Source: Methylobacter sp. KS41 (GTDB lineage Bacteria; Pseudomonadota; Gammaproteobacteria; Methylococcales; Methylomonadaceae). Taken from it: 64,000 nucleotides of DNA. The stretch is taken from NCBI GenBank assembly GCA_002862125.1, contig PHSP01000003.1, positions 744,001 to 808,000 of the forward strand. Direction: 5' to 3'. The notes beneath the pieces were generated by a model, which saw only the letters and a list, made by a program, of their open reading frames with translations, made no database searches and was not told the origin of the DNA. Below, piece by piece: positions 1-64,000 of the stretch (its first letter is position 1; the number at the start of each line of letters is the position of its first letter). A program made the position numbers and the translations under genes.

Positions 1-61
1 GCGGGCATGAACTTTTGGGATATTTGCGCCAGAACCCGGAATTAATGATGCTGACCCCAAC
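1..61. other. Window edge, downstream of kup; no assignable gene
   Basis: These bases follow the kup stop codon. A plus-strand frame is open from the window edge (it begins GHELLGYLRQNPELMML) and runs on into the antisense of kup. It could be the last codons of a truncated neighbour or chance. I cannot assign it. Confidence 0.3.
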
Positions 62-1945
62 TTACAACTCGATGCGGATTCCGAGCTCCACAACCCGGTC
101 AACAGGTATTTTAAAAAATTCAATCGCACTGGACGAGTTGTGAAATAAATACCTGAACAATGCCCTGCGCCATTTCGGCATGGGGCTTTTGTTGCGAAAA
201 GATATTTGTTCGCTGCCAATGAAAAAAGATGCATTTTTGGGATCGAAATCCAGCCCTTCCTGAACGCATAACTCCAGGGCGCGGCGCACGTCCGCGTTTT
301 GCTTGAAGCCATAATATAATTTCACCCTGAAGAAATCCCGGTTTTTGCCAAAAGCTCTGATCTTAACCAGGCGCGCTTCGTCAACATAGGGTTCGTTGGT
401 GGTAACAATGGTCAGCACTATGATTCGCTCATGCAATACATGATTGTGTTCAAGATTGTGCAGCAGCACTTGAGGCACGCCGTGCAAGCTTCTGGTCAAA
501 TATATCGCAGTACCCTCAACCCTGGCCAATTTAGCGTTTATTTTTTCTTCCAGATCCTCGAATAACGTTCGTCTTTCATTCATATATTCCGAAAGCAAAC
601 CGCGCCCTTTAATCCATGTCGTCAACAATAGAAAAAGAACTGTAGCAACGACCAGCGGGAGCCAGCCGCCAGTCGGAATTTTCAGGCTATTTGAAGAAAA
701 AAACAGGATATCTATGGATAAAAATGTCGACAGAAAAGTTATGCTGGTAATTTTTTTCCATTGCCATAACGCCTGGATGATGATGAACGCAAGCAGAGTG
801 TCAACTATCATCGTACCGGTCACAGCAATACCGTAAGCCGAAGCAAGCGCAGAGGATGATTTAAAGCTTAACACCAGAATGAATACTGAAGTCATTAACA
901 GCCAATTAACCGCAGGAACATAGACCTGTCCCCGCTCTTCACCGGACGTGTGTAAAATGTTCATGCGCGGACAATAACCCAGCTGGATAGCCTGTCGCGT
1001 TACCGAAAACGCGCCCGATATGACTGCCTGGGAAGCGATGACGGTTGCCAGCGTCGATAGAATCAGCAAAGGATACAGCGCCCAGGTTGGCGCAAGCAGA
1101 TAGAAAGGATTTTGTATCGCATCGGGATGATCTATCAGCAATGCTCCCTGCCCGAAATAATTGAGCAACAGAGCTGGAAACACGAAACTGAACCATGCGT
1201 ACCGGATGGGTTTCAGGCCGAAGTGCCCCATATCGGCGTACAGAGCTTCAGCGCCGGTGATCGCCAGCACCACCGCGCCCATGATCAAAAACCCATGCCA
1301 GCCTGACCCAAGCAGCAAGCGTGCTGCGTAATATGGGTTGATCGCCATCAACACGGCAGGTTCAAGGATGATGTTAATTACGCCCATGAGCGCAAGCAGA
1401 CCAAACCAGAAGCACATGACCGGGGAGAAGATTTTGCCTACCTTGCCGGTGCCTTTCGCCTGCAGGATAAACAGTCCGCCCAGCACCATGATGGTAATCG
1501 GCAACACATAATCAGCCAATGGCGGAGCGATAATTTGCAAGCCCTCGACCGCGCTGAGCACCGAGATTGCGGGAGTAATGATGCTGTCGCCAAAAAATAG
1601 CGATGCGCCTAGTAAGCCGATAGTGACGATGAAGGACATTTTTTTTGGATTATCCTTGGAACCCTGCAAGGCAAGAGCCATGAGCGCGATAATTCCTCCT
1701 TCTCCCTTGTTATCGGCACGCATGATAAAAATTGCATATTTGGTTGTTACCACCAGAGTTAATGACCAAAAAATCAGAGACAAAACACCCAGTACATGGG
1801 GTTTGTCGATCGTCAAGCCGCTGAGGAAAATTTCTTTAAGGGCATAAAGCGGACTGGTGCCGATGTCGCCGAACACAACGCCGACGGCGCTCAATGCTAA
1901 GCCAGCCACTTGCTCTTTGGATTGAATGTGTGAATTTGAGGGCAT
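62..1945 (-). CDS. kup: Kup-family low-affinity potassium transporter
   Basis: Inner-membrane K+ uptake protein, probably a K+/H+ symporter. The N-terminal part carries the family signature GVVFGDIGTSPLYALKEIF followed by about twelve hydrophobic segments over roughly residues 20-450; a soluble C-terminal domain completes it, as in Kup. I prefer the ATG at 1945 (627 aa, starting MPSNSH), because family members begin shortly before the GDIGTSPLY block (E. coli Kup is 622 aa). An in-frame ATG at 1990 would add 15 residues with no clear ribosome-binding site. It is transcribed alone on the minus strand, away from the tgt operon. K+ uptake is family knowledge; the energetics are not visible in sequence. 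Confidence 0.95.
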   Translation of the reverse strand: MPSNSHIQSKEQVAGLALSAVGVVFGDIGTSPLYALKEIFLSGLTIDKPHVLGVLSLIFWSLTLVVTTKYAIFIMRADNKGEGGIIALMALALQGSKDNPKKMSFIVTIGLLGASLFFGDSIITPAISVLSAVEGLQIIAPPLADYVLPITIMVLGGLFILQAKGTGKVGKIFSPVMCFWFGLLALMGVINIILEPAVLMAINPYYAARLLLGSGWHGFLIMGAVVLAITGAEALYADMGHFGLKPIRYAWFSFVFPALLLNYFGQGALLIDHPDAIQNPFYLLAPTWALYPLLILSTLATVIASQAVISGAFSVTRQAIQLGYCPRMNILHTSGEERGQVYVPAVNWLLMTSVFILVLSFKSSSALASAYGIAVTGTMIVDTLLAFIIIQALWQWKKITSITFLSTFLSIDILFFSSNSLKIPTGGWLPLVVATVLFLLLTTWIKGRGLLSEYMNERRTLFEDLEEKINAKLARVEGTAIYLTRSLHGVPQVLLHNLEHNHVLHERIIVLTIVTTNEPYVDEARLVKIRAFGKNRDFFRVKLYYGFKQNADVRRALELCVQEGLDFDPKNASFFIGSEQISFRNKSPMPKWRRALFRYLFHNSSSAIEFFKIPVDRVVELGIRIEL

Positions 1946-3714
<1,769 letters not shown>

Positions 3715-3755
3715 TAAAGGGATTTTTAAAATTACTATAACAATTGAGGATAACC

Positions 3756-4103
3756 ATGAGCTTTTTTATTTCTGACGCCTTAGCGGCTGCACCCGCGGCC
3801 CAACAACCCGGCATTGAAGGCATGCTGTTTCCATTGGGCATCCTGGTGTTTTTTTACATTTTGTTTCTGCGGCCACAAGCCAAGCGAACCAAGGAAAAAA
3901 AACAAATGATTGCCGCGATGACCAAGGGCGCCGAAGTAGTAACGTCAGGCGGTATTTTAGGGAAAGTCGTTGATCTGGACGATAATTTTGTCAAGATTGA
4001 AATCTGTGACAACACCTTTATTCAAGTGCAGCGCCATAGCATTGAGAGCATGATGCCGAAAGGAACTTACAAAGCAATAACTAAAAAAGCAGTTAAAGTT
4101 TAA
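3756..4103 (+). CDS. yajC: Sec translocon accessory protein YajC
   Basis: Small inner-membrane partner of SecD and SecF in protein export. It has 115 aa with a single membrane segment at about residues 24-42 (GMLFPLGILVFFYILFLRP), then the conserved soluble stretch with AKRTKEKKQMIAAMTKGAEV and VTSGGILGKV. The ATG at 3756 follows a good ribosome-binding site (TTGAGGA, 3744-3750). A longer reading from the TTG inside that site is unlikely. It lies 41 bp after tgt and 69 bp before secD, the standard order. Confidence 0.96.
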   Translation: MSFFISDALAAAPAAQQPGIEGMLFPLGILVFFYILFLRPQAKRTKEKKQMIAAMTKGAEVVTSGGILGKVVDLDDNFVKIEICDNTFIQVQRHSIESMMPKGTYKAITKKAVKV

Positions 4104-4172
4104 TGTGCTGGCGCGTAGCGAGTTAATCAGCTTGATTTAAGCTAAAGCACGGTTTAATAATTGGAATAACAC

Positions 4173-6020
4173 ATGCAAAACCATTTCCCACTTTGGAAAA
4201 ATCTATTAATCCTTATTATTTTTGGCATAGGGATTATTTATTCGTTACCGAATTTGTACGGTGATGATCCATCAGTTCAGGTGTCATCGACGCAAGCCGC
4301 CACTGTTACTCAGGAACAAGCAAACCAGATCGAGTCTGATATTAAATCATCCGGCGTTCCTGTCAAAGCCTTTGAGTTTAAGGATGGACGCATTTTAGCG
4401 CGCTTTAATAACACCGACGATCAGCTTAAAGCAGCAGATTTTCTAAGAGACAAGATGGGCGGCAATTACACGGTTGCGCTAAACCTGGCTCCGACAACGC
4501 CGGGCTGGTTGCGTGCAGTTGGCGCTCAAGCTATGTATTTGGGTCTGGATTTGCGCGGCGGGGTGCATTTTCTGCTGGAAGTGGATATGGATGCTGCCGT
4601 TAGGCAAGCCGAGGATCGCTATACTGACGACCTGCGTCTGGCATTAAGAAGCGCAAAGTTGCGCTATCAGTCTGTTGCCAAGGACAACGGGTTTATTAAA
4701 GTGACTCTGAAGTCGGCGGAGGACAAACCCGCACTGTTGTCGCTTCTGGATAAGGATTTTCGCACCCTGGACATTACCGAGCCGGAAGCCCAAGATCAGG
4801 TTTGGTTAAAGCTCTCAGACAAAGAAGAACGCGAAATCAAGAAATTTGCCGTGGCGCAAAACATGACGACCTTGCGTAACCGGGTCAACGAATTAGGGGT
4901 TGCCGAACCGGTCATTCAGCAGCAAGGCGTAAATCGTATTATGGTTCAGTTGCCAGGCGTGCAAGATACTACGCGCGCCAAGGAAATTCTGGGTACGACG
5001 GCTACCCTGGAGTATCGCCTGGTTGATACGGAGCATGATGTGCAGCAGGCGGTTGCCGGACATGTGCCGGTTGGCAGCCGGTTGTATTACGAAAAAAACG
5101 GTATTCCGATACTGCTTGACCGGCGCGTCATTGTCACGGGCGATCAGATTGTTGACGCTTCTTCCGGCGTTGATCAGGACGGTCGGCCCTCGGTTAATAT
5201 TTCATTGAATGGCGTTGGCGCAGCTAAAATGGGTAAACTTACCCAGGCCAACGTCGGCAAGCCCATGGCGGTGGTATTTATTGAATATAAAGTCGAAACA
5301 AAGATAGTCAATGGTCAAAAAGTGCGCCATAAGGAGAAGGTTGAAAAGGTTATCAATGTGGCGACTATCCAGGGGGTATTCAGCAAACGCTTTCAAACTA
5401 CCGGGTTGGATAGCCCTCAGGAAGCGCGAAACCTGTCCTTGTTGTTAAGGGCTGGAGCGCTGGCTGCGCCGGTTGATATTGTTGAAGAGCGTACCGTTGG
5501 GCCAAGTCTTGGACAAGATAACATTAACAAAGGCATGTTATCTTTTGTGGTGGGCTTTGCTTTGGTTGTGTTGTTTATGGCGATTTATTATAAGCTGTTT
5601 GGCATGATTGCAAACTTGGCGCTGTCGTTTAACGTGGTTATTGTTGTGGCAATTTTATCGATGTTGCAGGCAACGCTGACTTTGCCGGGTATTGCCGGGA
5701 TCATCTTGACCGTCGGTATGTCGGTTGATGCTAACGTGCTGATCTTCGAACGGATTAAAGAAGAGCTTCGCAATGGCCATACGCCCCAATCCGCTATATT
5801 TGTTGGCTATGATAAAGCTTTCGCGACTATTCTTGACTCTCATTTTACCAACCTTGTAGTAGCGGTGGTGTTATTCGCTTATGGGACCGGGTCAGTTAAA
5901 GGTTTTGCGGTGACGCTCATTATTGGGATTTTGTCATCGATGTTTACGGCGATCACCGGCACGCGGATGGTTATTAACTGGATATATGGCAACCGCAGGG
6001 TTGAGAAATTATCCATTTAA
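4173..6020 (+). CDS. secD: Protein translocase subunit SecD
   Basis: RND-type inner-membrane subunit that uses the proton gradient to pull secreted proteins into the periplasm with SecF and YajC. At 615 aa it equals the E. coli length. An N-terminal membrane segment (about residues 8-26) leads into a large periplasmic domain containing LGLDLRGGVHFLLEVD, followed by five C-terminal membrane segments from about residue 450, with VGPSLGQDNI and GMSVDANVLIFERIKEE. It sits in the yajC-secD-secF operon. The spacer to secF is unusually long (101 bp) and holds a palindromic repeat. Confidence 0.97.
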   Translation: MQNHFPLWKNLLILIIFGIGIIYSLPNLYGDDPSVQVSSTQAATVTQEQANQIESDIKSSGVPVKAFEFKDGRILARFNNTDDQLKAADFLRDKMGGNYTVALNLAPTTPGWLRAVGAQAMYLGLDLRGGVHFLLEVDMDAAVRQAEDRYTDDLRLALRSAKLRYQSVAKDNGFIKVTLKSAEDKPALLSLLDKDFRTLDITEPEAQDQVWLKLSDKEEREIKKFAVAQNMTTLRNRVNELGVAEPVIQQQGVNRIMVQLPGVQDTTRAKEILGTTATLEYRLVDTEHDVQQAVAGHVPVGSRLYYEKNGIPILLDRRVIVTGDQIVDASSGVDQDGRPSVNISLNGVGAAKMGKLTQANVGKPMAVVFIEYKVETKIVNGQKVRHKEKVEKVINVATIQGVFSKRFQTTGLDSPQEARNLSLLLRAGALAAPVDIVEERTVGPSLGQDNINKGMLSFVVGFALVVLFMAIYYKLFGMIANLALSFNVVIVVAILSMLQATLTLPGIAGIILTVGMSVDANVLIFERIKEELRNGHTPQSAIFVGYDKAFATILDSHFTNLVVAVVLFAYGTGSVKGFAVTLIIGILSSMFTAITGTRMVINWIYGNRRVEKLSI

Positions 6021-6027
6021 AGAATTG

Positions 6028-6104
6028 TGTAGGGCAATTCTTATGGTTGCCCTGGTTGATTCGAGACAATCATGTAAAGGGCAGCCACAAGGGATTGCCT
6101 CTAC
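6028..6104. repeat. Cloverleaf-like palindromic repeat in the secD-secF spacer
   Basis: An outer stem pairs GTAGGGCAAT (from 6029) with ATTGCCTCTAC (to 6104). Two inner hairpins lie inside it: AGGGCAA/TTGCCCT (6031-6037 with 6047-6053) and a weaker one at about 6078-6100. AGAATTG/CAATTCT (6021-6027 with 6035-6041) offers a competing hairpin. The architecture (outer stem enclosing two hairpins) matches the family A repeats at 14.7, 21.6 and 31.9 kb, though the sequence differs. Confidence 0.6.
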
Positions 6105-6121
6105 TTTTAGAAGATTAAAAT

Positions 6122-7048
6122 ATGAAGACAACAAACATAAATTTTATAGGTAACCGGAATATTGCAATGATATTTTCCGGTGTGTTGATGATTATCGCGA
6201 TCATTTCGCTAGCTGTAAACGGTTTACAGATGGGCATTGATTTTACCGGCGGCACACTGATCGAGATCGGCTATCAAAAGGCGGCGGATTTAACAGAGCT
6301 GCGCAATACGTTGGATACTGAGGGTTTTAGCGATGCCACTGTGCAGAATTTCGGCACGTCAAAAGATGTTCTGATTCGTTTGAAGCCTCATGAAGGAGTC
6401 AGTAGCGCCGATTTAAGTACCAAGGTGCTTGAGGCTATTAACAAAACGACCGCGGAACCCGCAAGCGTGCGGCGTGTTGAATTCGTGGGGCCCCAAGTCG
6501 GTGACGATCTGGCCGAGGACGGCTTTTTGGCCTTATTGTATTCAACAATTTGTATTTTGATTTACATTGCCTGGCGTTTTGAATGGAAGTTCTCCGTGGG
6601 CGCGGTCTTAGCGACAATACATGATGTTGTTGTTACTCTGGGATTGTTTTCTATTTTAGGATTGGAGTTTGATTTGACGGTTTTGGCTGCGGTTCTTGCG
6701 CTTATCGGTTATTCTCTGAACGATACGATTGTGGTTTATGACCGAATTCGCGAAAATTTTAGGCTAATGAGAAATAAATCGACCGAAGAAATCATGAACA
6801 TCTCGGTTAATGTTACCTTAAGCCGGACCATTATGACCTCTTTGACGGTGATTCTGGTGCTGCTTTCCCTGTTTTTTCTAGGTGGAGAAGTGTTACGTGG
6901 CTTTTCCATTGTGCTGTTATTTGGCGTGTTTTTTGGCACTTATTCATCTATTTTTATCGCCAGTCCTATGGCTTTACTCTTGGGAATTAGTCCTGAGGAT
7001 TTGATGATACCGGTCAAGGAAGGCGCTGAAATAGACCATAGGCCTTAA
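6122..7048 (+). CDS. secF: Protein translocase subunit SecF
   Basis: Partner of SecD in the proton-driven export complex. The 308-aa protein has an N-terminal membrane segment, the periplasmic start QMGIDFTGGTLIEIGYQ, then VEFVGPQVGDDLAEDGFLAL and five further membrane segments with GYSLNDTIVVYDRIRENFR (the SecF counterpart of the SecD VDANVLIFERIKEE motif). The length is close to the usual 310-325. ATG at 6122 follows an AGAAG ribosome-binding site. Last gene of the tgt-sec operon; ndk starts 78 bp later behind its own promoter. Confidence 0.97.
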   Translation: MKTTNINFIGNRNIAMIFSGVLMIIAIISLAVNGLQMGIDFTGGTLIEIGYQKAADLTELRNTLDTEGFSDATVQNFGTSKDVLIRLKPHEGVSSADLSTKVLEAINKTTAEPASVRRVEFVGPQVGDDLAEDGFLALLYSTICILIYIAWRFEWKFSVGAVLATIHDVVVTLGLFSILGLEFDLTVLAAVLALIGYSLNDTIVVYDRIRENFRLMRNKSTEEIMNISVNVTLSRTIMTSLTVILVLLSLFFLGGEVLRGFSIVLLFGVFFGTYSSIFIASPMALLLGISPEDLMIPVKEGAEIDHRP

Positions 7049-7081
7049 CTACTTATCTTCGAAATAGCCCGACTAATCGGC

Positions 7082-7087
7082 TATAAT
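7082..7087 (+). promoter_or_regulatory. Likely -10 box of the ndk promoter
   Basis: A perfect TATAAT lies 38 bases before the ndk start, immediately after an imperfect hairpin (AGCCCGA/TCGGCT, 7064-7080) that may end secF transcription. A -35 box is poor (TTCGAA at 18-bp spacing), so the call rests mainly on the -10. Confidence 0.5.
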
Positions 7088-7125
7088 CAACAATCTTTTT
7101 TATCCATCTGGAGTTTTGAAACATA

Positions 7126-7557
7126 ATGGCAATAGAACGCACTTTCTCAATTATTAAACCTGACGCTGTCGCAAAAAATGTTATTGGTGAAATTTACAGC
7201 CGTTTTGAAAAAAACGGTTTGAAAGTTGTCGCCGCAAAAATGCTGCACTTGACTAGAGAGCAAGCTGAAGGTTTTTACGCGGAACACAGTGAGCGCGGCT
7301 TCTTTAAGGATTTAATTTCGTTTATGATTTCAGGTCCTGTGATAATGCAGGTTCTGGAAGGTGAAAACGCCGTTCTTAAACATCGTGAAATCATGGGCGC
7401 CACCAACCCGAAAGAAGCCTCCGCCGGAACCATTCGCGCTGATTTTGCTGAGAGCATTGATGAAAATGCCGTGCATGGATCAGATGCTGTAGAAACTGCT
7501 AAAAGAGAAATTGCTTTCTTTTTCCCGGACAATGAAATCTGTGCCAGAACCCGCTAA
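7126..7557 (+). CDS. ndk: Nucleoside diphosphate kinase
   Basis: Cytoplasmic enzyme that transfers the terminal phosphate of ATP to other NDPs and dNDPs through a phosphohistidine. The 143-aa length is exactly typical. The catalytic His is residue 117 in NAVHGSD; the nucleotide-binding start [10 protein letters not shown] and the [14 protein letters not shown] and [15 protein letters not shown] blocks are intact. A GGAG ribosome-binding site precedes the ATG. It heads the run ndk-rlmN-pilW that is common in gammaproteobacteria. Confidence 0.98.
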
Positions 7558-8659
7558 TTTTATGCAAGTTAATCCTGATCGGATTAACTTACTCGATTAC
7601 GACAGAAAGGGTCTTGCGGCCTTTTTTGCCGGTTTAGGTGAAAAACCTTTTCGAGCGACACAGTTGCTTAAATGGATTTATCAGGAAGGCGTAGAAGATT
7701 TCGGCCTGATGACCAATTTAAGCAAGTCTTTGCGCGCCTATCTCAATGAGCATTGCTACATAGCCATTCCCGGGATTGTTGTTGAACAAATCGCCGGCGA
7801 TGGCACTCGCAAATGGGCATTGCAAACCAGCTGCGGTAACCGGGTCGAAACAGTTTTCATTCCTGAAGAAGGACGCGGCACCTTATGTGTGTCATCCCAA
7901 ATCGGTTGTGCGCTCGCCTGTACTTTTTGTTCAACTGCCCGGCAAGGGTTCAACCGTAATTTAACCACGGCGGAGATTATCGGCCAGGTCATTGCCGCGC
8001 AACAACGCCTGGGGCCTGAAAAGAAAATAACCAACGTGGTCATGATGGGCATGGGCGAGCCATTGCTTAATTTTGATAATGTGGTTGCGGCCATGAATCT
8101 GATGATGGATGATTTTACTTTTGGACTTTCCAAACGCAGAGTGACTATCAGCACTTCGGGCGTCGTGCCGGCCATGTATCGTTTGACGCAAGCGTGCGAC
8201 GTCAGTCTGGCTGTTTCATTACATGCCGTGAACGATGAGTTGAGAGATCAATTGGTCCCGATTAATAAAAAATACCCGTTAAAAGAGTTAATGGAAGCCT
8301 GCAGAGATAATGCAAAGCTTGCGCCACGGCGGACAATTACGTTTGAATACGTGATGCTCGATGGCATTAATGATTCCATGGAGGATGCCCGCGGACTTAT
8401 TAAATTGTTAAAAACAGTTCCGTCAAAACTCAACTTAATACCCTTTAATCCGTTCCCAGGTAACGCTTATCGATGTTCAAGCAGTGAAACAATCAATCGG
8501 TTCAAAACTGTTTTAAACGATGCCGGGATAGTGACCACGGTCAGAAAAACACGCGGTGAGGATATTGACGCCGCCTGCGGTCAATTGGTAGGGCAAGTTG
8601 AGGATAAAAGTCGCAGACACCTTAAGTTAAAGACTGTAGGTTCAGAGCGTGCCGCCTGA
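7532..8659 (+). CDS. rlmN: Dual-specificity RNA methyltransferase RlmN
   Basis: Radical-SAM enzyme that methylates C2 of adenosine 2503 in 23S rRNA and A37 in some tRNAs. Visible are [18 protein letters not shown], the iron-sulfur motif CALACTFC (CX3CX2C), [12 protein letters not shown], and the C-terminal AACGQL whose Cys is the methyl-intermediate Cys of the family. Start choice is uncertain: ATG 7532 overlaps the end of ndk (375 aa), while ATG 7562, just after the ndk stop, gives 365 aa and also matches the family. Neither has a strong ribosome-binding site, suggesting translational coupling to ndk. Confidence 0.96.
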
Positions 8660-9419
8660 GACGTCAAAAATAATTAATCGTTTTTCCTGCGTCCTGCTTT
8701 TATCCATTGCAATAACTTCCTGCGCTTCGCATGACGTAAATAGCACTAATAATGACGATTCCGCCGGTGTTTATTTGCAGCTCGGGGTGCGCTACATGGA
8801 TCTGGGTAAGCTGGAAATAGCTAAAGAGAATTTACTGCTGGCGCTAAAAAAAGATCCCGATAATACCCAGGTGCATAATGCATTCGCTTTTTTATACGAA
8901 AAATTAAATGACTATGACCATGCTAAAGAGCAATATGAAATAGCGCTGGATAAGTCGCCTGATGATTGGAATGTGCAAAACAATTTTGGCCGTTTTCTTT
9001 GTGATCGTGGTGAATATGAGCAAGGCATGGTCCTATTGATTAAGGCGATTTCGACTCAGTTGAACGATAGGCAGTGGCTGGCGCTGACGAATGCCGGACG
9101 TTGCCAGCTGGCCATGCAACAAAAACAGAGCGCCAAGGCCTACTTTAGGCAAGCGCTGATTCTTAATAATGAATATGCGCCGGCCTTGCTGGAAATGCAA
9201 AAAATAAGTTATGAAAACGGTGAATATTGGGCTGCGAAAGGCTATTTACAACGATACCTGGGTGTTGCAAATCATACATCAGGAACGTTATGGTTTGGCA
9301 TGCAAACAGAACGCGCGCTGGGTAATGAAGCGCTGGCAAAAGAATACCAAAACTTATTAGTGGAAAAATTTCCGCTTTCGAATGAAGCAAAAAGAATTGC
9401 AGGCATTAAAAAATTTTAA
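8649..9419 (+). CDS. pilW: Type IV pilus assembly lipoprotein PilW/PilF
   Basis: Outer-membrane pilotin that helps the PilQ secretin reach and assemble in the outer membrane. It has a lipoprotein signal peptide with the lipobox ITSC at about residue 25, then six TPR-like helical repeats over about residues 40-240 (for example [20 protein letters not shown]). The length of 256 aa fits PilF. The GTG start lies inside rlmN and overlaps it by 11 bp. rodZ and ispG, which usually follow in this gene order, are missing; hisS comes next. Confidence 0.9.
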
Positions 9420-9441
9420 TTCCTGCCGAAGCAAATTGAAT

Positions 9442-10722
9442 ATGGCAAATAATATACAGGCAATTCGCGGGATGCACGATGTGCTTCCCGGACAAACACC
9501 GCTCTGGCAATATGTGGAACAAATGCTTAGAGAGGTGCTGAGCGCGTACGGCTATAGTGAAATCCGCCCGCCCCTTGTAGAAAAAACCGAGCTTTTCAAG
9601 CGCTCCATCGGTGAGGTGACCGATATAGTCGAAAAAGAAATGTACACCTTTGATGATCGCAACGGAGATTCCTTAACCTTGCGCCCGGAAGGGACGGCGG
9701 GTTGTCTTAGAGCCTGTCTGGAACACGGACTATTGCATAATCAGGTGCACAGGTTGTGGTATTACGGCCCCATGTATCGCCATGAACGCCCGCAAAAAGG
9801 GCGTTACCGCCAGTTTATTCAATTGGGCGTTGAAACTTACGGCATGCCGGGCCCCGATATCGATGCTGAATTGATTTTGATAATGGATCGCTTATGGAGA
9901 AGCCTGGGTATCCGCGATAAAGTGAGATTGCAGTTGAATTCCTTAGGCAATATTGCCGAACGGCTGGCTTACCGGGAAACTTTAGTCGGCTATTTCCAGG
10001 AGCGCCTGGATGAATTGGATGAAGACAGTTTACGCCGGCTGGAGACTAATCCTCTGCGGATTCTGGACACCAAAAATCCGGCCATGCAAAAGCTGATTGC
10101 CAATGCTCCCGAATTAATGGACTATCTGGGTGATGACAGCCTGAAACATTTTAATCTATTAACCGCGACACTGGATGATCTGGGAATAAGCTACGAAATC
10201 ACCACCCGGTTAGTGCGCGGACTGGATTATTACAGCAAAACCGTTTTTGAATGGGTCACTGATGAGCTGGGATCACAGGGCACGGTGTGCGCGGGTGGAC
10301 GCTATGATGGTCTGATTGAGCAGTTGGGCGGGAAAGCCAATTTTGCCGTGGGCTTTGCAATGGGCATTGAGCGCTTGCTGGCTTTGATTGAAGCGTCGGG
10401 CGCAGTTCCGCTCGCAAGGTCCGTTGATGTGTATATGATCCGTGTCGGCGAAACAGCTGAACGGGAAGGCTTGCGTTTCGCTGAAATTATCAGAAATGAA
10501 GTGCCTGGGCTGAAGCTGCAAGTCAATTGCGGCGGCGGCAGTTTTAAAAGCCAGTTTAAAAAAGCTGATAAAATAGGCGCAGAATATGCCATTATCCTGG
10601 GCGATGATGAAGTCAGCCGTGGTGAGTTCAGTATTAAACCGTTGCGTAGCGAGCAAGGACAACAAACGTTATCCCGGCAGCAAACAATAGCTTTTTTGCA
10701 AGAGCTATGCCGGCCGGATTAA
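9442..10722 (+). CDS. hisS: Histidine-tRNA ligase
   Basis: Class II aminoacyl-tRNA synthetase charging tRNA-His. It has 426 aa from ATG 9442; starting there ([16 protein letters not shown]) matches the family, whereas upstream in-frame codons overlap pilW. Motif 2 is [19 protein letters not shown]; the histidine-specific blocks are [13 protein letters not shown] and [13 protein letters not shown]; motif 3 is [12 protein letters not shown]. The C-terminal anticodon-binding domain follows. It is linked to yfgM, bamB and der as in most gammaproteobacteria. Confidence 0.98.
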
Positions 10723-10737
10723 CGCGGCATAATCCGG
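10714..10737 (+). terminator. Hairpin at the hisS stop codon
   Basis: Perfect 8-bp stem CCGGATTA/TAATCCGG (10714-10721 with 10730-10737) that includes the hisS stop codon. There is no T run after it, so it may attenuate or protect the message rather than terminate. Confidence 0.35.
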
Positions 10738-10783
10738 TCTGCGCATTACCGACTAATTTCAAAATACAAAAAAGAGAAAGCAA

Positions 10784-11446
10784 GTGGAAATTTACGATAC
10801 AGAAGAAGAGCAGCTTGAGGCGTTTAAAAGATGGTGGAAAGAAAATGGGCAATCGACGATTATTGGCCTGATTCTTGGCATAGCCATTATTCTGGGCTGG
10901 AATTTCTGGCAAGACCATAAGAAGTCTCAGGCGGAGCAGGCATCAGCGTTATATAGTCAATTAATCCAGGCGATAGGCGAAGACAAAAAAGACAGCGCGG
11001 AAAAACTGGCTGAGCGCATACAGGAAAACTATCCAAAGACTGAATATGCCGCGTACAGCGGTCTTTTACTGGCAAAGTTAAAAGTTCAGCAAGGCGATAT
11101 TGCTAAAGCGCGGACGATTCTGAAAGGCATAGCAGCAGAATCAAATAAAGAATTGAGCAACGTTGCCAAAATAAGAGAGGTCCGTTTAATGCTGGCTAGC
11201 GGCGAATATGAGCAAGGATTAAAGTTGATTAACGATGTCGATCCGGCTACATCTTCCAGTTTTTCAGGCAACTATGATGAATTGGTTGGCGATTTGTATG
11301 TCGCCCTTGATCGCTTGGATCTGGCGCGAAGTTCTTATCAAAAAGCCCTGGAAAATGGCTACAGGTCACCGTTATTGCAACTTAAAATTGATGATTTGAC
11401 CCTGCCGGAAAAGGTAGGGGGTCAGAATCCTGAATCCGGAAAATAA
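10784..11446 (+). CDS. yfgM: YfgM-like membrane-anchored TPR protein
   Basis: Inner-membrane protein that in E. coli associates with the SecYEG translocon and the periplasmic chaperone PpiD. The 220-aa protein has a short cytoplasmic start rich in acidic residues (MEIYDTEEEQLEAFKRWW), one membrane segment at about residues 24-42, and a periplasmic TPR domain. GTG 10784 follows AAGAGAAAG as ribosome-binding site. Its stop overlaps the bamB start (TAATG), so the two are translationally coupled. The role is inferred from position and architecture. Confidence 0.85.
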   Translation: MEIYDTEEEQLEAFKRWWKENGQSTIIGLILGIAIILGWNFWQDHKKSQAEQASALYSQLIQAIGEDKKDSAEKLAERIQENYPKTEYAAYSGLLLAKLKVQQGDIAKARTILKGIAAESNKELSNVAKIREVRLMLASGEYEQGLKLINDVDPATSSSFSGNYDELVGDLYVALDRLDLARSSYQKALENGYRSPLLQLKIDDLTLPEKVGGQNPESGK

Positions 11447-12639
11447 TGCGCCTGATTACGCTTTTATTCTGTTGTTTAGTTTTATCAGGTTGCGCTGCAT
11501 TCGATACCGTTAATGAGTCTATTTCGGGCATTTCAAATTACTTCCGCGGCGGTGAGGATAACTCCGAACCTCCGGCGGTTTTGGCCGAGTATACTCCTGA
11601 AATAAAGATCGAAGAGCGTTGGAAGGAAACAGTCGGTGAGGGAGCGGGCGAACAATCTTTAAAACTGGTCCCTGCAATTGGTTTTGGTAAAATACTGGCG
11701 GCAGATAGGGACGGCTTGGTGCAGGCCAGGGATTTGGATACCGGGCGCCTGATCTGGGAAGCGGAGACTGAGGTTCCTTTTTCCGCAGGTCCCGGTCTTG
11801 GGGCTGGAACCGTTATTTTGGGTTCCAGTGATGCGGACGTCATTGCTTTGAATAGTGAAAACGGCGAGGTGCTTTGGAAGTCCCAAGTGTCCAGCGAAGT
11901 GCTTTCCGTACCGGTTATTGCCAATGGCATTGTGGTCATTCGCACTGGCGATGGCGTGGTTATTGCCCTCAATGAAAAGAATGGCGTAAAACTGTGGAAT
12001 TACGAACTTAACGCACCCGCTTTAACTGTGCATGGGGTCGGCGCTCCCATAATTGTTGAGGATAATGTAATCGAGGGTTTCGATAACGGCAAATTGATGG
12101 CGTTGCGTTTAGCGGATGGCAAGTATGTATGGGAAACCAGCATCGTGATTCCCAAAGGACGTTCTGAAGTTGAAAGACTGGTGGATATTGATGTAGATCC
12201 AATAGATGTGGGAGGCGTGATTTTTATTGCGGGTTATCACGGTGGAACCGCCGCTGTTTCGGAGCTGGATGGTGATTTATTGTGGCGTAACGAAGCGGTT
12301 TCTTCCTATACCGGTTTGAGTCATGATTTCCGGCACCTTTATTTGACAGATATTTCCGATGATGTTCTACAGTTGGATCAGCGTAGCGGCGCGTCGTTAT
12401 GGAAACAAAAAGAATTGCATCAAAGAAAATTAACAGCGCCGGCAGTCTATGAAAATTATGCCGTGGTAGGTGACTTGGAAGGTTACGTGCATTGGTTGTC
12501 TACCAGCGACGGGAGACAGCTTGGCCGTATAAAAGTCGCCGATAGTGCAATAGACGCCCGGCCCGTCGTGGCAGGCGATACTGTTTATGTTTATGCAAAA
12601 GACGGCACGCTCGCCGCTTTAAAAATCCGGTCTATTTAA
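11446..12639 (+). CDS. bamB: Outer-membrane assembly lipoprotein BamB
   Basis: Periplasmic-facing lipoprotein of the BAM complex that inserts beta-barrel proteins. It has a signal peptide with lipobox LSGC (Cys 16) and then an eight-bladed propeller of repeated PQQ-like blades, with motifs such as [29 protein letters not shown] and [15 protein letters not shown]. The 397 aa length fits. It overlaps yfgM by one base and is followed six bases later by der, the canonical order. Confidence 0.95.
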
Positions 12640-12644
12640 ACGTT

Positions 12645-14039
12645 ATGTTACCAGTAATAGCCCTTGTTGGCCGTCCTAATGTTGGCAAGTCCACACTCTT
12701 TAATTATTTAACCCGGAGCCGGGAAGCCCTGGTCGCTGATTTTCCGGGCTTGACGAGAGACCGGCAGTATGGCCGGGTGAAGCACGGTGATCGTGCTTGC
12801 CTGGTTGTCGACACAGGCGGTATAGCCGATGATGCGGAAGGCATAGAAAGTTTTGCCCGGAAACAAGTGCAAATTGCTTTGGAAGAAGCGGACCTTGTAT
12901 TATTTATGGTCGATGCGCGCGAAGGACTCAGCGCTTCGGATAAAGTTATTGCCGATACCTTGAGAAAGCTGGATAAGCCGGTATTATTGGTCACCAACAA
13001 GGTTGACGGGATTGATGCCGCTATAGCGGCTTCGGACTTCTATTCGCTGGCTCTGGGCGAACCGGTGCAGATTGCCGCCTCACACGGCAGAGGCATACCG
13101 GAATTACTGGAAAGGGTTAACCGGCTATTGCCGCCCGATACTGAAGAAGTTATTGATGATGCCCGTAAAGGCATTGCCATCGCAGTAGTCGGGCGGCCTA
13201 ATGTCGGTAAATCAACGCTGGTTAACCGGTTGCTGGGTGAAGAAAGGGTTGTTGTATTTGATGAGCCCGGCACTACTCGCGATAGCATTTATATTCCTTT
13301 TGAACGCAATGGCAAACAGTTTACGTTGATTGATACCGCGGGGATGCGCCGCCGTTCCAGGGTTTCAGACACCATTGAAAAATTCAGTGTGATTAAATCG
13401 TTGCAAGCGATTGAAAAATCAAATGTTGTTATTTATCTAATTGATGCGAGGGAAGGCATTGCCGATCAGGATGCTCATCTGCTTGGCCTGGTGCTGGAGG
13501 CGGGGAGAGCTTTGATTATTGGTCTTAATAAATGGGATGGTTTAAATACAGAGCAAAAGGAAACAATCAAACGGCAGCTTGATGTAAAACTGTCCTTTCT
13601 TGATTTTGCCGAAAAGCATCCTATTTCCGCGCTGCATGGCAGCGGCGTAGGCAAATTGTTTGATGTCGTGCATAAATTATATGACTCGGCGATGCTTGAT
13701 ATGTCAACGCCCGTGCTGACCAGAATTCTGAAAGAAGCCACTGACGCCCATCAGCCTCCGATAGTAAATACGCGCCGTATCAAATTAAAATATGCGCATC
13801 AGGGCGGGCGAAATCCGCCAATTGTAGTGATTCATGGCGTACAGACGGATGCGTTGCCGGTTTCTTACAAGCGTTATTTGATTAATTATTTTCGTGACAA
13901 ACTAAAATTGTCGGGAACGCCGATACGCCTGGAGTTTAAGTCACCCGTCAATCCCTTTCACGGACAAAAAAAGAAACTTACCGATTGGCAAGTGCAAAAG
14001 CGTCAACGCTTGATGAAGCGGGTAAAAAGTAAGAAATGA
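12645..14039 (+). CDS. der: GTPase Der (EngA)
   Basis: Essential double-GTPase for 50S ribosomal subunit maturation. Two G domains are visible: GRPNVGKS at residues 9-16 and again at about 184-191, each followed by DTAG/DTGG and NKxD-type motifs (TNKVDG, LNKWDG). A C-terminal KH-like domain contains the conserved [18 protein letters not shown]. At 464 aa it is slightly shorter than the E. coli protein (490) and ends in a basic tail. Last gene of the hisS-yfgM-bamB-der run. Confidence 0.97.
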
Positions 14040-14047
14040 TTAGGGTG

Positions 14048-14094
14048 AAAGGAATAAGGTTAAAGGCGCAAGCTGCGAAGCCTCTTATTCCTTT
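14048..14094 (+). terminator. Long hairpin after der
   Basis: AAAGGAATAAG (14048-14058) pairs with CTTATTCCTTT (14084-14094), an 11-bp perfect stem. Downstream the spacer repeats CCTTTAACC units that can also pair with GGTTAAAGG inside the loop, giving alternative folds. Probable terminator between der and tpx. Confidence 0.6.
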
Positions 14095-14129
14095 TATCTT
14101 GCCCCTTTAACCTTTAACCTTTAATTTTT

Positions 14130-14624
14130 ATGGCGACTATTACATTTCAAGGCAAGCCGCTTCATACTTCCGGCGAATTGCCGGCTGTGGGCGGCAAGGC
14201 TCCGGATTTTTCACTGGTTAACAGTAGGTTAGCTGATGTGACGTTGGTAACGTATGCCGGTAAAAAGAAAGTGCTGAATATCGTACCCAGTCTGGATACG
14301 CCCACCTGTGCTGCTTCAACGCGTAAATTCAACGAGAAGGCGTCACATTTGTATAATACTGTAGTGCTGGTTATTTCCGCTGATTTGCCGTTTGCGCAAT
14401 GCCGGTTTTGCGAAGTGGAAGACTTAAAACACGTCATACCTTTATCAACATTCCGTTCAAATTTTGCCGTCGACTACGGGGTAAAGCTGGTTGACTCCGT
14501 TCTCGCCGGATTAACCGCCCGGGCGGTCATTATTATCGATGAGCATGACAACATCGTTTATACGCAATTGGTAGGCGAACTTGTTAACGAGCCCGATTAC
14601 GAAGGCGTGCTGGCTGCGCTTTAG
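14130..14624 (+). CDS. tpx: Thiol peroxidase Tpx
   Basis: Peroxiredoxin that reduces alkyl hydroperoxides and H2O2 using thioredoxin. The 164-aa protein has the peroxidatic Cys 60 in DTPTCAAS and the resolving Cys 94 in CRFCEVEDL, matching C61/C95 of E. coli Tpx; the catalytic surroundings NIVPSLDTPTC are intact. An extra Cys 91 sits three residues before the resolving one. It appears to be transcribed on its own after the der hairpin. Its ribosome-binding site is weak. Confidence 0.95.
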   Translation: MATITFQGKPLHTSGELPAVGGKAPDFSLVNSRLADVTLVTYAGKKKVLNIVPSLDTPTCAASTRKFNEKASHLYNTVVLVISADLPFAQCRFCEVEDLKHVIPLSTFRSNFAVDYGVKLVDSVLAGLTARAVIIIDEHDNIVYTQLVGELVNEPDYEGVLAAL

Positions 14625-14676
14625 TGATAAATAATCTCGATAAAATATAAATGCTCAAGTGTTCTATTTTCATTCA

Positions 14677-14806
14677 TTAGGGGCGTGTATGAATAGCTTG
14701 AGCAACTGTAGGAGGGCGAATTCATTCGCCCTGGGCGGATAAATCCGCCCCTACACAGAGCACATAATGTTTTATTGTTGATTTTATTTCATAGGGCATT
14801 CCTTAT
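14677..14806. repeat. MITE-like palindromic element, family A copy 1
   Basis: About 130 bp with terminal inverted repeats (left TTAGGGGCGTGTATGAAT, right ATTTCATAGGGCATTCCTTA). The core at 14708-14755 has an outer stem (GTAG...CTAC) enclosing two hairpins, GGGCGAATTCATTCGCCC and GGGCGGATAAATCCGCCC. Two further copies lie at 21.5 and 31.8 kb. No coding capacity, so it would be a non-autonomous element. Confidence 0.75.
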
Positions 14807-14941
14807 GAACGTGAATGTAAAACTGCTACATTTAAAAGCCTGCTTAGTGAGGGCGCGCTGTATTTGCTATTGAGCAGCCCATATAAGTTATTTTATCAAT
14901 GGGTCCGTCGGCTTAAAATAGGCGTTGCAATTGCTTCCTAT

Positions 14942-14951
14942 CTGGTATGAT
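14942..14951 (+). promoter_or_regulatory. Extended -10 promoter of the small secreted-protein gene
   Basis: TGGTATGAT carries the TGn extension plus a TATGAT -10 (14946-14951), 28 bases before the ATG at 14979. A GGAG ribosome-binding site lies at 14968-14971. An upstream TTGCAA is a weak -35 at short spacing, which an extended -10 can tolerate. Confidence 0.55.
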
Positions 14952-14978
14952 GCAAGTTAGTCAATTTGGAGAATAATA

Positions 14979-15437
14979 ATGAAATTTCTTAAATCGTTTG
15001 TTTTTGTTTTATTCGCAGCTTTAGCGTCTCCCGGTTTTGCAAATAATCAAAAAGTCGATAGTGACGGTTTTGATGTATTGCTTGAAATGCCAGTCAGAGC
15101 GTTTACTTTCGGTTCCATGATTGGTGGCTTTGGGATATTCGTTGCAATAAGTCCATTTACTGGCCTTATGACGATTCCGCCTCCCCATGATGCTTTTCCA
15201 AAGTTATGGGATTTCCTTGTGTGCCAACCGGCAAAATATACTTTTAGAAGGCCTATAGGCCAATACAGATATGATGAAGGCTGTCCTCCCAAGGGTCAAC
15301 CCGTTGTCTACCAGCCTGCGCCTCCTGTAGTAAAGACGCCAAAACCAGTGGTAACCGAACCCGAGCCCCCGGTTCAATATCCTCAGGATACCAATAAAAA
15401 GCTTGATTCCATTTTTAAAAAAGAGATGATGAAATAA
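14979..15437 (+). CDS. Small exported protein of unknown function
   Basis: 152 aa. A Sec signal peptide (about residues 1-21, hydrophobic core then GFA before NNQK) sends it out of the cytoplasm. A central hydrophobic Gly-rich stretch (residues 45-66) and the block VCQPAKYTFRRPIGQYRYDE follow; the last third is Pro-rich and low complexity (PAPPVVKTPKPVV). The 'KPA-YTF-RPLG'-like block recalls small envelope proteins seen in many proteobacteria, but I cannot name a function. Two Cys (in VCQP and EGCPP) could form a disulfide. Well-formed promoter and ribosome-binding site support it as a real single-gene unit. Confidence 0.75.
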   Translation: MKFLKSFVFVLFAALASPGFANNQKVDSDGFDVLLEMPVRAFTFGSMIGGFGIFVAISPFTGLMTIPPPHDAFPKLWDFLVCQPAKYTFRRPIGQYRYDEGCPPKGQPVVYQPAPPVVKTPKPVVTEPEPPVQYPQDTNKKLDSIFKKEMMK

Positions 15438-16073
15438 TTTTTGGGTTCGATTTTGATAAAACTGTATTTGCCTGAAGTAATACGCGCCTATTTAAGACTC
15501 CCTTTCGACTTGCTAAATGACTTTTTGTCAGGGTCCAAAAATTTTTATTCTGAAGCTATTTGGAATATAAATAAGGCAGCCGCGTGGCCGGGACGCTTGC
15601 CGGAATAAAGATATAACGCCTTATATTGGTTTCATGGTTGCAGCTGTTAAGAGCAAGGAATTGTCGCCGGAAGTAGTATAAGCCGGATTAAACCCCTTGG
15701 GGTCAAGCGTTTAAGCCTGATCGGCGCCTATTAACCTTGGAGGTGATAAACGCGTTGCATATAAAGCAGATTATGTTTTTTACTAGTGCCTGGAAGGGGA
15801 TTTTAGGTTCCCGCTGCTTCAGTAAAGTGCAAACCGATTCCGGATTAGGGTTGCTGTTGTAGGCATTTGGCAATGCTGAAAGCATTCTGCATTATGAATC
15901 GTATGGAAGGTTCATTGCCCTATAGGAAAATACGTAGTGTTTAGTTTTATTTATGTTCTGCTGATTACAAGCCTGTTAACGTCTAAGTAAAGCAGCCTAT
16001 AGCCGAAAAGATCGTTTAGGTAAAAGAGTTTTCAGTTTTTTAATAAGCTGCTTCCTATTTTAAATAGCAACTT
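15438..16073. other. Spacer without recognisable gene
   Basis: Part of a roughly 1.4-kb gene-poor stretch between the exported protein and tadD. Short open frames exist on both strands but have no ribosome-binding site or recognisable motif. I see no tRNA-like fold and no copy of the local repeats. Confidence 0.4.
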
Positions 16074-16157
16074 TTAATTATCTTTGTTCATTTTATAGCA
16101 GATATAAGCCAATTCACATGCAATAAAAAGCAATACAACGGTATCAAGAGTTATCAT
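16074..16157 (-). CDS. 27-aa single-pass membrane peptide
   Basis: Starts MITLDTVVLLFIACELAYIC and ends YKMNKDN: a short N-terminus, about 17 hydrophobic residues and a charged tail, so probably one membrane helix with a positively charged cytoplasmic end. An excellent ribosome-binding site (GATGAGGTGA) sits just before the ATG at 16157, and a near-consensus promoter lies 35-64 bases upstream. The size and layout resemble small membrane peptides such as KdpF, but there is no neighbouring kdp gene. I do not recognise the family. The strength of the expression signals is the main argument that it is real. Confidence 0.6.
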   Translation of the reverse strand: MITLDTVVLLFIACELAYICYKMNKDN

Positions 16158-16191
16158 AATTTCACCTCATCTTTTCGATATTAGAAGCTAG

Positions 16192-16221
16192 ATTAGAACA
16201 CCTAAGGCTATAAATTGTCAA
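16192..16221 (-). promoter_or_regulatory. Near-consensus sigma-70 promoter for the 27-aa peptide
   Basis: On the minus strand, a perfect -35 TTGACA (16216-16221) is followed after 18 bases by TCTAAT (16192-16197, five of six matches to TATAAT). Predicted start of transcription is near 16185, giving a leader of about 28 nt that ends in the GAGGTGA ribosome-binding site. Confidence 0.65.
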
Positions 16222-16832
16222 AGAAATTTGTAATTTACAGGTTGATTAATTTACTACCGCCATTGAATTATATTTTTAAAAGCGCGTAAGTTGATGATAG
16301 AAGCAGGGCAGTGCATTAGTTTGTCTAAGAATACCTAAAAAATTCAATAATTTGAGTATTTATGAGGAAGTATTTTAAATATCGGAATTGTTAACAGTGT
16401 TGAAAAATAAATCCCTATGAGATTATTTTCTCATCTGTTGCGCAAATGAATAAGCAGAAAGACCAAAGCAAATACAGCCGCGCACAATTGCCCGTCACTG
16501 GTACGCAGAAAATTCATGAAGTCAGCCGGTATTCGGGTAAGGAAATTAAAAAAAACATTTGTACCGATTAGCGCGCCATATTCTCCCATCATTTCTTATT
16601 TCCTCTTTACGAGATCAAATGTGTTTTTCCTGCTTATGCATAATCACTAATTTCAATAAGTTTTATTCTTTTACAACCTGCGGCTAGTCTGGTTTTTTGT
16701 TAAAGATGTTTTTGTGGCTGCAGCAAGTTTACTATCCAGTTTCCGAGATGCATTTTGACCGGCAGCGGTCCTTGTTTGTATTGCCTTAAACCCAGGAGAG
16801 AGAGCATTAAATTCAGGAACAAAAGGAGTCTT
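16222..16832. other. AT-rich spacer upstream of the small peptide and downstream of tadD
   Basis: No supported gene. A 41-codon open frame on the plus strand (16446-16571) lacks a ribosome-binding site. GAGATTATTTTCTC-like short palindromes occur around 16418-16434. Confidence 0.4.
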
Positions 16833-17747
16833 TTATTCGGGGGTTAACTTCGATAGCGTTTTAAGATTTTCCTGAGCTTTTGGGAAATAAACGGGAGATT
16901 CATCAATCGCTCTTCTAAGATATTCATCCGCCACATCGTACCGGCCGATCAGCATGCTTATATAGCCGACATTGTTATAGGAATCATAAACGGGCATTAT
17001 TCTATTAAAGAGAGCGACTGCATTCGAAAAATTGCCGTTTTTAATTTCAATCAGCGCCAGATTATGAATTGCGCGCTTGTAGCGGTTGTCATAGCTTAGT
17101 GCCTGATTAAAATAGTATTTTGCTTTGATTTCATCCCCGGACAGATAATACGAATAACCAAGATTATTTACCACCATCGGATTAGTTGGCTGTATTGCCA
17201 GAGCGGCCTGGTAATGGGCAATAGCCTCAGCGCTTTTACTTTCCAGGTCTGCAATTACGCCGAGCCCATTTTGGGCTTTCCAGTTATTGTTATTAAGCCT
17301 TACTGCGTTGGTAAGATAGTCTTTTGCCTTAGCGGTTTGACCGATTTCCAAAAAATACAAGCCCAGGTATTCATTGGCGGCCAGATTATTGCTGTCAATT
17401 GTTAAAATCTCCTGATATATTTTAAGCGCTAATTCAGGATGCTTGTTGCCGCTATGAATGGCGGCAATATTCTCAAGCGCTTTAATATTATGTTTGTTAA
17501 ATTGCAGGGTTTTGACGAAATAAAACAGGGCATTCTCTGACTTTCCTTCGTTTAATGCGGCTTCTGCCTTGGCGAAAGCCTGTTCTTCCGTTTTTACATC
17601 GGGGTCGAGCAAATTTAAAATATTTTCAGAACTGTTAAGGCTGTTTTCGTCCTGATTGGATTTAAAAGTATTTGGATTGCAAGCGCTGATAATAAATGTT
17701 GTTATACAACTGATGGCAAGAATACTGAATTTCTGGGATATTATCAT
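16833..17747 (-). CDS. tadD: Tad pilus TPR lipoprotein TadD
   Basis: 304 aa. Lipoprotein signal peptide with lipobox ISAC (Cys at residue 23), then at least six TPR repeats from about residue 50 to 290 (for example ALENIAAIHSGNKHPELALKIYQEILTI in part). In Tad systems TadD is an outer-membrane-linked lipoprotein needed for secretin RcpA assembly, comparable to PilW for type IV pili. It is the last gene of the minus-strand tad cluster, 17 bp after tadC. Confidence 0.88.
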   Translation of the reverse strand: MIISQKFSILAISCITTFIISACNPNTFKSNQDENSLNSSENILNLLDPDVKTEEQAFAKAEAALNEGKSENALFYFVKTLQFNKHNIKALENIAAIHSGNKHPELALKIYQEILTIDSNNLAANEYLGLYFLEIGQTAKAKDYLTNAVRLNNNNWKAQNGLGVIADLESKSAEAIAHYQAALAIQPTNPMVVNNLGYSYYLSGDEIKAKYYFNQALSYDNRYKRAIHNLALIEIKNGNFSNAVALFNRIMPVYDSYNNVGYISMLIGRYDVADEYLRRAIDESPVYFPKAQENLKTLSKLTPE

Positions 17748-17764
17748 ATTAAGTTAAAGTAGAA

Positions 17765-18718
17765 TTAGTGAGATAGCGCCTGGTAAATCGAAATAACAGC
17801 TGGCCCAAGGATAACGACAAAAATGCCTGGAAAGAAACAAAAAGCCAAGGGAAACATCATTTTAACAGCAAGTTTAGCCGCTTCTTCTTCAGCTTTCTGC
17901 ATGCGTTTATCTCTAAGATCTTCCGCGAAGACTCGTAAGGTATTGCCGATACTGGTGCCGAAACGCATGCTTTGGGCAAGCGCTGAAACCAGCCCGCGAA
18001 TTTCTTCCACGCCGGTTCTCGAGACCAGGTTTTTTAAAGCCTGCTCTCTGGCGACGCCGGCTCTTAATTCGGCATTGACCAGACCAAGTTCATAACCCAT
18101 GACTTCATTGCTTAACACCGTGTCTTTAGCAACCCGCTGCAGACCCGCATCCAAACCAAGGCCGGCTTCGGTACAAACGATTAGCTGATCAACCGCATCC
18201 GGAAAAGCGTTTCTGATAATCCGTTTTCTGGCATCAACTTTATTGTCAAGATAGAAGCTGGGAGCAATTAAGCCGAATAACAAGCCGGAACTGACAAATA
18301 GCAACAAGGCCATCGAAGATAACTGAGGCAGAAACGCCGTGCAAACCAGAAATATCAGGACAGGCAGGCAGGTTGTTAACAGGATTTTGATGCCGTAATA
18401 ATGGGATAAACTGTTTTTCTCATGATATCCCGCATGTAACAGGCGCTCACGGTCGTAGTTAAGGGTTTCGCCGGCTCTTTCCCTGATAACAAAGTAGCTG
18501 CCCAAATTTTGAGGCACATTCCGGAAGAATTTGTTTTTATGTTGATCGCCGGTCAGCTCATTTAAACGGGTCCTTACCGGGTTATACATGCCGATAAATA
18601 AAAAATAAAACGCCAATACCAAAGCAATGGCGGCGCTCGCGAATAAGATCATTACCAGCCGCTGACCCAAGACGGGGTCGCCGGATATGCCTAGGATAAA
18701 CTGAATAATACGATCCAT
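17765..18718 (-). CDS. tadC: Tad pilus inner-membrane platform protein TadC
   Basis: 317 aa GspF-type membrane protein. Membrane segments lie near residues 18-45, 110-155 and 290-312, and the GspF/TadC cytoplasmic core includes FPDAVDQLIVCTEAGLGLDA and VEEIRGLVSALAQSMRFGTS. With TadB it forms the platform that couples the ATPase TadA to Flp pilin polymerisation. It follows tadB after 9 bp. Confidence 0.93.
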   Translation of the reverse strand: MDRIIQFILGISGDPVLGQRLVMILFASAAIALVLAFYFLFIGMYNPVRTRLNELTGDQHKNKFFRNVPQNLGSYFVIRERAGETLNYDRERLLHAGYHEKNSLSHYYGIKILLTTCLPVLIFLVCTAFLPQLSSMALLLFVSSGLLFGLIAPSFYLDNKVDARKRIIRNAFPDAVDQLIVCTEAGLGLDAGLQRVAKDTVLSNEVMGYELGLVNAELRAGVAREQALKNLVSRTGVEEIRGLVSALAQSMRFGTSIGNTLRVFAEDLRDKRMQKAEEEAAKLAVKMMFPLAFCFFPGIFVVILGPAVISIYQALSH

Positions 18719-18727
18719 GGGAATGGC

Positions 18728-19702
18728 CTATATGTCGAAATTAATGAGTTTGCGTATCCAGAAAGCGCCGATCACCTGCAAAACAAGCCCGCCGCTAAGG
18801 ATCAGATGGCCTATTTCCGTATTGAATAAGGGTTTGACGTATTCAGGCGAAGTTATGGATATAGCCAAAAATACGATAAAAGGCAGCAGCGACAGCACCC
18901 ACGCCGACAGACGGTTTTCCGCGGTAATGGTTTTTACACGGCGTTGAAAGCGGAATCGTTTCCTTAAAAGATCGCTGATCTTGTCTAGCAATTCCGCCAG
19001 ATTGCCGCCGGTTTCCCGCTGAATCGAAATTGCAGCGGTGGCCGCGATTAAATTCGTGCTGGGCACCCGTATCAAAAGATAGTTAAAAGCTTCTTTAATA
19101 TCGCGCCCATAGTTGATTTCTTCAAAGGTAATGCCAAATTCCTTGGACAGGGGAGGCTGCATTTCTTCGGCAATATAATGCATTGTTTCATTAAATGGAT
19201 AGCCGGCGCGTAAGGCGCGGCTCATCATATCCAAAGCGTCGGGCAACTGCTCTTCAAACTGCTCAAGCCTTTTTTTACGGTCATTCTTAAGCTTTGATAT
19301 AGGGAGGAAGCCGGCAAACAGAACAGCCACGGGTGTTGCGAAGATATTGCCGGTAAAATACCAGGCTAATGCGCCTGCCAACGACGCAAGTCCAAGCATT
19401 GCAATAATAACCCGGTAAGAAGGATAGGACTTTCCGGCCTGTTCAAGTAAATCTTCGATTACCTTGCTGCCGGGTAAAGATTGCAGGGATCGTTCAAGAA
19501 AGGATAACTCGCGTAAATATTTTTGCCTGACCAGCGAATACTCGCCGCTGTTTCCGGTTTCGATGAGTTTACGAAGCCGTTGTTTAATCTTCCGGCTTTC
19601 CGTGGATTTGGTGCCGAATGATGGCACCATAATGACTTGAGAAAGCAGAAAAACAGCCCCGGAAACCAGAATTAAAAAGACAATGAGCGTGGATTGATCC
19701 AT
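18728..19702 (-). CDS. tadB: Tad pilus inner-membrane platform protein TadB
   Basis: 324 aa, GspF-type. An N-terminal membrane helix, a pair of helices around residues 98-135, the cytoplasmic T2SSF core with LPDALDMMSRALRAGYPF and IQRETGGNLAELLDKIS, and C-terminal helices. Ribosome-binding site AAGGA before ATG 19702. Eleven bases separate it from tadA; tadA-tadB-tadC-tadD form one transcription unit by spacing. Confidence 0.93.
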   Translation of the reverse strand: MDQSTLIVFLILVSGAVFLLSQVIMVPSFGTKSTESRKIKQRLRKLIETGNSGEYSLVRQKYLRELSFLERSLQSLPGSKVIEDLLEQAGKSYPSYRVIIAMLGLASLAGALAWYFTGNIFATPVAVLFAGFLPISKLKNDRKKRLEQFEEQLPDALDMMSRALRAGYPFNETMHYIAEEMQPPLSKEFGITFEEINYGRDIKEAFNYLLIRVPSTNLIAATAAISIQRETGGNLAELLDKISDLLRKRFRFQRRVKTITAENRLSAWVLSLLPFIVFLAISITSPEYVKPLFNTEIGHLILSGGLVLQVIGAFWIRKLINFDI

Positions 19703-19713
19703 GTAATTAATCC

Positions 19714-21120
19714 TTATAATGAGCTGATTGTTTGATCGATATATACGCCAAGATCAATATTAATGCCGCGTTGCTTCATGCGTTCGTGGAATCTTGGAAC
19801 TATGCCGGTTGAAAGATACCGGCCAATGATATTGCCGTTGTCATCGACGCCCCTGCGTTCATATTTGAAAATCTCCGACATGGTGATAACATCGCCTTCC
19901 ATGCTGTTGATTTCAGTAACGCTTACCACGCGTCTTTTGCCGTCTTCCATTCTTTCCAGCTGTATGACAACGTTTATTGCTGCCGCAATTTGCGCGCGAA
20001 TCGTTCTTACGGGCAAATCAAAGCCGGCCATTGTGACCATATTTTCAACACGGGACAGTCCATCGCGCGGGGTGTTTGCATGGATGGTCGTCAATGAGCC
20101 GTCATGACCCGTATTCATCGCCTGCAGCATATCGAAAGCCTCCTGTCCGCGCACCTCGCCGATAACAATACGGTCAGGCCGCATCCGCAAACTGTTTTTT
20201 ACCAGATCGCGCTGGGTGACTTCGCCTTTTCCTTCGATATTAGGGGGCCGGGTTTCCAGACGGACCAGATTATCCATTTTCAGTTGCAGTTCGGCTGAAT
20301 CCTCTATGGTCACAATACGTTCATTGTTAGGTATATTATTGGAAAGGGCGTTTAGCATCGTGGTTTTACCGGAACCGGTGCCCCCGGAAACCAGGATATT
20401 CAGTCTGACTTTAACCATGGAGGCAAACACATCGGCCATAGCCTGGCTTAAGGTGCCGATTGCAACCATATCCTGCAATTGCATTTTATCCTGGGTAAAG
20501 CGCCGTATGGATAATGAAGGTCCGTCAATCGCCAATGGCGGAATAATCGCATTGACACGGGAACCGTCCTTCAAGCGGGCGTCGACTAACGGAGATGATT
20601 CATCAATTCTCCGGCCGACGTTGGTTACAATCCGGTCAATCACTTTTAATAATTGAGCGTCATCTTTAAAGGTAATGGGTGTTTTTTCTAACTTGCCGAA
20701 ACGCTCAATAAAAACCGAGTTGTAGCCATTAACCAGTATATCGGCAATAGTCGGTTCATAAAGCAAAAGTTCCAGAGGACCGAAGCCTAGAATATCGTTA
20801 ACGATTTCATTGACAATTAATTGCCGGGTTCTGGCGATGACCGGTATCGATTCATCATCGATAATCCGGCGTGCTATTTCACTAATTTGTTTTTTCGCAT
20901 CCTCATTCGCCATTTTATTGATCAATGATAAATCAAGAATTTCCATCAGTTTTTGATGTATTTTTTCCTTGTATTCCAAATCCTTAGCGGTAAGGAGATC
21001 AAATACCAATGGCGGCATGGAGGGGTTTTCGGAATGGACATCACTTGCCGATAGTGATTTATTAAGCATTGGATCACCATCTTTGTTAGTGTAATTTTGA
21101 ATGCGGCTTTTTAGACTCAC
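19714..21120 (-). CDS. tadA: Tad pilus assembly ATPase TadA (CpaF)
   Basis: 468-aa secretion ATPase of the PulE/VirB11 class that powers Flp pilus assembly. Walker A GGTGSGKT at 246-253, Walker B region RIVIGEVRGQEAFDMLQAMN, and the CpaF hallmark NTGHDGSLTTIHANT. The N-terminal domain contains ILVNGYNSVFIERFGK. A GTG start at 21120 gives the full length; an in-frame ATG at 21069 is the alternative. It is separated from tadZ by about 980 bp of repeats, an odd break in a normally compact operon. Confidence 0.95.
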   Translation of the reverse strand: MSLKSRIQNYTNKDGDPMLNKSLSASDVHSENPSMPPLVFDLLTAKDLEYKEKIHQKLMEILDLSLINKMANEDAKKQISEIARRIIDDESIPVIARTRQLIVNEIVNDILGFGPLELLLYEPTIADILVNGYNSVFIERFGKLEKTPITFKDDAQLLKVIDRIVTNVGRRIDESSPLVDARLKDGSRVNAIIPPLAIDGPSLSIRRFTQDKMQLQDMVAIGTLSQAMADVFASMVKVRLNILVSGGTGSGKTTMLNALSNNIPNNERIVTIEDSAELQLKMDNLVRLETRPPNIEGKGEVTQRDLVKNSLRMRPDRIVIGEVRGQEAFDMLQAMNTGHDGSLTTIHANTPRDGLSRVENMVTMAGFDLPVRTIRAQIAAAINVVIQLERMEDGKRRVVSVTEINSMEGDVITMSEIFKYERRGVDDNGNIIGRYLSTGIVPRFHERMKQRGINIDLGVYIDQTISSL

Positions 21121-21302
21121 GATAGTTCTCTGGGTAATGATTGTTTAAAGTGTTCGAATAAACCTGATTGAATAGTTAAGGCTTATACATGCCGCAAGGG
21201 TTTTGTTTACAATAACAGCCTTGTTAATTACACCTCTAAATATAACTTCACCCGCGGCATAGCTATCCATGCAATAATTCTGCAAATATAAATAATGAGT
21301 TA

Positions 21303-21549
21303 CAACAAAATCATGCGCGCTCCAATGTCATTAAGTTAAGCGTTCGCTGAGCGGAGTCGAAGCGATTTTGCTGGCTTCGGCTCCGCTCAGCCAACAGTTT
21401 ATCTTGCCAGGAGGCGCGTAACTTAACGGCATTGATGTACTCTCTTGTTCGAGAAGGCTGCGCCGGAAGTGTAAAATCGAGCGATTAACCCTCTTCATCC
21501 CAACCCCTTCGACTCTGCTCAAGTATCCGGCGCCTCGGATGGTTAGCTT
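21303..21549. repeat. 247-bp direct repeat, copy 1
   Basis: Nearly identical to 21731-21977 (only about six differences, concentrated in the last 60 bp). Each unit contains a strong inverted repeat, CTGAGCGGAG...CTCCGCTCAG, with GAAGC/GCTTC inside. It lies between tadZ and tadA. No convincing reading frame. Confidence 0.85.
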
Positions 21550-21708
21550 AGTAACGTGCACAAAATAAATTGAGCATCTGTAGGGGCGAATTCATTCGCC
21601 ATGGGCGGATAAATCCACCCCTACATAGAGCTTAAAGCCAATAGACATCTTGGCTTGTAGGTTTTTTTGAAAACAAACGTTGCTCAACTTATTTCGTGCA
21701 TGTTCCTC
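21548..21708. repeat. MITE-like palindromic element, family A copy 2
   Basis: About 160 bp. The left end GTAACGTGCACAAAATAAAT and right end ATTTCGTGCATGTTCCT are inverted repeats of one another, and the core at 21580-21624 is the same double hairpin as copies 1 and 3. It has inserted near the end of the first 247-bp direct repeat: the second repeat unit shows the uninterrupted sequence (GGTTAGCTCAGCGCTCAAAA). Confidence 0.75.
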
Positions 21709-21730
21709 AGCGCTCAAAAAACCTGCAAAG

Positions 21731-21977
21731 CAACAAAATCATGCGCGCTCCAATGTCATTAAGTTAAGCGTTCGCTGAGCGGAGTCGAAGCGATTTTGCT
21801 GGCTTCGGCTCCGCTCAGCCAACAGTTTATCTTGCCAGGAGGCGCGTAACTTAACGGCATTGATGTACTCTCTTGTTCGAGAAGGCTGCGCCGGAAGTGT
21901 AAAATCGAGCGATTAACCTTCTTCATCCCAACCCCTTAGACTCTGCTCAGGCATCCGGCGCCGCGGATGGTTAGCTC
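21731..21977. repeat. 247-bp direct repeat, copy 2
   Basis: Second copy of the unit at 21303-21549. The 22-base tail CGCTCAAAAAACCTGCAAAG occurs after both copies (about 21710 and 21980), showing that the original tandem unit was about 270 bp and that the family A element was inserted afterwards. Confidence 0.85.
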
Positions 21978-22101
21978 AGCGCTCAAAAAACCTGCAAAGC
22001 GGAACTAACTTGCCCCTGTGTTAGTTATTGCCGGATTCTGTGTTGTTACTCTTTAAATCCTGGGCGGTGATAGGACTAAGCCTGTGTCACTGAAAGAGTG
22101 T

Positions 22102-23292
22102 TCATTTTTTTTTGGAATTAAAAAGCTTTTTCCAAAAACCTTTCTTCTTAAATTCGTCTCGTACATTGATATCCAGTGCTTCAGTCAATGCGATCATGGC
22201 GTTGGCGATAGCTGAGTTTTCTGCATAATCGTAGATAGGAATGCCCAGATTAGTAGACTGGGCAACTTTCTCATAATCGCTGGGAATCATGTGAATTTTG
22301 CTGCATTGCATAGTCGACTGAATGTCATCTAAAGTCAAGCCGCGATTGGCATCGTAGCGGTTGACGACGATCAGGATATTTTTTTCGGCAATATTGAATT
22401 CCGACTTTAGAATCCTGGTTAAACGTTTGGCATCGCGCATGTGAGCCAGACTTTGCTGAACGATAATAATAATTTGATCAGAGCGCTCCAATATGAACGC
22501 GGATAAAGGATCGATCATCCTTGGCAGGTCTATAAAAACCCGGTCGTAATGACTGATGATCAGCGTTAACAGCTGATCAAGGCTGTCTATAGAGACTTCA
22601 CCGGGCAGGATCACTTGCTCAAGCATCGTGGAAAGCAAATGCAAGCCGCTTTTATGCAAGGACATATAACCGTTAATGGCATCAAAATCCAGTTTCGAAG
22701 CATCATTAAGCGCATCAACGATCGTGTATTGGGGTTTGATATCCAGATTTAACGACTGGGTGCCGAACTGCAAGTCAAAATCCATTAAAACGACACTGGA
22801 ATCGGAAAGGGTGGCGGCAAGATGAGCTAAATTACAGGCTGTAAAGCTTGCCCCTGAACCGCCCTTGGCATTGATCACCGTGGTCAGGACTCCCTGCTTT
22901 GCGTGCCCCCGCCTTAAATCCAGAAGGATTTTATTTATTGATTTAAGCAACTCCTGGTTGTCGGCTGGCTGGACAAAAAAATCCCTGGCGCCCGCTTGCA
23001 TGGCAAGCCGCATTAGCTGGTTATCGTTGGCTTCTGCAATGACCAGCAACGCCGGACGTTCGGCAGAGGGCATGCTTATCAATTGGTTCAGCGCATCGAC
23101 TGTCTCGTTATCAAGAAGAAAAATCAGCAACTCAGTGCTTGTCTTATTTATTTCAGTAGGCTCACACGTAGAATTGTCATAAAAAACCGGGGTAATTTCT
23201 TTATTGATTAAAGACGAAATCTGGGTGCGGTATTGAGATAACTTGGATGGATTGTTGCCCAGAATTTGAATTGAAACGGCTTTTTTTTGCAT
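22102..23292 (-). CDS. tadZ: Tad pilus localisation ATPase TadZ (CpaE)
   Basis: 396 aa. An N-terminal receiver-like domain (about residues 5-130) is followed by a ParA/MinD-type ATPase domain. The deviant Walker A reads KGGSGAS at 143-149, with the usual invertible Lys replaced by Ala, as known for CpaE/TadZ proteins; DFDLQFGTQSLNLDI and IFIDLPRMID-like blocks follow. Members place Tad machines at the cell pole. The long repeat-filled gap to tadA lies downstream. Confidence 0.9.
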   Translation of the reverse strand: MQKKAVSIQILGNNPSKLSQYRTQISSLINKEITPVFYDNSTCEPTEINKTSTELLIFLLDNETVDALNQLISMPSAERPALLVIAEANDNQLMRLAMQAGARDFFVQPADNQELLKSINKILLDLRRGHAKQGVLTTVINAKGGSGASFTACNLAHLAATLSDSSVVLMDFDLQFGTQSLNLDIKPQYTIVDALNDASKLDFDAINGYMSLHKSGLHLLSTMLEQVILPGEVSIDSLDQLLTLIISHYDRVFIDLPRMIDPLSAFILERSDQIIIIVQQSLAHMRDAKRLTRILKSEFNIAEKNILIVVNRYDANRGLTLDDIQSTMQCSKIHMIPSDYEKVAQSTNLGIPIYDYAENSAIANAMIALTEALDINVRDEFKKKGFWKKLFNSKKK

Positions 23293-23386
23293 GGGTTTGT
23301 TTGGCTGTGATTGACTCAGTATTATTGATTATAAGTAATAAATCTTAATTCTTTGGAAATAATGAAATAGTTCCGGTAGATTCTTT

Positions 23387-23920
23387 CTATGTACAAACGC
23401 CATAGCAGCACCGTGTTGGGCTGCCTGTCGATGGGTTTACAGGACTTATTCTGCCCAAGCTTTCGCTGGGCAAGGTTGTGGCGATAGTAGGCACTGGAAA
23501 GGCGACAGAAACACCTGGTATCAAAAGGCGGATGTTGTTAAGGCTATTGAGGGATAGTATTTGGACGCGCACAAAGGCAATACTGTCGTAAGTTGCAGAA
23601 TTAGGAGTTGTAGTATCTGCCTGAGTCCCATCGCTTTTCCAGTAAGTAACTTGAACATCCGCAGTGGTAAGTCCCAATAGACCCGTAGTTTGGCTATCGC
23701 CGGGAGCGCCATCAAAAATCGTGGCTTGCTGTACCATGGTTTGCCCCGCTGCTGATACAGGGCAAACTGCCGCGACTCGCGCGCCCCGCCGCGTTGCTTC
23801 CACCAACGTGTTGTAGGTAAAGAAAGCGCGCCCGAATTCAATAATGCCGAATAAAATCATGAAAAATAACAGGGCAATCAGGGCAAATTCAACCATCGCT
23901 GCGCCGCGTTGAGTTTTCAT
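23387..23920 (-). CDS. TadE-like pseudopilin (second)
   Basis: 177 aa with the typical start QRGAAMVEFALIALLFFMIL, a class III pilin-like Gly followed by the hydrophobic helix, then a periplasmic domain with two Cys near the C-terminus (RCCYGVC). Its ATG overlaps the stop of the preceding tadE-like gene by four bases (ATGA). In Tad loci one of such a pair is called TadE and the other TadF; which is which cannot be settled here. Confidence 0.85.
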   Translation of the reverse strand: MKTQRGAAMVEFALIALLFFMILFGIIEFGRAFFTYNTLVEATRRGARVAAVCPVSAAGQTMVQQATIFDGAPGDSQTTGLLGLTTADVQVTYWKSDGTQADTTTPNSATYDSIAFVRVQILSLNSLNNIRLLIPGVSVAFPVPTIATTLPSESLGRISPVNPSTGSPTRCCYGVCT

Positions 23921-24423
23921 TCCACCCTCAGGACTGAAGAGGCGGTTAGTGGGTATGGATTGCTTATTCCCAGTTTAGTGAAATTATTGAGCACATTGCC
24001 GAGTATAAAATGATGGTTATATTGAACGGTGAGCTGTATGTGATTGGCTGTTGGAATGGTTGGAATGGTTGGAATGATTGGAGTAGTGTATCCTGAGCCA
24101 TTGTCTGGAGGCATCAACGCATTTCCGCTTCCTAGGATATTGCCGTAAATTACAAGATTTTGGGCTTTGGTAATATTGGCGCTGTTAGTAACAGTGCTGA
24201 CATCAATTGGACCATAGATATCGCCATTTCGAGCTTGTTGCGGGTCGGAAAAATACCTTGCTCCATCCTGCACTGATTTGTTCAACATGTTCAGATGATA
24301 ATAAGCATAGCTAAATTCTGAAACTCCAACCACTAAGAGCAAAAGCAACGGCACGACAATCGCAAACTCAACCAGAGCAACCCCTTTTTGCCGGTTTCTA
24401 AAATATTTTTTATATAGCGGCAT
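23917..24423 (-). CDS. tadE: TadE-like pseudopilin (first)
   Basis: 168 aa. The N-terminus RNRQKGVALVEFAIVVPLLL carries the prepilin-peptidase-type Gly plus Glu and hydrophobic helix of TadE. A short Pro-Thr-Ile run (PIIPTIPTIPT) is encoded by a 9-bp tandem repeat. Starts directly after the tadG stop, so translation is coupled. Confidence 0.87.
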   Translation of the reverse strand: MPLYKKYFRNRQKGVALVEFAIVVPLLLLLVVGVSEFSYAYYHLNMLNKSVQDGARYFSDPQQARNGDIYGPIDVSTVTNSANITKAQNLVIYGNILGSGNALMPPDNGSGYTTPIIPTIPTIPTANHIQLTVQYNHHFILGNVLNNFTKLGISNPYPLTASSVLRVE

Positions 24424-25944
24424 TTAAGATTGCCCCCCCAAAGGATCTTTATAAAGTATGACTTTATAAAAACCGGTGTTTCCTGTTGAGTTAGCTCTTC
24501 CTGTGGATTGGCATTTACCAAGAAACTGTCCCAAAAGGAACTCTTCAGGGCCATTTTTTTGATCCTCGGCGGTCAGAAAAAAACAGCCAAAACCCACAAC
24601 GGTTAGAGAGCCAGAGCTCCCATTCGGTGGATTACTACAGTCGACAAATGGAACATTGAAAATCCGCTGCCCAAATTGAGATGTTGCCGCAGGTACATTG
24701 GGTTCTCTTTTGGACGAGAGCGATTGATAGACATCATACGGACTGGGGACGCCATTAGCAGATAAAAATGCCGGGGTTATTCCAGTTGTCGGTATTTGCT
24801 TTACTCCCGCTACCGGATCTATTGGTAATGGCTGGGTGGTGAAACCATTCAATTTAGTCCAGTTCAAGTAAGTGAGAGCCGAGCTTTGGGCTGGACTTGC
24901 ACTATTGAAAACGACACCGTTACTACCTGTTCCATCTGTAACATCACCTTTTTTGCTACCTTGCCCTCCCGTGATGGTGTCCGAAAGGTCGCCAGAGATT
25001 ACGGTATCATTGAAGAGGCTCTGTATGCCGGTGATGACCTGCCCCCAGTTATTTCCTGTTTTGGGTGAAATTGATGTAATAGGGCCGGATGTTGCTGAAA
25101 TACAGTAATTCTGCAGGGTTGGGTCTTTTGCAAGAGCATCTCCCAAACTTTTAGCGCCGCTATTCAGACTGGGGAATATGGACGATAAATCCGCTAAACC
25201 AATATTACCAGCTCCCCAAGCTGAATTGTCAGAGGCAGCGCAATTCATATTTTTAGCCGTCCCCCCTATTGATGGAGTCAGGCAATAAATAGTATTTACA
25301 TCGTATCCATAACACGAACCGGTGCTGCAATCTTGATTGGGGGTTGTAGGGCTTGCACACATCATGATTGGCGAAAGATTACAGGGCGCGATAGGAACAG
25401 TCCCGGCAACCGCAGAGGCGGAGACAGCCATATTGTTAAACCCCATGATTTTTGCAAACCAGGTGGAAAAACTAGCGACAGGGAGAGAGACGCGGACAAA
25501 ATTTGCGCCAGCACTCGCACTGGTCGCAGAACCGGCAGCAGTCCAGGTAGCTGTAGTTAGATCAGTACTCACGGTGGCAAAGGTAAAAGTAGTGCTATCG
25601 CTGGCCAAAGTGCTGGAATTTAAAACACCACCGGTGCCTGCATAACCATTAAGCTCATTATTTCCAGAGGCTTGTAGAAAAGCCGGCATGGTTGTGGTTG
25701 CAGCATAGTTTTGCGCATATCGCTCTATATTAGTGATGCTGGTACTAGACTCTTTCTTATTCAACGAAATCGCCGCGCTTAAAGCCAGCGCATCCGCCAA
25801 ATTTTGCAGCCGGGTTTTGCTGACTTCAGCGTGGCTTAAGTCAATGGCTAATCCGGCGATGCCCATCAGGACGACAAGACTCAAAGCCGTCAGAAGTAGC
25901 ACGCTGCCTTTCTCTTTGCGTAACGGAGCCGCTGTCCTAGCCAT
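24424..25944 (-). CDS. tadG: TadG-like pilus assembly protein
   Basis: 506 aa with the TadG N-terminus KEKGSVLLLTALSLVVLMGI, one membrane helix, and a long extracytoplasmic domain rich in Ser, Thr, Asn and Cys. Cys pairs (SPIMMCASP, DCSTGSCYGYD, NYCIS, DCSNPP, FGCFF) suggest several disulfides. It lacks an obvious MIDAS motif, so it is the TadE/G-type surface protein without a clear von Willebrand domain. Central member of the operon. Confidence 0.8.
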   Translation of the reverse strand: MARTAAPLRKEKGSVLLLTALSLVVLMGIAGLAIDLSHAEVSKTRLQNLADALALSAAISLNKKESSTSITNIERYAQNYAATTTMPAFLQASGNNELNGYAGTGGVLNSSTLASDSTTFTFATVSTDLTTATWTAAGSATSASAGANFVRVSLPVASFSTWFAKIMGFNNMAVSASAVAGTVPIAPCNLSPIMMCASPTTPNQDCSTGSCYGYDVNTIYCLTPSIGGTAKNMNCAASDNSAWGAGNIGLADLSSIFPSLNSGAKSLGDALAKDPTLQNYCISATSGPITSISPKTGNNWGQVITGIQSLFNDTVISGDLSDTITGGQGSKKGDVTDGTGSNGVVFNSASPAQSSALTYLNWTKLNGFTTQPLPIDPVAGVKQIPTTGITPAFLSANGVPSPYDVYQSLSSKREPNVPAATSQFGQRIFNVPFVDCSNPPNGSSGSLTVVGFGCFFLTAEDQKNGPEEFLLGQFLGKCQSTGRANSTGNTGFYKVILYKDPLGGQS

Positions 25945-25988
25945 AACAATCCGCCTGTTTTGATGAGTGCCGGGCCATAATGCTTATA

Positions 25989-26285
25989 TTATTGGCCGCT
26001 GATATTGCCGATGGTAACCGATTGCGGCGGTTGAACAGCGTTGTCCTGGCCAAAACCATTGCGATAGGTTCTGATGACATTCCCGCCTGCGTAACCGTCC
26101 ATTATCCTGGGCGAGTTGGGCGGAGGGTTTTTCGCCGCCTGCAGGTCTGAAATCTGGGCTGTAACCAGTTGGTTCACCGTCTTGCCAAAGCTATCATTTA
26201 GCCTGTAGGGCCTGAAATTGCCGTCGCCGCAGCCGGCAAGCCATAAAGCGCAGGCCAGCAAGGCAGGGATAGTATGAGTTTTCAT
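25989..26285 (-). CDS. Small Tad-associated lipoprotein
   Basis: 98 aa with lipobox LAGC (Cys 19). The mature part is mostly polar (FRPYRLNDSFGKTVNQLVTAQ, then a Pro- and Asn-rich segment). Its start overlaps the secretin stop by four bases, so it probably works with the secretin, in the slot where other Tad loci place CpaD or RcpB. No clear similarity to either can be seen by eye. Confidence 0.65.
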   Translation of the reverse strand: MKTHTIPALLACALWLAGCGDGNFRPYRLNDSFGKTVNQLVTAQISDLQAAKNPPPNSPRIMDGYAGGNVIRTYRNGFGQDNAVQPPQSVTIGNISGQ

Positions 26286-27823
26286 TGTGAATCTCCGTCG
26301 TTTATTTGGTGGCCAAACTGGCCGGTCGTGCCTCCGGACGTTGGATCGAATACCGGCGCCTGCGCGGTGTTGACTAGTTTCGTTCGAGCTTCCATCCGGC
26401 CTAGCAGATAGAACTCGACATCGTCCGGCGGAACATAATAATCGGTAGGCAGTTTGATCTGGTCGGGCGGTATTGGTTTTGCCAGATGCGGCGTTACTAA
26501 AATGACCAGTTCCTTATTAGCCTTCCGCGATGTCCTGTTATTAAACAATGCCCCTAAACCGGGTATATCCGCAAGTCCGGGCGTTTGATTCTGGGTGTTA
26601 TTCTGGTTTACGCTGATTAAACCGGCAATGGACATGGTCTGCCCGTCGGCGAGTTCAAGGGTTGTGGTGGCTTCCCGCAGATTAAGGCTGGGCACCGGTT
26701 GTAAGTTAATAGAAACCGGATTGGTGCCGATGAGGGTATTGGTAAGGCCCTGGGTAACCACTTCATTTGCGGTATTGTCCAGCGCGCTGACCGAGACATG
26801 GGTAGTCAGATTGATCCGGTTAGAGTCCAGCACTACCGGCGTAAACTCCACGCCCACGCCGAAGTTTTTAAAGTTGACAGTACAGGGGACAATGCCCGTG
26901 GTGCCCTGGCCCGCGACGCAGGCGGTATATGGGAATTCCCCGCCGGATAAAAACGCGGCTTTTTTGCCGCTGAGCGTGGTCAGGTTAGGTTGAGCCAAAA
27001 TGGTCGCGAGGTCGGTATTTCTGCTGAAATCCAGGCTCCAGTTGAATAATGTGTCGCCCGCCACATAAGCGCCCGAAAATGCGCCGGCGGCCCCGGCGGC
27101 GACTGTCCAAAGAAATGAGCCGCTTTGCTGGCTGGTTGATGAGGCGCGGGCGGTTAGACTCAGCGCTCGAGCCAGGTTTCTGCTGACTTCGGCGACTTTA
27201 ACTTCCAGCATTACTTGCTGCTCGCCGCCGACATGCATCATATTTACGATCATTTGGCTGCCGCCGGCGCTCGCGCCGCCGCCGCCGCCGCCGCCGCTAA
27301 CAAAACCGCAACCGCTGTTGTTGCCGTAACCGCCGCCGCCGCCCTGGCTCATGACATAGCCTGACGCAATCTTCATGGCATAATCCATATTGACCAGATT
27401 GGAGACTTCGCCGCTGAGTATGACGCATTTATCGGCGTTTCGAACTTCAATATGCTCTCTGGGCATTACTTTGTTAAGCGCTTCTTTAATCCCATTCAGG
27501 TTATGCGTGACTTCAACCTCCACCACCATGGCGACATGATTATTGCTGTCCCAGAGGGCGGCGTTGGTTCCGCCTATTTGATGCCCCCGTATCAGCAGTT
27601 GTCTCGGAGATAAAAGCGTAATATCGGCAATTGCGGGGTTGCCCAGCACTGATTTAGTGATACTCCGGTCAAGATTTATTAGCAACGATTTATTCATCGG
27701 CACTTGATAGGCGAGATGTCTGCTCTGGGCGCTGGTGGTGATATCGGCGCCGGCCTGGAGGGTATAGCCCAATAACAGCGCGGACACTGTTTTAAGCAGT
27801 TTGCTTGGGTTGATGTTTAACAT
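26282..27823 (-). CDS. rcpA: Tad pilus outer-membrane secretin RcpA (CpaC)
   Basis: About 513 aa. Signal peptide, then the N-terminal BON-like/T2SS N domain (MNKSLLINLDRSITKSVLGN, IGGTNAALWD) and the secretin core with GVGVEFTPVVLDSNRINL, NLREATTTLELADGQTMSIA, GLADIPGLGALFNNR and ELVILVTPHL. An unusual Gly-rich stretch around residues 165-190 is encoded by GCC-type trinucleotide runs. ATG 27823 is preferred: AAGGGAAG lies seven bases before it, while ATG 27829 overlaps that site. Confidence 0.93.
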   Translation of the reverse strand: MLNINPSKLLKTVSALLLGYTLQAGADITTSAQSRHLAYQVPMNKSLLINLDRSITKSVLGNPAIADITLLSPRQLLIRGHQIGGTNAALWDSNNHVAMVVEVEVTHNLNGIKEALNKVMPREHIEVRNADKCVILSGEVSNLVNMDYAMKIASGYVMSQGGGGGYGNNSGCGFVSGGGGGGGASAGGSQMIVNMMHVGGEQQVMLEVKVAEVSRNLARALSLTARASSTSQQSGSFLWTVAAGAAGAFSGAYVAGDTLFNWSLDFSRNTDLATILAQPNLTTLSGKKAAFLSGGEFPYTACVAGQGTTGIVPCTVNFKNFGVGVEFTPVVLDSNRINLTTHVSVSALDNTANEVVTQGLTNTLIGTNPVSINLQPVPSLNLREATTTLELADGQTMSIAGLISVNQNNTQNQTPGLADIPGLGALFNNRTSRKANKELVILVTPHLAKPIPPDQIKLPTDYYVPPDDVEFYLLGRMEARTKLVNTAQAPVFDPTSGGTTGQFGHQINDGDSQ

Positions 27824-27935
27824 TATCATGCTTCCCTTGTTTTTTAGTCTTCTTGTGAATTTATGCGTCTAACATGCCGATTCTAAACGCGAAAATTTGA
27901 ATGGGCGGTCCTGGATTATATTGGGTTTTACAAAC

Positions 27936-28802
27936 TCAACAGGATCCGCTTTCACATTCTATGAATATTTGCCTGTCCCAGGGGAGAATCTTTAGGGATA
28001 GGGGTGATTTTGCCGTTTTGACTTTAACCGGTTGTTGAATGACTGATGGCGCTTCAGGCAGCCGTATGGCGGTATTGCTATCCGTGGGGTTTCTCAGGGT
28101 GAACTGTAACGCGCCGGTTCTCATCGCCTGCACAAGACATTCCGCTTGACTGGGGTCCACTTCCAGGGTCAAGGCTCTGACCAGGGCCGGTTTATCCTGA
28201 TCTTGGGAGGCCTGTTGGTCAATAGCCAGAATTTTAATGTTGGGTAGCAGGGTATAGGTTTCGTTCGGGGCGCCGGTAACAAAGGGAATGACTCTGTAGC
28301 CTGGTTCCTTGGGCTGGCAAACAATCTTGCTGCCTGAGCCGGTAACAAGAATATCAGCCTTGTTGCCAGGCAATATGAAGCCAGCCACGCCCACGATATC
28401 ATCGACGCGCACGCTGATGGCGCGCATGCCTGCCGGAATCAAAGCGGATAAGGTGCTGCCGCCCGCATGTTCCTTTATTTGCGGTTTTAACAAGAGTTCA
28501 TCGGTATAAAATTCGCGCTGCGTCACTTTACCCACGATAGCGTTTGGATCTTTTTTGGTATCTTCTTCCGTGAACGCCTGGGCGGGAACGGAATCCCTGG
28601 GCCAGGGCTTCAATTTAATCTGGGTGTTATCTATCGTGGCGGCAAAAGGAATATCGGTTGCGGCAACATAAACCATTACGGTATTTCCGGCATCGGCTGG
28701 TCTATTGCCGGTTTGTGATTCAACCCAGCGTTTTGCAATCAAGGCGGCTCCGCCGGCCAGAATGATTGCAATCACCAGCATTATTAAGAAGCGGCTATTC
28801 AT
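27936..28802 (-). CDS. cpaB: Flp pilus assembly protein CpaB (RcpC)
   Basis: 288 aa. N-terminal membrane anchor, then an SAF domain with YVAATDIPFAATIDNTQI and the CpaB block LIPAGMRAISVRVDDIVGVA followed by FILPGNKADILVTG. It is thought to modulate the secretin channel from the periplasm. Its start overlaps the stop of the upstream AAA ATPase gene (TAATG), and the secretin follows after 112 bp. Confidence 0.93.
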   Translation of the reverse strand: MNSRFLIMLVIAIILAGGAALIAKRWVESQTGNRPADAGNTVMVYVAATDIPFAATIDNTQIKLKPWPRDSVPAQAFTEEDTKKDPNAIVGKVTQREFYTDELLLKPQIKEHAGGSTLSALIPAGMRAISVRVDDIVGVAGFILPGNKADILVTGSGSKIVCQPKEPGYRVIPFVTGAPNETYTLLPNIKILAIDQQASQDQDKPALVRALTLEVDPSQAECLVQAMRTGALQFTLRNPTDSNTAIRLPEAPSVIQQPVKVKTAKSPLSLKILPWDRQIFIECESGSC

Positions 28803-30124
28803 TAGTCAATCCTTGCGTTTTCAAGATTAATAAAATAGGTGTCCCAGGCAATCTGTAATCTTTCCGGCGTTGCTCTTCCAGTATCGCCTTCGTATTCGCA
28901 TTGGTCTCGTACTATCCCTAATAAATCACGGGGATGGCAAGGCAACAGGGGACGGTTTTCTTTTTGGTAGCGTTCGAAAATTTCATCAAGCAAGCTGTCC
29001 GGGCAATTGAGTTGCAGTTCTCTGGCATATAAACGCCATATCTCCACATATTGCGATTTGTTGACCGGCATAAACTTGATTTTATAGCCCAGACGCCGCA
29101 AAAAGGCTTCGTCGGCAAGCTCTACGGGGTTAATGTTAGCAGAAAAAATAAGAATTACATCGAATGGAATTTGTATGCGCTTGCCGGTTTCGAGACTGAG
29201 ATAATCATGCTTTTCTTCCAAAGGAATAATCCAGCGGTTGAAAAGATCAATGGGCCGGACGCGCTGGCGTCCCAGGTCATCGATAATGTACATGCCGTTA
29301 TTGGCTTTTAATTGCAAGGGAGCGTGCGACAGATGCGTATTTTTGTCATGGCTGGTTTCCAGCATGTCTAGCGTTAGTTCGCCGCCGCTGATGGCGACAG
29401 GTCTTTGACATTCAATAAACCGCGGATCAGCGCCCTGCAGCAGGTCATAGCTGGCGCTGCCGTTATTTTCATTAACCGGCGTATGAATGGCCGGATCAAA
29501 AATTTGAATAACGCTTTCGCCGACTGAAATGGCATAGGGTATTAATATTGATTCTCCCAATAACCGGGTCAGCCGCTTGCAGATATAAGTCTTGCCCGTG
29601 CCGGGCAGACCATAAATCATGATGGCTCTTCCTGAGTGCATGGCGGGGCCTAGCTGGTCCAAAAGGCGCTGATCTATCGTGGTATCCTGAAAGGCTTTTT
29701 GTACATCGGGGCGGGTTATTTTGCAGTGTTGCATTGACTGGATCTTGACAACAGTGCGATATTGTTCGATAGACACCGGAGCGGGGCCGACGTAACCGCT
29801 TTTGCTTAGCGCCATTAACGCTTCGGCTAATCCTTTATCGGTCAAGGAATAACGCAAGCCTTTGCTGCTATGTGATGCGGCAAGTATTTCAACGCGATTC
29901 CTTTTGCGCAGATCATCTAAAACAGATTCAAGTATATTGCCGGACAGAGCTAGGTTTTCACTGAGCTGGGGCAGGTCGGCCGTGCCGTTGGCATGCAAAT
30001 ATTTGCAGATCAGGTCCGCAATAAAATCGGATGTTAATCCGGTCTCTTCAATATTGCGGGGACGAGGTGCAAAAGCAGGCCGGTCGCTGTCAGTCGTATT
30101 GATAGATTGGGTATATGTATTCAC
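28802..30124 (-). CDS. Winged-helix AAA ATPase of the Tad locus
   Basis: 440 aa. Residues about 30-105 look like a winged-helix module (DFIADLICKYLHANGTADLP, YSLTDKGLAEAL), followed by an AAA module: Walker A GLPGTGKT at 172-179, Walker B MYIIDDLG at 278-285, a sensor-like FSANINP and RRLGYK as candidate arginine finger region. There is no membrane segment. Translationally coupled to cpaB, so it belongs to the pilus operon although no standard Tad component has this layout. It could act as a chaperone-like remodeller or as a regulator; both are inference. Confidence 0.8.
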   Translation of the reverse strand: MNTYTQSINTTDSDRPAFAPRPRNIEETGLTSDFIADLICKYLHANGTADLPQLSENLALSGNILESVLDDLRKRNRVEILAASHSSKGLRYSLTDKGLAEALMALSKSGYVGPAPVSIEQYRTVVKIQSMQHCKITRPDVQKAFQDTTIDQRLLDQLGPAMHSGRAIMIYGLPGTGKTYICKRLTRLLGESILIPYAISVGESVIQIFDPAIHTPVNENNGSASYDLLQGADPRFIECQRPVAISGGELTLDMLETSHDKNTHLSHAPLQLKANNGMYIIDDLGRQRVRPIDLFNRWIIPLEEKHDYLSLETGKRIQIPFDVILIFSANINPVELADEAFLRRLGYKIKFMPVNKSQYVEIWRLYARELQLNCPDSLLDEIFERYQKENRPLLPCHPRDLLGIVRDQCEYEGDTGRATPERLQIAWDTYFINLENARID

Positions 30125-30781
30125 TGGCCTGATATATTTTTATTGGTTTGTGATCCATTATAATTTTTTTTAGCTTAAAAATATCACCCAAGGCCGGAAA
30201 TGAAAAAGCTTGTGATTTTTCCTGAAGCGCCAGCTGAGATGCTAACAAATAGTCTCGGTTGAATTAATGGTATATTTTTTCTTGTACAACATCAAGCTTA
30301 ATTCAGGCTTAATCCAGGATAAAAATCTGTTGATTGATAAAAGCCCCTCATATTGGCTTAATGAAGGGATTTCCGTTGTCAGGCTGAAAGCAGCTGTCTT
30401 AATCATTTGGATTATAGATTCTTCTGGAAAGTTTTTTCATATAGCATTATTCCCGGCTTTAAGGGTATCACCTGGCGTGCTGCGCGTGTCTTGAAGGTTT
30501 AGGCATGGCGCTACTGCAAAAGCAGGACAAAACTTGCCTGAATAGAAATAACAAGCAAGCTAATTAATTTGCCTGAGGCGGCGCTTTTTTAATTTTCGAG
30601 ATTGAATTGCAGGATATATTAAAAACCTGCCATGCAGCCATCCATGTCAAGGCGCAATCGCCAAGTATTTGTGCTGTGGCAAAGATTCAACGGTCTCGGG
30701 CGGGTGAATTTTTTTGATGCGCACTGATGCTTGGCGCAAGAGGCTGGAGTATTCTGAAAAACGCCGTCTTAATCAGCGGCA
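30125..30781. other. Spacer between the second Flp pilin and the AAA ATPase
   Basis: About 650 bp, AT-rich near the ATPase start. Must contain the promoter or processing sites for the main tad operon. No supported gene: a 75-codon plus-strand frame at 30267-30494 has no ribosome-binding site. Confidence 0.4.
30757..30780 (-). terminator. Terminator-like hairpin after the second Flp pilin
   Basis: Read on the minus strand, GCCG and CGGC (30777-30780 and 30763-30766) form a short stem followed by GTTTTT. It starts within a few bases of the pilin stop codon and would separate pilin from machinery transcription. Confidence 0.45.
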
Positions 30782-30979
30782 TTAGCCATTAGCGTTAGAC
30801 AATGAACTGTTAACAGTATTGAATGTAGTGCTGACTGATATGCCTAGTGAAGTGATAACAGCCAAAGATACAACAGTTATCAAAGCGAGCATGACTGCGT
30901 ACTCGACCATGGAGGCGCCTTTTTCCTTTTTAAAGAATGACAGCATTTTTTTTGGTATATTCATCAAATAATCATTCAT
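30782..30979 (-). CDS. Flp-type pilin 2
   Basis: 65 aa. Short positively charged leader, then the Flp signature KEKGASMVEYAVMLALITVV with cleavage expected after the Gly, Glu at +5 or so and Tyr next to it, and a short Ser/Asn-rich tail. Sibling of the pilin at 31259-31459 (similar N-terminal half, ISVSTTFNTVN shared with variation). Structural subunit of the Flp pilus. Confidence 0.92.
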   Translation of the reverse strand: MNDYLMNIPKKMLSFFKKEKGASMVEYAVMLALITVVSLAVITSLGISVSTTFNTVNSSLSNANG

Positions 30980-31194
30980 GGCTATGCTCTTATTGGCTTG
31001 TTGATTTTGGAGATAAAATAACTACTCAGGCATCAGTTTTTTAAAGAAATATTAATTTAAAGTTGTGCGGATTGGTGTGAGCAAAAATGAATTTAACAGT
31101 TCTTAATTATTATTAATAATATCAGATTGTTATGAGAATAGATATTCCTCTCATACTAAGGGTGGATATATTTTTTTAGTAGCTACACTATTGG

Positions 31195-31235
31195 CTCAGA
31201 AAAATCTCCATTTTTTATTTGGAGACTTTTCTGAG
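31195..31235 (-). terminator. Strong stem-loop between the two Flp pilin genes
   Basis: CTCAGAAAA...TCTCC pairs with GGAGA...TTTTCTGAG over 14-15 bp with one mismatch and an AT-rich loop. It lies 24 bp after the first pilin stop. No pronounced T run, so it could equally stabilise the abundant pilin mRNA. Confidence 0.6.
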
Positions 31236-31258
31236 AATAAATATTGGCTTAAGCAGTT

Positions 31259-31459
31259 TTAGCCGCCAGTCGTTGCTTGCATGCTGGTATTAATGGTATT
31301 AAATGTAGTGCTGACAGTACGGCCCAGGGTGGTAATTATTGCTATAGATACAACGGCTATCAATGCAACCATGATCGCATACTCAATCATGGTTGCGCCT
31401 TTTTCTTTGAAAAAGGAAGGCGATACTTTTGTTTGTATTTTACTTAAAAAGTCGTTCAT
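31259..31459 (-). CDS. flp: Flp-type pilin 1
   Basis: 66 aa with the Flp pattern KEKGATMIEYAIMVALIAVV and tail GRTVSTTFNTINTSMQ. AGGA ribosome-binding site before ATG 31459. Probably the major subunit of the Flp pilus, being first in the cluster. The prepilin peptidase that should cut it is not in this window. Confidence 0.93.
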   Translation of the reverse strand: MNDFLSKIQTKVSPSFFKEKGATMIEYAIMVALIAVVSIAIITTLGRTVSTTFNTINTSMQATTGG

Positions 31460-31511
31460 GATTTCATTCCTAAATTGGTTGTTAATGCAAATTGAAAAAG
31501 CTGATTATTTG

Positions 31512-31538
31512 ATTATAATTAAAAAATTTAATTATAAA
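31512..31538. promoter_or_regulatory. AT-rich palindrome upstream of flp pilin 1
   Basis: ATTATAATTAAA, three A, then TTTAATTATAA(A)T: an 11-12-bp inverted repeat about 53 bases before the pilin start. It contains TATAAT-like hexamers on both strands and may be an operator overlapping the promoter. Confidence 0.4.
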
Positions 31539-31831
31539 TTTACCGGTTTTTACGCGAGCCAGGTTTAAGTTTAAGAAATATTGCATTTTTATGACTTTAA
31601 CAAGCTTACGGCTCTAATATTAAAGTGCTTTATTTAGAAAAAGCAAATAAATCTTGAAACCAGACCAAAAGCGACTGAGATTTTATGTTATCAAAAATTA
31701 AATTGCAATAGATGTATCTGGAAGAAAAGATATGCGGATTTCACTAAAAATGACCCGGTGTCAATGATCATGCAGTCCTTGTGAAGGCCGGTTGAGGGGG
31801 GTGATAAAGATAATTCTTTGATTTCATGGCC

Positions 31832-31959
31832 TTAGGAACGTGCATGAAATAACTTGAGCAACTGTAGGGGCGAATTCATTCGCCCAAGGCGGATAAATCC
31901 GCCCCTACATGGTGGTGCACATATTTGATTGGTAATTTTATTTCATGCGCATTCCGTAA
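31832..31959. repeat. MITE-like palindromic element, family A copy 3
   Basis: 128 bp, the cleanest copy. Left end TTAGGAACGTGCATGAAATA, right end ATTTCATGCGCATTCCGTAA; core double hairpin at 31864-31909. It lies in the roughly 600-bp gene-free gap (31460-32055) between the pilin operon and the next membrane protein. Confidence 0.8.
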
Positions 31960-32055
31960 ATTTAGCTCTTTATTCGTATTTAGTTGCGATGTGTTTCCGG
32001 AATTAATAACAACCGTGGAAACCGGACAATTCGTTCGGATACTTTCGACGGAGAA

Positions 32056-33555
32056 TTATTCACTTGCATCGTCTTGCTTTTGCAATTTCAGCTTGAGTAG
32101 ATCGATAGACTGTTTCGGCCATCGCCCCTTACGCACATGGATCGCCGCAAACTTATTGCCATAGACCGGTGTCCAGTCAGGATGCATATTAAAGTAGACA
32201 ATTGCCGGGCTATTGGCGGATAGAAAAGTCCAAGTAATATCATATTGATTGAGCAAGTTTTCAAGCGGTTTTTCACTGCCGGCAAGCGATGTCGCTTCGA
32301 AAGTTGATTTAATAAAATCATCTTTATAAAGTTCGGCACGGGAATCAATGAAAGTATCTATGCCCTGGAAAATCAAAAAACCGCCAATGTTGTAGTCATT
32401 AAATACCTTGCCGGGCAGTTCAGCCTGGCGGACTGTCAATAGCATGGAGTTGATTCTTTTGCTGAGGGGGAACTCGATGTCCTTGAATGCAAAAATATAG
32501 ATCGACCAACCGGCCAGCGCCAAAATTATAAGGGCTTTGCTCAAGGCTGTAACGGGTAATAATGAACCCAAAGTAAATTTGTTGTCCTCGCTTTTTATAT
32601 GCCAGTGTTTTGCAAGCGGCGCGGCTAATATTAAGGGCGCCTGTAGAGACATCAAGTCAGTTGCATAACGGTTATGTTTTAACGACAGGTGAATTAAGCC
32701 GATTAAAAAGACTAACCTTAGCAGAGGCAGCTCCATTTTTTGGGTAAAACCGAAAACGATTAGAACGATAATCCAGAGTTCAAGAAACTGGAACGTCTGG
32801 AAATTGGAAGATTGCCACTCGCTAATGATACTCATCGAGTAGCTTTGGTCAGTCAATTGAAAAGGCAGTAATAAACCGTCCAAGCCAAGGGGAGTCGCCA
32901 TAAGGCAGGCAATGGAAACGGCTAGAAATACTGCCCATTGTTTTATTAATCTTGTCCGGTCGATTGATGGCGGCGCGGTCACTACCGACTCGAAAGAAAA
33001 AAACAAGGCATAAACAATGCCAATTAAATAACTGCCGTGGATGTTGGCCCATAAAATCAGCAATAATGCATTATAGAGGGAAGGGGCTTTGTGCTGTTCG
33101 CTGGCTTTAAGCAGTTGCACAAACCAGAAAGTCATGACCGGCAATGCCAGAATGTGCGGCCGAGGCATTATATGCGTTATTAACATCCCATAGGCCATCA
33201 GCATCAGGCACAAGGCGCGTATCGGGGGCAGCTTTTCCAGCAAATACTTGAGCATGATTAAAATGCTGAGCGTGGTTGCAGTAACGCCCATCATAACCAG
33301 ACCAGGCCATCCGGCGGCATTGAAGATTAAATACATGATAATTTCGGACAGCCAGGAATGAGGCGTCCAGTGCGCATCGGCTTTGGTATGGGAAAAAATC
33401 CCGGTATAGGGAATCTTTCGGTTGTCAACTATCCATTCGCCTACCCTGATATGCCAGTAGGGGTCATATTCAGTGTTGAAATAGACAGTGATAAGAAAGG
33501 TTAAGTATCCGATAACCAGTAAAAAGAGCGTTCTGGTGCGCTGTATTTCATTCAT
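32056..33555 (-). CDS. Multi-pass membrane protein, GT-C-like
   Basis: 499 aa with about ten hydrophobic segments and a soluble C-terminal tail from about residue 380. The first periplasmic loop contains EYDPYWHIRVGEWIV and FSHTKADAHWTPHSWLSEII, an acidic/His pattern seen in the polyprenyl-sugar-using GT-C superfamily. The C-terminal part has FNDYNIGGFLIFQG and FIDSRAELY. Probably a glycosyltransferase or surface-glycan protein; the substrate is unknown. Minus strand, same direction as the tad cluster but separated by 600 bp and a repeat. Confidence 0.65.
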   Translation of the reverse strand: MNEIQRTRTLFLLVIGYLTFLITVYFNTEYDPYWHIRVGEWIVDNRKIPYTGIFSHTKADAHWTPHSWLSEIIMYLIFNAAGWPGLVMMGVTATTLSILIMLKYLLEKLPPIRALCLMLMAYGMLITHIMPRPHILALPVMTFWFVQLLKASEQHKAPSLYNALLLILWANIHGSYLIGIVYALFFSFESVVTAPPSIDRTRLIKQWAVFLAVSIACLMATPLGLDGLLLPFQLTDQSYSMSIISEWQSSNFQTFQFLELWIIVLIVFGFTQKMELPLLRLVFLIGLIHLSLKHNRYATDLMSLQAPLILAAPLAKHWHIKSEDNKFTLGSLLPVTALSKALIILALAGWSIYIFAFKDIEFPLSKRINSMLLTVRQAELPGKVFNDYNIGGFLIFQGIDTFIDSRAELYKDDFIKSTFEATSLAGSEKPLENLLNQYDITWTFLSANSPAIVYFNMHPDWTPVYGNKFAAIHVRKGRWPKQSIDLLKLKLQKQDDASE

Positions 33556-33662
33556 GGGTTTTTCTCAAGCGTTGAGACATAAGCAGATCCTGCTAATGAC
33601 GTGGGAAAGCGGAAGCATCAAAATTCAAGCATATGTTACCGTGAAAGCCGTCAACATATTTC

Positions 33663-33704
33663 GTGGGAGCGATGCCTACATCGCGACGTGGGCGTCGCTC
33701 CCAC
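33663..33704. repeat. Isolated REP-like palindrome
   Basis: GTGGGAGCGA (33663-33672) pairs with TCGCTCCCAC (33695-33704); the interior continues as an imperfect stem with G-T pairs around CGCG. One copy in this window, between two membrane-protein genes. Confidence 0.6.
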
Positions 33705-33784
33705 ATCTTGCTTTCATTTTCCGGGAGGATGAAAAGTTCATTATGTTCGTTAGGTGATTAGTAATTTATCTATCAGTCAGTTAA

Positions 33785-35545
33785 TTAATTTTGTAGAGAT
33801 GTGCTTGACTTATGGACAGTGACAGATTGGCCGGCGGCTTGATTGATTTTAGTGATTTGTGGATAGGCATTAAATTGTTCCGGGCTGGTAAGGGGTTTGT
33901 AATCAGCATAACAAAACTTCCAGGCGGCATTATCCTGCAAGAAATTGGAAAGCGCATTGATGTGGATGCTAAAAATTAACACGCCAACACGACTAAAATA
34001 GTCGTTAATTTGCGGGCTAATAGCGGCGCAGTTCATTAAGTGCCATATTTCTGTATTTTTCCAGCCATACATAACAAACCAGACTTTACTTTGCGGCACG
34101 GCAAGGTTTGAATCAAGACGGGATTTTAAGTTATCGCGAAAAGGCTCCCAGCTATGATGGGGTTTAAATGGCGGGTTAAAAGGCGCGAGAACGGTTGTAT
34201 TATGATGATAAGGCACATCGGCGAAACTATCATAAGGTGTTGTTCCGGCATCCTTATCGTAGACTAAATAATGATAAGCGAAACTCTCGGTAACAATAAT
34301 GTCGTTAGCTTGTAGATGCTGATCCAAAAACGCCTGTCCGGCGTTAAAATCCTTGCTTTTTAAGGGAAACTCCTCGCCATGTTTGAGATAAATATCGTTT
34401 TTTTTTAAAAAAAATACCATCATAATAACCAATGCAATCCCAAGATACTGGGCAAAACGCTGATAAGGTATGCTGCGAACTAAATATTCCAACTCATAGC
34501 CTAATGGAAGCACAAAAAATGGCAACAAATAATAAGTATGCCGGCCAGATAAAAAAGGATAAAAATTTGCCAAAGCCGCAAATATCGCTATTCCCCACAT
34601 GACTAATATTACAGTTAAGGCATCCGGATTTTCCCGGCGCATTGTAATCAAGCCTTTTGCGTATACAGTGAAAAGCAATAAGCCGCTGAAAACTAGAATA
34701 AACAAATTAGTATTGGATTCTGGTTCAACTATTTTCAATAATGGAATGAAATAGCCGAATATTCCATAACATGTTGCAAGAAACCGGCCTGAAAAATTAC
34801 TAGGAGCGCCGGCGGTTTCTATTGCCAGGCGGCTCCACATCGGGCCGGCAGTTCCTGGGGCAAGATAATAACAATAAAAAAACACTCCCAGCAGAAATAA
34901 TGGCAGAAAGGAAATAGCAAACAAGGCAAAATTATGCCAGCGTTTTTGTAAAGCCAGGCGCAAACCTTCAGATATTCCCAGGGCCGCCCCCGCCAGAAAG
35001 CCGGTAAAATGCGTGGCTGAGGCAAGAAACAGCAACAGGGTAAAATAGAGTAAATCCGTTCGCTTTTCCTTCTTCTGATAACGCATGAAATAGTAAAGCG
35101 CCCATGTTAAAAACGCCATAAAAAAGGCATAGTTTCTAATGGTGAGTGAAGTTGAAACAGCAACAGGTAAAAATGCCATGCACGAAGCACAAAATAGCCC
35201 CAAAAATCTTCCTCTCAACAGAACACCCAACCGGTACATCCCGAGCGCGGAAACCATCCCGGCAGCAGCGGAGAATAGCCTCTGATAATATACATCGGGT
35301 GTCATCATTAACAGATAATGGCGAATAAAATGAGCCAACGGGGGGTGCAATTCTGCCAGACCCCGGCGCCAGACTTCCGCCAGCGTTTCCCCTTTGGCTA
35401 TAATCAAATATTGCATTTCATCTAGGTTATAATAATAGCCGCTAACCCCGCTTATCCGTACCCACAGGCCGCCAAGCAATATTGCCAACAGGGCAATGCT
35501 GAAAAAAAAGCGTTCATCAATCTTTAATCGTCTTATAAAATTCAT
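33785..35545 (-). CDS. PMT/ArnT-like GT-C glycosyltransferase
   Basis: 586 aa with about eleven membrane segments. The first extracytoplasmic loop has YYNLDEMQYLIIAKG (acidic pair expected of the catalytic loop) and GLAELHPPLAHFIRHYL, the typical 'HPPL' of protein-mannosyl/ArnT-type transferases. It probably moves a sugar from a polyprenyl carrier to an acceptor in the periplasm. Its ATG overlaps, on the opposite strand, the ATG of the next gene. Confidence 0.8.
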   Translation of the reverse strand: MNFIRRLKIDERFFFSIALLAILLGGLWVRISGVSGYYYNLDEMQYLIIAKGETLAEVWRRGLAELHPPLAHFIRHYLLMMTPDVYYQRLFSAAAGMVSALGMYRLGVLLRGRFLGLFCASCMAFLPVAVSTSLTIRNYAFFMAFLTWALYYFMRYQKKEKRTDLLYFTLLLFLASATHFTGFLAGAALGISEGLRLALQKRWHNFALFAISFLPLFLLGVFFYCYYLAPGTAGPMWSRLAIETAGAPSNFSGRFLATCYGIFGYFIPLLKIVEPESNTNLFILVFSGLLLFTVYAKGLITMRRENPDALTVILVMWGIAIFAALANFYPFLSGRHTYYLLPFFVLPLGYELEYLVRSIPYQRFAQYLGIALVIMMVFFLKKNDIYLKHGEEFPLKSKDFNAGQAFLDQHLQANDIIVTESFAYHYLVYDKDAGTTPYDSFADVPYHHNTTVLAPFNPPFKPHHSWEPFRDNLKSRLDSNLAVPQSKVWFVMYGWKNTEIWHLMNCAAISPQINDYFSRVGVLIFSIHINALSNFLQDNAAWKFCYADYKPLTSPEQFNAYPQITKINQAAGQSVTVHKSSTSLQN

Positions 35546-37064
35546 GATTCATACCCGATATCGCACTTTAATTCTTATTGTTGCCTATAATGCGGCACGG
35601 CATATTACCACCCTAATAGACCGCATTCCAGAATCCATTTGGACCGGCGCGCCTTATCATTGCGATATTTTGGTCATCGATGATTTTTCAAGTGATGCAA
35701 CAAGGCAGGTTTGCAATGATTATTGCGAACGCAATAACCGGCAAATTACAATACTCCGGACTCCAGCCAATCAGGGATATGGCGGTAATCAGAAATTAGG
35801 ATACGCCTACGCAATTAAAAATGGATTTGAAGCGGTAGTATTATTGCATGGCGACGGACAATATGCTCCGGAGCTGCTTCCCCAAATGATAGCGCCGCTG
35901 GCGGAGCAGAAAGCTGAAGCGGTATTTGGCTCGAGAATGACGATTAACAAAAATGCGCTCAAGGGCGGGATGCCTCCTTATAAGTTTTTTGCCAATATCA
36001 TACTTACCGCGATGCAAAATGCGATTCTTGGCAGCCATTTTAGCGAATTCCATACGGGTTACCGCGCCTATTCGGTTTCTGCCTTAAAGCGCATTCCTTT
36101 CCTTTACAATTCGGATTGGTTTGATTTTGATACCGATATCATTATCCAGTTGGTTAATCAGGATATTAGCACTATTGAAATACCCATTCCGACGCATTAT
36201 GGCGATGAAATCTGTCATGTTGATAATTTACGTTATGGGTTTGCCATTTTAAAATCCTGTCTGCAGTCAAGAATGCAGCGATATGGTGTTTTTTATCATC
36301 GCAAGTTTGATTATGAAGCATCTTCCGCTTATGAGGGAGTCAGACATAGCCGCTCTTATTATCAAAATAAAAGCTCTTTTGAAAGTAGCCATTCTTTCGC
36401 GCTATCCATGATATCAGATGGAGAAACCATTCAAGATGTAGGCTGCGGCGAAGGATACGTAGCCCGCGCATTACAATCCCGCGGCTGTATTGTGTATGGA
36501 GTAGATACTTGCACACCCGCGGATTTAGCGCCGTTTGCCGGTTTTACCCGGATAAACTTGAATCAGGATGTGGAGTGTAAAAAAAATTGGCCCAAAATTC
36601 ATTGCGACGTCATTTTATTATTGGATATAGTCGAGCATTTAGATAATCCCGAAGGGTTTATGGAAAATATTTTCCAGCATATCAAAGGAACTCACACCCG
36701 CATTATTGTCACTACGCCAAATATCGCCTTTGTTACTATGCGCATTATGTTACTTTTAGGTTTTTTTCAATATGGCAACCATGGAATTCTGGATAGAACT
36801 CACAAGCGATTATTTACCTTTTCCTCGCTGAGGAGTTTAATGGAACAATCCGGATTTGTTATTGAAATGCAAAAAGGTATTCCGGCGCCTTTTCCTTTGG
36901 CATTTGGCGACAACTCGATTAGCCGCCATCTGCTTACTATAAACAAATGGTTGATAACTCTATCGAAAGGATTGTTTTCATTTCAGATCGGCATGGTTTT
37001 GAAACCAAAAGATGACTTTGAGACCATTTTTTTGAAAACAATTGACTCAAAAAATAAAAATTGA
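35544..37064 (+). CDS. GT2 glycosyltransferase fused to SAM methyltransferase
   Basis: 506 aa from ATG 35544. Residues 5-240 are a GT-A glycosyltransferase: LILIVAYNAARH, ILVIDDFSSDATR, NQGYGGNQ and HGDGQY at 102-107 as DXD-like site. Residues about 285-480 are a class I methyltransferase: motif I IQDVGCGEGYVARAL at 296-310, LLDIVEHLDNPEGF at 359-372, and IIVTTPNIAF. An upstream ATG at 35496 would add 16 residues that are antisense to the divergent gene. Likely makes and methylates a glycan residue in the cytoplasm. Confidence 0.88.
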   Translation: MIHTRYRTLILIVAYNAARHITTLIDRIPESIWTGAPYHCDILVIDDFSSDATRQVCNDYCERNNRQITILRTPANQGYGGNQKLGYAYAIKNGFEAVVLLHGDGQYAPELLPQMIAPLAEQKAEAVFGSRMTINKNALKGGMPPYKFFANIILTAMQNAILGSHFSEFHTGYRAYSVSALKRIPFLYNSDWFDFDTDIIIQLVNQDISTIEIPIPTHYGDEICHVDNLRYGFAILKSCLQSRMQRYGVFYHRKFDYEASSAYEGVRHSRSYYQNKSSFESSHSFALSMISDGETIQDVGCGEGYVARALQSRGCIVYGVDTCTPADLAPFAGFTRINLNQDVECKKNWPKIHCDVILLLDIVEHLDNPEGFMENIFQHIKGTHTRIIVTTPNIAFVTMRIMLLLGFFQYGNHGILDRTHKRLFTFSSLRSLMEQSGFVIEMQKGIPAPFPLAFGDNSISRHLLTINKWLITLSKGLFSFQIGMVLKPKDDFETIFLKTIDSKNKN

Positions 37065-37072
37065 ATAATTGG

Positions 37073-37771
37073 TTATTGATCCATTGTGTAACCGCTATTA
37101 TTCCAAGCATCAAAACTATCAATACTGCTGCGGGGAGCGGTATAAACCTGTCCTGGGCGGGGCTTCATGCCATCTCTCAGAGACAGAACTTGTTTAACAT
37201 AATGGCGGGTCTCCGAGTAAGGCGGAATGGCGTTATTGTTTTTAATGACGGCATTTTCCCCGGCATTATAAGCGGCAACCGCCAGATTAAAATCCGAATT
37301 GAATAATTGTAATAGATGCTTGAGATACCGGGTGCCGCCGTCTATGTTTTGATAGGGGTCCCGGCGGTCGGAAACACCGAAACGTCTGGCTGTCCCTGGC
37401 ATTAACTGCATTAAGCCAACCGCGCCGGCCGATGAAATGGCTGTCGCATTATAGGCGGATTCGGCCTGAACAACGGCGTGTACTAATTTGGCATCTACCT
37501 GATGTTTGTCAGCAGCCTTGGCAATCAGGTCCGCATATTTCCTCTTGTTCAATCCTGAATTGTAACCGCCCCGGCTTTTTGGCGTGTAAGACCCGGTTGA
37601 TTTTCGCTTAATTCTTGATGAACTAGAGCCATTATCCGGAAAACCATTGGCCTCCGTATAATACTCTTCGCCGTTTATATTGATGGTGATGTGAGAGGAT
37701 TGCGCGTAAAGATTGGCGCAAAAAGCCAGCAGTAGCATCAAAAGATAAATTTTTTTAAGAAAATTAAGCAT
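37073..37771 (-). CDS. Periplasmic lytic transglycosylase, SLT family
   Basis: 232 aa. Signal peptide (residues 1-23, LYA before QSS), a low-complexity linker, then an SLT domain with catalytic Glu 104 in VQAESAYNAT, GAVGLMQLMPGTARRFGV and AAYNAGENAV. Cleaves peptidoglycan glycosidic bonds to 1,6-anhydro ends. A short Pro-rich tail follows. Converges with the preceding glycosyltransferase gene (8 bp apart). Such small SLTs often open the wall for envelope machines; a link to the glycan or pilus locus is only inferred. Confidence 0.92.
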   Translation of the reverse strand: MLNFLKKIYLLMLLLAFCANLYAQSSHITININGEEYYTEANGFPDNGSSSSRIKRKSTGSYTPKSRGGYNSGLNKRKYADLIAKAADKHQVDAKLVHAVVQAESAYNATAISSAGAVGLMQLMPGTARRFGVSDRRDPYQNIDGGTRYLKHLLQLFNSDFNLAVAAYNAGENAVIKNNNAIPPYSETRHYVKQVLSLRDGMKPRPGQVYTAPRSSIDSFDAWNNSGYTMDQ

Positions 37772-37813
37772 GCCCTTTTCCAGATCGTGAATCTTGGATT
37801 TAACTTTTAATAT

Positions 37814-37936
37814 AAATTAAGAGCCCAATTTGAGGCTATGAAATCAAAATGCTATGTTTGTCTGATTTCCCCTCACCCAATCCTCCCTCTGGAAAGGGCT
37901 TTTTTACGGTTCGTTGTATGCTTGGCTCTTAATTCG
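37814..37936. repeat. MITE-like element, family B copy 1
   Basis: About 123 bp with terminal inverted repeats AAATTAAGAGCCCAA (left) and TTGGCTCTTAATTC (right). The interior contains CCCCTCACCCAATCCTCCCT followed by GGAAAGGGC. Related to 40206-40521 in the opposite orientation. Confidence 0.7.
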
Positions 37937-37978
37937 AATTTTAATAAAGTTGCAGAGATTAGCCTGATTATATAAAAA

Positions 37979-38416
37979 TTATCCTGCCAAATAGGAAACT
38001 TTTCTCTGGACCAGGATAGGATCGTTTTGCCAGGAATTCATTAATGGTTCGCGTCTTCGATCCGAAACCCGTCGTTCTGTAAAGGCGTTTGTAGTGTCTG
38101 CCTGGGGCTGATTTCTAGGGTCATTATGCACTGAACGGCTGATATATTCGTGGCTTGTGATATGTTTTCCTTTAAAAAACATTCCGTCCAGCTTTTTAAT
38201 GAGTCTTTTTCCTGCTTCGTTTTGGGAAACTTTTACCAAGCAGTGATTTTCAAGAGTATTTGAATGTATATCCAATATAGATAAAATTTTTATGTCCTCA
38301 AGCGATATGTTGGCGCTTGGTTTATCTAAAAAGCAGTCATTAAAAACCCCCCCTATGAAATTGGCAATTTCATACTTTTTGGTTTCAGAAGGAATGTTTC
38401 CAATGAAAATAATCAT
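37979..38416 (-). CDS. RRM-like putative RNA-binding protein
   Basis: 145 aa. The start MIIFIGNIPSETKKYEIANF has the RNP2-like beta strand (IFIGNIP) and helix of an RNA recognition motif; ENHCLVKVSQNEAGKRLIKK and LDGMFFKGKHITSHEY fit strands 3-4 with a degenerate RNP1. An approximately 30-residue insertion (KPSANISLEDIKILSILDIH) lengthens loop 2/3. The C-terminal tail is basic with RRVSDRRREP. A possible bacterial RNA-binding regulator. Function unknown; the fold call is by pattern only. Confidence 0.6.
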   Translation of the reverse strand: MIIFIGNIPSETKKYEIANFIGGVFNDCFLDKPSANISLEDIKILSILDIHSNTLENHCLVKVSQNEAGKRLIKKLDGMFFKGKHITSHEYISRSVHNDPRNQPQADTTNAFTERRVSDRRREPLMNSWQNDPILVQRKVSYLAG

Positions 38417-39192
38417 ACACTCACACTTAGGTTTTATTTAAGTATACCCGCCTTTGGTCTCGTATGGTAATAATTAGTTCAATAAAAAAGAAAGTTTTAA
38501 CAAAACAATTTCTATTTTTTAAAATTTTTAAACAGCAGTTTGTTAAGGCGGGGGTCCTAATTAATCTAATTTTTAAAAATTTATATTTATAAATTCAACG
38601 GACTAGATTCGCTAATATTGCGAAAAGCTATTTTTAGAAGTTCCCCTTAAGAATTCTACGATGCTGCTCTTCTGGGCTAAATCGAAGGTCTCAGGGAAAA
38701 GAAATAATCTTTAATTTTGGGCGGATGCTGCGCGAGGGATAAAGATATTGCTGATAATATTTGTTGTGGAAATTTTTGGGGAATAATTCTAGCGGCTAGG
38801 CTATGCAGAATATAAAATTTGGGTTATAGTTTCCCAAACCCGCAAACTCAATGAGCAGAATTGGGTCCATCGCTGATGGAGCCGGGGTAGGAAGCAATCA
38901 ATAAAACCACCGGACAATAAAATAGGCGGCGCCAAGTCTTCCATACGCGCCACTGGAAGGCTTGGATGAAATCTTACTAGGCCATAGCTGATAAGGCTTG
39001 CAGAAGATCGTGATTTACTGAACGCCCCATACGCGCCAATGAAAGTCTTATTCGCACCAATGAAAGTCTCATGCGTGCGCATGGACGATAGAAACATGAC
39101 AGGAGAAAGCAAAATATCCCGCCGCAAATGCAAATGGCGGCGTGAAATAGTTATCGATAGATCATTTTAGTTCAGTCAATAAGGAGTTCACC
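38417..39192. other. AT-rich spacer with a repeat array upstream of the next gene
   Basis: About 780 bp. The first half is A/T-rich. Two direct repeats CCAATGAAAGTCT begin at 39036 and 39057, exactly 21 bp apart, with a weaker third version near 38950. A hairpin CCGCC/GGCGG lies at about 39118-39139. A 110-codon minus-strand frame (38801-39133) simply reads these repeats and is not supported. Confidence 0.45.
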
Positions 39193-39804
39193 ATGCCCAA
39201 GTCTACTTTTATTCCTGCTCCGGACCATGATTTTTTAGTCTGGTTTGATCATTTTATTGCTAATCTAACCCCTGAATATGGCGTATCAGAGCCTGATTTG
39301 ACTGCTCTGAAAGCCGCAAGCGCCGATTTTCATGCCAGAACAGTCCATTCCAGTGATGCGGCAGCCCTGGCCAAACAAGCCACGGTTGACAAAAACAACA
39401 GCCGTGATACTGCCGAAGCACTGATCCGGGCGGAGGCGCGGCGAATCAAAGCGCGTTCGGATTATACCGAAGGCCAGGGAACTCATCTTGGCATCGAAGG
39501 ACCTAAAGACACCTATGATATCTCTACTTCTCATCCTGACCTGACCGGCATTGACCAAACTGGCGGACTTGTTACTTTGAGTTTTAATAAATACAAAAGC
39601 GACGGCATTAACATTTACTGCCAGCGTGAAAATGATGCCGATTGGGTATTTTTAGCCCGCGCTACAGTCTCCCCATATCCGGATAATCGCGCCCTGCTCC
39701 AGATTGGTAAACCCGAACTGCGACGCTATACCGCTGTCTTTATGCTGAAAGACAAGGAAATAGGCAAATACAGCGACGATATCGTCATCAATTGCGCGCC
39801 CTGA
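39193..39804 (+). CDS. Conserved-type protein with C-terminal Fn3-like beta domain
   Basis: 203 aa, no signal peptide. Residues 1-110 are largely helical (for example FDHFIANLTPEYGVSEPDLT, then an Ala-rich segment RDTAEALIRAEARRIKAR). Residues 125-200 look like one beta-sandwich repeat: VTLSFNKYKSDGINIYCQ, WVFLARATVSPYPDNR and RRYTAVFMLKDKEIGKYSDD. Very good ribosome-binding site (AAGGAG) before ATG 39193. I do not recognise a named family; similar proteins occur as single genes in environmental proteobacteria. Isolated on both sides by repeats. Confidence 0.75.
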   Translation: MPKSTFIPAPDHDFLVWFDHFIANLTPEYGVSEPDLTALKAASADFHARTVHSSDAAALAKQATVDKNNSRDTAEALIRAEARRIKARSDYTEGQGTHLGIEGPKDTYDISTSHPDLTGIDQTGGLVTLSFNKYKSDGINIYCQRENDADWVFLARATVSPYPDNRALLQIGKPELRRYTAVFMLKDKEIGKYSDDIVINCAP

Positions 39805-40205
39805 ATATTTGGTTTTTCTAGTTCTAATGCGCCATGTCATGCTTAAAGTTCCGGAGTTTGCCATTCGTTCCGGGCTAAAAAAGCGCTTTGTAGCGAGATT
39901 TGCCGCGAATTGCTTAACTGAAATCAGCAATTAAGTTTGGAGTCCGCCATCAATTCATGGGATGACTGGTGCTGTCTAATGTCGAGTTGCCCCACAATTA
40001 AAAATTATTTGTGATAAATCCTCATTGACCTTTCGGGTTAGGAATATATATATGCATTTCCTAACCCGTTTGAGGCGCTTATAATCGCTTATAGAAGGGG
40101 TTGTTTTGGTATTCCTTGTAATTCAAAACTTTTTAAGTAACGCAGGCTTGCTTTTTGTGCCTAATCATTTTCTGTTTTATAAGCAAATGAGGAATATACT
40201 TCACG
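39805..40205. other. Spacer before the nested repeats
   Basis: About 400 bp without gene. No terminator with a clear T run. Contains a few short A/T palindromes only. Confidence 0.35.
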
Positions 40206-40521
40206 CGAATTAAGAGTTAAGCATATAACGAGCAGTAAACAGGCCCTCTCCAGAGGGAGAGAGTTGGGTGAGGGGAGATCAGATAAGCATAATTTTTTCT
40301 GATTAGCAAGGTGCGTCAGCTGGCATGCAAAAACTATTTCGTAGCCGTCATTCCGGCAAGGATTGCCGGAATCCAGACTACAAGGACGTATTAAGCTTAC
40401 CATCCATGGCACTGGATACCCGCTTCCCGGCGGGTATGACGGACTATTTTGTTTCAGCTGAATCATCTTACTAATCAGGTAATTTTTTGATTTCATAGTC
40501 TCAAATTGGGCTCTTAATTTA
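40206..40521. repeat. MITE-like element, family B copy 2, interrupted
   Basis: Left end GAATTAAGAGTTAAGCATA, right end AAATTGGGCTCTTAATTTA, interior CTCTCCAGAGGGAGAGAGTT and GGGTGAGGGGAGATCAGATA, matching family B copy 1 read backwards. The element is split by the family C insertion at 40299-40479; without it, it would be about 125 bp like copy 1. Confidence 0.7.
40299..40479. mobile_element. Family C MITE inserted in family B, with 9-bp target duplication
   Basis: 181 bp. Left CTGATTAGCAAGGTGCGTCA and right TCAGCTGAATCATCTTACTA plus ATCAGG are imperfect inverted repeats. The 9-bp TAATTTTTT directly flanks both ends (40290-40298 and 40480-40488). The interior (read on minus) contains GTCATACCCGCCGGGAAGCG, the core also found in families C copy 2 and D. 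Confidence 0.75.
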
Positions 40522-40614
40522 CATTTTATTTTGTAAAATGCACATTCAAAGACCAGCCCCTGTTCTTTTATGCTTGCTTTTTTCAAGTTTATATTTCACG
40601 AAAGGATTATCTAC

Positions 40615-41598
40615 ATGCTGAGCGTTTGCGTGCCCATATATAATGAGGAAGAAAGCATCCCTGTTCTGTATGAAAAAGTAAGGGAAGTGTTATGTAGATT
40701 GAATCAGGAGTGGGAAATCATCCTGATTAATGATGGTAGCATTGACGGCAGCGCAACTATTTTGGATCGGTTGGCGCAAAAAGATTCAAGGGTGAAAGTG
40801 GTTCATTTCCGCCGTAATTATGGGCAAACAGCCGCAATGATGGCGGGGATTGACTACGCGAACGGTGATGTGATCATCCCCATCGACGCCGATCTGCAAA
40901 ACGACCCTGAAGATATTCCCAAGCTACTGGCCAAGCTGGATGAGGGCTATGATATTTGCTCAGGCTGGAGAAAAAACCGTAAAGATAATGGGTTACGCCG
41001 CAATTTGCCCAGCCAAATTGCCAACTGGATTATCTCAAAAATTTCAGGCGTGCAGTTACATGATTACGGATGCTCCCTCAAGGCCTATAAAAAAGATGTC
41101 ATCAAGGAGATAAAGCTTTACGGGGAAATGCACCGGTTCATCCCCATATACGCCAGCTGGTATGGCGCAAAAGTAACGGAAATTCCCGTTACCCACTATC
41201 CTCGAAAGTACGGTCAGTCGAAATATGGGCTCGAACGGGTGGTTAAAGTCATTCTCGATTTAGCCGTCGTCAAATTTCTCGACCGCTATGCGCAAAAGCC
41301 CATGTATATTTTCGGCGGCGCCGGTATGTTGAGTCTGTTGCTTAGTGGGTTGGCAGCGGTTTGGGCCTTATACCTCAAGTTTTTTGAAAATACCACCTTT
41401 GTGCAAACCCCATTGCCGCTCATGTTTGTCTTTACCGCCCTGACAGGAGTCATTTGTTTGTTAATGGGATTGTTGGCGGAATTAATCATGCGCACCTACC
41501 ACGAGTCCCAGAAAAAAGATGTCTATCTCGTCAAGGAAACGCGAAATATCAAACCGGATTCTCATGGATACAGTGACCCCGTGGACAGGAGTTCCTAG
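40615..41598 (+). CDS. GT2 polyprenyl-phosphate glycosyltransferase (DPM1/GtrB-like)
   Basis: 327 aa from ATG 40615 (AAAGGA ribosome-binding site). GT-A domain: MLSVCVPIYNEEESIPVLYE, ILINDGSIDGS, HFRRNYGQTAAMMAG, IDADLQNDPEDIP (DXD), HYPRKYGQSKYGLERV. Two C-terminal membrane helices at about residues 230-255 and 270-297. Such enzymes load a sugar onto undecaprenyl phosphate at the inner face of the membrane, feeding GT-C transferases like those at 32-35 kb. Two bases separate it from asnB. Confidence 0.9.
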   Translation: MLSVCVPIYNEEESIPVLYEKVREVLCRLNQEWEIILINDGSIDGSATILDRLAQKDSRVKVVHFRRNYGQTAAMMAGIDYANGDVIIPIDADLQNDPEDIPKLLAKLDEGYDICSGWRKNRKDNGLRRNLPSQIANWIISKISGVQLHDYGCSLKAYKKDVIKEIKLYGEMHRFIPIYASWYGAKVTEIPVTHYPRKYGQSKYGLERVVKVILDLAVVKFLDRYAQKPMYIFGGAGMLSLLLSGLAAVWALYLKFFENTTFVQTPLPLMFVFTALTGVICLLMGLLAELIMRTYHESQKKDVYLVKETRNIKPDSHGYSDPVDRSS

Positions 41599-41600
41599 CG

Positions 41601-43466
41601 ATGTGTGGAATTGCCGGTTTTGTTGGCATTGGGAGTGATGACGATATCCAGAGAATGAACCTTGCGCAAGTTTCAAGGGGACCCGATGCCGGCGGAGTTT
41701 GGTCCGATCCGGATAAAGGCGTATTCCTCGGGCACAGAAGATTATCCATTATTGATATTGCGGGCGGGGCGCAGCCGATGTGGACAAATGATGGCGCGCT
41801 CGGCATCGTATTCAACGGCGAAATCTACAACCATGCTGAACTCAGGGATGAGCTGAAAAAACTCGGTCAGGTGTTCATCAGTGACCATTCCGACACGGAA
41901 GTTTTATTGCTCGGCTACCGCGCATGGGGCGAAGCGCTGACGGAACGGCTTAACGGCATGTGGGCTTTTGCGCTTTTTGACCGGGAGAATCATCGTTTTT
42001 TTTGCAGCCGGGACCGTTTCGGCAAAAAGCCCTTTTACTATACCCGGCAGCCAGATTTATTTGCATTCGCATCCGAACTGAGCGCTCTCGTCGCGCATTC
42101 CGCCATCCAGCCGGCGATTTCCCGGCTGGCGCTGAAAAAATACTTCGCCTACGGCTATATTCCAGCGCCGCATTCCATTTACGACAATATCCATAAACTC
42201 CCGGCTGGACATTCCTTGAACTACGACCTCAAGACCGGCCAAATCAATATCAATCAATATTGGGAGTTTGTCATTGAACCGTTTGAAAGCATCCCCGCTG
42301 ACCCTGAAAAAGTATGGGGAGAAGAATTGCGTGATTTACTCGGCAAAGCCGTCAAGCGCAGGCTTATTTCGGATGTGCCGATTGGTGCATTTTTGAGCGG
42401 CGGTATTGATTCCTCGGCGGTTTCCGCCTTCGCGTCCCGTGAACTTGGCGAAGGCAAGCTTAACACCTTCAGCATCGGCTTCGATGAATCCAGTTTCGAC
42501 GAATCCGGATATGCCAACGCCATGGCCAAACACCTAAAAACCAGCCATCACCTGGAATGGCTGTCCCTGGAGAAAGCCAGGGAACTATTGCCTGAGATTG
42601 CCTGCCGGTTGGATGAACCGATGGGCGATAGCTCCCTGCTGCCCACCTGTCTTCTGTGTGGTTTTACTCGCAAGCATGTCACCGTGGCATTGGGAGGAGA
42701 TGGCGCTGATGAGTTGTTTGCAGGCTACGATCCTTTTCGCGCCCTGAAATGGGCCAAGCTTTACGACGATTGGATTCCGAAGCCGGTGCACCAGGCCATC
42801 CGGCTGATGTTCGCCAGACTGCCGGTGTCGCATCGCAACATGAGCCTGGATTTCAGGATCAAGCGCGCTTTGCGCGGACTCAGTTATGCGCCGCGCTACT
42901 GGAGTCCCGTCTGGATGGCTCCGCTTGACCCCGATGAACTGGCAGAGCTGTTCCAGGAGCCGGTGGATTTGGAAGAGATTTACGCCGAAGCCATTGCGCA
43001 ATGGGAGGCCTGTCCGCAGGACAATCTGATCGACAAGACCTTGCAGTTCTATGCCAAGCTGTACTTGCAGGATGATATACTCACCAAGCTTGACCGCGCC
43101 TCGATGATGCACTCGCTGGAAGTTCGCACGCCTTTTATGGATATCGACTTGGTCAACTTTGTCAGACGTATTCCAGCTGAGTATAAATACCGCAATGGCG
43201 AAACCAAGTATCTGCTGAAGCGGGCGCTGAAAGAGATGCTGCCGAAGGAAATTCTTTATCGTCCCAAAAAAGGTTTTGGTGTGCCGATTGGCAAGTGGTT
43301 TTTGGGGGGGGCGCTTACCCTTCAACCAGTAAACTTCTCATTGAGTTCAGGATCAGCGGAGTTTTTGGCGCAATTGTACGACCAGCATCGGCAGGGTCAT
43401 GCCGACAACAAGTTCATATTATGGAATTTATGGATTTTACAGCAACGTAGTGAATGGTGCGCATGA
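41601..43466 (+). CDS. asnB: Asparagine synthetase (glutamine-hydrolysing)
   Basis: 621 aa. N-terminal glutaminase with nucleophile Cys 2 (MCGIAGFVG), RGPDAGG, FNGEIYNHAELRDEL; C-terminal synthetase domain with the PP-loop SGGIDSSAVSAF at about residue 266, FSIGFDESSFDES, and ALGGDGADELFAGYDPF. Copies of asnB in surface polysaccharide loci usually amidate a sugar or amino-acid substituent rather than serving asparagine supply; here it is sandwiched between glycosyltransferase and methyltransferase genes. A near-overlap with the gene upstream indicates one operon. Confidence 0.93.
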   Translation: MCGIAGFVGIGSDDDIQRMNLAQVSRGPDAGGVWSDPDKGVFLGHRRLSIIDIAGGAQPMWTNDGALGIVFNGEIYNHAELRDELKKLGQVFISDHSDTEVLLLGYRAWGEALTERLNGMWAFALFDRENHRFFCSRDRFGKKPFYYTRQPDLFAFASELSALVAHSAIQPAISRLALKKYFAYGYIPAPHSIYDNIHKLPAGHSLNYDLKTGQININQYWEFVIEPFESIPADPEKVWGEELRDLLGKAVKRRLISDVPIGAFLSGGIDSSAVSAFASRELGEGKLNTFSIGFDESSFDESGYANAMAKHLKTSHHLEWLSLEKARELLPEIACRLDEPMGDSSLLPTCLLCGFTRKHVTVALGGDGADELFAGYDPFRALKWAKLYDDWIPKPVHQAIRLMFARLPVSHRNMSLDFRIKRALRGLSYAPRYWSPVWMAPLDPDELAELFQEPVDLEEIYAEAIAQWEACPQDNLIDKTLQFYAKLYLQDDILTKLDRASMMHSLEVRTPFMDIDLVNFVRRIPAEYKYRNGETKYLLKRALKEMLPKEILYRPKKGFGVPIGKWFLGGALTLQPVNFSLSSGSAEFLAQLYDQHRQGHADNKFILWNLWILQQRSEWCA

Positions 43467-44347
43467 TTACAATAAAAACTGAAAAGATTGCCGCTTGTCC
43501 GATATGTGGAAGTGGGAGGGTAAGCATTTCTCTCAAAGGTTTTGATTACGAAACTTATACCGGTTCCTATAACATTGAGGAGTGTAAAGATTGCCATATC
43601 AAATTCACTAATCCAAGGCCGATAGTTAACGATTTGCCGAAATTATATGAAGACCGGAAATCAGCCGATTTCTTAAGGTCATTCCTACTAATTGATAAGC
43701 TCCGGTCATTTTCTATTCAACGCTTTTTTGCAGCTTTGCCCAGCGGGATACTTTCAGGTAATAAGTTTGTCCTAGACTTTGGTTGCGGAGATGGGTTTTT
43801 TTCTAAAGAACTAGCCGATTTCAATCCAAGTCTAGAAATTGTAGCTACGGATTTTCATGATGACAGACCCCAGAGAATTATAGGTCATATCCGAATCAAG
43901 TATCACAGCCATTCGATCCTCATGGAAGAGCATAGAAAGTATGATGTAATATTCTGTAGGCACGTATTAGAACATTCACTTGCCCCCGCCGATACCATTC
44001 GATTACTAAATCAACTGTTAAAAAAGAATGGTCATTTGGTAATTGAAGTGCCTAATGCTAACTCTATATGGGGAAAGGTATTTGGTAGATATTATTTTGC
44101 ATTTTATCTTCCTCGCCATCTCTTCCATTTTGACATGGTCACTTTAGGCTCATTGCTCAGATTCTTTGATGTCAAAACGATAGCAAAAGGAAACACGCCT
44201 TTAATGGGAAGATCGCTAGGTTATATGATGCATTTACCTATTGAGAACACCGGTATTGTTGGCTTGTCACTATATCCACTGCAAATTGCTTTGGACAAAT
44301 TAGCCGGGTCATCATCCACGCTCTTGGCAATTGCCAGAAAGAAGTAA
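43463..44347 (+). CDS. Zinc-ribbon SAM-dependent methyltransferase
   Basis: About 294 aa. N-terminal zinc-ribbon-like pair CPICGSG and CKDCHIKF, followed by class I methyltransferase motifs: FVLDFGCGDGFFSKELADF, DVIFCRHVLEHSLAPADT, LLKKNGHLVIEVPNANS. This layout is typical of sugar or glycan methyltransferases of surface-polysaccharide loci. ATG 43463 overlaps the asnB stop (ATGA); ATG 43454 is possible. C-terminal half contains hydrophobic stretches and a HLFHFD motif. Confidence 0.85.
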   Translation: MITIKTEKIAACPICGSGRVSISLKGFDYETYTGSYNIEECKDCHIKFTNPRPIVNDLPKLYEDRKSADFLRSFLLIDKLRSFSIQRFFAALPSGILSGNKFVLDFGCGDGFFSKELADFNPSLEIVATDFHDDRPQRIIGHIRIKYHSHSILMEEHRKYDVIFCRHVLEHSLAPADTIRLLNQLLKKNGHLVIEVPNANSIWGKVFGRYYFAFYLPRHLFHFDMVTLGSLLRFFDVKTIAKGNTPLMGRSLGYMMHLPIENTGIVGLSLYPLQIALDKLAGSSSTLLAIARKK

Positions 44348-44355
44348 TAATTTTC

Positions 44356-45111
44356 ATGCCTAAAACACTTGATGTTACTCTCGCTATCCCTTTATACAAC
44401 TCTTCGGATAGCTTGCCAGACCTTTTAAAGTCCTTGGAATCCCAAACCGTACTTCCCGCCGAAATTATTTTTCTGGATGATGCATCGCCGGATAACTCCA
44501 GAGAGCTCGCGGAAGATTTTTTGCAAAAGCATCCCGACCTTAATATTCGGATATATACCAACGAGCAAAACCAGGGAATTGCAGGCACCTATAATAAGCT
44601 CGTTCTGCTTGCTACTGAAAAATGGATTCAAATTCTGGATGCGGACGACCACTTTATCGGAAATTTTTATGAGCCTATAGAAAGGCACATGGTCGATGGT
44701 GTGGTCGCCATTGTAGCCAGTATGCGATCAAATGTGGACACCATTACATGGATTAACAAGTTATTTTCCAGGTTCATTCCTGCAACTATGCCGAGGTATT
44801 TGCCCATGCTGGGAAGCTTCGCGACTCGATCAGGCATAGTTTATTCGTCTCAATTGCTCAAAGATCACGGTTTTGTCGATCCTGTATTTGATGGTTCCGA
44901 CTTGTTGCATTTCTTTGCTTTTCGCCAACTTGGCACATGCATTTATGAACAAAAGGCAGTAATTAAATACAATGTTCATGCTTGCTCCTTTTCAAGCAAG
45001 CAACCCGACAACATATACACTGAAGAATTGAATAAACGTCGGGATATACCATTAACATATAGAATAGACTTCTTTCTTCGGAAACGAGTATTCTGTTTTC
45101 TTCGACAATAA
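44356..45111 (+). CDS. GT2 family glycosyltransferase
   Basis: 251 aa. GT-A start VTLAIPLYNSSDSLPDLLKS, FLDDASPDNSRELAEDFL, TNEQNQGIAGTYNKLV and the DXD-type ILDADDHF. No membrane segments. It probably adds one sugar in the cytoplasm; donor and acceptor unknown. From here to about 48.6 kb the DNA is visibly more AT-rich than in the housekeeping part, suggesting an acquired segment. Confidence 0.85.
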   Translation: MPKTLDVTLAIPLYNSSDSLPDLLKSLESQTVLPAEIIFLDDASPDNSRELAEDFLQKHPDLNIRIYTNEQNQGIAGTYNKLVLLATEKWIQILDADDHFIGNFYEPIERHMVDGVVAIVASMRSNVDTITWINKLFSRFIPATMPRYLPMLGSFATRSGIVYSSQLLKDHGFVDPVFDGSDLLHFFAFRQLGTCIYEQKAVIKYNVHACSFSSKQPDNIYTEELNKRRDIPLTYRIDFFLRKRVFCFLRQ

Positions 45112-45132
45112 TAGCGGTTTTGGTAAGGTGGT

Positions 45133-45807
45133 ATGATGGGCAATAAAAAACTCTATGAAATTGCTGAATACGGCAATATAAAAAATGCTATTAAATTTTT
45201 TATAGGTTTTAAAATCGACAAAGACAGAATGATACTAGATGTTGGTACAAATTTAGGTTCGTTTCCAGGTCAACTATATTCGCTAGGTTATACTAATGTT
45301 TATGGGATTGATATACGTGAAGAGCCAATTACGGCTGGCCGACAAACTTACCCTGCGCTAGTAGATAATCTGTCTGTTTACGATGGACTTAAGTTACCAT
45401 TTCAGGACGAGAGTCTAGACGTTGTTACGATGTTTGATTTAATTGAGCATATTCCAAAGCCACAACCTTTTCTGCTTGAGGTTAACAGGGTACTAAAAAA
45501 AGACGGTTATATCATTTTTCAAACGCCAAACATATTTATAAATAGCATTTGGTCTACTTTAGTGTGGCGCTCTCTTGCCTGGAAAAATGAGCACTGCTCT
45601 TTGCAATCCTTGCCATCTCTCAAAAAGCTGTTGTCGGGAACTGGGTTTCATAGAATATGCATAGATAAATATAGTATTGATACTGAATTTAATAGGCATA
45701 CAGTGAAAGAAAATATTGGACTACTGGGAATCATTTTATTGAAACAAGCTGACAAATTGCCTTTAATTTTATATCCAAATTTCTATGGAAGCGCTATTAA
45801 GACATGA
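45133..45807 (+). CDS. SAM-dependent methyltransferase (Methyltransf_11 type)
   Basis: 224 aa. Motif I MILDVGTNLGSFPGQLYSLG at about residues 33-52, then VYGIDIREEPI, LPFQDESLDVVTMFDLIEHI and EVNRVLKKDGYIIFQTPN. No zinc ribbon, unlike the gene at 43463. Two tandem ATG codons (45133 and 45136) follow AAGGTGGT. Likely glycan or lipid-linked sugar methylation, from context. Confidence 0.82.
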   Translation: MMGNKKLYEIAEYGNIKNAIKFFIGFKIDKDRMILDVGTNLGSFPGQLYSLGYTNVYGIDIREEPITAGRQTYPALVDNLSVYDGLKLPFQDESLDVVTMFDLIEHIPKPQPFLLEVNRVLKKDGYIIFQTPNIFINSIWSTLVWRSLAWKNEHCSLQSLPSLKKLLSGTGFHRICIDKYSIDTEFNRHTVKENIGLLGIILLKQADKLPLILYPNFYGSAIKT

Positions 45808-45942
45808 TATCGCATAGAAATAAAGCAGAATTAATGGGAGAGATATGAGTTATCGATTTTTAATTCATTATAGAGCATCGTTAACTAACCATTATATTTG
45901 TGGTATGAGTATGCAAGCCTTAATTTCAGAAAAAATTATATC

Positions 45943-46893
45943 GTGAAGTCAGCATTAAAGCTTGTTATTGGGTGTGCGGTGCTTTTAACATTCGCATGGA
46001 AATTAAACATGGGATCTTTAATTGAGAGCATTCAGGCTATTTCTATAAATACTTTTATGTTAGCAGCACTGACTTTTGTTGTTGCTTTTGTTATTGCTTC
46101 ATATAGATGGTATTTGCTTCTGCCTTATTTAGGATTTAAGATTTTTTTGTCCTTGGCATTTATTGGTCAATTCTATTCAATTGTTTTGCCTGGACAAATG
46201 GCTGGCGATATTGTCAAGGCCTATCGAATAGGTAAAGGTAAGGTTGATGCAGAGCATCTGGCTACCTCGGTATTTATAGATAAATTTTGTGGTTTAATAG
46301 GGATTTTGTGTGTTTCCATCATTGGAATTGCCATAGCAAAGACAGAAATTCCAGTGGAGATTTCAACTGCTCTTTATGTGTTAGCATTATTTTTTTTGAT
46401 AGGGTTTTTTACAGTAAAAGTAGCATTTGTTTACAAGCTTCTTATAAAGATTCTTGATCAGACTGCAACTTTTTCTCCTCGATTTGGTACTTTGGTTTTA
46501 AGGATTGTTCGAGTTCTTGAAGCTTGGGTATGGTATCTCAACTACCCACTTAAATTATTTTATGTATTTATCATTGCTGGAATTGTCCAGTTTATTTGCG
46601 TATGGATGAATATTATATTGGCTGCGGATCTCGGGTTAAATATTCAATTTTCTGACTGGTGCTGGATATGCGGACTGGTCGCTATGGCGGTTTTTCTTCC
46701 CTTTAGCATCGGAGGTATTGGTATCAGAGAGGGAGCTTATGTTGGTTTGCTTTCGTTATTTGGTGTGCCGGTCGAGAAATCCATTGCATTATCCCTTGCC
46801 GTCTTCGCTATTTCCTTGCTGGGCGCTCTGATTGGTGGACTTCTAGAACTTTTTCGTGTGGTGACATCATCTTCTATCTCAAACAAAGCATAA
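45943..46893 (+). CDS. Flippase-like membrane protein (LPG-synthase TM/UPF0104 type)
   Basis: About 316 aa with eight or so membrane segments. Motifs FYSIVLPGQMAGDIVKAYRI, FIDKFCGLIG and LPFSIGGIGIREGAYVGLL are those of the lysylphosphatidylglycerol-synthase membrane-domain (UPF0104/AglD) family, often found beside glycosyltransferases and suspected to move lipid-linked sugars. Start is uncertain: GTG 45943 just before the first helix, or TTG 45898; neither has a clear ribosome-binding site. AT-rich codon use. Confidence 0.75.
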   Translation: MKSALKLVIGCAVLLTFAWKLNMGSLIESIQAISINTFMLAALTFVVAFVIASYRWYLLLPYLGFKIFLSLAFIGQFYSIVLPGQMAGDIVKAYRIGKGKVDAEHLATSVFIDKFCGLIGILCVSIIGIAIAKTEIPVEISTALYVLALFFLIGFFTVKVAFVYKLLIKILDQTATFSPRFGTLVLRIVRVLEAWVWYLNYPLKLFYVFIIAGIVQFICVWMNIILAADLGLNIQFSDWCWICGLVAMAVFLPFSIGGIGIREGAYVGLLSLFGVPVEKSIALSLAVFAISLLGALIGGLLELFRVVTSSSISNKA

Positions 46894-46994
46894 GTGCTTA
46901 GCAACAAGTAAAACCGCATTATCCCGTATGCGGAAAATTTGAGAAATCAGCTGGTTATGAATAATCAATTGCATGTAAACTTGTTTCTATGAAC

Positions 46995-48572
46995 TTAACT
47001 CGGTTTTTCTACAATTTGCTGATGAATAATTTGGTAGATATCGAAAAAACTTCCTCTAAATTTAAGGTTTAAGTTTTTCAAATCGATAGTTGATAAGTTA
47101 TTAAATCTTATGGAAATAAGATAATCGAAATCCTGCTGCCAGGTTTCCCAATAAACTTTACAATTAACACCATATAAATCACCATTTTTATATTTATGAT
47201 TAATTAAATCATTAAAAGTGAGATTAGGGCTGGCAGCTGTATCGATATGTTCTGTTCTGGAAGTTGGATAAATTGAATTGCCATAAGTGAAAAGATTTGG
47301 CCAAAAAGTTGAGCGCTGAATGATTGATAATGCGGGCATGTGGTCATAAAGCCGTGGATTATAGCCAGTTAGATTTTTAGCGTCATCCTGAATAGCTAAA
47401 ACCTTGGAGCCTCTATCGACATATTGCAAAGCATTTTCAAACTCCTGATACTGTTGATTTATTTTTTTCCAGTTATCGGAGACATAATAGATTTTATAGC
47501 AGGTAATTGCAAAAACAAGCACTAATAAGTAATTTCTTGAATGTAGGGCATTTTTATTATTTTCATCAAATTTAATAGAAACAACGAATAATGCCATAAA
47601 AATGAAAGGATATCGGAAATCCGTCCCCCATGTTCCTGCCAGTGAACTGGGCATCAAAATTACTACTATCAAAAGGGATAATAAAGGAATCTTCATATTG
47701 TCATATATGCCGACCCCACCCGGATGAACAAGTCTTAAGATGAAAACTGATATTAGTATTAAAAGGATTAATAACAAATCATGTTGGCTAAAATCAAAAG
47801 CAAATGGCGAAAACAAGGCAATTATTTTTGCGGTAAAGTCACCATAATTATAGAAAACAAAGGGGCCGTTTTGAGTGTAATTACTCCACCAAATAAAATA
47901 TAAAATAAACGGCAACAAAAACTGGGATAAAGTTTTTACTGTATTAGCTGAAAATAATTTGTTATTTGCATATTTAATTAATCCTGATTCGTAACCAATC
48001 ACAAAGATAGCGTAAACTCCCAGCGCATACAGATGACAAAAGTAAAGCGCTGTAGAAATAGCGGAAAATAACAATATATTTGCAATAGTGTTAATATCTC
48101 TTAATTTAATCCACAACCCCATTGCAATTAATGCAAGCCCTGAGCTAACGTAGTAATTAACAAAACCAAAAAACAGAACGTAATTATAAATTAGAGTAAA
48201 TATTGCGCAGGTCCATAAATCAACATAACCATTAATGACTTTCCTTATTAATAGGCCGCCAGCGCATATAAATAGAATCCCTGAAATAAGGACAATTCTG
48301 CCCGCCAGATATATATCAACATATCTGGCTAACACCCCGCCAAACCATTCTATTATGATATAGGGTTTTGCAACCCATTTTATTAAATAATTTTCTCTTA
48401 ACCATTGATCATTATCAATATTTGCTTGAATATAAAAGCTTGTTAAATGATTAGGATAATCAACTAAAATAGGAAATTTGAATATTATAAATGGCGAGAT
48501 TGTCAACAAAAAAAGAAATGCAAAACAACAAAAAATGACATATCTATTATCTGTTTTTAATTTCGACAACAT
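46995..48572 (-). CDS. Large multi-pass membrane protein of the glycan locus
   Basis: 525 aa from ATG 48572 (an ATG at 48605 would read through a gtrA remnant and is disfavoured). Around eleven membrane segments; first loop ILVDYPNHLTSFYIQANID, a GT-C-like acidic loop. The C-terminal soluble domain ends NLKFRGSFFDIYQIIHQQ. A broken relative of its last 60 residues lies at 49.9-50.1 kb. Possibly a polyprenyl-sugar-dependent transferase; unproven. Confidence 0.6.
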   Translation of the reverse strand: MLSKLKTDNRYVIFCCFAFLFLLTISPFIIFKFPILVDYPNHLTSFYIQANIDNDQWLRENYLIKWVAKPYIIIEWFGGVLARYVDIYLAGRIVLISGILFICAGGLLIRKVINGYVDLWTCAIFTLIYNYVLFFGFVNYYVSSGLALIAMGLWIKLRDINTIANILLFSAISTALYFCHLYALGVYAIFVIGYESGLIKYANNKLFSANTVKTLSQFLLPFILYFIWWSNYTQNGPFVFYNYGDFTAKIIALFSPFAFDFSQHDLLLILLILISVFILRLVHPGGVGIYDNMKIPLLSLLIVVILMPSSLAGTWGTDFRYPFIFMALFVVSIKFDENNKNALHSRNYLLVLVFAITCYKIYYVSDNWKKINQQYQEFENALQYVDRGSKVLAIQDDAKNLTGYNPRLYDHMPALSIIQRSTFWPNLFTYGNSIYPTSRTEHIDTAASPNLTFNDLINHKYKNGDLYGVNCKVYWETWQQDFDYLISIRFNNLSTIDLKNLNLKFRGSFFDIYQIIHQQIVEKPS

Positions 48573-48681
48573 TTTTGTTCCAGGTAAATATTGATGATAA
48601 CGCATAATTCAGGACAGCTCCGATTAACGCGCCTGCTGTGCCGACGATAGCCCAGTTTATGCTTTTTTCATAGAGCATGTC
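48570..48681 (-). pseudogene. GtrA C-terminal remnant
   Basis: The minus-strand frame reads MLYEKSINWAIVGTAGALIG and then AVLNYALSSIFTWNKN, matching the last 37 residues of the intact GT2-GtrA protein at 50141-51232 (NINWAIAGTAGALIGAVLNY). The rest of the gene is absent, replaced by hepT. Its end overlaps the start of the 525-aa gene, so an ancestral gtrB-gtrA/525-aa gene pair is implied. Confidence 0.75.
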
Positions 48682-48708
48682 GGCGATCGCTATGTCATAG
48701 CGATCGCC
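48682..48708. repeat. Perfect 27-bp palindrome at the hepT 3' end
   Basis: GGCGATCGCTATG, one central base, CATAGCGATCGCC. It includes the last codons and stop of hepT and carries GCGATCGC twice. It sits exactly where the GtrA remnant begins, marking a junction or acting as the module's terminator. Confidence 0.7.
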
Positions 48709-49097
48709 TTGGCAAATTCTGAAAAATCCGCAAGGTGATGTTTCGCAATGCTATGCACAATTTCCCAGTTGATAGCTTCATAGTTGTGAACAGCGATATT
48801 ACGAAATCCTACTGCCTTTTTAAGTCTGTTTGCCAATTCCTTATTTAAAATACCTTCCTGCGCCAGTAAATCGAAAGTTTGTCCCATGGTGTCAGGAGGC
48901 GGTGCATCCATGCCTGCAATCAGATGTGCGCCGATATCCACTGAGATTTGCACCGCGCGACTTAGATTAAGCGAGATGATGTCTTGAAGATCAATGTCCG
49001 AGACAAGCGTGGCGGCATCCGTTGGGCACTTCGTTTCTATGCGCCGCAAACAGCGCCGTAACGATTCCAATTTCTGCTCGACTACTTCCCGATCCAT
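48690..49097 (-). CDS. hepT: HepT-type HEPN toxin
   Basis: 135 aa. HEPN-domain RNase signature RNIAVHNY (R99-x4-H104-x-Y106), the Rx4HxY motif of HepT. It cleaves RNA when free; the partner MntA inactivates it by adding AMP to the Tyr of this motif (known for the family). Its start overlaps the end of mntA by 16 bp. Cytoplasmic. Full length, catalytic residues intact, so likely functional. Confidence 0.93.
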   Translation of the reverse strand: MDREVVEQKLESLRRCLRRIETKCPTDAATLVSDIDLQDIISLNLSRAVQISVDIGAHLIAGMDAPPPDTMGQTFDLLAQEGILNKELANRLKKAVGFRNIAVHNYEAINWEIVHSIAKHHLADFSEFAKAIAMT

Positions 49098-49519
49098 GCC
49101 ATCCGCCTTTCTGCAAGCAGTCTGGTCCGATAGGGCATAAAGTCTGCCTGTTCAAACAGATGGCGGCTAATCAACTCGCCGTATAAGGTATCGCTGCCCG
49201 TTATTCTTCTACCGTGCCGCAGTATTTGCCCAAGCAAGGGCTCAGGTGCTACCTTCAGATCGATCAAATCAATGGGCCGTCCGGTACAATCTGCTAACGC
49301 GCGGATCAGTGCTATTTTTTCATCGACACTCAGCGCTTGTTTAGCAGCAACCGCTATATCCAAATCACTGTCCGCACCTTGACAACCCAAGGCCACAGAA
49401 CCAAATAGCATTGCGAAAGCGATCTCCGGAAAATGCGTCAAAACTTCCTTGAGTTGCGCATCAATAGCCTGCGCAGTTTGAGATGCAGCTGTCGTTGTTG
49501 TCATCTGTTTATCGCTCAT
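49082..49519 (-). CDS. mntA: MntA-type nucleotidyltransferase antitoxin
   Basis: 145 aa. Minimal nucleotidyltransferase with GSVALGCQGADSDLDIAV: the G40-S41 and D52-x-D54 metal site are intact. In known pairs MntA AMPylates the HepT toxin. First gene of the pair; GGAG lies nine bases before ATG 49519. A family D repeat abuts its upstream side and may have replaced the native promoter region. Confidence 0.93.
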   Translation of the reverse strand: MSDKQMTTTTAASQTAQAIDAQLKEVLTHFPEIAFAMLFGSVALGCQGADSDLDIAVAAKQALSVDEKIALIRALADCTGRPIDLIDLKVAPEPLLGQILRHGRRITGSDTLYGELISRHLFEQADFMPYRTRLLAERRMAWIGK

Positions 49520-49532
49520 TTCGTACGGCTCC

Positions 49533-49839
49533 GCTCATGCTCAAGGTCGTCATACCCGCCGGGAAGCTGGTATCCAGCGCCATGGCCTGCCCTGAGCGTA
49601 GTCGTATGGGACGGTAAGCTCAAATCCATCCATGGAGCCTGGATTCACAATGTACATCCTTGTAAATTGCCCTTTGGGTCAATGCAAATCGGCTGTCCTG
49701 CCGATTTGTCCGGCACAAATCTGTCAGGAACAGATTTGCATTAACCCGAAGGGCATCAGGCAGAATAGCCTGATGTGAATCCCTTCCGGAATGACGACCT
49801 TGAAAAATAGTGATCATATAATCTGACAAAGTAGAGCTA
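49533..49839. repeat. Family D repeat, copy 2 (left end truncated)
   Basis: About 307 bp closely matching 53129-53450. The right end reads CTGACAAAGTAGAGCTA, the inverted terminal repeat of the family, while the left terminal repeat has been lost beside mntA. The interior contains CCCTTTGGGTCAATGCAAAT pairing with ATTTGCATTAACCCGAAGGG around two smaller hairpins (cruciform). Confidence 0.75.
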
Positions 49840-49856
49840 ATGAAAAATCACGCATA

Positions 49857-50144
49857 TTTTTACCCGCTTGGCAGGTATGGCGTCAGTCAACAATTGCTAC
49901 CAACGTTTCGTCAAGATGCCAGTGCGGATACCAATTTAAACACACCCTTTCTGTTTTGCGAAATAACAAGCTTAAAAATGGCGATGCTTTAGGTAATGGC
50001 TTAATTGTGTATTGGGAAAACTGGACCCAGGATTTTGATTATCTTATTTCAATTCGGTTTGAAAATTTATCTGTTATAGATATACAGAATGTTAAGTTGA
50101 AATTCAGAGGCAGTTTTTTCGATATTTATCAAATTGTCCATTAG
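49857..50144 (+). pseudogene. 3' fragment of a relative of the 525-aa membrane protein
   Basis: From about 49974 the plus strand reads NGDALGNGLIVYWENWTQDF and then DYLISIRFENLSVIDIQ, FRGSFFDIYQIVH and stop. This closely follows the C-terminus of the 46995-48572 protein (QDFDYLISIRFNNLSTIDLK, FRGSFFDIYQIIH). Upstream resemblance is in another frame (QDASADTNLN), suggesting a frameshift. No start region, so a broken copy. It converges with, and touches, the GT2-GtrA gene. Confidence 0.75.
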
Positions 50145-51232
50145 GGTTTTGTTTTTCTCCAGGTAAACATTGATGATAACGCATAATTCAGGACGGCTCC
50201 GATTAACGCACCTGCCGTGCCGGCGATAGCCCAATTAATATTCATTTCGTATAACAGACTGGCAAAGGCTACATTTAAAAAAGCGGCTACGGAACAAACC
50301 ACATAAAAACTTAATAATCCAAGAAATAGCCTTTTGCCATGCAGTTTTTTATCCCGGTAAGTAAAGCTGTTATTTATAAAATAATTACTGGTCATGGCAA
50401 TGTAGGTGGCGATGGTCTGCGCCCAGATGAATTGGGTGCTGATGACTATATGGAATAGGGTCAGGACAAATAGATGCACGGCTACGCCGGTCAAGCCGAC
50501 CAGTGAAAACAGGATGAATCTGACCGGAATGATCTTGCCGAATAATTTATGACAGAGTAATCCGATAAACTCTAGCGCGATGGTGGTGTCAAGTTTACTG
50601 TCTCCGCTATGCCGGGTGTTAAATTTAAGCGGTACCTCGATAAAGTTTAACGGCCTTTTGGATGAAGCAAAAATATCCAGCAGGATTTTGAAGCCCTTGC
50701 CGTAAAGCCGCGGGGATAGTTCGTGCAATACTGACTTTCTAAGCATGAAGAAACCGCTAAGCGGGTCTGTCAGCCGGGCTTTTAACACCATCCGGCTTAA
50801 CAGATTGCCGATATTCGATAGCAGTTCCCGCTTTGCTGAAAAATCACCCAGTTCGGCGCCTGGCGCGAACCTGCTGGCTACCGCAATGTCCAGCGGATTT
50901 TTATAAAAATCGGCAAACATGAGGGGCAGTAAGGTTTCATCATGCTGCAAATCGGCATCCATCACGGCGACGATAGGGGCGTTACTGGCTAGCATGCCTT
51001 CGATGCAGGCCGACGACAAGCCTGTTCTGTTTATTCTGTGAATCGTCCTGATATTTTGATGTTGCGAGGAAATCTGATTGAGCAGCTCCTTTGTGCCGTC
51101 AGCCGAATTATCGTCTACAAAAATGATTTCCCAATTTATTTCTTTCAGTACAGCGGATATTTTGTTACAAAGCAGCTCTATGTTGCCAACTTCGTTTAGC
51201 GTGGGCACTACGATCGAAAGTTCGTATGACAT
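50141..51232 (-). CDS. GT2 glycosyltransferase with C-terminal GtrA domain
   Basis: 363 aa from ATG 51232 (MSYELSIVVPTLNEVGN); a longer reading would overlap the divergent gene. GT-A part: IIFVDDNSADGTKELL, MDADLQHDETLLP, SGFFMLRKSVL. From about residue 230 four membrane helices form a GtrA-like domain (FILFSLVGLTGVAVHLFVL, YFINNSFTYRDK, NYALSSMFTWRK). Known GtrB/GtrA pairs make and flip undecaprenyl-phosphate sugars; here both are one chain. Confidence 0.9.
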   Translation of the reverse strand: MSYELSIVVPTLNEVGNIELLCNKISAVLKEINWEIIFVDDNSADGTKELLNQISSQHQNIRTIHRINRTGLSSACIEGMLASNAPIVAVMDADLQHDETLLPLMFADFYKNPLDIAVASRFAPGAELGDFSAKRELLSNIGNLLSRMVLKARLTDPLSGFFMLRKSVLHELSPRLYGKGFKILLDIFASSKRPLNFIEVPLKFNTRHSGDSKLDTTIALEFIGLLCHKLFGKIIPVRFILFSLVGLTGVAVHLFVLTLFHIVISTQFIWAQTIATYIAMTSNYFINNSFTYRDKKLHGKRLFLGLLSFYVVCSVAAFLNVAFASLLYEMNINWAIAGTAGALIGAVLNYALSSMFTWRKTKP

Positions 51233-51267
51233 TTTGCGGTAGACATCCTGTTTAGATTTGAAATGAT

Positions 51268-53052
51268 ATGGTAGATATGCTTGATCAATTAACTTCCCCG
51301 TTTGAACTGTTTTTAACAAATAACGAAAGGGTCTATTGGCTATATTTGCTATCCTCCGTCACGATAGCTTTTTTTTTGTTTGTTGTCCATAAGCAGGACT
51401 ATGCCGGACAAGGGAAAAGCGCATTGGCTGTTATTTTCCCAAAAAACGTTTTTTGGCACCGGTCATCAATTAATGACTATTTGTTTTTTTATACCGGTTT
51501 GCTATTTCAGGCGGCCTTCATTGGGGCGCTGTTTTCATCATTGTCTGTTGTGGTGTCTTATCTTACTGAAACCGGGCTGAATGTCTGGCTGCCTGTGTTC
51601 AAGGGCAAGTTGCAAGGCATTTACGGCAGCGGTTTACTGGGTACCTTGATTCTGGCGGCCGCCGCTGATTTTGCGCTGTTTTTCAGCCATTTTTTGCAAC
51701 ACAAGATGCCGTGGTTATGGGAGTTTCATAAAGTTCATCATTCTGCGGAAGTGATGACGCCGATTACCGTATTCAGAATGCATCCGGTAGACAATGTTCT
51801 GGCATTTGCCATGGGCGGCCTGTTTTCAGGCGCGGCGCTGGGCTGCATGGTTTTTTTCATGGGGCATAATATCGTTTTGTACAATGTTGCCGGGGTTAAT
51901 GCGATTTTGATTCTCTTCTATCTGGCGGGCTACAATCTAAGGCATTCGCATATCTGGTGGAACTGGGGGCCAATTTTCAGCAGGATTTTTATCAGTCCGG
52001 CACAGCATCAGATACATCATAGTTCCGCTCCTGAGCATTTCGACAAAAACCTGGGTTTTACTTTCGCTTTTTGGGACGGCTTGTTTGGCACCTTATATAT
52101 CCCTAAAGGGAAGGAGAATATCAATTTCGGTTTGGGCGCCGAAGAAAATGAAAAGTTTTCCACCTTCTGGAGTTTATATTTAATGCCGTTTATTAATTTG
52201 TATCATAATTTCAGATTTAATATGCTTTTAGAGCCCAAACGCTATTTGTCGCTTCTGGTTTTTTTGATCGTTGTGCTGCCGGCTGTCTACTTGAGCAATA
52301 AAGGTTCGGAACCGGTGAGCTTTCCGGGAAATGTTTATCTTGAGGATATGACCTGGCAGGAAGTCAGGGACGCGATAAGTAACGGCTCAACTACTGTTCT
52401 GGCGCCGACCGGCGGCACCGAGCAAAATGGACCGCATGTTGTTCTGGGTAAACATAATTACATTGTCAAATACACGGCAGGCAAGATAGCGGAAACCCTC
52501 GGAAAAACGTTGGTTGCTCCGGTGATTAGTTATGTGCCTGAAGGCTCTATTGTCCCGGCTGAGGGACATATGCGGTTTGCTGGAACCCTGTCTATGCCGG
52601 AAGCGGAGTTTGAAGCTGTTTTGGAATCTGCTGCGCGCAGCTTGAAGCAGCATGGTTTTAAAACGATTGCTTTTATCGGCGACAGCGGCGGAAATCAGGC
52701 GGCGCAGAAACGGGTAGCGGAACGCTTGACCAGGTTATGGCAAAATGAGGGAGTTCGAGTCATTAATGTCAACGATTATTACGAAGCTAATTCGCAAAGC
52801 GCGTATTTGCTGAATAATGGTTATTCTGAATTACAGATCGGAAGTCATGCCGGAATAAGGGATACCTCGGAATTAATGGCGGTTTTTCCTGGCGGGGTAA
52901 GAACAGGACTTAAAGTTAATCACATGGATTCCGATTTTTCAAAAACCGGAGCCGATGGCGATGCCGGCAAGGCCAGTTCGTTTTTAGGAAATATTTTGCT
53001 AGATTTAAAAATTGAAGCCGCCGTTAAACAAATCAGGAAGGCTTCAGGGTAA
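51268..53052 (+). CDS. Fatty-acid/sterol hydroxylase fused to a creatininase-family domain
   Basis: 594 aa. Residues about 20-320 are a membrane di-iron hydroxylase: several helices plus the His clusters H141-x3-H145, H154-x2-HH (FHKVHH) and H247-x2-HH (HQIHH). A further hydrophobic helix (about 325-343) precedes a complete creatininase-like domain (about 355-594): LAPTGGTEQNGPHVVLGKHN at 378-397, EGHMRFAGTLSMP at 432-444, IGDSGGNQ at 470-477, IGSHAGIRDTSELMAVFPG at 524-542. Some usual metal ligands differ (EQN instead of EQH, GDSGGN instead of NGHGGN, RDTS instead of EETS). No stop or shift between the parts. Substrates unknown. Confidence 0.85.
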   Translation: MVDMLDQLTSPFELFLTNNERVYWLYLLSSVTIAFFLFVVHKQDYAGQGKSALAVIFPKNVFWHRSSINDYLFFYTGLLFQAAFIGALFSSLSVVVSYLTETGLNVWLPVFKGKLQGIYGSGLLGTLILAAAADFALFFSHFLQHKMPWLWEFHKVHHSAEVMTPITVFRMHPVDNVLAFAMGGLFSGAALGCMVFFMGHNIVLYNVAGVNAILILFYLAGYNLRHSHIWWNWGPIFSRIFISPAQHQIHHSSAPEHFDKNLGFTFAFWDGLFGTLYIPKGKENINFGLGAEENEKFSTFWSLYLMPFINLYHNFRFNMLLEPKRYLSLLVFLIVVLPAVYLSNKGSEPVSFPGNVYLEDMTWQEVRDAISNGSTTVLAPTGGTEQNGPHVVLGKHNYIVKYTAGKIAETLGKTLVAPVISYVPEGSIVPAEGHMRFAGTLSMPEAEFEAVLESAARSLKQHGFKTIAFIGDSGGNQAAQKRVAERLTRLWQNEGVRVINVNDYYEANSQSAYLLNNGYSELQIGSHAGIRDTSELMAVFPGGVRTGLKVNHMDSDFSKTGADGDAGKASSFLGNILLDLKIEAAVKQIRKASG

Positions 53053-53128
53053 GTGATTATGGCTATGTTTTAATTTATTCGGCAGAGCTATCCTCAAGTT
53101 TGTTATTTTTCTCCATTGACCCTTTGAT

Positions 53129-53450
53129 TAGTTCTACTTTGTCAGATTATGCTCAATCACGTCATACCCGCCAGGAAGCGGGTATCCAGTGCCATGGCCT
53201 GCCCTGAGCGTAGTCGCATGGGACGGTAAGCTCAATTCCATCCATGGAGCCTGGATTCACAATGTACATCCTTGTAAATTGCCCTTTGGGTCAATGCAAA
53301 TCGGCTGTCCTGCCGATTTGTCCGGCACAAATCTGTCTGGAACAGATTTGCATTAACCCGAAAGGCGTCAGGCACGACGCCTGACGTGAATCCATGCCGG
53401 AAAGACGATCTTGGAAAATAGTGATCATGTAATCCGACAAAGTAGAACTA
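53129..53450. repeat. Family D repeat, copy 1 (complete)
   Basis: 322 bp bounded by inverted repeats TAGTTCTACTTTGTCAGATT (left) and AATCCGACAAAGTAGAACTA (right). It shares about 280 bp with 49533-49839, including the cruciform with GCAAATCGGC/GCCGATTTG arms, and the core GTCATACCCGCC shared with family C. In the spacer between the fusion gene and oadG. Confidence 0.8.
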
Positions 53451-53631
53451 GGACGAACGGATTTAATTTTACAAGATTCTGACCTAAAGTCCGGTTTCGT
53501 GTTGACCCTCTCTATACTTTCGCATGGGATAACTTTATCGCTTGATAATAACTGATAATTCGTTTTGAAGATTGATTAGCCGTTGATTAATACCAATGCC
53601 ATCCAAAACTAAATTGTTAGCCATCTTTAGT

Positions 53632-53660
53632 TTGTTTAGCGGCCTGGTTTTATGGATAAT
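53632..53660 (+). promoter_or_regulatory. Promoter of the oadGAB operon
   Basis: TTGTTT (53632-53637), 17 bases, GATAAT (53655-53660); the oadG ATG is at 53719 with AAGG shortly before it. A reasonable sigma-70 promoter in the expected place. Confidence 0.55.
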
Positions 53661-53718
53661 GTAGCCGTGGCTTCAAGATTTCAATAGATTCAAGAGTTTC
53701 AACACAAGGTTTGACGAT

Positions 53719-53964
53719 ATGACAGAAATGATGAGTAGCGGAGTCGAATTGATGTTTGCCGGAATGGGGATAGTATTCCTGTTTTTGTCCATGCTGGTGG
53801 TTGCGATCAATATGATGTCATTTTTGGTCCAGCGTTTTTTTCCGGACGCGCCGCCCGCCCCCGCGGTTACTGTCGCCAGTGTATCCAGCGGCATCGATAA
53901 AAGCGTCATCGCCGCGATTACGGCAGCGGTGCATCAGCACCGGAGCAGGCATAAACAAGGTTAA
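53719..53964 (+). CDS. oadG: Oxaloacetate decarboxylase gamma subunit
   Basis: 81 aa. One N-terminal membrane helix (LMFAGMGIVFLFLSMLVVAI), a Pro/Ala-rich linker (PDAPPAPAV) and a C-terminal end with His residues (HQHRSRHKQG) that in the family bind Zn2+ and dock to OadA. Anchors OadA to OadB in the Na+ pump. First gene of the oadG-oadA-oadB operon. Confidence 0.9.
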   Translation: MTEMMSSGVELMFAGMGIVFLFLSMLVVAINMMSFLVQRFFPDAPPAPAVTVASVSSGIDKSVIAAITAAVHQHRSRHKQG

Positions 53965-54079
53965 GGATTTTGGCTGGATATCCAAGCGTCCGGCCATTAT
54001 TATTTTATATTTAACGCATTGAATCGACCCAAAAGGTCAGTGTTTAAAAGCCTGCAAAGGTTCCTGGAGAAAATAAAGA

Positions 54080-55870
54080 ATGGCCAAAGATAAAAAAATA
54101 CCCTTAGGCATCACTGAAGTTGTTTTGCGCGATGCTCATCAATCAATCTTAGCCACTCGTTTACGCATAGAAGACATGCTGCCGATTTGTGAAAAGCTCG
54201 ACCAAATCGGTTACTGGTCTATCGAATCATGGGGTGGAGCTACTTTTGATGCGTGTATCCGTTTTCTGGGCGAAGATCCCTGGGAAAGATTACGCCTGCT
54301 GAAGGCGGCAATGCCTAAAACGCCACAGCAAATGCTGCTGAGGGGGCAAAATATTTTAGGCTATCGTCATTATGCCGATGACGTGGTCGATAAGTTTGTC
54401 GAACGCTGCCATGTCAATGGCGTTGATGTTTTCCGCATTTTTGATGCGATGAATGACATGCGTAACATTGAACATGCGGTAAAAGCCGTGCTTGCTACCG
54501 ATGCTCACGCGCAAGGAACTATTTCCTACACCACCAGCCCAGTCCACACGCTTGATACATGGGTCAATCTGGGCAAACAGATTGAAGATATGGGCGCTCA
54601 TTCCATCTGTATTAAAGATATGGCCGGGCTGCTTAAACCTTATGAGGCCTTTGAACTGATCAGCCGCTTGAAAAAAAGCACCAAAATTCCCATTCATTTG
54701 CATAGCCATGCGACTACCGGCTTAAGCGTAGCCAGCATAATCAAAGCCACCGAAGCGGGCGTGGATAATGTCGATACCGCTATTTCAACACTGAGCATGA
54801 CATATAGCCACAGCGCTACCGAAACTATTGTCGCCAGTCTTGAAGGCACTGCGCATGATACGGGACTGGATCTGGTTAAGCTGGAAGAAATCGCGCATTA
54901 CTTTAGAGATATCCGGAAAAAATATGCCCGTTATGAAGGCAGCCTGAAAGGCGTCGACAGCCGTATTTTAATCGCTCAAGTGCCTGGCGGCATGTTGACC
55001 AACATGGAAAGTCAGTTGAAAGAGCAGGGCGCGGCCAACAAATTCGATGAGGTCATGCACGAAATACCCCGGGTACGGGAAGATCTGGGATTTATTCCGC
55101 TGGTTACGCCCACTTCGCAAATCGTGGGTTCACAAGCTGTTTTAAATGTCCTGAGCGGAGTGCGTTATAAAACTATTACCAAGGAAACGGCAGGTGTTTT
55201 AAAAGGCGAATATGGCGCGACGCCCGCGCCTGTAAACAAGCAATTGCAAGAGAGAGTGCTGGATGGCGCTCAACCCATCACTTGCCGGCCAGCTGATTTA
55301 ATAGAGGCGGAAATGGACAAGTTGATTGCCGAGGTGCAGGAAAAAGCTAAAGCCGAAGGCGTAAAGCTTTCTGAACATATCGAAGAAGATGCATTAATCA
55401 ATGGCATGTTTGCCCAAGTCGGCTGGAAATTTCTCGTCAATCGTGGCAATCCTGCGGCATTTGAAGCCGCGCCCGATGCAAACGTTGTTGCGGAAGTTAG
55501 TCCTGCTCCTAAAGAGGCGGCTGTCGATAGAGTCACCGAAACCTACAGTGTCAATGTGGATGGCAGAAACTTTAACGTTACCGTCGGACCCGCCGGCGCG
55601 CCAGTCAAGATTCTTCCCGCCGCTGACGATAACAGCCGCGCTTTGCCTGAAGCCGGCAGCGGTTCAGTGATTTATGCGCCAATGGCCGGTAATATACTGA
55701 AAATCCTGGTTGAGGTTGGCAGCGCCGTTGTGGAAGGCGAGGTTGTCGTTATTATGGAAGCGATGAAAATGGAGACGGAAGTGCGGTCCAAATTTTCAGG
55801 CGTCGTTAGCGCTGTTCATATCAAGGAAGGCGGTGCGGTTGCCGGCGGCAATGCCTTGATTTCTTTGTAA
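54080..55870 (+). CDS. oadA: Oxaloacetate decarboxylase alpha subunit (biotin carboxyltransferase)
   Basis: 596 aa. Carboxyltransferase TIM barrel: [57 protein letters not shown] (metal His pair), and the C-terminal biotinyl domain with AMKME, biotin on Lys 563. Transfers CO2 from oxaloacetate to biotin; with OadB and OadG this is coupled to Na+ export. A linker rich in Ala/Pro precedes the biotin domain, as usual. Confidence 0.95.
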
Positions 55871-55896
55871 CAACGTACACTTTCAAGAGACATTAT

Positions 55897-57024
55897 ATGG
55901 AAAATCTGCTCTCACTCTGGCAAAGCACCGGGATATACAATTTTACTGGCGGCCAGGCCTTCATGATGCTGGTTGGCTTTTTGTTATTGTTTCTTGCTAT
56001 CAAAAAAGGCTTTGAACCCTTGTTATTATTGCCGATAGGCTTTGGCGCAATTCTCAGCAATATACCGGTTGCCGGTATTGCCGAGGAAGGCGGCATTTTA
56101 TATTACCTTTATTTCGGCATTAAATCCGGTATGTTCCCGTTGCTCATTTTTATGGGCGTCGGCGCAATGACCGATTTTGGCCCCATGCTGGCAAACCCCA
56201 AAACTTTGCTTTTAGGGGCTGCGGCGCAATTTGGTATTTTTGCTTCACTGTTGGGCGCTTTGGCGCTTAATATCGTGCCCGGTCTGGAATTCAGCTTAAA
56301 AGATGCCGCCGCGATCGGCATTATTGGCGGCGCTGATGGTCCTACGGCTATTTACGTGGCGTCAAAACTGGCTCCTGATTTACTGGGAGCAATTGCCGTG
56401 GCGGCTTATTCTTATATGGCGCTGGTGCCTTTAATTCAGCCGCCTATCATGCGGGCGTTAACGACAGAAGATGAGCGCAAAATTGAAATGCAGCAAATGC
56501 GCGCGGTAAGCAGGACGGAAAAAATCGTTTTTCCATTGATGTTGCTGTTTCTTTCCATCCTGTTGTTGCCTTCCGCCACACCGCTGATAGGCATGTTCGC
56601 ATTGGGGAATTTGATGAATTCCTGCGGCGTCGTTGAGCGTTTGAGTCAAACCGCGCAAAACGAACTCATCAATATTGTCACTATTTTCTTAGGCCTGTCG
56701 GTAGGATCAAAACTGAGCGCCCATGCCTTTCTGCAAATAGAAACGCTGGGAATTCTGGGTCTGGGCGCGATTGCTTTTGCCATTGGCACCGCCGCTGGCG
56801 TAATTATGGCTAAAATCATGAATAAATTCAGTGACACGCCTATTAATCCATTGATCGGCGCTGCTGGTGTTTCAGCCGTGCCGATGGCGGCAAGGGTCGC
56901 CAATAAACTGGGCCTGGAAAGCAATCCGCATAATTTCCTGTTGATGCATGCCATGGGGCCAAATGTGGCGGGCGTGATTGGTTCAGCGGTTGCTGCCGGA
57001 GTATTGTTGAGTTTGGTTAAATAA
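55897..57024 (+). CDS. oadB: Oxaloacetate decarboxylase beta subunit (Na+ pump)
   Basis: 375 aa, about nine membrane segments. Conserved [20 protein letters not shown] with the Asp of region IIIa, and [20 protein letters not shown] and [16 protein letters not shown] near the C-terminus. It decarboxylates carboxy-biotin and pumps Na+ outward. The start has GAGAC rather than a strong ribosome-binding site; coupling to oadA is likely (26-bp spacing). Confidence 0.95.
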
Positions 57025-57053
57025 ACAGGCGGCTTTTGATAAGGAGCAATTGT

Positions 57054-57482
57054 GTGATTAGTTACGAAAAAGACTTTTACAGCTGGACACAGGAACAAGC
57101 CGATCTTTTGCGGAAGGGTCAATTTAACAACTTGGACATACCCAATTTAATCGAGGAGATTGAAACAATGGGACGAAGTGAAAAGAGGGAACTCGAAAGC
57201 CGGTTGACTATCCTGTTGCTGCATCTTTTGAAATGGAAGTTTCAGGAAGTAAGACGAGGAAGGAGCTGGCAGTTATCGATTGATGAACAAAGAATTCAGT
57301 TTGAAGACACCCTCAATGAAAACCCTGGATTAAAACCACAATTAGACGAGATTGTGAAAAAAGCTTACAAGCTCGCTGTGATTAAAGCTGCAAGGGAAAC
57401 TAAAATCAGTAAAGCCGTTTTTCCGGAATGCTGCCCTTGGAATTTAGCGCAAATTATTGAAGACGAGTTCTATCCTGATTAA
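57054..57482 (+). CDS. DUF29-family protein
   Basis: 142 aa from GTG 57054, which has AAGGAG seven bases upstream. ISYEKDFYSWTQEQADLLRK, NLDIPNLIEEIETMGRSEKR, LLLHLLKWKFQEVRRGRSW and the C-terminal FPECCPWNLAQIIEDEFYP are the recognisable DUF29 blocks; the family has no established function and is common in cyanobacteria and environmental proteobacteria. Soluble and helical. Sits between oadB and gloB without obvious link. Confidence 0.85.
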   Translation: MISYEKDFYSWTQEQADLLRKGQFNNLDIPNLIEEIETMGRSEKRELESRLTILLLHLLKWKFQEVRRGRSWQLSIDEQRIQFEDTLNENPGLKPQLDEIVKKAYKLAVIKAARETKISKAVFPECCPWNLAQIIEDEFYPD

Positions 57483-57534
57483 ACGGGTTTTTCAATCTGT
57501 AAGCCGGAAAGTGCATTCTAAGGCTATATATGAC

Positions 57535-58302
57535 ATGCTCAACATCATACAAATTCCGGTTTTAACCGATAACTACATTTATCTGCTTCACGACCCGGTA
57601 ACGGGAGAAACCGCAGTTGTTGACCCTGCACTTGGGCAGCCGGTTTTGGATGTTCTGAATGAAAAGGGCTGGCGGCTCACCTACATTCTGAATACTCATC
57701 ATCATTGGGATCATGTTGGCGGTAATCTGGAGCTGAAACAGAAAACAGGTTGCAAAATTATCGGGGCACAATCCGATAGGGACAGGATTCCCGGCATCGA
57801 CATTGGCGTTAGCGAAGATGATGTCATCGCATTGGGCGGGCATCCGGCCAGAGTTATTTCAACGCCCGGTCATACCAGCGGACATATTGTTTATCATTTT
57901 GCCGAAGACGGCGCGCTGTTTTGCGGGGATACCTTGTTTGTCATGGGTTGCGGCCGATTGTTCGAGGGCGCGCCTGAACAAATGTGGAATTCGTTGCAAA
58001 AATTGAAGGCCATGCCGCCATCAACCCGGATTTATTGCACCCATGAATATACTCAAACGAATGGACGGTTTGCTTTAAGCGTTGAACCTGATAACAGTCA
58101 ATTGCAACAAAAAATGCTCGAAGTTCAGCGGCTCAGGGCTGAAAACAAACCCACGGTGCCTTCGACTATCGAACAGGAATTGGCGACTAATCCGTTTTTC
58201 AGGGAAGACAGTTTGGCGTTGCAAAAAACCATCAATAGAGTGAATTGCTTGCCGGTAGAAGTTTTTGCAGAAGTCAGGCGATTAAAAGACACTTTTAACT
58301 GA
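57535..58302 (+). CDS. gloB: Hydroxyacylglutathione hydrolase (glyoxalase II)
   Basis: 255 aa. Metallo-beta-lactamase fold with the binuclear metal motif THHHWDHVGG (H55, H57, D59, H60), TPGHTSGHIVYH, FCGDTLFVMGCGRLFEG and CTHEYTQTNGRFA. Converts S-lactoylglutathione to lactate and glutathione in methylglyoxal detoxification. ATG 57535 starts the usual MLNIIQIPVLTDNYIYLL; earlier codons overlap the DUF29 gene. Confidence 0.95.
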   Translation: MLNIIQIPVLTDNYIYLLHDPVTGETAVVDPALGQPVLDVLNEKGWRLTYILNTHHHWDHVGGNLELKQKTGCKIIGAQSDRDRIPGIDIGVSEDDVIALGGHPARVISTPGHTSGHIVYHFAEDGALFCGDTLFVMGCGRLFEGAPEQMWNSLQKLKAMPPSTRIYCTHEYTQTNGRFALSVEPDNSQLQQKMLEVQRLRAENKPTVPSTIEQELATNPFFREDSLALQKTINRVNCLPVEVFAEVRRLKDTFN

Positions 58303-58344
58303 TTTTATTAAAGTCACAAAAACGCCACGAAGAGCAAGAAGATT

Positions 58345-58562
58345 CCTGATTAGTAGATGATCAGCTGAAACAAAAGAGTCCGTCATACCCGCCGGGAAAC
58401 GGGTATCCAGTGCCATGAATGGCAAGCCTAATACGTCCTTGTAGTCTGGATTCGCTTCGCGCTCTAAGGGGGTCAGGCGCGACGCCTGACGTGAATCCCT
58501 GCCGGAAAGACGGCTACGAAAGAATTTTTTGCACTCCAGCTGAAGCCGCCTTGCTAACCAGG
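58345..58562. repeat. Family C MITE-like element, copy 2
   Basis: About 218 bp. Left CCTGATTAGTAGATGATCAG, right CTTGCTAACCAGG (inverted), internal GTCATACCCGCCGGGAAACG and AGGCGCGACGCCTGACG palindrome. No clear target duplication here. In the gloB/lysS convergent spacer. Confidence 0.65.
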
Positions 58563-58611
58563 AGAATTTTTATATTTTTTTTTCGTGTCTTCGTGGTGAA
58601 TTAATTTGTCC

Positions 58612-60111
58612 TTAACTTTTAGGCCGCATGTGCGGAAACAGCAATACATCTCGGATTGACGGCGCATCGGTAAACAACATCACCAAGCGGTCGATGCCGA
58701 TGCCTTCGCCTGCCGTGGGCGGCATGCCGTGTTCCAGAGCGACGATATAATCGGCATCAAAGTGCATGGCTTCATCATCGCCGGCTTCTTTCTCTTCCAC
58801 CTGTTTTTGAAAACGCGCCGCCTGATCTTCGGCATCGTTCAACTCGGTAAAGCCGTTGGCGATTTCCCGGCCGCCGACGAAAAACTCGAAACGATCGGTC
58901 ACATGCGGGTTCTCGTCATTACGCCGCGCCAGCGGCGATACTTCAACAGGGTAAGCGGTGATGAACGTAGGGTTCATCAAACGGCTTTCCACCGTTTTTT
59001 CAAAAATCTCGATTTGCACTTTACCCAGCCCGTATCCTTCCTTAACAGGAATACGCAGACTTTCAGCGGCTTTGACAGCTGCCTCGCGGGTTTTAAGGTC
59101 ACCTTCGGACAGATCGGGATTAAAACGCAGGATAGACTCAACAACCGTCATCCGGTCAAACGGCTTGCCAAAATCGTATTGCTCGCCCTGATAAGTGACC
59201 AACGTTTGTCCTACTACTTCTTCAGCAACACCGCGCAGCATTGCTTCGGTTAAATCCATTAAATCGTGATATTCGGCGTATGCCTGATAAAACTCCAGCA
59301 TGGTAAACTCAGGATTATGGCGTGTCGATAAACCTTCATTCCGGAAGTTACGGTTAATTTCAAATACCCGTTCAAAACCGCCGACAACCAGCCGCTTCAA
59401 ATACAATTCAGGGGCAATGCGCAAAAACATATCCATGTCCAGTGCGTTATGGCGCGTGGTAAAAGGCCGCGCCGTTGCGCCACCTGGAATCACCTGCATC
59501 ATGGGCGTTTCAACTTCCAGAAATTGGCGGTCAATCAGGAACTGGCGAATATACGCAACTATCTTTGAGCGTATCAGAAACGTGTTGCGCGATTGCTCGC
59601 TCATAATCAAGTCCAGATAGCGCTGCCGGTATTTGATTTCCTGATCAGCGATGCCGTGAAATTTTTCAGGCAGCGGACGCAAGGCTTTGGTCAGCAGACG
59701 GATATCGTCAACCTTAACACTCAGTTCGCCTGTCTGGGTAATAAACAATACGCCTTCCACGCCGACAATGTCGCCAATATCCCACTTCTTGAACTGCTCG
59801 TTATAAAACCCTTCAGGCAAGGCGTCCCGAGTCACATAAAGCTGAATTTTGCCCGACATATCCTGAATATGCGCAAAACTGGCCTTGCCCATCACCCGGC
59901 GGGTCATGATTCTGCCAGCCAGTTTTACCCGCACCGGTTCCGCGTCCAATTCTTCCTTGGACTTTTCACCATATTCGGCCAGGAGTTCGCCCGCAACCAC
60001 ATTGCGGCGGAAATCGGTTGGAAAGGCAATGCCGCCATTCTCCCGCAACTCGTTTAATTTGCCGCGGCGCTGTTTGATTTGTTCTTGTTCGTCTTGATGT
60101 GTTTCTGACAT
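58612..60111 (-). CDS. lysS: Lysine-tRNA ligase, class II
   Basis: 499 aa. N-terminal OB-fold anticodon domain ([18 protein letters not shown]), motif 2 [20 protein letters not shown] and motif 3 [20 protein letters not shown]. Charges tRNA-Lys. In E. coli it directly follows prfB; here 1.8 kb with two extra genes separate them. Confidence 0.97.
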
Positions 60112-60164
60112 GGTTTTAAAAAGTTAAAAAATGAAATGATGAGTAACTCTGTCACAAGTTGCTA

Positions 60165-60722
60165 TTAGCTTAGATTTATCAAGCCGTTAACCCCGCTAAT
60201 AAAACAATTAAAGCTATGAGAATAATTTTGATCAATAGTCATGTAAGCAGCAATCTTCTTGGCTCCGCTGACCTTGCGATAACCCTTGACTAATTTTTCC
60301 AGTTCTTCTGAAGCATTGGATAACTTATCAGGTTCTTTATATTTTCTGTTGCGTTGTTGTTCAGCCAGCTTTTTGATATTGAAAGCTTTTTCAACAGCAG
60401 CTAAATCACCCAAAAACCAAGATTCCAGTTCGTGACAGGCAATGCGTACCAAACTATCGCTACGCCCTGCTTGTACACATAAATCAACTAAGCGCTTTTT
60501 GATTTCAATGCAATCAGCACTGTCTTTATCACGCACAATAACAAAAGTTGTATTAGGAGTTTGCCATGCTCGTAATTTGCGTGGAATTGATTTCTCCAAA
60601 TCCTGTTTACCCTCATGGGGTATGCAAAGAAAATTAATTCCATCGGGTAGGATTTGTGGCAACAAAATATCCAACAAAGCTTTCATCGATTCTTCTTCCA
60701 GCAGAAACACCAGTAGTTTCAT
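60165..60722 (-). CDS. DUF4276-type TOPRIM-like protein
   Basis: 185 aa. N-terminal LLVFLLEEESMKALLDILLP (acidic cluster at residues 9-11), TTFVIVRDKDSADC with a DxD, and ACHELESWFLGDLAAVEKAF: the spacing of Glu, DxD and Glu resembles a TOPRIM/DUF4276 nuclease-like core. C-terminal FNCFISGVNGLINL. Its start overlaps the stop of the ATPase gene upstream by four bases (ATGA), so it is the second gene of a two-gene unit. Likely effector (nuclease or primase-like); not demonstrated. Confidence 0.75.
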   Translation of the reverse strand: MKLLVFLLEEESMKALLDILLPQILPDGINFLCIPHEGKQDLEKSIPRKLRAWQTPNTTFVIVRDKDSADCIEIKKRLVDLCVQAGRSDSLVRIACHELESWFLGDLAAVEKAFNIKKLAEQQRNRKYKEPDKLSNASEELEKLVKGYRKVSGAKKIAAYMTIDQNYSHSFNCFISGVNGLINLS

Positions 60723-61903
60723 GCAGGGTTAACTTCGCTAAATAAACCTTGTTTCCACAAAGCTCCAGGTAAATCGCCTTCTTTGGATAAATTAACCAGT
60801 AACTCATTCTCACTGGCTCGATTAATAACCGTAATGCCTTGCTTTTTAGATAAGCAAAAAATTTCATTAAGTTGGATGTAATTAAGTACATCGGGCGAAT
60901 GCGTTGAAATCATGACTTGTCCGCCTTTGTCAGCATAATCACGAAACTCTTCCACTAACCCACAAAATAGGCTTGGATAAAGTTGGTTTTCAGGCTCTTC
61001 TACGCATAATAATGGATGTGGTTTAGGGTCATGTAACAAGAGCAAATAAGCGAACATTTTGATTGTGCCATCAGAAACATAACGGGCAATAAACGGGTCT
61101 TTGAAAGAGCCATCCTGAAATTTCAATAGAATACGACCATCATCGGTATTAGTTGCTTCTACTTTTGAAACCCCCGGAACGCGCTCGGCCATAACCTCTA
61201 AAATATGTTGAAAAATACCTGGGTGGTTTTCGTATAGATATTGCGCGACTAATGGCATATTTTCGCCGCGTGTCGAAAGGTGTTCAGCATAACCTGCTTC
61301 TTGGCTAGGTCTAGCATCGCCAATATGAAAATCCGAAACATGCCAGCTTTCAATTAGTCTCCTAAAGCTGTTGGCTACTTTGAAGCGTTGAAATTGCCCT
61401 AAACCTTTTAAGGCCAGAATATCCGGAGAATCAACTTGCTGCTGTTCTTTTTCCTCCTTCGATTCTTTATCAGCATAGTTTTCTTCATTTGTTATGGCAT
61501 CACCTTTACCTTTCCTAAAATCTAAAAAATGCCAAGGTTTGCCTTTTTGCCCCCGCCTATATTTTAGAATTTCTCGCTCAACAACGGGTTGATGATTTTC
61601 TAAACTAATAGTAAGCGAATAAGTGACTAATGGGCTTGTCTTTCCAACATCTTCTCGAAATTTAATTTCAATTTCAATCGGCCCTGTCTCGCCACGCGTA
61701 ACAACTTCTTTAAAGCCGCCTCGTTTTTGCAAAGCAACTTTAACGTTATCTTGTAAAGAATCGCGTAAAAAACCAAATACATCGAATAAAGAGGTTTTTC
61801 CCGTGCCATTCGCACCAATAAACACTGAAATAGTGGGCAAATTAGTGAGCTTAATATCTTTAAATGTTTTAAAGTTTTTAACGCGCAGTGCTTCTATTTT
61901 CAT
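60719..61903 (-). CDS. AAA_21-type (OLD-like) ATPase
   Basis: 394 aa. N-terminal MKIEALRVKNFKTFKDIKLT and Walker A FIGANGTGKTSLF at about residues 28-40, signature-like YVSDGTIKMFAYLLLLHDP, Walker B LLCVEEPENQLYP, and the switch His in MISTHSPDVLN. This is the SMC/ABC-type ATPase seen in OLD, RloA and AbiL-like defence modules. A KGKGDAITNEEN to EKEQQQ stretch is a charged insertion. First gene of the two-gene unit; it lies just downstream of prfB. Confidence 0.88.
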   Translation of the reverse strand: MKIEALRVKNFKTFKDIKLTNLPTISVFIGANGTGKTSLFDVFGFLRDSLQDNVKVALQKRGGFKEVVTRGETGPIEIEIKFREDVGKTSPLVTYSLTISLENHQPVVEREILKYRRGQKGKPWHFLDFRKGKGDAITNEENYADKESKEEKEQQQVDSPDILALKGLGQFQRFKVANSFRRLIESWHVSDFHIGDARPSQEAGYAEHLSTRGENMPLVAQYLYENHPGIFQHILEVMAERVPGVSKVEATNTDDGRILLKFQDGSFKDPFIARYVSDGTIKMFAYLLLLHDPKPHPLLCVEEPENQLYPSLFCGLVEEFRDYADKGGQVMISTHSPDVLNYIQLNEIFCLSKKQGITVINRASENELLVNLSKEGDLPGALWKQGLFSEVNPA

Positions 61904-61946
61904 ATGCTTTTAGGTTTTGATATGCCAAAAAATAGTCTGCTTATGA

Positions 61947-63045
61947 TCACAAACCACTCTTCAAGCTGGCCTCAATAAACTGGTCCAAGTCACCATCCAA
62001 AACGGCCTGGGTGTTGCCTGTTTCCACGCCGGTTCGCAAATCCTTGATGCGCGATTGATCCAGCACATAGGAACGGATCTGGCTGCCCCAGCCTATATCT
62101 GACTTGGTATCTTCCAGGGCTTGCTGGGTTTCGCTGCGTTTGCGAATTTCCAGCTCATATAGTTTGGCTTTTAATTGCTTCATCGCGGTATCGCGGTTTT
62201 TGTGCTGCGAGCGGTCGCTTTGGCATTGCACGACAATTCCGGTCGGGTTGTGGGTCATGCGGACGGCGGATTCGGTTTTGTTGATGTGCTGACCACCCGC
62301 GCCGCTGGCTCGATAAACGTCCACGCGCACATCGGCGGGATTGATGTCTATGTCAATATCGTCGTCAATTTCCGGCGCTACAAACACAGAGGCAAAGGAG
62401 GTATGACGGCGGTTGCCGGAATCGAACGGCGATTTTCTGACCAGCCGGTGTACGCCGGTTTCAGTGCGCAGCCAGCCGAAGGCGTATTCACCTTCAAACT
62501 TGATGGTGGCGCTTTTAATGCCGGCGACGTCGCCCTGAGATTCTTCAATCAGTTCTGTTTTAAAACCTTTGCGCTCGCCCCAGCGTAAAAACATCCGTTC
62601 AATCATGGACGCCCAATCTTGCGCTTCGGTGCCGCCGGAGCCGGACTGTATGTCCAGGAAGGCGTTATTGGCATCCATTTCACCTGAAAACATGCGCCGG
62701 AATTCAAGGTCAGCCACTCTTTTTTCAAAATGCGCCAAATCATCGACCACGGTATCAACGGTTTCTTCATCATTTTCGTCAATCGCCATGTGCAGCAATT
62801 CTTCGGCATCCGTCAAGCCGCGTTCCAGCTCGTTAATGGTATTAACAATAACTTCCAGTTGTCCGCGTTCCTTGCCTAACGCTTGCGCCAGTTCGGGATT
62901 GTCCCAGATTTTGGGGTTTTCCAGTTCCCGTAAAACTTCGACTAAGCGTTCACTCTTGATATCAAAGTCAAAGATACCTCCTAAGCGCGTCTCCACGGCT
63001 TTTCAGGTCGGTTATTTTATTTTTAATCGGGTTTATTTCTTGCAT
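61947..63045 (-). CDS. prfB: Peptide chain release factor 2 with programmed +1 frameshift
   Basis: Terminates translation at UGA and UAA. The ATG at 63045 begins a 25-codon zero frame ([20 protein letters not shown], then LRRYL) that ends at a UGA at codon 26; the rest of the protein (340 aa, from DFDIKSERL) is in the +1 frame, total 365 aa as in E. coli. Later motifs: SPF ([19 protein letters not shown]) for stop-codon reading, and GGQ in [21 protein letters not shown] shorter reading from 62996 ignores the frameshift. Confidence 0.96.
62967..62982 (-). promoter_or_regulatory. RF2 programmed frameshift site
   Basis: On the minus strand AGGAGG (62977-62982) lies three bases before CTTTGAC (62967-62973). 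The Shine-Dalgarno-like stretch and the slippery CUU UGA C are the known autoregulatory signal: low RF2 favours +1 slippage and so more RF2. Confidence 0.95.
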
Positions 63046-63153
63046 GAGGAGATATGTTTAACCAATAACAGTCGAAGCCAAACGTTATAAAGGCGCGCCG
63101 GTCGATGAAAACTTTAAAAGAGGTTGATTATAAACCATAAGCCGGTTAGGTTC

Positions 63154-63345
63154 ATGCAGAACTTGGCGGCAAGAAACAATAATGCGTTAATTCAATGGAT
63201 TACAAAAATTGTGAGCTTTTTAAATTTAAATTCTAGCAAGAAACCAACTGCTTTCGCGGGGAAAGACAGTCATGGCAGTCACTCGATAAATCGTCTCTCC
63301 GAGGAGTTAATTAATATAAAATACGCCATCGATCAGGAACCATGA
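63154..63345 (+). CDS. Small open frame upstream of the ParA gene
   Basis: 63 aa (MQNLAARNNNALIQWITKIV, later LSEELINIKYAIDQEP). Helical, no signal peptide, no recognisable motif. A weak TTAGG sits three bases before the ATG. Its stop overlaps another ATG (ATGA). Could be a real small gene of the parA unit or chance; low support. The rest of the 63046-63430 stretch shows nothing else. Confidence 0.3.
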   Translation: MQNLAARNNNALIQWITKIVSFLNLNSSKKPTAFAGKDSHGSHSINRLSEELINIKYAIDQEP

Positions 63346-63430
63346 GCGAATTCATCAGTTTCCACCATGCCGGCATCATCGGCTTGTTCGCGGTCTTTTA
63401 GAAACAGATTCATTAAAATAGAGGCATACG

Positions 63431-64000
63431 ATGAAGATAGTTGCTTTGTATAGCATCAAGGGCGGCGTTGGTAAAACCTCGTGCGCGGTTAATTTGGCGT
63501 TTATTTCCGCCCGCAAAGGGTGCCGGACTTTAGTCTGGGATTTGGATCCGCAAGGGGCCAGCAGCTATTACTTTCGCATCAAGCCCAAGGTGAGAGGCGG
63601 CGGCAAGGATTTAATAGCCGGAAAGCGCGAACTGGACGGGCTGATCAAAGGCACTGATTTTGAAAATCTGGATTTGTTGCCGTCGGATTTTTCATTTCGG
63701 AATCTGGATCTGGTTCTGGATGCCAAGAAAAAGCCGACCCAAAGGCTTAAAAAACTTCTTAAACCGCTAGCGGCAGAGTACGACTTTATTTTTCTGGATT
63801 GTCCGCCGAATATTTCACTGCTGTCTGAAGCCGTGTTTGAAGCGTCTGATATTTTATTGTCTCCGGTTATTCCCACTACGCTGTCCTTAAGAACCCTTGA
63901 GCAACTGAAAGAATTCATCGAAGATAATAAACTGCATAATCTGGCGCTTATACCGTTTTTTTCGATGGCCGACCGGCGCAAAAAAATGCACAAGGATATT
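63431..64000 (+). CDS. ParA/Soj-family ATPase, partial (cut by window end)
   Basis: 190 codons visible. Deviant Walker A KGGVGKTS at residues 10-17 with the signature Lys 10 and catalytic Lys 15, DLDPQGASSYYFRI (A' motif), FIFLDCPPNISLLSEAVF (Walker B region) and SPVIPTTLSLRTLEQL. This is the ParA/MinD-like ATPase type that moves plasmids, chromosomes or other cargo; no ParB is visible. AGAGG ribosome-binding site before the ATG. The C-terminus lies beyond 64000. Confidence 0.88.
   Translation, partial: MKIVALYSIKGGVGKTSCAVNLAFISARKGCRTLVWDLDPQGASSYYFRIKPKVRGGGKDLIAGKRELDGLIKGTDFENLDLLPSDFSFRNLDLVLDAKKKPTQRLKKLLKPLAAEYDFIFLDCPPNISLLSEAVFEASDILLSPVIPTTLSLRTLEQLKEFIEDNKLHNLALIPFFSMADRRKKMHKDI

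Follow-up and report, generated by a model that had tools for sequence, protein, structure and literature searches.

C, a short element of 182 bp, is very probably a non-autonomous MITE of the IS1595 family that was moved in trans into an older element, B, and it carries within it a heterodimer of CGTC-tagged REP sequences that is best regarded as a separate passenger module. Both elements lie in the window (the whole 64-kb stretch of DNA analysed here, contig positions 744001–808000 of a 4.74-Mb genome). The nested insertion is real; it is ordinary in itself, yet it orders two insertions and fixes the length of the target duplication. The REP pair is the more informative part of C.

Element C interrupts a copy of element B

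The features of the nest are the following.

40203–40524, minus strand: family B copy split by C
40290–40297, plus strand: 8-bp target duplication, left copy, TAATTTTT
40298–40479, plus strand: family C, IS1595-type MITE of 182 bp, first base T (consensus C), ends TCTGATTAGCAAGGTG.../CCTGATTAGTAAGATG...
40480–40487, plus strand: 8-bp target duplication, right copy, TAATTTTT
37810–37939, plus strand: intact family B copy (empty site), TTTA at both flanks

The first-pass annotation described one MITE inside another, and direct reading of the sequence bears this out: a family C block interrupts a family B copy. The block was found exactly as described, 181 bp at 40299–40479 between two copies of TAATTTTTT (40290–40298 and 40480–40488). 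When C and one copy of the duplication are removed, the split B matches the intact B in 112 of 132 aligned columns, so that B is the older element and C the younger, the order that had been proposed; the intact copy, previously put at 37814–37936 and here at 37810–37939, thus represents the empty site. The B end motifs are also present, although each lies two bases away from its earlier placement (40206 and 40521), with AATTAAGAG at 40208 and CTCTTAATT at 40511–40519. Both B and C are intergenic. C has no transposase of its own, its sole open reading frame being a mechanical 141-aa frame that crosses both elements, and Rfam gave no matches across the 64-kb window at the gathering threshold.

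B is probably a separate MITE-like family with a 4-bp duplication. It has 13 matching places in this genome, and its ends extend about five bases further outward (ATNYG before AATTAAG). The evidence for the duplication is moderate: six of eight B copies are flanked by a 4-bp repeat (TTTA, TAAA or TTAA), as are 12 of 56 mismatched pairings, and the split copy is without a matching one (CTTC/TTTA). An autonomous B was not found at the DDE_3 loci of this genome or by a genus-wide search with B, in which full-type matches came mainly from this genome and for several relatives the match was confined to the internal region at about 47–91; a GC-rich internal stretch of B occurs alone in relatives. 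The assignment of B as a MITE of the IS630 type (PF13358) was rejected, its exact 10-base end being absent from all 12 own-genome DDE_3 loci (of 17 matches listed), where there are only matches with one or two mismatches. A gene that by eye resembles a lytic transglycosylase (37073–37771, minus strand) starts about 39 bp downstream of the intact B, which may therefore affect the leader of that gene.

The target duplication is 8 bp

The repeat flanking C had been read as a perfect 9-bp target duplication. A 9-base repeat, TAATTTTTT, does exist on both sides, but the evidence from the family says 8 bp. A search of genome contigs with the end pattern gave at least 119 stretches, and a script anchored 145 ends among the matches listed, yielding 66 paired elements and 54 anchors without a partner end. 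First, when the target duplications of the 59 paired elements with C ends among these matches (100–1100 bp, complete flanks) are set out, an exact flanking repeat is present in 31 at a length of 8 bp and in none at lengths of 5, 6, 7, 9 or 10 bp; the other 28 are without an exact 8-bp duplication, and 22 of the 59 agree at five or fewer of the eight positions. As a control, left and right flanks from different elements were paired, and the rate of 8/8 matches was 0.0. Second, other C copies in this genome fit 8 bp, one having AAAAATAA at both flanks (L015, 8/8) and another AGATGCCA/AGACGCCA (L017, 7/8). Third, C-family elements begin CCTGATTAG, and the copy at the split site has T instead of C as its first base; since other copies have the first C of the element at the place of this T (40298), the preferred reading is an 8-bp duplication and a chance T, the ninth shared base being a coincidence or the result of terminal drift. 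The result that the first-pass annotation had set against its own proposal, other copies without a duplication or with randomly differing ends, did not occur.

A true 9-bp duplication, which would place C in a 9-bp family, is already contradicted by these counts and copies; moreover, the transposases enclosed by C-type ends are of IS1595, and we consider this reading very improbable, notwithstanding the repeat on both sides of C. Families with 9-bp duplications include IS1, IS10/IS4 and IS903-like elements; the duplication-length test rules out such families here.

The ends of C are those of IS1595 elements

The ends of C, CCTGATTAGYAAGRTG...TCAGC, match those of elements of about 1.05 kb that encode a zinc-ribbon DDE transposase of the IS1595 family, and these shared ends, together with the 8-bp duplication, identify C as an IS1595-type MITE. 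The duplication length had been expected to point to a type of transposase, and with the ends it does so. Full-length elements with C ends and a transposase gene, proposed earlier as the thing to look for, were found, among them an intact one in the same genus (L318). This is 1048 bp long, both its ends have no substitutions relative to the family pattern, and ACTAAAAA on either side constitutes a perfect 8-bp duplication; its transposase has no stop and is 70% identical to that of L174. Among the matches listed, ends about 1.05 kb apart with a transposase gene inside are also present in Nitrosomonas (L147), Lamprobacter (L168) and Methylotuvimicrobium buryatense (L174). The reading frame is split in the first and is 317 aa long in the other two, whose proteins, the two that were scanned, both score above the cut-off for PF12762, PF12760 and NF033547 (zinc ribbon and DDE_Tnp_IS1595). 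The terminal inverted repeats are common to C and all four of these elements. Named hosts of the at least 119 stretches are mostly Methylococcales, with Nitrosomonas, Chromatiales and single hits besides, and those among the matches listed include Methylobacter, Methylomonas and Candidatus Methylumidiphilus.

Copies of C in this genome are few, four with both ends and one that is one-ended. One of them is a second copy in the window.

58345–58562, minus strand: second family C copy, internal stretch unlike the first; flanks AGAAGATT/AGAATTTT (6 of 8)

The transposase has 12 matching places in this genome, including two long frames that adjoin a related but different left end. This variant left end, CCTGATTACGTATAAGTTTCAGC, lies beside IS1595 genes in three of eight own-genome loci, with a 3-mismatch form at a fourth, and at L238/L240 an exact C end adjoins a broken IS1595 transposase gene. 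No intact cognate of C was found in this genome, because its IS1595 genes either have the different left end or are decayed. For the own-genome genes L232, L235 and L237, which have the variant left end, a matching right end was not found. Three near matches to the C end in this genome (L037, L039 and L040) adjoin ordinary genes and no transposases, and were set aside.

Other elements with these ends differ in content. An element of 475 bp in Nitrosomonas eutropha (L149) has C-type ends and an interior that by eye resembles part of the transposase gene, as an intermediate between IS and MITE. M. buryatense has IS1595-ended MITEs of about 229 bp (L129, L146, L159, L182 and L184) whose palindromic cargo is of another type (GGGACGGG...) and whose 8-bp duplications are mostly perfect.

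We propose that an IS1595 transposase acting in trans would bind both ends of C and either cut C out or copy it, and that C would then have inserted at the A/T-rich TAATTTTT of the older B element with duplication of 8 bp; the exact enzyme that moved C is one that we infer. The alternative that B and C never moved, being intergenic hairpins that act as terminators or stabilise mRNA and owe their repeats to duplication, would suit their location between genes and the strong folding of C, but for C it is contradicted by the empty site with its flanking duplication and by the recurrence of exact 8-bp repeats at unrelated sites among the matches listed, and it is hardly credible.

The centre of C is a pair of CGTC REPs

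Two REP sequences lie within C.

40346–40374 (contig 784346–784374), plus strand: CGTC-REP 1, with CGTC, 9-bp stem ATTCCGGCA/TGCCGGAAT and tail CC(A); pattern match, stem read from the sequence
40414–40441 (contig 784414–784441), minus strand: CGTC-REP 2, with CGTC, 8-bp stem ATACCCGC/GCGGGTAT and tail CC(A), tag outward; pattern match

Judged by its sequence, the centre of C is a CGTC-tagged REP heterodimer, the two pattern matches in the core fitting the definition of CGTC REPs (a CGTC tag, a stem of 8–9 bp starting with AT, and a CCA tail). This pair had gone unnoticed in the first-pass annotation. The loops, read from the sequence, are 5 in REP 1 and 6 in REP 2; the sections of the published description consulted give 4 or 5 as the norm, with other lengths in some species. 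The CGTC-REP pattern has 19 exact matches in this genome, and a control pattern has none. The predicted fold of C (−79.3 kcal/mol, z −8.35) is a long single hairpin closed by the ends of the element and bearing both REP stems at its top; in single strands, such a hairpin would leave the REPs exposed. In the own-genome C copies the dimer has a near direct repeat, ACTATTTYGT, on either side (40333–40342 and 40443–40452), which was not seen by eye in the elements of other genera.

REPs are a frequent cargo of IS1595-ended elements

For a count of cargo, stretches were picked by their ends alone, giving 52 MITE-sized paired elements among the matches listed. There are 30 strict CGTC REPs in the 11,452 bp inside these elements versus 35 in the 846,721 bp outside, a 63-fold higher density, and 200 shuffles of the elements gave a mean of 0.01 strict REPs and a maximum of one. 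At least one strict CGTC REP is present in 20 of the 52, in other, mostly methanotroph, genomes, and none in the remaining 32; this cargo is thus frequent and not required. Perfect 8/8 duplications flank 11 of the 20 REP-carrying and 17 of the 32 REP-free elements. Plus-strand REPs never start in a right half, nor do minus-strand REPs occur in a left half, and therefore all tags in the matches listed point outward. The distance of the left tag from the element end varies, with tags at positions 28–49.

REP dimers also lie within other inverted-repeat ends

C is not the only kind of element in the window to enclose such REPs.

53132–53447, plus strand: family A element, ends TTCTACTTTGTCAG, CGTC-REP sequence inside; flanks TTAG/CTAG

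Dimers lie within family A ends (TTCTACTTTGTCAG) in this genome and in genomes G005 and G013, flanked by YTAR (e.g. CTAA or TTAA on either side), and within GTTATACACAA ends in G004, G023 and others. The family A elements of the window (53132–53447) and of G000, G005 and G013 bear TTCTACTTTGTCAGATTA at their ends. Two loci with single family A ends (L282 and L274) have no matching transposase, L282 having by eye only an IS3-like fragment. Four GTTATACACAA-ended elements of genus relatives (L066, L082, L311 and L312) differ in content, some having a CGTC dimer and others something else. At longer spacing, GTTATACACAA ends occur in five places in four of 35 genomes, and a CGTC-REP pair is legible in the printed part of two of the five.

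In a genus-level set picked by similarity to C, 23 distinct core-selected dimers were compared with shuffled flanks, and for 15 of them the inverted repeats on either side exceed the 99th percentile. By eye, the ends of the 23 are of family A in seven, C in two, a CCTGATTGG variant in one, GTTATACACAA in five and other inverted repeats in three, with none in five.

How the dimer enters and spreads

Because inverted-repeat ends of at least two further kinds also enclose it, the REP dimer probably spreads as a passenger of whichever mobile ends surround it. How it comes to be enclosed admits two explanations. In the first, the dimer is itself mobile and enters resident MITEs at their hairpin centres by a RAYT-like, single-strand route, after which the MITE takes it further, so that the REP pair in C in B would constitute a three-level nest. 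Four observations favour this: dimer matches in relatives are repeatedly bounded by the CGTC tags (query positions 47/48 and 143/144), the dimer is found within C, A and GTTATACACAA ends, flanking inverted repeats exceed those of shuffles in most of the core-selected dimers, and the tags point outward without exception among the matches listed. However, no dimer-free MITE with the same arms was found, short (empty) GTTATACACAA elements numbering zero in 35 genomes, and the consulted sections of Di Nocera et al. (2013; PMC3733652) report CGTC repeats as unassociated with transposase genes. On balance we find this doubtful, though a serious possibility.

In the second, C had a single origin, with the dimer already in it, and the sharing among families of ends came from homologous recombination between dimers and not from the dimer moving. 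In favour of this, the spacers between the REPs, as read from the listed elements, look alike in distant genomes. Six own-genome dimers passing the strict rule (two from C and four from A) were compared with one another and with ten IS1595-borne dimers elsewhere; in this small sample the two C dimers, one of which has a longer spacer and consequently lower identities, are 0.67–0.91 identical to the four A dimers versus 0.58–0.77 to the ten elsewhere, a pattern that gene conversion within a genome would also give. The varying lengths of the arms from element end to tag are not predicted by a single origin with exchange confined to the dimer, and a single origin is likewise possible but not the reading we would expect to hold. 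The closeness of C dimers to A dimers of the same genome suggests that the ends follow the transposase and that the cargo tends to follow the genome.

Taken more broadly, CGTC-REP dimers could be cassettes that enter inverted-repeat elements at their centres, whichever of several unrelated transposases those elements belong to, and are borne along by them. REPs that have no transposase of their own would then travel on MITEs as second-order passengers, and C in B would be an example with three levels. We put this forward tentatively, at somewhat less than an even chance; insertion into hairpin centres and recombinational exchange both fit as the manner of entry.

Relationship to known systems

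A REP pair in IS1595 ends that recurs across genera is a useful lead on how CGTC REPs move, and part of their spread would be accounted for if they hitch-hike inside MITEs. In several genera CGTC REPs are enclosed by the ends of one named transposase family, for which exact target duplications are seen and a same-genus partner is intact, and the question of how the REPs move is therefore directly testable. In a limited literature search, we found no publication joining CGTC REPs with IS1595 ends.

C has in common with the IS1595 family and its MITEs the matching inverted ends, the 8-bp duplication and an autonomous partner with a zinc-ribbon and DDE transposase (family traits from the consulted part of PMC8101967); the same part gives GG as the start of the ends of Merlin, a related eukaryotic group, versus CCTG for the present ends. 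The difference from the IS1595 family is that C additionally carries a CGTC-REP heterodimer. REPINs, unlike C, are GTAG-type, RAYT-linked and without target duplication. Like C, they are miniature mobile DNA made of REP sequences (PMC3116915). A MITE containing a GTAG REP is already known: QMITE2 of Coxiella burnetii, described in the consulted part of PMC5896051, is a MITE of 150–190 bp with a REP inside, as C is, but its REP is of the GTAG kind, its direct repeats are 7–11 nt, and IS1595 does not appear in the main text. The closest relatives of the core of C are the CGTC REPs, which the consulted part of Di Nocera et al. (2013; PMC3733652) describes without a dedicated transposase, with a broad spectrum of transposases suggested as movers. 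The CGTC tag, the 8- or 9-bp stem beginning AT, the CCA tail and the pairing as a heterodimer are the same in both, whereas in C one loop is 6 rather than 4–5 and the pair is enclosed by IS1595 ends with target duplications.

Follow-up and report, generated by a model that had tools for sequence, protein, structure and literature searches.

The gene described here lies in a stretch of 64,000 nucleotides of contig PHSP01000003.1 of the methane-oxidizing bacterium Methylobacter sp. KS41, hereafter called the window (Table 1). It is a single unbroken open reading frame of 594 codons in the ORF listing and encodes an N-terminal domain of the membrane di-iron hydroxylase type that is followed by a transmembrane linker and a C-terminal creatininase-fold domain. 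Both domains are recognized by Pfam above the curated cut-offs: FA_hydroxylase (PF04116) matches residues 127-275 (E 3.6e-21; 76.4 bits vs. a cut-off of 31; profile positions 2-132 of 132), and Creatininase (PF02633) matches residues 359-588 (E 8.2e-36; 124.1 bits vs. a cut-off of 31.3; profile positions 1-237 of 238). A first-pass annotation made from the sequence alone had described one 594-codon frame with three hydroxylase His clusters, a full creatininase-like domain, an extra hydrophobic helix between the domains and the altered creatininase motifs EQN, GDSGGN and RDTS, all of which are confirmed. The helix spans approximately residues 326-344, and H141/H145, H154/H157/H158, H226/H228 and H247/H250/H251 are all invariant among four Methylococcales orthologues. 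One residue assignment needed correction, as position 397, given as His, is Asn, and the conserved His that follows EQNGPH is H396. By profile search, the fusion is the sole Creatininase match of its own genome, where three further FA_hydroxylase genes are found elsewhere.

Upstream, the fusion gene is neighbored by a divergent gene for a fused glycosyltransferase and GtrA membrane domain, beyond which a gene for a large membrane protein is found. Direct copies of a dispersed element (positions 49530-49839 and 53142-53450 of the window; 233 nt at 94% and 72 nt at 88% identity) flank the fusion gene together with the divergent glycosyltransferase gene. A gene pair on the reverse strand at positions 48690-49519, which encodes an MNT-type nucleotidyltransferase and a HepT-like protein, is likely a toxin-antitoxin module.

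Table 1. Features of the fusion gene and its neighbors in the window. Residue equivalences are from an alignment to Pseudomonas putida creatininase.
Feature	Position	Strand	Basis or remark
Fusion gene, 594 aa	51268..53052	+	membrane di-iron hydroxylase-type domain, transmembrane linker and creatininase-fold domain
FA_hydroxylase Pfam domain, residues 127-275	51646..52092	+	Pfam profile
His clusters 1 and 2 (H141-X3-H145; H154-X2-HH158)	51688..51741	+	sequence and ortholog alignment
H226/H228 and His cluster 3 (H247-X2-HH251)	51943..52020	+	sequence and ortholog alignment
Extra transmembrane helix, residues 326-344, after PKR (likely in-to-out anchor)	52243..52299	+	hydrophobicity
Creatininase-fold domain, residues 355-594, predicted periplasmic	52330..53049	+	Pfam, alignment and Foldseek
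EQNGPHVVLGKH motif	52420..52455	+	E385 kept (E34 of P. putida creatininase), N387 for H36, H396 for D45
DSGGNQ motif (D472-Q477)	52681..52698	+	S473 for H120, G475 for E122
HAGIRDTS motif	52846..52869	+	H527 kept (H178), D532 for E183
Fusion of DPM-type glycosyltransferase 2 and GtrA membrane domain, divergent neighbor	50141..51232	-	start at about 51232 likely, judged from the L006 orthologue
Large membrane protein, no Pfam match	46995..48605	-	one of the queries by which membrane proteins of the GT-C-like kind are found at several paired loci

Predicted Topology and Fold

The fusion protein has hydrophobic stretches at residues 22-40, 72-96, 121-139, 177-195, 202-220 and 326-344. The His clusters of the hydroxylase superfamily face the cytosol and the residues PKR precede the last helix of the fusion, so that this helix would lead outward. 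Signal-peptide-like N-termini were found by a simple and crude test in 27 of the 29 unfused homologues of the second domain, and the transmembrane helix of the fusion stands where these homologues have their signal peptide. For these reasons the second domain is predicted to be periplasmic, which lends support to the earlier proposal that the extra helix crosses the membrane to the periplasm. No good cleavage site was seen in the linkers of the Methylococcales fusions, from which we infer an uncleaved membrane tether.

Models were built by AlphaFold from an input of four sequences. The mean pLDDT is 42 for the full-length protein and 60 for the creatininase domain (pTM 0.64), whose model is only partly confident, and the residues of the site fall within or next to segments of the domain model with pLDDT below 50. 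All 21 PDB matches of the domain model found by Foldseek at E <= 0.001 are creatininase-family structures, with TM scores of about 0.6. The second domain is thus predicted to have a creatininase fold, as far as a partly confident model can tell.

The Altered Creatininase Site

The binuclear metal ligands of classic creatininase, which we take to be E34, H36, D45, H120 and E122, are not retained as a set: only E34 is kept, and N387, H396, S473 and G475 are found at the remaining four positions. The first-pass annotation had called the site non-standard, which is borne out, and the changed residues are themselves conserved across approximately 40 homologues. In an alignment of 41 homologues, one row of which does not cover the domain's N-terminal part, the residues E385, Q386 and H396 show no variation (40 of 40), H434 and D472 are each found in 40 of 41, H527 is found in all 41, and 39 of 41 have D or E at position 532. 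For the creatininase domain, dN/dS is 0.139 in the comparison with L006 and 0.114 in that with G172 (L063), with similar values for the hydroxylase part; these two comparisons were used, the remaining ones being saturated or less reliable. Both domains are therefore under purifying selection, with dN/dS of 0.11-0.14 in two comparisons. Given this selection and the conservation of the residues across homologues, the altered motifs do not reflect decay.

Fused and Separate Forms in Other Genomes

The same architecture, which the first-pass annotation had suggested seeking in other genomes, is found in six further Methylococcales genomes and four genomes of another class. The whole fusion is present in L006 (84% identity), G172 (73%), L007 (68%), L008 (66%), G190 (60%) and G184 (58%), that is, with its own genome included, in seven of the 201 Methylococcales genomes; a strong match of any kind is found in eight of the 201, one being a fragment at a contig end in G149 (83% identical). 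Given this patchy occurrence, the gene is accessory. The other four genomes (G602, G994, G976 and G966) belong to one order of another class of the same phylum. Among 369 genomes sampled across the class, the genome that contains the window was the only one in which the fusion was seen, and the hydroxylases (about 308-347 aa) and creatininases (278-299 aa) are separate. A scan of viral contigs found no relative. In L064, the creatininase domain has a further, truncated copy (17451-17984) near the fused gene, with neighbors that look transposase-like from the beginnings of their ORFs. Tad/Flp pilus-like genes, recognized from gene beginnings and clustering only, are found near the fusion in L007, L008, L063 and L065 and were not seen in the window.

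The two parts are also encoded by adjacent genes on the same strand, with the hydroxylase first, in eight genomes (G571, G946, G947, G948, G1292, G1198, G1294 and G999). The stop and start codons of the pair overlap by four bases (ATGA) in G571, G1292 and G1198; for instance, a hydroxylase of 332 aa in G571 overlaps in this way with a signal-peptide-bearing creatininase of 264 aa. In G1016, the pair is divergent and includes a distant hydroxylase, and creatininases of the same subfamily are found without a hydroxylase in G901, G617, G1004, G1254, G1340 and G338. Three changes are needed to explain the fused state in the creatininase tree, in which the deepest split is weakly supported, and 20 of the 25 rows on its DSGGNQ-type side are fused or adjacent to a hydroxylase. 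In a quick tree, G966 and G999 have hydroxylases that belong to another hydroxylase subclade, which suggests that the pairing arose more than once.

Genes Near Paired Loci

Glycosyltransferase 2 or GtrA genes are found near seven of the 20 loci where the two parts are paired, one of the 34 lone-hydroxylase loci and none of the 19 loci that have a creatininase without a paired hydroxylase. The matches at the paired loci are of the glycosyltransferase 2 type at all seven and of the GtrA type at five. Compared with the other loci combined (1 of 53), this enrichment has a Fisher p of 0.0003, which becomes 0.002 if close relatives are pooled by lineage, figures that are optimistic because the queries were drawn from the same paired loci; the enrichment spans about five of roughly 16 lineages.

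Genes for DUF4856, imelysin, DHOR or FutA/FutB-like proteins lie beside 18 of the 34 sampled lone-hydroxylase loci, which were partly picked after the first solute-binding fusion had been seen, and beside none of the 20 creatininase-paired loci (Fisher p 4e-5). A TonB receptor gene is found at one paired locus, L130. The hydroxylase relatives with such neighbors are among L078, L169-L180 and L183-L187.

Comparison with Known Systems

By sequence and model, the second domain shares its fold with creatininase (PF02633; P. putida; PDB 1j2t, 3a6e and others), with a Pfam E-value of 8e-36 and a best PDB chain by sequence at E of about 1e-9. It keeps the equivalents of E34 and H178 but has N, H, S and G for H36, D45, H120 and E122 and D for E183, and it is predicted to be exported or membrane-tethered. 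The curated model of true creatininase (TIGR04448) was rejected, as the domain scores 65.7 bits against a cut-off of 235. MftE, a creatininase homologue that serves as the mycofactocin peptidase and exemplifies amide or peptide cleavage by the creatininase fold (PMC10885120), belongs to the same superfamily. The fusion scores 56.1 bits against the MftE cut-off of 172 (TIGR03964) and was not assigned to it; its second domain is also predicted to be exported and is partnered with a hydroxylase. IolN was likewise rejected by its curated cut-off. Among the named NCBIfam models, the one closest to the N-terminal half is the ornithine-lipid hydroxylase OlsE (NF052566), which shares with it the His pattern of the membrane di-iron hydroxylases (PF04116). 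OlsE is without a creatininase domain, and membership was rejected because the score of 55.3 bits falls short of the equivalog cut-off of 475.

Two further arrangements resemble the fusion in part. At L153 and L162, a hydroxylase of the same family carries a solute-binding domain (SBP_bac_6/SBP_bac_1 in Pfam) at its C terminus, with a hydrophobic helix in between; we read this domain as resembling FutA/FbpA. Judging from frame and BLAST, L171 is probably laid out alike. The C-terminal domain of these proteins (L153/L169 and L162/L170, probably also L171) is presumably exported, as in the creatininase fusion, whereas their partner is a solute-binding protein and their loci hold genes of the iron-uptake type. 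In a sister clade of creatininases, a gene for a YncE-like beta-propeller adjoins the creatininase gene on the same strand at 13 of 13 loci (L071-L076, L079 and L131-L136). These standalone, exported creatininases have E385, H396, H527 and D532 in common with the fusion but differ from it in carrying GDHGGYQ in place of GDSGGNQ and in being partnered with a propeller rather than a hydroxylase. A link to iron through this partner is weak, as the propeller scores 34.7 against the YncE cut-off of 400, although PMC5476278 cites a title that describes YncE of E. coli as iron-regulated.

The first-pass annotation knew of no described system of this kind. None was found in the literature searched, which lay mostly outside subscription journals, and no paper there joined the hydroxylase and creatininase families in a relevant way.

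Proposed Function

As the two parts recur either fused or as neighboring genes, it is very likely that they cooperate in modifying a lipid or lipid-linked molecule in a way not yet described. We give about even chances to the fusion being a two-domain inner-membrane enzyme that acts on a (glyco)lipid or lipid-linked substrate and is one of the fused versions of a two-component module that recurs among bacteria. In such an enzyme, the N-terminal membrane di-iron hydroxylase, with its His clusters in the cytosol, would use O2 to oxidize a lipid chain or a lipid-linked substrate. The uncleaved helix would hold the C-terminal domain in the periplasm, where this domain, judging from its fold, may hydrolyse an amide or similar bond on the same molecule. 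The altered site would consist of E385, H396, H527 and D532 and perhaps hold one metal in place of two. The shared substrate would most likely be a membrane (glyco)lipid or a polyprenyl-linked intermediate, because genes for DPM/GtrA-type glycosyltransferases are enriched near the paired loci. A hydroxylated lipid substrate, amide-type hydrolysis and a link to GtrA/DPM-type glycan assembly are conjectural parts of the model, as are the two successive steps on one molecule that the first-pass annotation had envisaged. A bolder version, which we hold to be improbable, is that of a new enzyme class, in which a cytosol-facing hydroxylase and a periplasmic, re-wired hydrolase each work on one face of a shared lipid-linked substrate (e.g., a lipid is oxidized and an amide-bound group is then removed in a GtrA/DPM-type glycolipid pathway) and in which overlapping genes of such a pair became fused on more than one occasion.

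Since H36, D45, H120 and E122 are replaced, the second domain may not hydrolyse anything, and the creatininase-like domain could instead assist the hydroxylase as a periplasmic partner that binds a metal or ligand, possibly in the handling of iron, as FutA-type proteins seem to do in related operons. The hydroxylase relatives fused to FutA/FbpA-like domains and the neighbors of more than half of the sampled lone-hydroxylase loci favor this role, which we nevertheless consider unlikely: the same neighbor genes are missing from all 20 creatininase-paired loci, the creatininase-paired hydroxylases fall mostly outside the iron-linked branches, and the conserved E/H/H/D set fits a catalytic site at least as well. 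A role of the fused pair in iron uptake, which the iron-type operons of hydroxylase relatives had suggested, was given less weight on account of the same 0 of 20 loci.

It is similarly doubtful that the two domains have different substrates and were fused only for co-localization or shared control. The creatininases of the same subfamily that occur without a hydroxylase and the constant propeller partner of the sister clade are consistent with such independence, but the two domains have been paired and fused repeatedly, the hydroxylase being first in every same-strand pair, which argues for a role shared by both domains in one pathway. Finally, a decayed, non-functional second domain or a fusion created by misassembly is very improbable. 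Although EQN, GDSGGN and RDTS depart from classic creatininase and both a truncated extra copy (L064) and a contig-end fragment (G149) exist, recurrence of the fusion in 11 genomes from separate assemblies rules out an assembly artefact, and its presence in relatives goes against the first-pass annotation's concern that they might all be without it. The low dN/dS ratios and the conservation of the altered residues, with no relaxed selection seen, likewise exclude decay.

Fusion and gene order tie together two large and mostly uncharacterized families, the membrane hydroxylases of the "sterol desaturase" type and the exported "creatininase family" proteins, and this tie is a concrete and testable clue to both. 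The associations with solute-binding and iron-type genes and with beta-propellers can direct functional studies of many genes that have no annotation. If true, the reading in which the two domains work on two faces of one substrate would add a novel type of membrane enzyme that modifies lipids or glycolipids.
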